Part shown: positions 1 through 23,247 of the stretch, piece by piece
Layout: each line of letters opens with the position of its first letter
How positions within the stretch are numbered: the first letter of the stretch is position 1
From: a virus
IMG/VR virus record: IMGVR_UViG_3300019360_000287
Location: 1-23,247 of that record
Length of the DNA: 23,247 bases
Reading direction: 5' to 3' (one strand)
Translations under genes and position numbers: made by a program
The notes under the pieces: generated by a model
Database searches by the model: none
Told to the model about the DNA's origin: nothing
Seen by the model: only the letters and a program-made list of their open reading frames with translations

Positions 1-1413
1 ATGCCAGCGCCACGCAAGATAAAGCTGCGATCGAAATCCGCATTGTCGATCCTCGCCATTGACGTTGGGCGCGCTTTCAAGCCGCTGCTGGCATCCAGGC
101 GTTACAAGGGAGCCTATGGCGGGAGGGGCGGCGCCAAGTCTCATTTTTTTGCTGAGCAACTGGTCTTGCATTGTTATGCCAGAGCGACACGAGCCGTCTG
201 CATTCGCGAGGTGCAGAATTCCATCAGAGAGTCGGTGCGCCAGCTCCTCATCGACAAGATCGGGCATCTCGGCCTCGGAGGGTTCTTCACCGTTCTTGAA
301 TCGGAGATTCGCGGCAAGAATGGGTCGCTCGTCATCTTCAAAGGCATGCAATCCTACAACGCTGAAAACATCAAGTCGCTCGAGGACTATGACATAGCTT
401 GGGTGGAGGAGGCGCAGAGCCTTTCGGAAAAGTCACTCAGACTCCTGCGTCCCACGATCCGCAAGGAAGGATCGGAAATCTGGTTCTCCTGGAATCCCCG
501 GCACGAGACAGATGCCGTCGACAAGTTCTTCAGAGGCGGAAAGCCCAGGAGCGATGCCATTGTCATCTGTGTGAACTGGTTCGACAATCCCTGGTTCCCC
601 GACGTCCTGCGCAGCGAGAAGGACAGCGATTATACCACCGACCCTGAGATGGCGGAGCATGTCTGGGGCGGCGGGTACGAGCATGTCAGCGAGGCGAGTT
701 ATTACGGCCGTCTCATCGCCCAGGCCGAGAGGGACGGCCGTATTGGGCATTTTCCGTATGATCCGGCGCGACCGGTGAAAACGGCTTGGGATATCGGCAT
801 CGACGATTACACTTCGATTTGGTTCTTCCAAGATGATGGAATTTGGGCAACGGCAATCGATTACTACGAGACGAGCGGTCTCGGCGCCGAGGACATCGTC
901 AGGGAAGCCTTGCCCGAACTCGATCCGGACGTGCCGGCGGGTTCCCGGCAGCGACGCGCGATCGGGCGCGAAGCCTCATTTCGGTATGGTGAGCATTTTC
1001 TGCCGCATGACGTGAGGAATCGCGAATGGGGCGCCGGCGGCCGGACCCGCGCGCTGACGCTGATGCGGCTCGGCGTGAAGCCCATCCATATTGGCGCAGC
1101 ACTTGGACCGGTCGAGCGCATAAACGCTTCTCGCGCTCTATTGCCCAAGATGCGCTTCAACCGGACAGGGCGCGTGATGTTGGGGGTCTCGCGGCTACGC
1201 CGCTATAGCCGCAGGTTCAATGAGAGCATGCAAACTTTCGGCGTCCCGCTCCATGATGAAAACAGCCATGGCGCCGATGCCTTCGGCGAGTTCGCCGTAA
1301 ATTATGGATTGGCAGTTCGGAAGGCCATTGAAAAGCCGAAACCACGGCCGCCCGGCACGGTGTTTCTTCCCGGCGCGCCCGAGCCGGTCAGCAGCAAGAG
1401 GATCGCCACCTGA
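1..1413 (+). CDS. terL: Terminase large subunit
   Basis: This is the DNA-packaging motor: an ATPase that pumps concatemeric DNA into the prohead through the portal, with a nuclease that cuts it. Seen in the 470-residue product: a Walker A loop GGRGGAKS at residues 40-47, a Walker B segment IAWVEEA at 132-138 ending in the catalytic acidic pair, and a coupling-type motif WFSWNP at 161-166. The C-terminal half has an RNase H-like nuclease pattern, with D264 in AWDIGIDD and a late acidic residue D426 in HGADAFGE. Length and motif order fit the terminase_3 (PBSX/P22-like) group. The ATG is the first base of the window, so an earlier start cannot be excluded. The stop overlaps the portal start by one base (TGATG), so the two genes are translationally coupled. 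The small subunit is not in the window. Confidence 0.93.
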   Translation: MPAPRKIKLRSKSALSILAIDVGRAFKPLLASRRYKGAYGGRGGAKSHFFAEQLVLHCYARATRAVCIREVQNSIRESVRQLLIDKIGHLGLGGFFTVLESEIRGKNGSLVIFKGMQSYNAENIKSLEDYDIAWVEEAQSLSEKSLRLLRPTIRKEGSEIWFSWNPRHETDAVDKFFRGGKPRSDAIVICVNWFDNPWFPDVLRSEKDSDYTTDPEMAEHVWGGGYEHVSEASYYGRLIAQAERDGRIGHFPYDPARPVKTAWDIGIDDYTSIWFFQDDGIWATAIDYYETSGLGAEDIVREALPELDPDVPAGSRQRRAIGREASFRYGEHFLPHDVRNREWGAGGRTRALTLMRLGVKPIHIGAALGPVERINASRALLPKMRFNRTGRVMLGVSRLRRYSRRFNESMQTFGVPLHDENSHGADAFGEFAVNYGLAVRKAIEKPKPRPPGTVFLPGAPEPVSSKRIAT

Positions 1414-3593
1414 TGACCGATTACGAAACCAAAGACGGCGACGAGACGGCGTCGCCGGGAGATCGCAATGCCAAGTACTGGTTGGATTGCATCAGCGATG
1501 CGCAAAAGTTCTTTGCCTTCTGGAACGAGAAGTCCGACTCGATCGACAAGCTCTATGCCGACCTCAAGAGAATGGCGGCCATCAATGCCGATCGCGAATA
1601 CAAGATGTTCTGGGCGAATCTGGAGGTGTTGAAGCCCGCGATGTATTCGAGGGCCCCGGTGCCGGTCGTGGTACCGCGTTGGACAGATCAAAAAGAACTG
1701 CCCCGCAAGGCGTCCGAAATGCTCGAGCGCGCGCTCATCCTCAATTTCGAGGAGATCGACATCGACACGATCATGCTGCAGGTCCGCGATGATCTGGCTG
1801 CGGTAGGCCGCGGTATTGCCTGGGTCAGGCTTGAAGAGGCGGACGGCGGCGACCGCAATGTCATCGACCACTTGGACCGGGCTGATTTCCTGCACGAGCC
1901 CGCCCGCAAATGGGCGGAAGTCGGCTGGGTGGCGAAGCGCGCCTGGCTGACGCGTGAGCAGGTCCGCGCCCGTTTCGGCGACGAGATTGCCCAGAGCATC
2001 AAGCTGAAGAAACCGAAGGATGCCAAGGGCGAGGTGCAGATTCCCGACTACAAGGGCGAGAGCAAGGCGGAGGTCTGGGAAATCTGGTCAAAGATGCGCG
2101 GCCTCGTCGTCTGGGTATCGCCCGGTGTCGAGGAGGTTCTGGACGCCAGGGACCCTTACCTGAAGCTCGACAAGTTCTTTCCGTGTCCGAAGCCCGCCTA
2201 TGCCACAGTGGAGCGACGCTCGCTCGTTCCGGTGCCCGACTTCTATTATTATCGCGATCAGCTCGAGGAGATTAATGAGCTTACGGCGCGCATCTCATCA
2301 CTGGCCGAGGCGCTGAAGCTCAAGGGCTTTTATCCGAGCGGCGCCGGCGATCTGGCCGAGGCCATCGAGGCGGCGCTCAAGGATACGAGCAACAACGCGC
2401 GCCTCATCCCGGTTGCCAATTACCAGAACCTGGGCGGCGCCTCGCTCAGGGACAGCGTCGTCTGGCTGCCGATCGTCGAGGTGGCGAACACCATCACCTC
2501 GCTTGTGGCACTCCGGCGGCAGTTGATCGATGATGTTTATCAGATCAGCGGCATTTCCGACATCATGCGCGGCGCCACCGATCCGGAGGAGACGCTGGGC
2601 GCCCAGCGTCTCAAGAGCCAATACGGCTCGATCCGCATTCGCGACCGGCAAAGCGAGCTGGTGCGCTTCGCGCGCGACCTGACGCGCATCTCGGCCGAGA
2701 TCATGGCGGAGAATTATACGCCCCGGCAATTCGCCGATGTGGCGCAAATGGATCTGCCGACCGAGGCCGACATTGCCGGGCGGGTGAAGGCTTTGGGCCA
2801 GCAGGCGCTGGCGTATCTGGAATCGCCCGAAGGCCAAGAGCTGCAGCAGAATCCCGAAGCGCTGACCAAGGCGAAGGCGCAGATGAACGGGCAGATCCAA
2901 CAACTTCAGGCCACGGTCACCATGGAAAAGATCGTCGACCTGCTGCGTGAACAGCGCATCCGGCCTTTCGTGCTGGAGATCGAAACCGATTCGACGATCC
3001 AGCCGGACGAGAATGCCGAGAAGGCGAGCCGAACCGAGTTTTTGGGTGCGCTCAGCGGCGCCATGCAGCAACTGGTGCCCCTGGTGGCGCAACAGCCCGC
3101 CACGGCGCCGTTTGCGGCCGAGACGCTCAAATTTGCCGTGGCGCCCTTCCGCGCCGGCCGCGCCCTCGCAGGCGCCATCGAGCAATTCGCCGAGACGGTG
3201 AAGAACCAGGCGCTGCAGGCACAACAGAGCCCACAGTCGAGCCCCGAACAGATCAAGGCGCAACAGGAAGACAAGAAGCTCGCACTCGACAAGCAGAAAC
3301 ACGACGACGAAATAGCCGTGCGCCGGCAGGAGATCGCGCATCGGCAACGGCTCGAGGCGCGACAAGCGCGTGCCGATGCCGAATTGGCACAGGTCGATCC
3401 AACGGGTGAGAGCGAACCCGCACAGGCGTTGCCCTCCGCCTATTCCCAGCAGGAGATGCTGGAACAACTGGCAGCCGGTCAATTGCAGATCGCCGGGGCC
3501 ATTGGCCAACTTGCGCAAGCGATTGCCGCGCCAAAGTCTGTCACGACGCCCGACGGTCGCATCTATACCACGGCTCCAGCGAGGATGAATTAA
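1413..3593 (+). CDS. Portal protein (P22 gp1-like)
   Basis: The portal is the dodecameric ring at one capsid vertex through which DNA enters and leaves, and it docks the terminase and later the adaptor. The product is 726 residues, close to the P22 portal (about 725). It lies directly after terL with a TGATG overlap. It begins with an alpha-helical segment rich in aromatic residues (YWLDCISDAQKFFAFWNE from about residue 22). After about residue 610 it becomes a long, strongly charged, Gln/Lys/Arg/Glu-rich helical tail that resembles the C-terminal barrel of P22-type portals. Homology was recognised by sequence style, position and length; no search was run. The long minus-strand open frames here are shadows caused by GC-rich codon positions. 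Confidence 0.88.
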   Translation: MTDYETKDGDETASPGDRNAKYWLDCISDAQKFFAFWNEKSDSIDKLYADLKRMAAINADREYKMFWANLEVLKPAMYSRAPVPVVVPRWTDQKELPRKASEMLERALILNFEEIDIDTIMLQVRDDLAAVGRGIAWVRLEEADGGDRNVIDHLDRADFLHEPARKWAEVGWVAKRAWLTREQVRARFGDEIAQSIKLKKPKDAKGEVQIPDYKGESKAEVWEIWSKMRGLVVWVSPGVEEVLDARDPYLKLDKFFPCPKPAYATVERRSLVPVPDFYYYRDQLEEINELTARISSLAEALKLKGFYPSGAGDLAEAIEAALKDTSNNARLIPVANYQNLGGASLRDSVVWLPIVEVANTITSLVALRRQLIDDVYQISGISDIMRGATDPEETLGAQRLKSQYGSIRIRDRQSELVRFARDLTRISAEIMAENYTPRQFADVAQMDLPTEADIAGRVKALGQQALAYLESPEGQELQQNPEALTKAKAQMNGQIQQLQATVTMEKIVDLLREQRIRPFVLEIETDSTIQPDENAEKASRTEFLGALSGAMQQLVPLVAQQPATAPFAAETLKFAVAPFRAGRALAGAIEQFAETVKNQALQAQQSPQSSPEQIKAQQEDKKLALDKQKHDDEIAVRRQEIAHRQRLEARQARADAELAQVDPTGESEPAQALPSAYSQQEMLEQLAAGQLQIAGAIGQLAQAIAAPKSVTTPDGRIYTTAPARMN

Positions 3594-3594
3594 T

Positions 3595-4002
3595 ATGACC
3601 CTTCAATATTCGACCACCGTGCGCAATGCCAAGCTCGACGCCGTCGAAACGGCAATCGGCACCTCGGCCGTCCTGAAGATCAGGACCGGGGCTGCACCGG
3701 CGAACTGCGCCGCAGCGGATTCGGGAACGGTCCTCGCCACCGTTAACCTGCCGTCCGACTGGATGGCGGCTGCTTCGGGCGGCACTAAAGCCAAGTTGGG
3801 CACATGGGAAGATCTTTCTGCCGACAATAACGGCACCGCTGCTCATTTCCGGCTCTATGCGTCTGATGGCACGACCTGCCATGCACAGGGCACCGTTACC
3901 CTAACGGGCGGCGGCGGCGACATGACAGTGGACTCGACATCGTTCACTGCCGGCCAGGCCTTTACCGTCACCACCTTCACACTCACGGCGGGCAATCCCT
4001 GA
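3595..4002 (+). CDS. Small beta-rich virion protein, unknown role
   Basis: The product is 135 residues, rich in Thr, Ala and Gly, with no signal peptide or membrane segment. The pattern RNAKLDAVETAIGTSAVLKI near the N-terminus followed by alternating Thr/Val strands is a style seen in short structural proteins of many tailed phages. I cannot assign it to a named component; a head decoration or neck protein is possible. The ATG sits one base after the portal stop (taa 3591-3593), with a GAGG ribosome site inside the end of the portal gene. The stop overlaps the next start (TGATG at 4000-4004), so it is translated as part of the portal block. Confidence 0.7.
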   Translation: MTLQYSTTVRNAKLDAVETAIGTSAVLKIRTGAAPANCAAADSGTVLATVNLPSDWMAAASGGTKAKLGTWEDLSADNNGTAAHFRLYASDGTTCHAQGTVTLTGGGGDMTVDSTSFTAGQAFTVTTFTLTAGNP

Positions 4003-4847
4003 TGCTCAATGCCACCATAGGGCCGGAATTCGGTTTTCGGTATACGAACTTCTCTACTCCGACGGCACCCCCATTTGGCGCGACTGTAGTCCCCGGAACT
4101 TCAAATGCCGAGGGCAACTGGACGCAGATAGCCTCTGCAGCAAATATAGCTGTGACGGTATTCGGCCTGGAGCTTGGTGTTAACACGGGGTCTGGGTCTG
4201 GTGTTGCCCGCAACATGCTGCTCGACGTGGGCATAGATCCCGCAGGCGGCACTTCTTACACGGCCATAATTTCGAACTTGGTGTGCGGCGCTTCTGGCAA
4301 TACTGGTGGCGGCGGGCGCATTTTCTATTTTCCAATTTACATCCCTGCGGGAGCGTCGGTCGCGGTCAGGGTGCAGAACAGCCACACCGTAGCTGGCGCA
4401 CTCGGTGTAATCGCTAAATTCTACGGGAGCCCCCAGCGCCCAGAACTAGCCCGCGCTGGCAGTTTCTCTGAGACTATTGGCACGATTATAAACAGCAATG
4501 GCGTGGCATTTGTTCCAGGCACATCGGCTGCTGAGGGTTCCTGGACGTTGCTGGGCACGACAAGCAAGGAGCTGTGGTGGTGGCAGGTGGGGGTTCAGGT
4601 GGATGATGCCACGATGACTGGCCAAAGTCTGCTGGTTGATCTTGCCTACGGTGACGCGTCGAACAAAGTTATAATTATAGACAACTTCCTGCAATCTCTG
4701 ACGGCTACGGAGGCAATTAATCATGTCTGCGCTTTGAATGCCTATAAGCGCGTCCCCGGTGGGTCGAACATTTACGTCCGGGGTTCAATCGATTCAGCCA
4801 CTGCAGATAGCAATTATAACGCTGTGGCTGTGGGGATCGGGGGATGA
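4002..4847 (+). CDS. Virion protein made of two related halves
   Basis: The product is 281 residues, Gly/Ser/Thr/Ala-rich and probably all-beta, function unknown. It is an internal duplication: VPGTSNAEGNWT at residues 30-41 recurs as VPGTSAAEGSWT at 161-172. Other pairs follow in the same order: LLDVGIDPAGGTSY (73-86) with LVDLAYGDASNKV (201-213), and YIPAGASVAVRVQNS (113-127) with KRVPGGSNIYVRGSI (239-253). Such twin-jelly-roll arrangements are common in capsid spikes, head fibres and adhesins, so a surface-exposed structural protein is my inference. Codon use is more AT-rich than in the neighbouring portal and scaffold genes (many ATA, AAT, TAT), suggesting a separately acquired segment. 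The start overlaps the previous stop (TGATG). Confidence 0.72.
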   Translation: MLNATIGPEFGFRYTNFSTPTAPPFGATVVPGTSNAEGNWTQIASAANIAVTVFGLELGVNTGSGSGVARNMLLDVGIDPAGGTSYTAIISNLVCGASGNTGGGGRIFYFPIYIPAGASVAVRVQNSHTVAGALGVIAKFYGSPQRPELARAGSFSETIGTIINSNGVAFVPGTSAAEGSWTLLGTTSKELWWWQVGVQVDDATMTGQSLLVDLAYGDASNKVIIIDNFLQSLTATEAINHVCALNAYKRVPGGSNIYVRGSIDSATADSNYNAVAVGIGG

Positions 4848-4856
4848 CGAATGACG

Positions 4857-5171
4857 TCACTCGTTTGTAAGGAGCGAAAGATTGATGAAGGCTTCTCCCA
4901 GCTTGCGCGCCTTGTTGGAGGAGAGACCAACGGCCTGCCATCCGAACGTTGGGTGACGGTAGTTGAGCTGGGCAAGTTTCTCATCTTTGTGAAGCCTGAG
5001 CTCCCAGCGTGGATTCCGCACCATTCGCAGATGCTTAGGGGCCGCTTCTGGGATTTTCGTTCTCATCAGCCCGCGCGTATCCACCAATACGGCAATCAGT
5101 TGTACCAGGGTTGCATCGGTGAACTCGGCCTGCTTCGACTGGCCTTTTTCGTCTGTTATTCGCACGATCAC
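4857..5171 (-). CDS. Minus-strand small gene inside the structural operon
   Basis: This 104-residue product is read against the late operon. The family is not recognised. It starts with GTG at 5171 (a second in-frame GTG lies two codons later) with AGGGG about 9 nt upstream. An in-frame TAG a few codons upstream rules out a longer form. The protein looks genuine: mixed charged and hydrophobic residues, and a motif-like stretch WELRLHKDEKLAQLNYRHP followed by FGWQAVGLSSNKARKLGEAF. The competing + strand frame (4851-5270) has no ribosome site and a shadow-like composition. No membrane segment or signal peptide is seen. The position, opposite strand and AT-richer sequence fit a moron gene (an extra cargo gene) acquired with its left neighbour. 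No convincing promoter was found upstream, and the upstream DNA does not resemble that of the two larger minus-strand cassettes. Confidence 0.5.
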   Translation of the reverse strand: MIVRITDEKGQSKQAEFTDATLVQLIAVLVDTRGLMRTKIPEAAPKHLRMVRNPRWELRLHKDEKLAQLNYRHPTFGWQAVGLSSNKARKLGEAFINLSLLTNE

Positions 5172-5275
5172 AACATCACGCCCCTAATCATAGTCCACGG
5201 CTACGCGTCTCTTGCATCGTCGTCTCCCTCTGCTGCCGCCGGGGAGCCTACACCAGTTCAAATGAGGTAATCCAC

Positions 5276-5623
5276 ATGGCGATCACGGAAGCCTTTGCCG
5301 GATCTGAGACGGTTGGCACCACCGAATGGTCCATGACGACGGACACTTCCGGGCCTGACGTCGAGACGTTGGATGGCGTTTTCCAAATTTGGCTTGATGT
5401 CAATGCCCTCGCGGCTGGCGATCAATTTCAGGTCCGCGTCTACGAGAAGGTGCAGACTGCGGACACTCAGCGCCTTTGCCACGAGGCCATTTTGACGGGT
5501 GCGCAGTCACCGCCGATCTATGTCATCCCCTCGCTCATCTTGATGAATGGTTGGGACGCCACCTTGAAGAAGCTCGCGGGCACGGATCGCGCTATCACCT
5601 GGTCAATCCGCAAGGTGGCCTGA
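5276..5623 (+). CDS. Small structural protein, unknown role
   Basis: The product is 115 residues without membrane segments. It begins MAITEAFAGSETVGTTEW and contains a probable beta-sandwich core (FQIWLDVNALAAGDQFQVRV). Proteins of this style occur next to portal, scaffold and tail genes in alphaproteobacterial phages, but I know no assigned function. The ATG at 5276 is preceded by a clear GAGG at about 8 nt. The next gene starts one base after its stop (TGAGATG), implying coupled translation with the repeat protein that follows. Confidence 0.7.
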   Translation: MAITEAFAGSETVGTTEWSMTTDTSGPDVETLDGVFQIWLDVNALAAGDQFQVRVYEKVQTADTQRLCHEAILTGAQSPPIYVIPSLILMNGWDATLKKLAGTDRAITWSIRKVA

Positions 5624-5624
5624 G

Positions 5625-6422
5625 ATGAGTTGGGGATGGCAGCCTCTGCCGGCGGCACAAGCTTCCGCGGCCGGCAATACAGGCACCGCTGCCATCACAA
5701 AAGCCGACGATACAGTCTCGGGCACCGGTGCGCTGCTCATCCAGGGCATACTTTCAAGCACCGAGGCGAATGACACTCTCTCCGCGACGGCAACGCTCGC
5801 CATCAAGGGCGCCGCGAGCCCCACGGAAGCGGGAGATACTCTTTCCAGTGCCGCGAGGCTGCTTATCAAGGGCACGCTTGCTGCCACTGAGGCGAATGAC
5901 ACGCTATCCGCCACTGGCGTCCTACCGATCACAGGCACGCTGTCGGTCACTGAAGCTGACGACACGCTGTCCGCTCAAGGCGCGGGCCAGCCGCTCACCA
6001 CCGGCTCGCTCGACGTCACCGAAGCGGATGACAGCCTGAGCACAACGAGCGCGCTGACTATCACGGCCACGCTCAGCGTCGTCGAGGGCAATGACACACT
6101 AACGGCGGCTGCGGTGCTCGCCGCTCCGCCGGCGCCTCTGGTGCACGTAGGTGGCGACGATCCGCGCCTGATCTATGAGCGCAAGCAGCGCGAGTGGCAG
6201 GAAGCGCTGCGCCGGATCATCGACCAGTCCTGGGCCATCGCCCACGGGCTGATTGATCCGATCACGCTGGAGCCGATCCCGCCGCCAGACTATTCGGCGA
6301 TCATCGAGGGCCTGCTCGAGCAGGCTGCGGCGCTCGACCGAGAGCGCATCGAAGCCTTCATCGCCGAACAGCAGAGGCTCGAAGAAGACGACGCGATCGC
6401 GGTCCTGCTTTTGGCCGCATAG
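5625..6422 (+). CDS. Tandem-repeat structural protein (seven ~21-residue repeats)
   Basis: This 265-residue protein has three parts. Residues 1-20 are a short Ala-rich head. Residues about 22-165 are seven repeats of roughly TEADDTLSATGxLxIxGTLSV, with the conserved acidic residue at 29, 50, 71, 92, 113, 136 and 157; the spacing is 21 residues except one unit of 23. Residues 170-265 form a charged, helical tail (YERKQREWQEALRRI, then Glu-rich helices). The repeats look like short beta-strand pairs with an acidic turn and could make a stacked beta-helix or an elongated fibre, with the helical tail as attachment or trimerisation domain; that is inference. Function is unknown; a head fibre or minor tail component is plausible from its place in the structural block. 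Confidence 0.72.
   Translation: MSWGWQPLPAAQASAAGNTGTAAITKADDTVSGTGALLIQGILSSTEANDTLSATATLAIKGAASPTEAGDTLSSAARLLIKGTLAATEANDTLSATGVLPITGTLSVTEADDTLSAQGAGQPLTTGSLDVTEADDSLSTTSALTITATLSVVEGNDTLTAAAVLAAPPAPLVHVGGDDPRLIYERKQREWQEALRRIIDQSWAIAHGLIDPITLEPIPPPDYSAIIEGLLEQAAALDRERIEAFIAEQQRLEEDDAIAVLLLAA
5688..6110 (+). repeat. In-frame ~63-bp degenerate tandem repeats
   Basis: Seven consecutive units of about 63 bp (one of 69 bp) encode the 21-residue repeats of the surrounding gene. Units share ACYGARGCGRATGACAC-like cores with third-position drift, so the array is old enough to have diverged at silent sites while keeping the protein pattern. It is coding and has no spacer structure, so it is not a CRISPR array. 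Confidence 0.75.
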
Positions 6423-6431
6423 GAGCATCGA

Positions 6432-6620
6432 ATGCCGACACCCGTTATTGTCGTCGCCTCCGGCGGCGTCCCGATCGTCAACACTGCCTTGGGCACGCCC
6501 ATGACGCCAGTCGCGGCCGTACGCGGGGGCCTGCCGGTGACGATCGTGAGCGATGTCGCCAGGATCGGGGGCACCCCAGTCCATCTTGTGAACGAAGATC
6601 TGACGGAGTGGGTGCCGTGA
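6432..6620 (+). CDS. 62-residue small protein, unknown role
   Basis: This short open frame begins MPTPVIVVASGGVPIVNT and ends TEWVP. A strong AGGAG lies 6 nt before the ATG, and the gene sits tightly between two genes: it starts 9 nt after the repeat-protein stop, and its own stop overlaps the next start (GTGA). That spacing and the good ribosome site support translation. It contains two Val/Pro/Gly-rich strand-like segments (AVRGGLPVTIVSDVARIGG) reminiscent of short phage structural peptides. No signal peptide or convincing membrane helix is present. Function unknown. Confidence 0.65.
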   Translation: MPTPVIVVASGGVPIVNTALGTPMTPVAAVRGGLPVTIVSDVARIGGTPVHLVNEDLTEWVP

Positions 6621-6907
6621 CGGTGATCTATCGCATCAGCCATGCCTCGGAGCCCGCGTTTAGCGCTCGCTCGGTCTTTGGCACACCCATGGTGATCACC
6701 GACGAGATACCGGCGACGCGGCACATGGCCGACGGCAACTACTATACGTCCAAACGCAAGTTCCGCGCCGTGACCAAGGCCCATGGTTGCGTCGAAGTCG
6801 GCAATGACCCGGCGATGTTCCGCCGGCAGCCCACACAGAAACCCGACCGCCAAGCCATCAGGGCGGCCGTCGGCCGGGCATTTTCGCGCGCCGGTCTCGG
6901 CGCCTGA
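6617..6907 (+). CDS. 96-residue small protein, unknown role
   Basis: Starting at the GTG at 6617 the product begins MTVIYRISHASEP and ends in a basic helix (RAAVGRAFSRAGLGA). I chose 6617 rather than the in-frame GTG at 6608 because GGAG at 6605-6608 lies 8 nt upstream and the GTGA overlap with the previous stop is typical of this operon. The protein is basic (many Arg/Lys), with no membrane segment. Position just before the scaffold gene suggests a head-assembly accessory or structural role, which is inference only. Confidence 0.65.
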   Translation: MTVIYRISHASEPAFSARSVFGTPMVITDEIPATRHMADGNYYTSKRKFRAVTKAHGCVEVGNDPAMFRRQPTQKPDRQAIRAAVGRAFSRAGLGA

Positions 6908-6937
6908 TCTTCGCAGCCTCTCAGAAAGGTAGAAACT

Positions 6938-8032
6938 ATGATCGATGATGCCGGAGCGGCGCCCGCCGCAGCCGAACCCATTGCGCCATTGCCGGACAGC
7001 AGCGGTGCCGCAGCCGAGCCCGATGCCGGCGCCCATCAGCGAGAATCCGCCATCGATCGGTCACGGGAAACCGCGCGTGCCTCGATCGATCGCGCCTTTG
7101 CCGAACTGGACGAGCAGGAACAGCCCGGCGTGACGAAAGGCGCTGCAGGCCGGGAGCGTGACGACCAGGGCCGCTTCACGGCTAAAGAGTCTCAGCCAGG
7201 CATGCCCCTCGCCGACAAAGCCGGTACGTTGCCGGCGGAGCCACCGTCGCGCTTCTCGGCCGACGCAAAAGCGGCGTGGACGACGGTGCCCGACAGCGTC
7301 AGGGGCGAGGTCCATCGCGCTTTTCGCGAGATGGAAGCCGGCCTCACTCAGTATCAGCAGTTCTTCGAGCCGCTGAAGCCCTTCTATCAGCTGGCCCAGA
7401 AGCACGACACGACCGTGCAGGATACGCTGGGGCGGTATGTCTCGCTCGATTTGCAGCTGGTTTCCGAGGACCCGGCGAGAAGGCTCGCCGCGATCCAAGA
7501 GGTGTTGGACTATGCCGGCATCTCGCCGCAGGAATATGCGGCGCACATCATGGGACAGAAGCCCGATCAGACGCAGGCACAATCCGCAGCGGAGCTTCGC
7601 CAGCTCAAAGGCGAGCTTGCCGAAATGCGCCAGCTGATGGGCGGCGTGAGCGCCACGTTGCGGCACTCGCACGAGAGCCAGCTGGAAAGCCAGATCGATG
7701 CGATGGTGGAGGAGTTCACCAGGACGCATCCGCGCCTCAGCGATGCCGAATTCACGAATACCGTCACCCGTCTGATCAGCACCCAGATGGCCGACAGTCT
7801 CGAGAGTGCCTATGACATGGCAGAAAGGCTCATCCCCGCGCCGGTCGCCGGTGCTCGATCCGCCGCCTCAATCGCGGCGCCTTCCAGGCCCCAACCGGAT
7901 CAGACCCGTAAAGGCAACATCTCGATCGCGGGCGCTCCCGTTTCCGGCTCAAACCCGGCGAACCGCAGGCCTGCCGTAACTGCCCGTGAAAGCCTCGACC
8001 GCGCCTTTGCGGAAGTGGGCTTCTCGGGCTGA
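6938..8032 (+). CDS. Scaffolding protein
   Basis: Scaffolding proteins co-assemble with coat protein into the prohead and then leave. The 364-residue product is highly charged and Ala/Gln/Glu-rich. The N-terminus (1-105) is disordered-looking and rich in Ala/Pro; the centre (about 115-290) is predicted helical, including coiled-coil-like QSAAELRQLKGELAEMRQLM; a basic Pro/Ser linker follows. It lies immediately before the major capsid gene, the standard scaffold position. A 12-residue motif, TARxS(I/L)DRAFAE, occurs at both ends (45-56 and 348-359). In P22 the scaffold C-terminus binds coat, so the terminal copy could be the coat-binding helix; the second copy is unusual. AAAGG lies about 10 nt before the ATG. 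Confidence 0.8.
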   Translation: MIDDAGAAPAAAEPIAPLPDSSGAAAEPDAGAHQRESAIDRSRETARASIDRAFAELDEQEQPGVTKGAAGRERDDQGRFTAKESQPGMPLADKAGTLPAEPPSRFSADAKAAWTTVPDSVRGEVHRAFREMEAGLTQYQQFFEPLKPFYQLAQKHDTTVQDTLGRYVSLDLQLVSEDPARRLAAIQEVLDYAGISPQEYAAHIMGQKPDQTQAQSAAELRQLKGELAEMRQLMGGVSATLRHSHESQLESQIDAMVEEFTRTHPRLSDAEFTNTVTRLISTQMADSLESAYDMAERLIPAPVAGARSAASIAAPSRPQPDQTRKGNISIAGAPVSGSNPANRRPAVTARESLDRAFAEVGFSG

Positions 8033-8065
8033 TCCCCAATCCGCCATTTCAAGGAGAACTGAAGA

Positions 8066-9064
8066 ATGGCATTGAACACCAACGACCGCCTGCAAGAGGC
8101 GTTCTCGCTGGCGCTGGAGGATCGGTCCCAGGGTTATTCCGATCTCGTCTCGAACTCGAATGCGCTGCTCTTCACCATGAAGAAGCGCAACCAGTTCAAG
8201 ACCTTCTCGGGCCCGACGATCCGCGAGCGCCTGCTCTACAACGAAAGCGGCACTTATACCCGTTATTCGGGCTATGAGTTCCTGAACCCGCAGCCGGCCG
8301 AGCTCTTCAACGACGCCGAGTTCACGCCGAGGCTCGCCGCCGTGTCGGTGACCTTGTCGAACGAGGAAATCCTGAAGAACTCCGGTCCGAACCAGCTCAA
8401 GGACGTGATGGAAGAGCACATCACAGCCGCCGAGCAGGAGCTGACCGACCGTTTCGTGGAAGATCTCCATGCCAATGGCGCGTTGCCGAACCAGATCGGC
8501 GGCCTGCAGCTCGTCATCCCGACGGTGGTGAATGCCGGCACCTATGGCGGCATCGCGCGGTCCAATGCCATCTGGCAGACGACCTCATACGATGCCAACT
8601 CGGCATTCCCCGGCATCACCCAGGTCGACGCCACGACGGTGCGCAAGATCTTCGAGACCATCATGATCCAGCGCAGCCGCGGCCCGAAGGGCCCGAACCT
8701 GATCCTGTCTTCGCAGGAGCATTATACGGCCTTCAGCTCGGCGCTTGTCGCCATCCAGCAGATCACCAATGAGAACGAGCTGGGCAAGCTCGGTTTCACG
8801 TCTCTGCGCTTCCATGGCGCCGGCAAAGCCGTCGATGTGGTTCTGGAAGGTGGCATCGGCACCGCCATGCCATCCAACACGACCTACTTCATCGACACGA
8901 CCTCATTGAAGTTCCGGTATCACCCGGATCGCAACTTCGTGAAGTTCGGCGGCAAGCAGATGCCGATCAATCAGGACGCTCTCGTGCAGCATATCGGGTT
9001 CTTCGGTGAGCTCACCATGAACAACCCGCTGCACATGGCGAAACTGTACGACTCGGCGCCGTAA
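8066..9064 (+). CDS. Major capsid protein
   Basis: This is the coat subunit of the icosahedral head. The 332-residue product lies after the scaffold gene and has one of the strongest ribosome sites in the window (AAGGAG before ATG 8066), as expected for the most abundant virion protein. The sequence has the look of HK97-fold coats of podoviruses and related phages: a helical N-arm, an extended-loop region (ETKxx-type RERLLYNESGTYTRYSGYE, about residues 53-71), a spine helix (about 105-135), then GGLQLVIPT and a Gly-rich GTYGGIARSNAIW around 150-175. The 34-nt gap from the scaffold stop holds only its ribosome site. It is shorter than P22 coat (430 residues), so it probably lacks the P22 insertion domain. 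Codons are uniformly GC-rich. Confidence 0.88.
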   Translation: MALNTNDRLQEAFSLALEDRSQGYSDLVSNSNALLFTMKKRNQFKTFSGPTIRERLLYNESGTYTRYSGYEFLNPQPAELFNDAEFTPRLAAVSVTLSNEEILKNSGPNQLKDVMEEHITAAEQELTDRFVEDLHANGALPNQIGGLQLVIPTVVNAGTYGGIARSNAIWQTTSYDANSAFPGITQVDATTVRKIFETIMIQRSRGPKGPNLILSSQEHYTAFSSALVAIQQITNENELGKLGFTSLRFHGAGKAVDVVLEGGIGTAMPSNTTYFIDTTSLKFRYHPDRNFVKFGGKQMPINQDALVQHIGFFGELTMNNPLHMAKLYDSAP

Positions 9065-9082
9065 GCGAGAGGAGAGAGAACC

Positions 9083-9574
9083 ATGTGGACTATCCAAGAA
9101 AACTCCCTCGTCGGTCAGCCGCTCGGCGATACCTCGATCGTGCAGCGTCATGCGCTCGGTACGATCGTTCGCGCGAAGGACCCCACCTATGGCTCGGGCG
9201 AGTTCATCTACCTCAAAGGCGTTGCCTCGACGGTGGTGGGCTCGCTGGTCACTTATGACCAGACCCTTGCCACCACGACACTTGCGCCGGCGACCGGCGG
9301 CAAGGGTCCGGTTGCCGTTGCCATGTCCGCCAATGTTGCCAACCAGTATGGTTGGTATCAAATCGGCGGCGCGGCTGCGGTGAAGGCACCGAATGCGATG
9401 GCTCCGGGCGCCGATGTCTTCATGCTGGCGTCAACGCCTGGCAGCGTGGACGATACACAGGTGAACGGCGAGCAGGTCGTCAACACTGTGGTCTCAACAA
9501 CCACCGGCACCCCGTCAGCGGGCTTGGCGATCATTCAGGTCAATCGCCCGTTCCTGCAGGGCCAGATCGTCTAA
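9083..9574 (+). CDS. Probable capsid cement / decoration protein
   Basis: The product is 163 residues, Val/Thr/Ala/Gly-rich with no long helix or signal. It follows the coat gene by 18 nt behind a strong GAGGAGAGAG ribosome site. The content (ALGTIVRAKDPTYGSGEFIY, YGWYQIGGAAAV) resembles small beta-barrel capsid-stabilising proteins such as the DUF2190-type family encoded beside coat genes. Assignment rests on position, size and style. A strong terminator follows directly, so the scaffold-coat-cement genes can form a transcript that ends here. Confidence 0.65.
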   Translation: MWTIQENSLVGQPLGDTSIVQRHALGTIVRAKDPTYGSGEFIYLKGVASTVVGSLVTYDQTLATTTLAPATGGKGPVAVAMSANVANQYGWYQIGGAAAVKAPNAMAPGADVFMLASTPGSVDDTQVNGEQVVNTVVSTTTGTPSAGLAIIQVNRPFLQGQIV

Positions 9575-9582
9575 CGCCACGT

Positions 9583-9613
9583 GGGGCGGGGCTTCGGTCC
9601 CGCCCCTCTTCTT
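9583..9613 (+). terminator. Rho-independent terminator with UUCG tetraloop
   Basis: GGGGCGGG (9583-9590) pairs perfectly with CCCGCCCC (9599-9606). The stem is extended by a G-U and a C-G pair that closes a TTCG tetraloop (9593-9596), the very stable cUUCGg loop. TCTTCTTCCC follows, a pyrimidine-rich but not pure-U tail. It lies between the cement protein stop and the next ribosome site, so it probably terminates a share of transcription after the capsid genes and lets the remainder through. Confidence 0.75.
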
Positions 9614-9640
9614 CCCGCGCCCTCTCAGAAAGGAAAGCCC

Positions 9641-10375
9641 ATGTTCGATCCCACCGCTACAAGGCACTTGCATATAGAATTTCGTAACGTCGCCGTCGAG
9701 AACAAGGCCAAAAGCCTCAAGGAAGGCCGGCCCATCTTCGACCAGCAGGAGCAGGTCCATATCCGCTTCGTCGGCGACAACAAGAAAGAGCTGGTGGCCC
9801 CGGCGCATGAGAAATGCATGCGCGATCCGGCAACCGGCCTGTGGGTGAGCTATGCGCAAGTCTATCACCGCCACTATGAGGCGTTCAAATCGGGCGAGGC
9901 CGCAGTGGGCGACGGAACGCCTGTCGAGGAGCTGCCTTTCCTGGATGCGGCGCGCCGCGCCGAGCTCAAGGCCCTTCATATTCATACAGCCGAGGCCTTG
10001 GCCGGGCTCGAGGGCCCGAACCTCGCGCGTCTCGGCATGTTCGGCCGCGAGTTGAAGGAGAAGGCCAGGGCCTATATCGAGAAAGCGCGAGACAGCGCGC
10101 TCGAAACGCGCCTGGCGGCCGAGAATGCTGCGCTGACGCAGCGCATCGCCGCCCTGGAAGCGCAGTTGCTGGCCGGCCGCTCCACGGCACCACAGCCGGA
10201 CGAGGCCGCACCGGATGCGCCGGAAAGCGATGGACCGACGCCCTTCGACAATTGGCCCAATGCCGATCTGAAAGCCTTCATCAAGGAGCAGACCGGGCAG
10301 GCGCCGCGCGGAACGCCGACCCACGAAAAGCTGGTTCAGCTTGCCCTGCAGGCTCATGCGAGCAAGGCGGCCTGA
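9641..10375 (+). CDS. Virion-associated protein with HhH-like and SAP/HeH-like segments
   Basis: The product is 244 residues when started at ATG 9641, which has AAAGGAAA upstream; an in-frame GTG at 9581 would place the start inside the terminator, so I reject it. Residues 1-95 form an unassigned beta-rich domain. Residues about 100-147 (ELKALHIHTAEALAGLEGP, then LARLGMFGRELKEKA) look like a helix-hairpin-helix-style segment seen in many phage structural-block proteins. Residues 148-180 form a short coiled coil, followed by an acidic Pro/Ala linker. Residues 204-240 (NWPNADLKAFIKEQTG) look like a SAP/HeH-type fold, often nucleic-acid binding. Role unknown; DNA contact at the portal vertex or in head completion is a guess. 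Confidence 0.65.
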   Translation: MFDPTATRHLHIEFRNVAVENKAKSLKEGRPIFDQQEQVHIRFVGDNKKELVAPAHEKCMRDPATGLWVSYAQVYHRHYEAFKSGEAAVGDGTPVEELPFLDAARRAELKALHIHTAEALAGLEGPNLARLGMFGRELKEKARAYIEKARDSALETRLAAENAALTQRIAALEAQLLAGRSTAPQPDEAAPDAPESDGPTPFDNWPNADLKAFIKEQTGQAPRGTPTHEKLVQLALQAHASKAA

Positions 10376-10378
10376 GCC

Positions 10379-11074
10379 ATGACCATTCTCACAGCAATTC
10401 AGAATGCCTGCGCCATCATCCCGCTGAACCGGCCGGATGCGATCTTCGCCAGCCAGGAGCGCGAGCATTTTGAACTGCAGGTGCTGGCGAACATGGCGGC
10501 CGATCACATCGCCAAAGACTACGAATGGCAGAAACTCAAGAGCGTAGCGACCATCAATGGCGACGGTACGACGGAGGATTTCAGCTTTCCGGCCGACTAT
10601 GACCGAATGCTCAAGAAGGCTGAGCTGCGCACGAGCCGGCACATTGCCGCGCTGACGCATATCACCTCGAGCGACCGATGGCTCGACATGACCATTCGCC
10701 AGTTCAATCTGGTGGCCGGCGCCTGGACGATCCATGGCGATCAAATCCATATCAAGCCTGCGCCGGCCAACGGCGAAGAGGTCAAGTATTTCTACATGAG
10801 CTCGAAATGGGCCCTGGACAACAACGGCTCGGCGAAGGCGGCTTTCACAGCCGACAATGATACGTTCCGGCTCTCCGAGAAGCTGCTCGAATTATGCGTG
10901 ATCTGGAAATGGCGGGCCAATAAGGGCCTCGCCTATGCCGAGGATCTCGGGAACTACGAGGACGCGAAGGAGAAGCTGATCACCGCCGACAAGGGCTCGC
11001 GCATTCTGACCATCGGCCGCGGCCGCCTGCCGTCCGATGCTCAGATCGCCTATCCGGAGGCCATAGTTCCCTGA
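10379..11074 (+). CDS. Head-tail adaptor / tail accessory factor
   Basis: The product is 231 residues and mostly helical at its ends. Features are a helical N-terminus with conserved-looking YEWQKLKS, a central beta region containing FPADYDRMLKKAELR and VKYFYMSSKWAL, and a C-terminal helical bundle (DTFRLSEKLLELCVIWKWR, then an NYEDAKEKLI helix). This arrangement matches the adaptor proteins, P22 gp4-like in role, that bind beneath the portal ring in podoviruses. It lies 3 nt after its upstream neighbour and overlaps the downstream tail-hub gene (TGATG at 11072-11076), consistent with stoichiometric co-translation of portal-vertex parts. The assignment rests on style and position. Confidence 0.68.
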   Translation: MTILTAIQNACAIIPLNRPDAIFASQEREHFELQVLANMAADHIAKDYEWQKLKSVATINGDGTTEDFSFPADYDRMLKKAELRTSRHIAALTHITSSDRWLDMTIRQFNLVAGAWTIHGDQIHIKPAPANGEEVKYFYMSSKWALDNNGSAKAAFTADNDTFRLSEKLLELCVIWKWRANKGLAYAEDLGNYEDAKEKLITADKGSRILTIGRGRLPSDAQIAYPEAIVP

Positions 11075-12651
11075 TGCCGTCGCTTCGTCGAAAAGCCGTC
11101 GCGGCGCGGGCTCGCGCGCAGGCTATCCCTAAGACGTTCCCAGCACCCGTCCGCGGCTGGGTCACGTCGGAAAGCCTGATGACCGACCAGCCGGGCGCCG
11201 CTTCGATCCTCGAGAACTTCTTCCCGACGACGCGCGGGATAAGGCCGCGCGGGGGCAGGCTGCGCCATGCGACCATCACAGACGGCGTCTCGAGCCTCAT
11301 GGCCTGGCGCAGCGGCACCAGCGAGAGGATTTTCGCGAGCGATGCGGACAGCATCTACAACATCACGAGCCCGGCAAGCCCGACGGTGCAGCCCGCGGCC
11401 GATGTCTCAGGGCTGACAAGCGGGTTCTTTTCATCGACGATGTTCTCGACATCGGGTGGTGATTTCCTGATCGCCGTCAACGGCGCCAACGATCGGCGCG
11501 TCTACAACGGCTCGACATGGAGCACCAGCCCCAGCATCACGGGAGCTACGTCATCGACCTTTTCCTATGTCTGGGTGTTCAAGAACCGCCTGTTCTTCAT
11601 CCAGAAGAACACGCTCGTTGCCTGGTGCCTGCCCGTCGACAGTATTGGCGGGGCCGCGACGCAGATTTCGCTTTCCGGCGTCTTCAAGAAGGGCGGATCG
11701 CTGCTCTTCGGCACGACATGGTCGGTCGATGCCGGCGACGGCATGGATGACGTCTGCGTCTTCGTAACCACGACCGGCGAGATGGCGGCTTTCGCCGGCA
11801 CCGATCCCGCCCTTCCGACGGCCTGGGGACTGGTTGGCACCTACGACATCGGCCAGCCGCTCGGCCCCAATGCACATTTCCGCGCCGGCGGCGATGTGAT
11901 CATCGCCACGCTCGACGGGCTTGTCCCGCTGTCCGCGGCGAAAGAGAAGGATCCGGCGGCGCTGACGCTGGCCTCGATCACGCGGACCATCGAAGACGAA
12001 TGGCGCGCCCAGGCGCTCGCGCGGCAGTCCTCGCGCGCCTGGTCTTGCGTCAAATGGGTGGCGCGCAACATGGCCATCATCGGCCTGCCGACCGTCGGCG
12101 CGTCGGAAATCTATTGCTATGTCGTCAATCTCCTTACCGGAGCCTGGGCGAAATATACGAATTGGGACCTCTCTTGCTCGGTCGAGGCGGGAAGCCTGAT
12201 CTATTTCGGCACGCCCGGCGGGGGAGTCTATATTGCCGAGGCCGGCGGCACGGACGATGGGCAGACATACCTCTCGACATTCGTGGGCCGCTACGATCAT
12301 CTTGGGTCGCCGGCTTCGACAAAGACCGCCAGGATGGCGCGCACCACCTGGCTCTATCGGAAGCCGATAAACCCACGGGTCTCGTGCTCCTTCAACTACT
12401 TGCCGAAGCTGCCGCCTTATCCGGCCGCGGCATCGCATCCGAGCCTCGATGTCTGGGACGTGGGTCTCTGGGACGTCGCTCTGTGGGACTCCTCGACGAC
12501 GCAACAGACCGTGACGCGCTGGGTCAGCGTCACGGGCCAGGGATTTTCGGCGGCGCCGAACGTTCAGCTCACGAATTCCCATGTGGCGCCGCCGGAGGCG
12601 GAACTCGTCTCCTTCGATCTTCTCTATGAGCAGGGCGGCATCGCGGTATGA
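11074..12651 (+). CDS. Tail hub / nozzle-type beta-rich tail protein (P22 gp10-like role)
   Basis: The product is 525 residues, dominated by short beta-strands with Gly/Ser/Thr turns, without signal peptide. It begins with a basic stretch and a conserved-looking VRGWVTSESLMTDQPGAA. The body has several propeller-like strands (WRSGTSERIFASDADSIYNI, YVWVFKNRLFFI). Near the C-terminus Trp recurs every five residues at 461, 466 and 471 (VWDVGLWDVALWD), a signature I associate with this kind of phage tail protein. The position after the adaptor fits the hub that closes the portal channel and carries the tail tip. Start overlaps the adaptor stop and its stop overlaps the acetyltransferase start (ATGA). 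Confidence 0.68.
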   Translation: MPSLRRKAVAARARAQAIPKTFPAPVRGWVTSESLMTDQPGAASILENFFPTTRGIRPRGGRLRHATITDGVSSLMAWRSGTSERIFASDADSIYNITSPASPTVQPAADVSGLTSGFFSSTMFSTSGGDFLIAVNGANDRRVYNGSTWSTSPSITGATSSTFSYVWVFKNRLFFIQKNTLVAWCLPVDSIGGAATQISLSGVFKKGGSLLFGTTWSVDAGDGMDDVCVFVTTTGEMAAFAGTDPALPTAWGLVGTYDIGQPLGPNAHFRAGGDVIIATLDGLVPLSAAKEKDPAALTLASITRTIEDEWRAQALARQSSRAWSCVKWVARNMAIIGLPTVGASEIYCYVVNLLTGAWAKYTNWDLSCSVEAGSLIYFGTPGGGVYIAEAGGTDDGQTYLSTFVGRYDHLGSPASTKTARMARTTWLYRKPINPRVSCSFNYLPKLPPYPAAASHPSLDVWDVGLWDVALWDSSTTQQTVTRWVSVTGQGFSAAPNVQLTNSHVAPPEAELVSFDLLYEQGGIAV

Positions 12652-13091
12652 GGCCGGTTTATGGCAACGATGAAGCTGTGGCGATCCTCGTTTCAGCTCT
12701 CATCGAAGATTGCGACCGGGAGGATTTTGGCGACTGCACGGCCATTGGCGTGACGGACGGCGCTCATCTCGTCGGCGGTTTCGTGTTCCACAACTACAAT
12801 CCAAAGACCGGCGTGATCGAGATCAGCTTTGCCGGAAATAACCGCCGATGGTTGACGCGACCGGTTCTCTATGCGGCTTTCTCCTATGTCTTCGATCAGC
12901 TCGGCTGTCAGCTCGCCGTGGCCCGCACACCGGCCGGGCTGAAGAACGCGGTGCGCATCATAAGGGCCTATGGTTTCGAGCAAGTGACGGTACCGCGGCT
13001 CTTTGGCCGCAGCATGGACGGCATCATTTCGACGCTCACCGCGGAAGCGTGGCGTGCGAATGGTTTTCATAAGGGACACAGTCATGGGTAG
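12648..13091 (+). CDS. GNAT-family N-acetyltransferase-like protein
   Basis: GNAT enzymes move an acetyl group from acetyl-CoA to an amine. The 147-residue product shows the fold's order: an N-terminal helix, a strand pair around GAHLVGGFVFHNYNPKTGVI, a central strand EISFAGNNRRW followed by the helix beginning LTRPVLYAAFSYVF where acetyl-CoA would bind, then the usual late NAVRIIRAYGFE (N..A.....GF). The canonical Q/RxxGxG/A loop is degenerate here. Such genes recur inside the structural operons of podoviruses; the substrate is unknown, and a virion or host protein is possible. The start overlaps the tail gene stop (ATGA) and the 3' end overlaps the next gene by 8 nt. Confidence 0.75.
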   Translation: MRPVYGNDEAVAILVSALIEDCDREDFGDCTAIGVTDGAHLVGGFVFHNYNPKTGVIEISFAGNNRRWLTRPVLYAAFSYVFDQLGCQLAVARTPAGLKNAVRIIRAYGFEQVTVPRLFGRSMDGIISTLTAEAWRANGFHKGHSHG

Positions 13092-14643
13092 CAAGAGCAG
13101 CAAGGCCCCGAAGCCGCCTGATCCGAAGGTGGCGGCGGACGCCCAAGCCAAGATGAACATCGACACAGCCTTGGCTCAAAACGCCATCAACCGCACCAAT
13201 CAGATCACGGATGATGGGTCGATCATCTACACTGAAACGGGAAAACAAACAGTGGGTGGACGGGAGATCCCGATCTACACCGCGACCACAACACTGTCCG
13301 ACGCCCAGAAGCGGATCAAGAACGAGGCCGATGCCGCCAAATACAATCTCGCCAATGCCGCCAACTACTTGTCAGGAAGGATCAACAAGGAGCCCTTCAA
13401 GGTCGATGAGGAGGTGGAGGCGCGGCTCTTCGATCTCGGCAGCAAGCGTCTTGCGCCGCGCCTCGAGGAAGCGCGCCGCCAGGCTGAAACCGATGCCGCC
13501 AATCGCGGCCTTCGCCTGGGGTCTGATGCCTATGATCGGCTCATGCGCCAGGTGGGGGAGAACGAAAACGACGCCTACAATCAGCTCGCCGTGACCGGCC
13601 GCGCGGAAGCCTATGCTGAAGCAGATCGAAATCACACTCGAGATCTCAACTATCTCACGGCGCTGCTTTCGGGCAGCCAGGTCAGCCAGCCCAATTTCGT
13701 CAGCAACACGCCGCAGGCGGGCGTCGCGAACACACCTTACGCTCAAATTATCGATGGCGCTTATCAGAACCAGCTTGCGGCATATCAGCAAGAGCAGGCC
13801 GAGAAGAATGCGATGCTCGGCGGCCTGTTCGGCCTCGCCGGCACGGCGATCGCCTATTCCGACAGGCGGCTGAAGGAAGACATCCACAAGGTTGGCGAGA
13901 CGCCCGATGATCTCGGCATCTACAGCTATCGATACAAGGGCGGCGGCCCGCTGCGTCTCGGTCTCATCGCCCAGGAGGTCGAGAAGGAGAAGCCGGAAGC
14001 GGTCGTCAAAAGCCCGGACGGCTTCAAGATGGTCGACTATCGCAAGGCGCTTCGCCTTGGCGAACGTGCCGGTCAAACGAGCGGCCTTGTGCCGACGCCG
14101 CGGCCTCATCCCTTCCGCGATCCAGACAGGTTCTCTTATTCGCTGGAGCTTGCCGACATGGCGAAAGTGAAAGGGATTCCCGCTTACGATCAGCTTGCTG
14201 AGCGAGTTGCACCTGGCACGCTATCGCGTCTGGCCAATCTTCAGACAATGTTTGGCAAACCGTTTGATGTCTATGGTGCATACAGCCCAGGACATACAAC
14301 TGATTCCCAGCATAAATTGGGAAAGGCCTTTGACATAAACCTTTCCACGTCCATTCCTGAGAGGGCCCGCCTTATCGAGGCCGCGACACAGATGGGTTTT
14401 GCAGGTACAGGCACTTATGACAAAAACATCCCCGGCGTTCCCAATCCGGGTGTTCATATCGACGTTGGCCGGCGGCGTAGTTGGGGTGGGCACACAAAGA
14501 AGACCGGCAGCTTGCCGGCTCCTGACTGGCATAAAGCTGCCATTCGGCGTGGCCTCGCCGCCGGTGAGCCAGATATGGAGGCAATTGCCGCAAAGGTCGC
14601 CGCGGGATATCCGATATACGACCGCTCTGGCCGCCGCCGGTGA
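13084..14643 (+). CDS. Virion protein with S74-type chaperone domain and C-terminal M15 peptidase
   Basis: The product is 519 residues from ATG 13084 (AAGGGA about 7 nt upstream); the longer in-frame start at 13003 would lie inside the GNAT gene. Residues 1-245 are helical and Gln/Ala/Asn-rich, like internal or fibre-base virion proteins. Residues about 259-325 match the intramolecular chaperone/peptidase S74 pattern: SDRRLKEDI, IYSYRYKG, LGLIAQEVE, MVDYRKAL. S259 and K264 sit where the Ser-Lys self-cleavage dyad lies in that family. Residues about 350-470 form a zinc M15 peptidase domain, with SQHKLGKAFDI (H410, D417) and GVHIDVG (H458). The role is inferred: folding or processing of a tail component plus local peptidoglycan cutting during entry. 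DNA after about 14150 is visibly more AT-rich, so the peptidase end may be a recent graft. Confidence 0.82.
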   Translation: MGSKSSKAPKPPDPKVAADAQAKMNIDTALAQNAINRTNQITDDGSIIYTETGKQTVGGREIPIYTATTTLSDAQKRIKNEADAAKYNLANAANYLSGRINKEPFKVDEEVEARLFDLGSKRLAPRLEEARRQAETDAANRGLRLGSDAYDRLMRQVGENENDAYNQLAVTGRAEAYAEADRNHTRDLNYLTALLSGSQVSQPNFVSNTPQAGVANTPYAQIIDGAYQNQLAAYQQEQAEKNAMLGGLFGLAGTAIAYSDRRLKEDIHKVGETPDDLGIYSYRYKGGGPLRLGLIAQEVEKEKPEAVVKSPDGFKMVDYRKALRLGERAGQTSGLVPTPRPHPFRDPDRFSYSLELADMAKVKGIPAYDQLAERVAPGTLSRLANLQTMFGKPFDVYGAYSPGHTTDSQHKLGKAFDINLSTSIPERARLIEAATQMGFAGTGTYDKNIPGVPNPGVHIDVGRRRSWGGHTKKTGSLPAPDWHKAAIRRGLAAGEPDMEAIAAKVAAGYPIYDRSGRRR

Positions 14644-14759
14644 CTGCCGCATGAACCATGATGACCCGGGGGCTTAGCTTGGAAAATGCCTTTCTATCGG
14701 ATATCGGAGCTAAGCGATTCACCATCCATCTGTCATGACTGGCCAAGGATGCGGGTCGG

Positions 14760-15089
14760 TCACGTCTTCTCACAGGGCCAAAAGACTCGATCCCTGTAGA
14801 TTACAATTTCTCGATTGCGGTATTCGATGCCCTCGGTCACATAATCAATGGTGGCAAAAGTCATTTTCTCCATCCAGAATGGGTTACCGTCCGCCAACTT
14901 TAGTGTTTTGTCTCTCAGGCGGAATTCTGGCCCACTTCGAAAAAAGACCAGTTCAGCCGGCTCGTCAGTATCACCAAATCCGTATGAGCAAAATTTGGGA
15001 GTAGGGGAAGCGGCGAGGCAAGCGGCAGCCCCACACATCAAAGCTGCTGAGACCAAGACTATCCGCCTAACTTCGGTGATTAGTGCCAT
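14760..15089 (-). CDS. Small exported two-cysteine protein, paralogue 1 of cassette A
   Basis: This 109-residue product has a Sec signal peptide: basic n-region, hydrophobic core IVLVSAALMCGAAACLA, cleavage likely at about residue 26. The mature part is about 83 residues with two cysteines, one in CSYGF near its start and one in DRVFWPCEK at the end, probably joined by a disulfide in the periplasm or outside the cell. I chose ATG 15089 because GGAG lies 9 nt upstream and the length then equals that of paralogue 2 exactly; an upstream in-frame GTG at 15134 overlaps the preceding stop. It shares roughly 70% of residues with paralogue 2 by eye. The family is not recognised. Convergent with the virion gene ending at 14643. 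Probably lysogen-expressed cargo. Confidence 0.75.
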   Translation of the reverse strand: MALITEVRRIVLVSAALMCGAAACLAASPTPKFCSYGFGDTDEPAELVFFRSGPEFRLRDKTLKLADGNPFWMEKMTFATIDYVTEGIEYRNREIVIYRDRVFWPCEKT

Positions 15090-15130
15090 TTGTAGCCACT
15101 CCAAGGATCCACCCTCAGGATCGGCATTGG

Positions 15131-15460
15131 TCACATCTTCTCACAGGGCCAGAAGACCCGATCCAAATAGATCACGATTCGCTGGTTACGGTACTCGATG
15201 CCTTCGGTCCAGTAACTGATCGTGGCAAAGGTCACGGTTTCCTCCCAGATTCCGTGTTCCTCAGCCAGCCTTACCGTCTTGCCTTGGAGACGAAGCTCCG
15301 GATTGCCACGAAAGAAAACCAGCTCGGCAGGTTTGTCGCCCTGATCAAATCCGTATGAGCACCATTTGGGAGTAGGAGGGGCGGCGAGGCAGGTGACAGC
15401 CCCATACATCAAAGCTGCTGAGACTAAGGCTATCCGCCCGACGTCGATGATCGGTGTCAT
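15131..15460 (-). CDS. Small exported two-cysteine protein, paralogue 2 of cassette A
   Basis: The product is 109 residues from ATG 15460, with signal peptide core IALVSAALMYGAVTCLA followed by APPTPKWCSYGF. The mature protein alternates likely beta-strands (PAELVFFRG, ELRLQGKTVRL, VTFATISYW, EGIEYRNQRIVIYLD) and ends DRVFWPCEK, so the two cysteines bracket the fold. The ribosome site before 15460 is weak. A longer in-frame ATG at 15538 overlaps the ancestral stop of paralogue 3 (ATGA), so coupled initiation there, giving 26 extra residues, is possible; a signal peptide that begins at 15460 argues for the shorter form. Identity to paralogue 1 is highest in the final 30 residues. Function unknown. 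Confidence 0.75.
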   Translation of the reverse strand: MTPIIDVGRIALVSAALMYGAVTCLAAPPTPKWCSYGFDQGDKPAELVFFRGNPELRLQGKTVRLAEEHGIWEETVTFATISYWTEGIEYRNQRIVIYLDRVFWPCEKM

Positions 15461-15534
15461 GATTAAGGACCGGATGAAAGCATTGCACGGAGAGAATGAA
15501 CAGGGCTTCAAGGCCGTTGCAGAATTGCCTTGGG

Positions 15535-15887
15535 TCATTTGGCCTCACAGGGCCAGAAAACTCGGTCTTCAAACAGGATCACTTCGTCTTCACCCAGCTT
15601 GACGGCATAGACGTCGCTTTGATTCTTTCGCCGGTCTCTGTACTTTCGTCTCCAACAAAAATGATTCCGTCGACGCCATCGATCGGCTCATGTGCAGAGT
15701 ATTCTGTAGTCTCTTCCCCGATGGTCACGGTCATCTGCCCAGAATTGAAAACGATCTCAGCCGGCTTCTCAAATCCGCTGGAACAGTAGCGAATGTTATC
15801 GGCGGGGAATGCGTGCGCGCTCACTGCACCGCACATGGGAACCGCTAAGTTCAGAGCTATCCGTATGATGTGAGCATATGGAACCAT
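15535..15887 (-). pseudogene. Frameshifted third paralogue of the exported two-cysteine protein
   Basis: The open frame from ATG 15887 (AGGAG 7 nt upstream) runs 102 codons to a stop at 15579. It gives a signal peptide (RIALNLAVPMCGAVSAHA) and the family hallmark CSSGFEKPAEIVF. Its last residues (MPSSWVKTK) do not match the family. In another frame, from about 15620 down to a TGA at 15535-15537, the DNA encodes VYAVKLGEDEVILFEDRVFW followed by PCEAK, which is the conserved family C-terminus with the second cysteine. The two parts are therefore one gene split by a 1-nt deletion or 2-nt insertion around 15615-15640. It could be inactive, a truncated functional variant without the disulfide, or a sequencing error. 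It is the promoter-proximal gene of the cassette and the most diverged copy. Confidence 0.7.
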
Positions 15888-15908
15888 TCGCAGCTCCTGT
15901 CAGAATTT

Positions 15909-15921
15909 CTATCTTAAGTAG
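15909..15921 (-). promoter_or_regulatory. 13-bp near-palindromic box, cassette A leader
   Basis: CTATCTTAAGTAG is an imperfect inverted repeat centred on CTTAAG. It lies 21 nt upstream of ATG 15887 and just downstream of the predicted transcript start. The same box, CTATCTAAAGTAG, occurs upstream of cassette B, with exactly 46 nt in both places between the box and the CCCAAGCGG block. It is a candidate operator or leader RNA element. Confidence 0.5.
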
Positions 15922-15943
15922 TGCATAGATCAGACAGCAAGTT

Positions 15944-15972
15944 CTCATAGCATAGGAGCGAGAGCCGCCCAA
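15944..15972 (-). promoter_or_regulatory. Cassette A promoter (homologous to the cassette B promoter)
   Basis: Read on the minus strand: TTGGGC (15967-15972), a 17-nt spacer, then TATGAG (15944-15949) preceded by TGC. By itself it is a weak sigma-70-like match. It is supported by ungapped alignment with the better promoter of cassette B: the CCGCTTGGG block, the TGCTAT at the -10, and a TTGCTG block (15935-15940) near the expected transcript start are all shared. It would drive the three exported paralogues. Confidence 0.5.
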
Positions 15973-16163
15973 GCGGCAAAATTGTCAGCGCTTTCGTCAA
16001 GGCTCCCAGCATCAACCGCTATCGAGACAACAGTGGAGATTGGCGCGTCTCAGCCTCGTCGCCGGGAGTGGCGAAGGAGAGGACAGGAAACGATCAGCAA
16101 GGACGAGCGTCGTTTTTTATCACAAGGCATTTCGCCTTGGGTCAACATGCGAGGATTACAGAA

Positions 16164-16646
16164 ATGGCTTTCAACTTATTCGGTGGAAACAGCACGATCA
16201 AATCGCCTGAGCAATTGGCCGAACGCCGCGCGCTGGTGCGGTCACTGATGGCGCGTCAGCTCGGCCAGCGGCCCCGCGACATGTGGGATGGGATCAATAA
16301 TCTCGTGGGCGCGATCGGCAGCCGGGTTGCGGAAAATCAATTCGACAAGGCGGAGGCTGAAGGGCAGGCGGGAGCGGAAAGCGCCCTGCGACCGTTCAAT
16401 GAGGCCTTGGCGAACAAGCGAACCCCGGATCTCGGCATGCTCACGGGTGTCCTCTCCAATCCTTGGGTCAAACCTGGTCAGCGTTCGGTTGCCGAAGATC
16501 TCTACAAGCAGCAGCTCGAAGCGAACCAGCCCATGACGCCGTATCAGAAGGCACTGCTCGATCTCGATGAGAGGAAGCTCGCTCAATCGCGCACGGCGCC
16601 AAGCGGCAATATCGTTAAGCTCGATAGCCAAGGGAACACGCGATAA
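16164..16646 (+). CDS. Probable internal virion / ejection-associated protein
   Basis: The product is 160 residues from ATG 16164, preceded by GAGGA at about 8 nt. Longer in-frame starts at 16068 lack a ribosome site. It starts MAFNLFGGNSTIKSPEQLAE, has a basic N-terminal helix and an amphipathic helix (MWDGINNLVGAIGSRVAENQ, about residues 50-69), then Ala/Glu-rich helices and an acidic tail. The stop overlaps the start of the 649-residue protein (TAATG). Short helical proteins before a long hydrophobic-patch protein resemble the ejection-protein sets (such as P22 gp7/gp20/gp16) that form a channel through the cell envelope; this is a context-based inference. Confidence 0.6.
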   Translation: MAFNLFGGNSTIKSPEQLAERRALVRSLMARQLGQRPRDMWDGINNLVGAIGSRVAENQFDKAEAEGQAGAESALRPFNEALANKRTPDLGMLTGVLSNPWVKPGQRSVAEDLYKQQLEANQPMTPYQKALLDLDERKLAQSRTAPSGNIVKLDSQGNTR

Positions 16647-18595
16647 TGCAAATTCCTCTGAAGGATGGCCGCATTCTCGACATCGAGACCGATGATATGA
16701 CGACTGCGCTACAAGCCACGCAGTCGTTCCTCGATCGCGAGAAGGCGCGGGTCCGCATTGATGCTGAAGACAAGCAGCGCGGTTCGTTCGGAAACTTCAC
16801 GAAGGGCTTGTCCGATGGCACGATGCAGATCGCGTCGAATATTCCACTCATCGGCGGCTTCATGGATGAGGGAAATGCCGCTTTGATCACCGGCCTCGGC
16901 CAGTTTGGCGACTATGGCGAGGAGCTCGAATATCAGCGCGAACGCCAGGAACAAGCAACACAGCGCTCGCGCCTCGCCACTGCGGCTAACGCAACTGCCG
17001 GCACGATGCTGGGTGGTATGGGCCTCGTCAAGGCAGTGCCAGCAAAGGTGGCCCAGGCGATGCCGCAGTCATTCCCTGGGCGCATAGGAGCCGGCATGGG
17101 CATCGGCGCAGCAGGCGGCGCGATCGAGGGATTCGGGCGCGGCGAAGGTGGGCTCGCTAATCGCCTTGCTGTTGCCGCGCCGTCTGCTCTTTTCGGCGGT
17201 GTAGCGGGCGGCCTCGTCCCGGCAATTGCAAAGGGTATCGGCATGGCCTGGAATGGCGTAGCCTCAGCTCTAGCCGATCTCGGCGCCGATGCTAAATCGG
17301 TCAAGGTCATGATCGATCAGCTACAAGCCAATGGGTATACGCCCCAGCAAGCGCAAATTCGTCTGCAAGAGATGGGGCCTGTAGCCATGCCTGCCGACAT
17401 CACGCCGGGCATGCAGGTTTTCACCGGCGGAACGGCAGCCGCTGACCCTGCGGCCGGCAATCTCATCGGGCAAAGGCTGAAGAATCGCCGCGAAGCAGCG
17501 CCAGCGCGCGTCAATCGGGTGCTCGACAAGACTTTGGGCCCCCCGCGCGATCCCTATACCCAGATGCAGACGAATAAAGCCGAACGAGCAAAGATTAGCC
17601 CTCAATATGAGACAGCGCTGACCAACGCTCCATCGCTTCCGACGGAAACAGGCGACATTCTTGCCAGGCGATTGAATTTCATCGGGCGCTCAAAGGAGAA
17701 CCGCGCGGTGTTTGGGAAATGGCTCGACCAGATCGATGACGCGCTGCTTGCCGACACTCCGGAGGACGTGGCGCGCCGCCTGCAGAATGTTAAATTCGGA
17801 CTCGCGGAGGAGATCAAGAGAGATGAAATGAAGCGCTTCGGCCTCAGTAGCAACGGGAAGGATGAACAGAAGGTCTATGGCAAGCTCATCCACGCGGTAG
17901 ACGATATCCTGAAGAGCCACATCCCGGGCTATCGCGAAGCAGATGAGGCCTTTGCCCCGATAGCGCGCCAGCAGGCGGCATATGACAAGGGCCGCAAGGT
18001 CCTTTCAAACAAGATATCCGCCGCTGAGCACCGGGATGATGTCGCCGGCTACTCCCCGGAAGAGAAGGCGATGAACAATGCCGGCTTGCGCTACGAGTTC
18101 GATCGCCGCCTTGCCGCTCAGCGTGGCAGCCCCGGTATTGCCGCCAACAGGATCCTGGCCGAGGACAGCAACACAGCGAAGATCACGGCATCAATCGGTG
18201 ACGCCAAGAGCGAGCGGTTGCGCCGCGGCATCGCGCCCGAAAAAGTCTTTATCGAGACATCCAATCTCGCAGAGCACGGCCGTCAAAGCCGCACTGCCGT
18301 GATCGACGCGGCGCGGGAATTTTGGGGCAAGGGCGGCAAGCCTAGTTTGGTCAGGGACACCATCAACTTCTTGACGAAATCGCCTGCCGTCATTCGGAAG
18401 ACGGCGGACAATCTGACCAAGACCGACACTGCGCGCGATGAGCTGATACGCGCCTTGATGAATGCTGCCGATGCCTTTCCGAGGCGGTCGCAGGCGGCGA
18501 ACCATGTGCGAAACCTTGTCGAGGCGCTCCTGCTCACTCAGGCGGGTCGAGCCGGGTATGAAACTCAGAAGCTCCTCTTTGGTGGTCCTCGGTAG
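16646..18595 (+). CDS. Large ejection / internal virion protein
   Basis: The 649-residue protein has a helical N-terminus beginning MQIPLKDGRILDIETDDMTT and several Gly/Ala-rich hydrophobic stretches between about 60 and 225 (IGAGMGIGAAGGAIEGFG, ALFGGVAGGLVPAIAKGIGM) that could insert in a membrane. The rest, after about 230, is long, charged and helical. This build is typical of podovirus internal proteins injected ahead of the DNA, though no named family is certain. The last 20 codons (from 18534) are antisense to the last 20 codons of a minus-strand membrane protein gene, giving a 62-nt tail-to-tail overlap. A duplicate of this 3' end, LLLTQAGRAGYETQK through the stop, sits downstream at about 18955-19024. 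Confidence 0.68.
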   Translation: MQIPLKDGRILDIETDDMTTALQATQSFLDREKARVRIDAEDKQRGSFGNFTKGLSDGTMQIASNIPLIGGFMDEGNAALITGLGQFGDYGEELEYQRERQEQATQRSRLATAANATAGTMLGGMGLVKAVPAKVAQAMPQSFPGRIGAGMGIGAAGGAIEGFGRGEGGLANRLAVAAPSALFGGVAGGLVPAIAKGIGMAWNGVASALADLGADAKSVKVMIDQLQANGYTPQQAQIRLQEMGPVAMPADITPGMQVFTGGTAAADPAAGNLIGQRLKNRREAAPARVNRVLDKTLGPPRDPYTQMQTNKAERAKISPQYETALTNAPSLPTETGDILARRLNFIGRSKENRAVFGKWLDQIDDALLADTPEDVARRLQNVKFGLAEEIKRDEMKRFGLSSNGKDEQKVYGKLIHAVDDILKSHIPGYREADEAFAPIARQQAAYDKGRKVLSNKISAAEHRDDVAGYSPEEKAMNNAGLRYEFDRRLAAQRGSPGIAANRILAEDSNTAKITASIGDAKSERLRRGIAPEKVFIETSNLAEHGRQSRTAVIDAAREFWGKGGKPSLVRDTINFLTKSPAVIRKTADNLTKTDTARDELIRALMNAADAFPRRSQAANHVRNLVEALLLTQAGRAGYETQKLLFGGPR

Positions 18596-18947
18596 GCGCT
18601 TTCGGCAGGAACTTCGCGTACCACCGGTCAAACTTGCTTTCAGGATCAAGATGCAGCTTGCCTTGCCTGTACTCGAATCTGTCGATGAGCCAACTCGCAA
18701 GCAGACCAATCGCTATCACTGGCAGAGCCAGCCACATATCGATCTCGTAGACAAGGTGATGAAGCCCCCAGCCCAGGATTGTCATCACGACGATGAAAGA
18801 GACGATACAGCAGACCAGGTAGCCGGTCCGGCTCATCGGCAGGCACATCACGAACAGATATGCGACATATCCGGCCATGCCCAGCACGGCGATGATGATG
18901 GCAACGACTATAGGGTCCATACCAGCCATGTCGAATGGAGAAACCAT
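18534..18947 (-). CDS. Three-helix membrane protein, copy 1 of cassette B
   Basis: The product is 137 residues from ATG 18947, chosen because AGGAG (18957-18961 on the complement) lies 9 nt upstream; the next in-frame ATG, at 18929, matches the start of copy 2. Three hydrophobic segments follow (PIVVAIIIAVLGMAGYVAYL, YLVCCIVSFIVVMTILGWGL, MWLALPVIAIGLLASWLI) and then a soluble charged C-terminal half with ESKFDRWYAKFLPK. It is probably an inner-membrane protein; the family is not recognised. The gene lies 16 nt after the stop of copy 2 on the same strand and must be co-transcribed with it. Its last 62 nt overlap the 3' end of the convergent ejection-protein gene. A role in blocking superinfection or altering the envelope is guessed from gene context only. 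Confidence 0.75.
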   Translation of the reverse strand: MVSPFDMAGMDPIVVAIIIAVLGMAGYVAYLFVMCLPMSRTGYLVCCIVSFIVVMTILGWGLHHLVYEIDMWLALPVIAIGLLASWLIDRFEYRQGKLHLDPESKFDRWYAKFLPKAPTEDHQRGASEFHTRLDPPE

Positions 18948-18963
18948 GTCGGAACGCTCCTGC

Positions 18964-19362
18964 TCACTCAGGCGGGTCGAGCCGGGTATGAGACTCAGAA
19001 GCTTGTTTTTGGTGGTCCTCGTTAGGCGCCTTCGACAGGAACTTCACGTAGTACCACTGGTCAAACTTGCTTTCAGGATTGAGACGTAGCGTGCCCTGCC
19101 TGTACTCGTGCCTGTCGACAAGCCAGCCGTAGAGGAGCAGCAGCGCCATGATAGGCAAAGCCAGCCACATATTGATCTCGTAGATGAGATAATGGAGTCC
19201 CCAATTCGCAATCGTCATGACGACCAGAAATGAGGCAGCGCAGCACACCAGGTAGCCCGTCCGGCTCATCGGCAGGCACATCACGAACAGATATGCGACA
19301 TATCCGGCCATGCCCAGCACGGCGATGATGATGGCAATGACTATAGGGTCCATACCAGCCAT
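18964..19362 (-). CDS. Three-helix membrane protein, copy 2 of cassette B
   Basis: The product is 132 residues from ATG 19362, which shares a base with the TGA of the 33-codon gene before it (TGATG); an ATG two codons earlier (19368) is also in frame. Hydrophobic segments are at about 7-30, 37-56 and 65-82, followed by a roughly 50-residue polar tail containing PESKFDQWYYVKFL and ending THTRLDPPE-like (SHTRLDPPE). The first 40 residues are nearly identical to copy 1; the second and third helices are more diverged. Both copies keep Cys residues in MCLP and LVCC. Function unknown; the duplication suggests either dosage or a hetero-oligomer. Confidence 0.77.
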   Translation of the reverse strand: MAGMDPIVIAIIIAVLGMAGYVAYLFVMCLPMSRTGYLVCCAASFLVVMTIANWGLHYLIYEINMWLALPIMALLLLYGWLVDRHEYRQGTLRLNPESKFDQWYYVKFLSKAPNEDHQKQASESHTRLDPPE

Positions 19363-19463
19363 CACCATTTCTCTGGCATCTCGCCGGCATGAACGCCGAG
19401 AGAGAAAAAGATTGCATCGGTTATGCCCGCAGATACGGCCACAAGAATGGGTAAATACCTCAT
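19362..19463 (-). CDS. 33-residue hydrophobic peptide gene, first in cassette B
   Basis: A short frame begins ATG at 19463 and ends TGA at 19362-19364. The peptide starts MRYLPILVAVSAGITDAIFF, continues SLGVHAGEMPEKW, and has one hydrophobic stretch of about 20 residues. GGAG lies 8 nt upstream, inside GGAGAGAAGG. Its stop overlaps the start of the next gene (TGATG), so at minimum it is a leader whose translation feeds the first membrane protein. It may also be a small membrane peptide in its own right. It is the only candidate start between the predicted promoter and the membrane-protein genes with a good ribosome site. Confidence 0.6.
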   Translation of the reverse strand: MRYLPILVAVSAGITDAIFFSLGVHAGEMPEKW

Positions 19464-19494
19464 TTCCTTCTCTCCTATGATTCTGTCGAAACTG

Positions 19495-19507
19495 CTATCT
19501 AAAGTAG
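19495..19507 (-). promoter_or_regulatory. 13-bp near-palindromic box, cassette B leader
   Basis: CTATCTAAAGTAG lies 31 nt upstream of the 33-codon gene and about 16-28 nt after the predicted transcript start. It differs at one base from the box in front of cassette A. Both sit at the same 46-nt distance from CCCAAGCGG. Candidate repressor operator or 5' leader element. Confidence 0.5.
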
Positions 19508-19529
19508 AATAATTTAATATCAGCAATCA

Positions 19530-19558
19530 ATAATAGCAGGCATATGAAGGCTACCCAA
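19530..19558 (-). promoter_or_regulatory. Cassette B promoter
   Basis: On the minus strand: TTGGGT (19553-19558), a 17-nt spacer, then TATTAT (19530-19535), preceded by TGC, an extended -10 (TGnTATTAT). The surrounding DNA is the most AT-rich in the window. It drives the 33-codon gene and both membrane-protein genes, reading against the late operon, so it could work in a lysogen when late genes are silent. The region 19464-19707 holds no other gene besides this promoter, its leader and the ribosome site of the fibre gene. Confidence 0.65.
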
Positions 19559-19707
19559 GCGGTAAAAATCACGAGCTGAAGACGGTGGACGATTGCCGTC
19601 CCACATCGGAAGGGACGTTTCACGCGGTGAACGACCTCCAAAGGGCCTCGGCTTGAATTCCGAGAGCCCGTTCGACTACCAGCCCCATCACTTCCATGAG
19701 GTAATCC

Positions 19708-20574
19708 ATGCCCCGCAACGGATCAGGCGTGTACGGCGCGCCGGCCGGCACAACGGCCACGCCCAACACGCCCATCGAAAGCGCCAAATACAATGCCTAT
19801 GTCGCCGACAATGCCGAGGCGATGACCAACAGCATCAATGTGAACGGCACGGCACCCTGGCAGGCCAACCAGCCCATGGCCGGCTTCAAATTCACAAACC
19901 AGGGTGCGGGAACGGCGGCGACCGACAGCGCCAATCTGGGGCAGGTGCAATCCGACATCGTTGCGCATGCTGCATCTGTCGGCGGCTCCGCCGATGCCGT
20001 CACCGCCATCTTCGCACCGGCCTTCACGGCCTATACCGCCAAGATGCGATTCCGCTTCACCGCCGGTGCGGCGAATACGTCCGTCAATCCGACCATCAGT
20101 GTCGACGGGCTGGGCGCGAAGACGATCAAGAAGCTGAACGGCGTCGCCTTGGCGATCGGCGACATTACGGGCTCGGGCCACATCTGCGATTGCGTCTACA
20201 ACGGCACCGATGCCATCCTGCTGAACCCCAATGTCGGCGGAACATCATTTGAACCGCTGGGCGAATATTCGGCCGTCAATGACCAGACCGGCACGACCTA
20301 TACATTCGCGCTGACCGACAAGGGCCGCCTGGTCTCGGGCAGCAATGCCTCCGCCATCACCTGGACCGTGCCGCCCAATTCGTCGGTCGCCTTCCCGGTG
20401 AAGTCGAAGATCGACTGGTGGCAGAAGGGCGTAGGCCGGATCACCTTCACGCAGGGTGCCGGCGTCACGCTTCGTCCCGCCAACAACTACAAGGCGCGCA
20501 CGCAGTATTCGGCCGGATCGCTGATCAAGATCGCGACCGATGAATGGCTGCTCATCGGGGACATTGTGCCATGA
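19708..20574 (+). CDS. Tail fibre / receptor-binding-type protein
   Basis: The product is 288 residues. The N-terminus MPRNGSGVYGAPAGTTATPN and the following SAKYNAYVADNAEAMTNSIN resemble the virion-attachment end of tail fibres I associate with alphaproteobacterial phages. It is followed by GTAPWQANQPMAGFKFTNQG and SANLGQVQ, typical fibre repeats, then beta-rich domains with KMRFRFTAGAANTSVNPTI and a C-terminal beta domain ending EWLLIGDIVP. It starts after GAGG at about 6 nt. The stop overlaps the next gene (ATGATG at 20571-20576). Its job is presumably host recognition; the receptor is unknown. Confidence 0.78.
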   Translation: MPRNGSGVYGAPAGTTATPNTPIESAKYNAYVADNAEAMTNSINVNGTAPWQANQPMAGFKFTNQGAGTAATDSANLGQVQSDIVAHAASVGGSADAVTAIFAPAFTAYTAKMRFRFTAGAANTSVNPTISVDGLGAKTIKKLNGVALAIGDITGSGHICDCVYNGTDAILLNPNVGGTSFEPLGEYSAVNDQTGTTYTFALTDKGRLVSGSNASAITWTVPPNSSVAFPVKSKIDWWQKGVGRITFTQGAGVTLRPANNYKARTQYSAGSLIKIATDEWLLIGDIVP

Positions 20575-21266
20575 TGACGGCTCCGGGTTTTTTCGCCGGG
20601 ACCGGCGTCGCCGAGCTGGAGCGCAACACAAGCTGGTATACGCGTACAACAAGCAATGCGTTGGTCACCAGCGATGCAAGGCCGATCGGTGCCGCCTCGG
20701 CGACAAGAAAGGTCTACGCGCTCATTTCCGCTGAACTGGGACTCGTGTCGCCTGGTCCCGCCACTCTCAATTCCGTGACGATCGGCGGGATTTCGGCCGC
20801 CATCGAGGTGCAGCACAACAATGGCGACGACATCATTCTTGCGATCGCGTCCGCCACTGTCCCCACAGGCAGCGCCGCCGTTGTCGTTGCCACCTTCAGC
20901 CATGCGGTGCGTAGTGTAATGGTTGGCTGCATTGCGCTCGACAATTTGCAGGGCGGAGGAACCGCCCATGACACCGCGAGCACGGAAGAGGCCGAACCGC
21001 TCCAGCTCTCCATGGATTTTCCGGCCAATGGCTATGGAATCTTCCTTTCCCGGCGCAGCTCCTCGATAAATGTGATCCCCAACTGCTCATGGACAGGTGC
21101 TACCGAATTTTTCGAACAATATTTCGAAGATGAGGATGATGGCGACCTGTTTTACGAGCCGACCTCCGCAGCCTACGTCCCCAAACAGAGCGGCAATGGG
21201 GTGTCTATTCAGGCGAGTTGGGGAGAAAACGACAGCAATACCATGGTCGGTCTCACGGTGGGATAA
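20571..21266 (+). CDS. Distal tail structural protein, unknown role
   Basis: The product is 231 residues from ATG 20571 (ATGA overlap with the fibre stop, GGGGA about 9 nt upstream); the next ATG, at 20574, is equally possible. It is beta-rich throughout with a jelly-roll-like alternation (ATLNSVTIGGISAAIEVQ, GSAAVVVATFSHAVRSVMVG), an acidic patch EDEDDGDLFYEPTS near residue 185, and no signal peptide. Coupling to the fibre gene suggests a partner subunit, a fibre tip or an assembly factor. No catalytic motif was seen. Confidence 0.68.
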   Translation: MMTAPGFFAGTGVAELERNTSWYTRTTSNALVTSDARPIGAASATRKVYALISAELGLVSPGPATLNSVTIGGISAAIEVQHNNGDDIILAIASATVPTGSAAVVVATFSHAVRSVMVGCIALDNLQGGGTAHDTASTEEAEPLQLSMDFPANGYGIFLSRRSSSINVIPNCSWTGATEFFEQYFEDEDDGDLFYEPTSAAYVPKQSGNGVSIQASWGENDSNTMVGLTVG

Positions 21267-21269
21267 GCG

Positions 21270-21446
21270 ATGACCGCTCTCGCGAACTTCGCCATTGCCG
21301 GCGCGGCAATCATCTCTCCCTGGTGGATCAGGATGCTGTTTGACGTGTCCGCAGCTGCCGCGCTGTTGCTCCCGATCTTCGGTCTTTTGCTTGCCGTCCT
21401 GCAGATCATCAAGCTTCTGCGGGATTGGCGGAAGCCGAAGCACTAG
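21270..21446 (+). CDS. 58-residue putative holin
   Basis: Holins form the membrane hole that times lysis. The 58-codon frame begins MTALANFAIAGAAIISPWWI, has a strong hydrophobic helix at about 27-49 (SAAAALLLPIFGLLLAVL then QIIKLL) and ends with the basic tail RDWRKPKH. The first 20 residues form a weaker second hydrophobic segment. It lies 3 nt after the previous stop and 30 nt before an exported protease, at the head of the lysis module. Size, charged C-terminus and place support a holin or holin-like protein. Its ribosome site is weak (GGTGGG), consistent with coupling to the upstream gene. An alternative is a small membrane regulator. Confidence 0.6.
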   Translation: MTALANFAIAGAAIISPWWIRMLFDVSAAAALLLPIFGLLLAVLQIIKLLRDWRKPKH

Positions 21447-21476
21447 CCTCCCAACTCCCTCAAAAGGAACGTTCCC

Positions 21477-22403
21477 ATGACAGTCCAGAAGTGGCTGATC
21501 GCGGCCCTTTGCGCATTCGGTATCATGGCCATGCTCGCCAATATCAAGTCCTGCTCGGCGGCAGAGGCGGCCCCGCAATGGAGCATTGACGCCATCAATG
21601 ATTATATAGACAAAGCTAACGTCCTCGTTGGCGATGAGGATGGGGATTTCTGCTCCGGCACGGTGATCTCCATCCCGAACCGATTCATCCTGACGGCGGA
21701 CCATTGCGTCAGGAACCGGATTCGCCGCGAGCAAAAGGAGTTCGTCGATCCGATCACTGGCGTGGTCACGACCGCCACCGTCGAGCGCCGCCTGGATCTG
21801 GTCGTCTCCAAGAACATCGTCAAGAACTACGAGATCGTCTCTCGGCAAAGCCTGACAGCGAAGATATGGGCACGAGACCCCGAGAACGACGTCGCCATTC
21901 TCCAGATCGTCGACCCGGAATATCTCCCAAGCTATGCCGCCACGCTTGCGCCCGACGACTACAGGCTCAAGCGCGGCGAGACCATCTATGTCGTGGGCAA
22001 TCCCGGCGTCGAGTTCGACAACTCGCTCACCAAGGGTATCGTCTCCGCCACGGAACGCACCCTGGACTTCGGCAGCGGCAAGAAGATCAAGGTCTTTCAG
22101 ATCGACGCCGTGGCCATCGGCGGCAACTCCGGCGGTTCGGTACTCAACGAGCAGGGGCAGATTGTCGGCACGCTCGACGCCGGCCTTCGTGGTGCCGGGA
22201 TCAACTTTGTCGTTCCGATCGCGGCAACCAAGAAACTCTTGAAGAACAAGGGCTTCAAAGACACGAACGGCCCGGGCATCGCCAAGAACAGTGCGACGAA
22301 GATTGACGAGAGAAAGAGCAGCGGTCCTGGTCAGGTCATCACCATGGACCTCGAGACATGGCCGCGCATCTTCCATCGCATCATGGATAGGATGGCCCAA
22401 TGA
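21477..22403 (+). CDS. Exported trypsin-like serine protease (S1/HtrA-like, no PDZ)
   Basis: The product is 308 residues with a signal peptide or N-terminal anchor (KWLIAALCAFGIMAMLA, then SCSAAEAAP). The trypsin-fold triad is complete: H76 in LTADHC, D138 in ENDVAIL, and S218 in IGGNSGGSVL. C59 and C77 flank the catalytic histidine, as in the classical trypsin disulfide, which requires an oxidising compartment such as the periplasm. The last 60 residues are a polar tail with no PDZ domain. It sits between putative holin and endolysin (ATGA overlap with the latter), behind an AGGAA ribosome site. Substrate unknown: a role in lysis, in degrading envelope or phage proteins, or as cargo are all possible. 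Confidence 0.85.
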   Translation: MTVQKWLIAALCAFGIMAMLANIKSCSAAEAAPQWSIDAINDYIDKANVLVGDEDGDFCSGTVISIPNRFILTADHCVRNRIRREQKEFVDPITGVVTTATVERRLDLVVSKNIVKNYEIVSRQSLTAKIWARDPENDVAILQIVDPEYLPSYAATLAPDDYRLKRGETIYVVGNPGVEFDNSLTKGIVSATERTLDFGSGKKIKVFQIDAVAIGGNSGGSVLNEQGQIVGTLDAGLRGAGINFVVPIAATKKLLKNKGFKDTNGPGIAKNSATKIDERKSSGPGQVITMDLETWPRIFHRIMDRMAQ

Positions 22404-23077
22404 AAACCGGATCACGGGGCCTTGCCCTGATCAAGCAGTATGAGGGTCTGCGCCTCGAAGCCTACCAGGATTCCGTCGGCATCTGGACCATTGGTTACGG
22501 CCACACGGCGCAGGCAGGCCCTCCGAAGCCCGGGGCCGGCATGCGGATCACGAGGCTCGAGGCGGAAGCGATCCTCGCGCGCGACCTGGTTGAATATGAG
22601 CGCGCTGTCGACGAGGTCGTCACGCGCCCGCCGAAGCAAAACCAGTTCGACGCGATGGTGAGCCTGTGTTTCAACATCGGGCCCGGCAACTTCACGCGAT
22701 CGAGCGTCGCCCGCGCCTTCAATATCGGCGAGGAAAGCAGGGCGGCTGAGGCGTTCCTCGCCTGGAACAAGGCCGGCGGCAGGGTGCTTCCCGGTCTCAC
22801 GCGGCGCAGGGCAGCCGAGAAACGGCTCTTCCTTTCGCAAGGCGGAACGACGCCCGCCAAATGGGCCATTGCCGGCGCCGGCGGCACGATCGGCGGCGCA
22901 GCACTCACCAATGTCGCCGACAATTTTGCGTCGAGCTTGGGGCTTGGCCTGTCCTCCTTTCTCGATTGGCGTGGTCTTCTCGTCATCGGTGCCCTCATCG
23001 GCATTGCGGGCGTGGCGACACTCTGGGCGATCGGCGAGAACCGCAGGGAGCGGCTGTGGGACCGCTTGTTCGAATGA
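22400..23077 (+). CDS. Endolysin, GH24 lysozyme with C-terminal membrane segments
   Basis: This is a muramidase that cuts peptidoglycan glycan strands at lysis. The catalytic domain (1-147) has the T4-type triad with correct spacing: E15 in KQYEGLRL, D24 in YQDSVG, T30 in IWTIGYGHT (9 and 6 residues apart as in T4 lysozyme). It also has NQFDAMVSLCFNIGPGNF and the end helix TRRRAAEKRLF. Unusually, residues 150-225 add a Gly/Ala-rich hydrophobic segment (about 155-172), a strong membrane helix (LLVIGALIGIAGVATLWAI, 193-211) and a basic tail NRRERLWDRLFE. No N-terminal signal or SAR anchor is seen, so export would depend on the holin, and the C-terminus could hold the enzyme to the inner membrane. 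The start overlaps the protease stop (ATGA). Confidence 0.88.
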   Translation: MKTGSRGLALIKQYEGLRLEAYQDSVGIWTIGYGHTAQAGPPKPGAGMRITRLEAEAILARDLVEYERAVDEVVTRPPKQNQFDAMVSLCFNIGPGNFTRSSVARAFNIGEESRAAEAFLAWNKAGGRVLPGLTRRRAAEKRLFLSQGGTTPAKWAIAGAGGTIGGAALTNVADNFASSLGLGLSSFLDWRGLLVIGALIGIAGVATLWAIGENRRERLWDRLFE

Positions 23078-23247
23078 GCTGGATAGTCTCTGGCCTGAGC
23101 GGCCTTTCGCTGCGGGCCTGGCTCGCGATCGGCGCCGTCGTCGCCTTCGCGGCCTGGAGTTTTTACGTACATAGCCTCGGCTATTCCCTGGCCGATGGCT
23201 TGTGGAAGGCGAAGCAGCTCGAGGCGAAGATCGCGAGACTCGAGCTC
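23074..23247 (+). CDS. Spanin-like membrane protein (partial at window end)
   Basis: The frame begins ATG 23074 (ATGA overlap with the endolysin stop) and stays open to the last base, giving 58 residues. It shows one N-terminal membrane helix (LRAWLAIGAVVAFAAWSFYV, about 13-32) followed by a charged helical region, LWKAKQLEAKIARLEL, that looks like the start of a coiled coil. This topology, directly after an endolysin, is that of an inner-membrane spanin (Rz-type), which links the inner to the outer membrane in the last step of lysis. A nested Rz1-like lipoprotein frame would lie beyond the window. The rest of the gene is not visible. Confidence 0.6.
   Translation, partial: MSWIVSGLSGLSLRAWLAIGAVVAFAAWSFYVHSLGYSLADGLWKAKQLEAKIARLEL

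What the first reader, a model, noticed from the sequence alone, without database searches (positions are those of the whole stretch)
18525..19024. Membrane-gene cassette carries an orphan copy of the neighbouring virion gene's 3' end
Downstream of the ejection-protein gene, at 18955-19024, lies a second copy of its final 22 codons with the stop preserved (LLLTQAGRAGYETQK...). The duplicated unit is therefore virion-gene tail plus membrane gene. Either a simple tandem duplication happened, or each incoming cassette recombined using the virion-gene 3' end as an anchor and left a copy behind. The second reading would be a general route for stacking cargo genes at one site without disrupting the virion gene.
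Basis: partly seen in the sequence, partly recalled or inferred. Interest (0 to 1): 0.7.

Follow-up and report, generated by a model that had tools for sequence, protein, structure and literature searches.

The report
Duplicated antisense membrane gene beside ejection gene
The "orphan" copy of a phage particle gene's end is really the tail of a duplicated membrane-protein gene read from the opposite strand; related phages keep similar small membrane genes overlapping the end of this particle gene, a place where a known phage (P22) keeps a gene that shuts out competing phages.

Summary
The repeat is real: the virion gene's last 22 codons and stop recur at 18957-19025 (64/69 nt, 21/22 residues). 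It is not an orphan. The membrane gene lies on the minus strand, and its last 20 codons plus stop are antisense to the virion gene's 3' end (18534-18595). Duplicating the membrane gene copies that stretch. The 18964-19025 copy is the C-terminal coding end of membrane copy 2 (19362->18964), followed by a possible ribosome site for copy 1 (18947->18534). Relatives polarise this. One phage has the same virion tail with no membrane gene; another has one shorter membrane gene overlapping by only 20 nt. The virion tail is therefore native, and one local tandem duplication plus partial gene conversion is enough. Cassette stacking at an anchor is unsupported.

The surroundings are more interesting. 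In 22 of 30 non-redundant related phage sites with room for a gene, a minus-strand small transmembrane ORF from unrelated-looking families overlaps this virion gene's 3' end by 4-131 nt (shuffles: mean 2.3, max 7). A lipoprotein or secreted gene often precedes it. Position, strand and topology resemble P22 sieA, a DNA-ejection-blocking exclusion gene, but there is no sequence homology. A superinfection-exclusion role is my best guess (about 0.5).

The parts
16646..18595 (+). Internal virion (probable DNA-ejection) protein gene, 649 aa, last long gene before the tail-fibre gene
   Evidence: PHROG 5880, E 1.4e-44; synteny with portal, coat and fibre genes in relatives; predicted mostly helical. 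'Ejection' is inferred from position and helicity; no characterised relative.
18534..18947 (-). Membrane gene copy 1 (137 aa from ATG 18947; internal ATG 18929 matches the start of copy 2); 3 hydrophobic helices plus charged C-terminal tail
   Evidence: ORF; dN/dS against copy 2 is 0.26 outside the overlap; homologue in IMGVR_UViG_3300010052_000006; low-confidence model with 3 helices
18964..19368 (-). Membrane gene copy 2 (134 aa from ATG 19368; coupled start ATG 19362, MAGMDP..)
   Evidence: ORF and alignment
18534..18595 (.). 62-nt tail-to-tail overlap of virion gene and membrane copy 1
18957..19025 (+).
18926..18959 (.). Duplication junction: CCAT shared by the membrane start (..ACCAGCCAT) and the virion gene (..AACCATGTGCG); carries a candidate start region for copy 1 derived from antisense virion sequence (Shine-Dalgarno-like GCAGGAG on the minus strand just to the right)
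   Evidence: Sequence comparison; the mechanism is inferred
19362..19463 (-). 33-aa signal-peptide-like leader ORF (MRYLPILVAVSAGITDAIFFSLGVHAGEMPEKW) with an AGGAG-type site; its TGA overlaps ATG 19362 of copy 2 (TGATG)
   Evidence: Sequence; position of the secreted or lipoprotein partner gene in relatives
19708..20574 (+). Tail-fibre-type gene (MPRNGS N-terminus), right-hand border of the site and anchor of the surveys
   Evidence: PHROG tail-fibre matches; conserved anchor

Best explanation
Anatomy (shown): a minus-strand operon, leader -> membrane copy 2 -> membrane copy 1, runs into the 3' end of the probable ejection-protein gene. The membrane gene's last 20 codons and stop are antisense to that gene's conserved C-terminal codons. 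Origin (inferred): a single tandem duplication of about 430 bp, perhaps by illegitimate recombination at a CCAT microhomology between the virion gene (near 18502) and the membrane start codon, doubled the membrane gene and with it the virion tail. That tail now encodes the end of copy 2 and a possible ribosome-binding region for copy 1. Later gene conversion kept the ends alike while the centre diverged, and both copies stayed under purifying selection. Function (inferred, about 0.5): a prophage-expressed small inner-membrane superinfection-exclusion protein that works like P22 SieA, blocking DNA delivery by related phages through contact with their ejection proteins. The duplicate would broaden or strengthen exclusion.
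For: Antisense overlap and repeat. Polarity: a prophage of Rhizobiales bacterium Y(2018) (L142; virion gene 51% identical) keeps the same tail (LLLSTQAGRVGFESQHLIAGGPR*) with no transmembrane gene before the fibre gene. IMGVR_UViG_3300010052_000006 (L141) has one membrane homologue, same site and strand, ending before the extra C-terminus and overlapping by 20 nt. Selection: copies dN/dS 0.26, neighbouring-family ORFs 0.01-0.10 outside the overlap. Mosaic divergence, 0/500 permutations. General architecture: 14/23 sites versus shuffle mean 2.07; second anchor set, 22/30 sites with gap >=150 nt versus mean 2.32, max 7, and >=2 TM 14 versus 0.025; all 22 overlap the virion gene by 4-131 nt. P22: gene 16 (+) ends 13313, sieA (-) 13830-13336, then mnt/arc/ant and tailspike gene 9. 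[quoted passage not shown] escape mutations lie in the C-terminal regions of gp16 and gp20, and sieA-like genes consistently lie between genes 16 and 9 (PMC10883804).
Against: No detectable homology of the membrane protein to P22 SieA (hhalign probability 0.2%) or to any Pfam or PHROG family. The virion protein has no solved structural match and no confident ejection annotation. No terminator, and no convincing promoter upstream of the operon, was found. No sequence close enough exists to time the duplication. Tail differences are mostly synonymous in the virion frame (4 synonymous, 1 non-synonymous) and all non-synonymous in the membrane frame, which pure in-situ duplication does not obviously predict, though only about 5 sites are involved.
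Confidence: 0.75

Rival explanations
1. Hetero-allelic origin: copy 1 and copy 2 come from two related phages joined by an unequal crossover (membrane start of one, virion 3' end of the other). The divergence then predates the tandem arrangement and the second copy arrived with its own virion tail. This is a weak form of the reader's second reading.
For: Central dS is high while the ends are near identical; tail differences look virion-constrained.
Against: Gene conversion between old tandem copies gives the same pattern; no donor phage with a copy-1-like or copy-2-like single gene was found; only about 5 informative tail sites.
Confidence: 0.2
2. Anchor-mediated stacking: the virion 3' end is a recombination anchor by which successive cargo cassettes are added, each leaving a virion tail behind.
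For: Many different small membrane genes, lipoprotein genes and an HNH gene occupy the same site in relatives, so the site does turn over.
Against: In all relatives inspected the virion gene occurs once with a single tail and the TM gene overlaps it directly; no stacked cassettes bounded by tails. The tail copy is fully explained as membrane-gene coding sequence.
Confidence: 0.05
3. The membrane proteins are lysis proteins (holin, antiholin or spanin-like) rather than exclusion proteins.
For: Small 2-3 TM proteins, often next to a lipoprotein or secreted protein.
Against: They lie on the strand opposite to the late genes; the + strand has a 58-aa holin-like ORF (21270-21446) shortly before a phage lysozyme (22400-23077); families change freely between relatives.
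Confidence: 0.15
4. The minus-strand ORFs are chance open frames in a high-GC virion gene.
For: High-GC DNA gives many antisense ORFs.
Against: 22/30 versus 2.3 expected sites, low dN/dS outside the overlap, 60% conservation of the RHph_I3_18 ORF in another prophage.
Confidence: 0.03

Closest known systems
P22 SieA superinfection exclusion (Leavitt et al. 2024, PMC10883804)
   Same: Minus-strand small inner-membrane-type protein with about 3 TM helices, directly after the last ejection gene and before the tail spike or fibre; several mutually diverged families at one site, some with an extra N-terminal TM
   Different: No sequence homology; here the gene overlaps the virion gene (4-170 nt in relatives) whereas P22 leaves a 22-nt gap; often paired with a lipoprotein or secreted gene; here duplicated; no exclusion shown
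Phage morons / lysogenic-conversion genes
   Same: Separate small transcription unit between late genes on the opposite strand, variable among relatives
   Different: Morons normally sit between genes; here the 3' end is embedded in the virion gene, and no promoter or terminator was identified
Rhizobium phage RHph_I3_18 (MN988542) and EBPR podovirus 2 (JF412295) loci
   Same: Lipoprotein gene plus unannotated 2-TM ORF on the minus strand overlapping the virion gene 3' end (152 and 32 nt)
   Different: Different membrane-protein families; single copy

Membership tests
P22 SieA family | Sequence similarity to a SieA type | tested here: not met
   hhalign probability 0.2% against P22 SieA only; types B and C were not compared
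P22 SieA family | Position between the last ejection gene and the tailspike, opposite strand | tested here: met
   (that the upstream gene is an ejection gene is itself inferred)
P22 SieA family | Inner-membrane protein with multiple TM helices | tested here: inconclusive
   Hydropathy and a low-confidence model give three helices; localisation untested
P22 SieA family | Prophage-expressed block of related phage DNA ejection | not testable with these tools
   Needs lysogen or plasmid plating assays
Moron (lysogenic-conversion cargo) | Extra gene present in some and absent in otherwise syntenic relatives | tested here: met
   Absent in L142 and L155, present in L141 and window
Moron (lysogenic-conversion cargo) | Own promoter and terminator | tested here: inconclusive
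   0 terminator-like sites; the only promoter-like minus-strand match lies at the start of copy 1, not upstream of the operon; sigma-70 consensus scan only, which may not fit this host
Phage ejection protein (P22 gp16 type) for the virion gene | Profile or fold match to a characterised ejection protein | tested here: not met
   PHROG 5880 is of unknown function, P22 gp16 falls in phrog_770; no PDB fold hit

The most novel reading that the evidence does not exclude
A widespread, mostly unannotated class of small membrane exclusion genes has its 3' end written antisense into the ejection-protein gene's C-terminal codons. The overlap would physically lock each exclusion protein to the ejection C-terminus it must discriminate, so that target and immunity co-segregate in mosaic phages.
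Probability: 0.25. Interest if true: 0.75.

Novelty: new variant of a known kind. Interest (0 to 1): 0.5.

Why it matters
It removes a false lead (an anchor mechanism for stacking cargo) and shows how a convergent overlap turns an ordinary gene duplication into an apparent orphan fragment. It also points to a large, mostly unannotated set of small membrane genes at one fixed site in podovirus-like phages, many of them prophages of Alphaproteobacteria. If they exclude competitors as SieA does, the overlap with the ejection gene makes linkage of immunity and target directly testable.

Tried and rejected
Searches with the single membrane or virion protein found no relatives in viral contigs, GTDB genomes or phages; a coat-protein profile was needed. 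A membrane profile in 397 genomes of the order of G009 found nothing, nor did a virion search of 69 family genomes beyond the known one, nor a 3-sequence profile in viral contigs beyond the known homologue. RNA structure at the junction: not above shuffles. Fold search of the virion model: no PDB match, only uncharacterised phage proteins. The membrane model was too weak to fold-search (pLDDT 60). SieA homology rejected. Anchor stacking rejected for lack of stacked loci.

Full report
Observation. The window is a 23,247-base IMG/VR virus record carrying a podovirus-like late region: terminase, portal, scaffold-like, coat and neck genes, an S74 protein, a 649-aa internal virion protein (16646-18595), a fibre gene, protease and lysozyme. 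The last 22 codons and stop of the 649-aa gene recur at 18957-19025 with 64/69 nt and 21/22 residues identical. They are part of an approximately 430-bp direct repeat, 18502-18930 versus 18926-19363.

What the tail copy is. The membrane gene is on the minus strand. Copy 1 (18947->18534) overlaps the virion gene tail-to-tail by 62 nt, so its last 20 codons (..EDHQRGASEFHTRLDPPE*) are the reverse complement of the virion tail. Copy 2 (19362 or 19368->18964) has the same C-terminus (..EDHQKQASESHTRLDPPE*). The 'orphan' is therefore the coding end of copy 2 plus about 25 nt beyond its stop. Those extra bases contain TGAGCAGGAGCGTTCCGACATG (minus strand), a plausible ribosome site and start for copy 1 (sequence; inference). 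Upstream, a 33-aa signal-peptide-like leader ends in TGATG, overlapping the start of copy 2 and suggesting translational coupling (sequence; inference).

Which gene owns the tail. Coat-protein profile searches gave 17 genome and 80 viral loci. In the prophage of Rhizobiales bacterium Y(2018), the virion homologue (51%) ends LLLSTQAGRVGFESQHLIAGGPR* and is followed, 216 nt later, by the fibre gene with no detectable transmembrane gene. In IMGVR_UViG_3300010052_000006 a single homologous membrane gene (about 37%) sits at the same place and strand, ends ..RKHLLPTEDRD*, lacks the extra C-terminus and overlaps by 20 nt. The virion C-terminus is thus native, and the window's membrane gene has a C-terminal extension written antisense into it. 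States of zero, one and two copies are seen, but the one-copy and two-copy states each in a single record.

How the copies arose. Copies 1 and 2 are 80% identical at protein level and clearly closest to each other. The junction reads ..ACCAGCCAT|GTCGAATGGAGAAACC.., sharing CCAT with the virion gene (AACCATGTGCG) and with the start codon region of copy 2 (ACCAGCCATCACC). A single illegitimate tandem duplication suffices. Divergence is uneven: the first 22 codons have no synonymous difference, the centre is 67% identical, the last 20 codons have no synonymous difference in the membrane frame (0 of 500 permutations reach the observed clustering). I read this as gene conversion between old copies. 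A crossover between two related phages is a live rival (0.2). The tail differences are mostly synonymous in the virion frame, which would fit that rival, but rest on about five sites.

The site in relatives. I listed minus-strand ORFs between the virion gene and the fibre gene. In a first set of 23 sites, 14 had a transmembrane ORF reaching the virion 3' end (shuffle mean 2.07, max 7); with two or more helices, 10 versus 0.045. A second set, collected with the fibre N-terminus as anchor, gave 58 non-redundant sites; 22 of the 30 with a gap of at least 150 nt carry such an ORF (shuffle mean 2.32, max 7; two or more helices, 14 versus 0.025). Some phages are in both sets, and the first 23 sites were chosen by me from loci where both border genes could be recognised. 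All 22 overlap the virion gene by 4-131 nt. Several unrelated-looking families occur, for example one with an N-terminal IDHDPxE motif and one ending DPSSRPRGS (by eye). A lipoprotein or secreted protein gene often lies upstream on the same strand. Outside the overlap, dN/dS is 0.01-0.10 in one family and 0.50 for the RHph_I3_18 pair. The RHph_I3_18 and EBPR podovirus 2 members are not annotated in their records.

Likely function. In P22, sieA is on the minus strand 22 nt after gene 16, and the mnt/arc/ant genes and tailspike gene 9 follow. [quoted passage not shown] escape mutations map to the C-terminal regions of gp16 and gp20, and sieA-like genes of three types about 25% identical keep this position (PMC10883804). 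The window genes share position, orientation, size class and helix number, but not sequence. The virion gene could not be confirmed as an ejection protein. I therefore say 'works like SieA' with about 0.5 confidence and do not file it as a SieA.

Verdict. The stacking mechanism is not needed. The broader conserved architecture is the part worth follow-up.

Noticed in passing
window 14746-15900 (-): A second minus-strand cluster between the S74 gene and the next late gene: three tandem, diverged genes for small secreted proteins (repeat units 72-81% alike, C-termini ending FWPCEK in two).
   Followed up: partly
window 13003-14643 (+): The S74-chaperone virion protein carries an extra C-terminal M15-type peptidase-like region; the RHph_I3_18 homologue stops before it.
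   Followed up: partly
window 4857-5171 (-): Isolated 104-aa minus-strand ORF between late genes, another possible cargo gene.
   Followed up: no
window 21477-22403 (+): Trypsin-like serine protease gene between a holin-like ORF and the lysozyme; a similar gene lies downstream of the fibre gene in L141 and L142.
   Followed up: partly
L014 16276-16593 (-) and EBPR podovirus 2 JF412295 (L152): Unannotated 2-TM genes overlapping the virion gene 3' end in public phage records.
   Followed up: yes
L147 3414-3968 (-): An HNH-type homing-endonuclease-like gene (by eye) occupies the partner position in the minus-strand cassette of a Rhizobiales prophage.
   Followed up: no
L142 554-2263 and L141 (reverse) 3098-4648: The virion gene homologues lack or have replaced the central third present in the window protein (569 and 516 aa versus 649 aa).
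   Followed up: no
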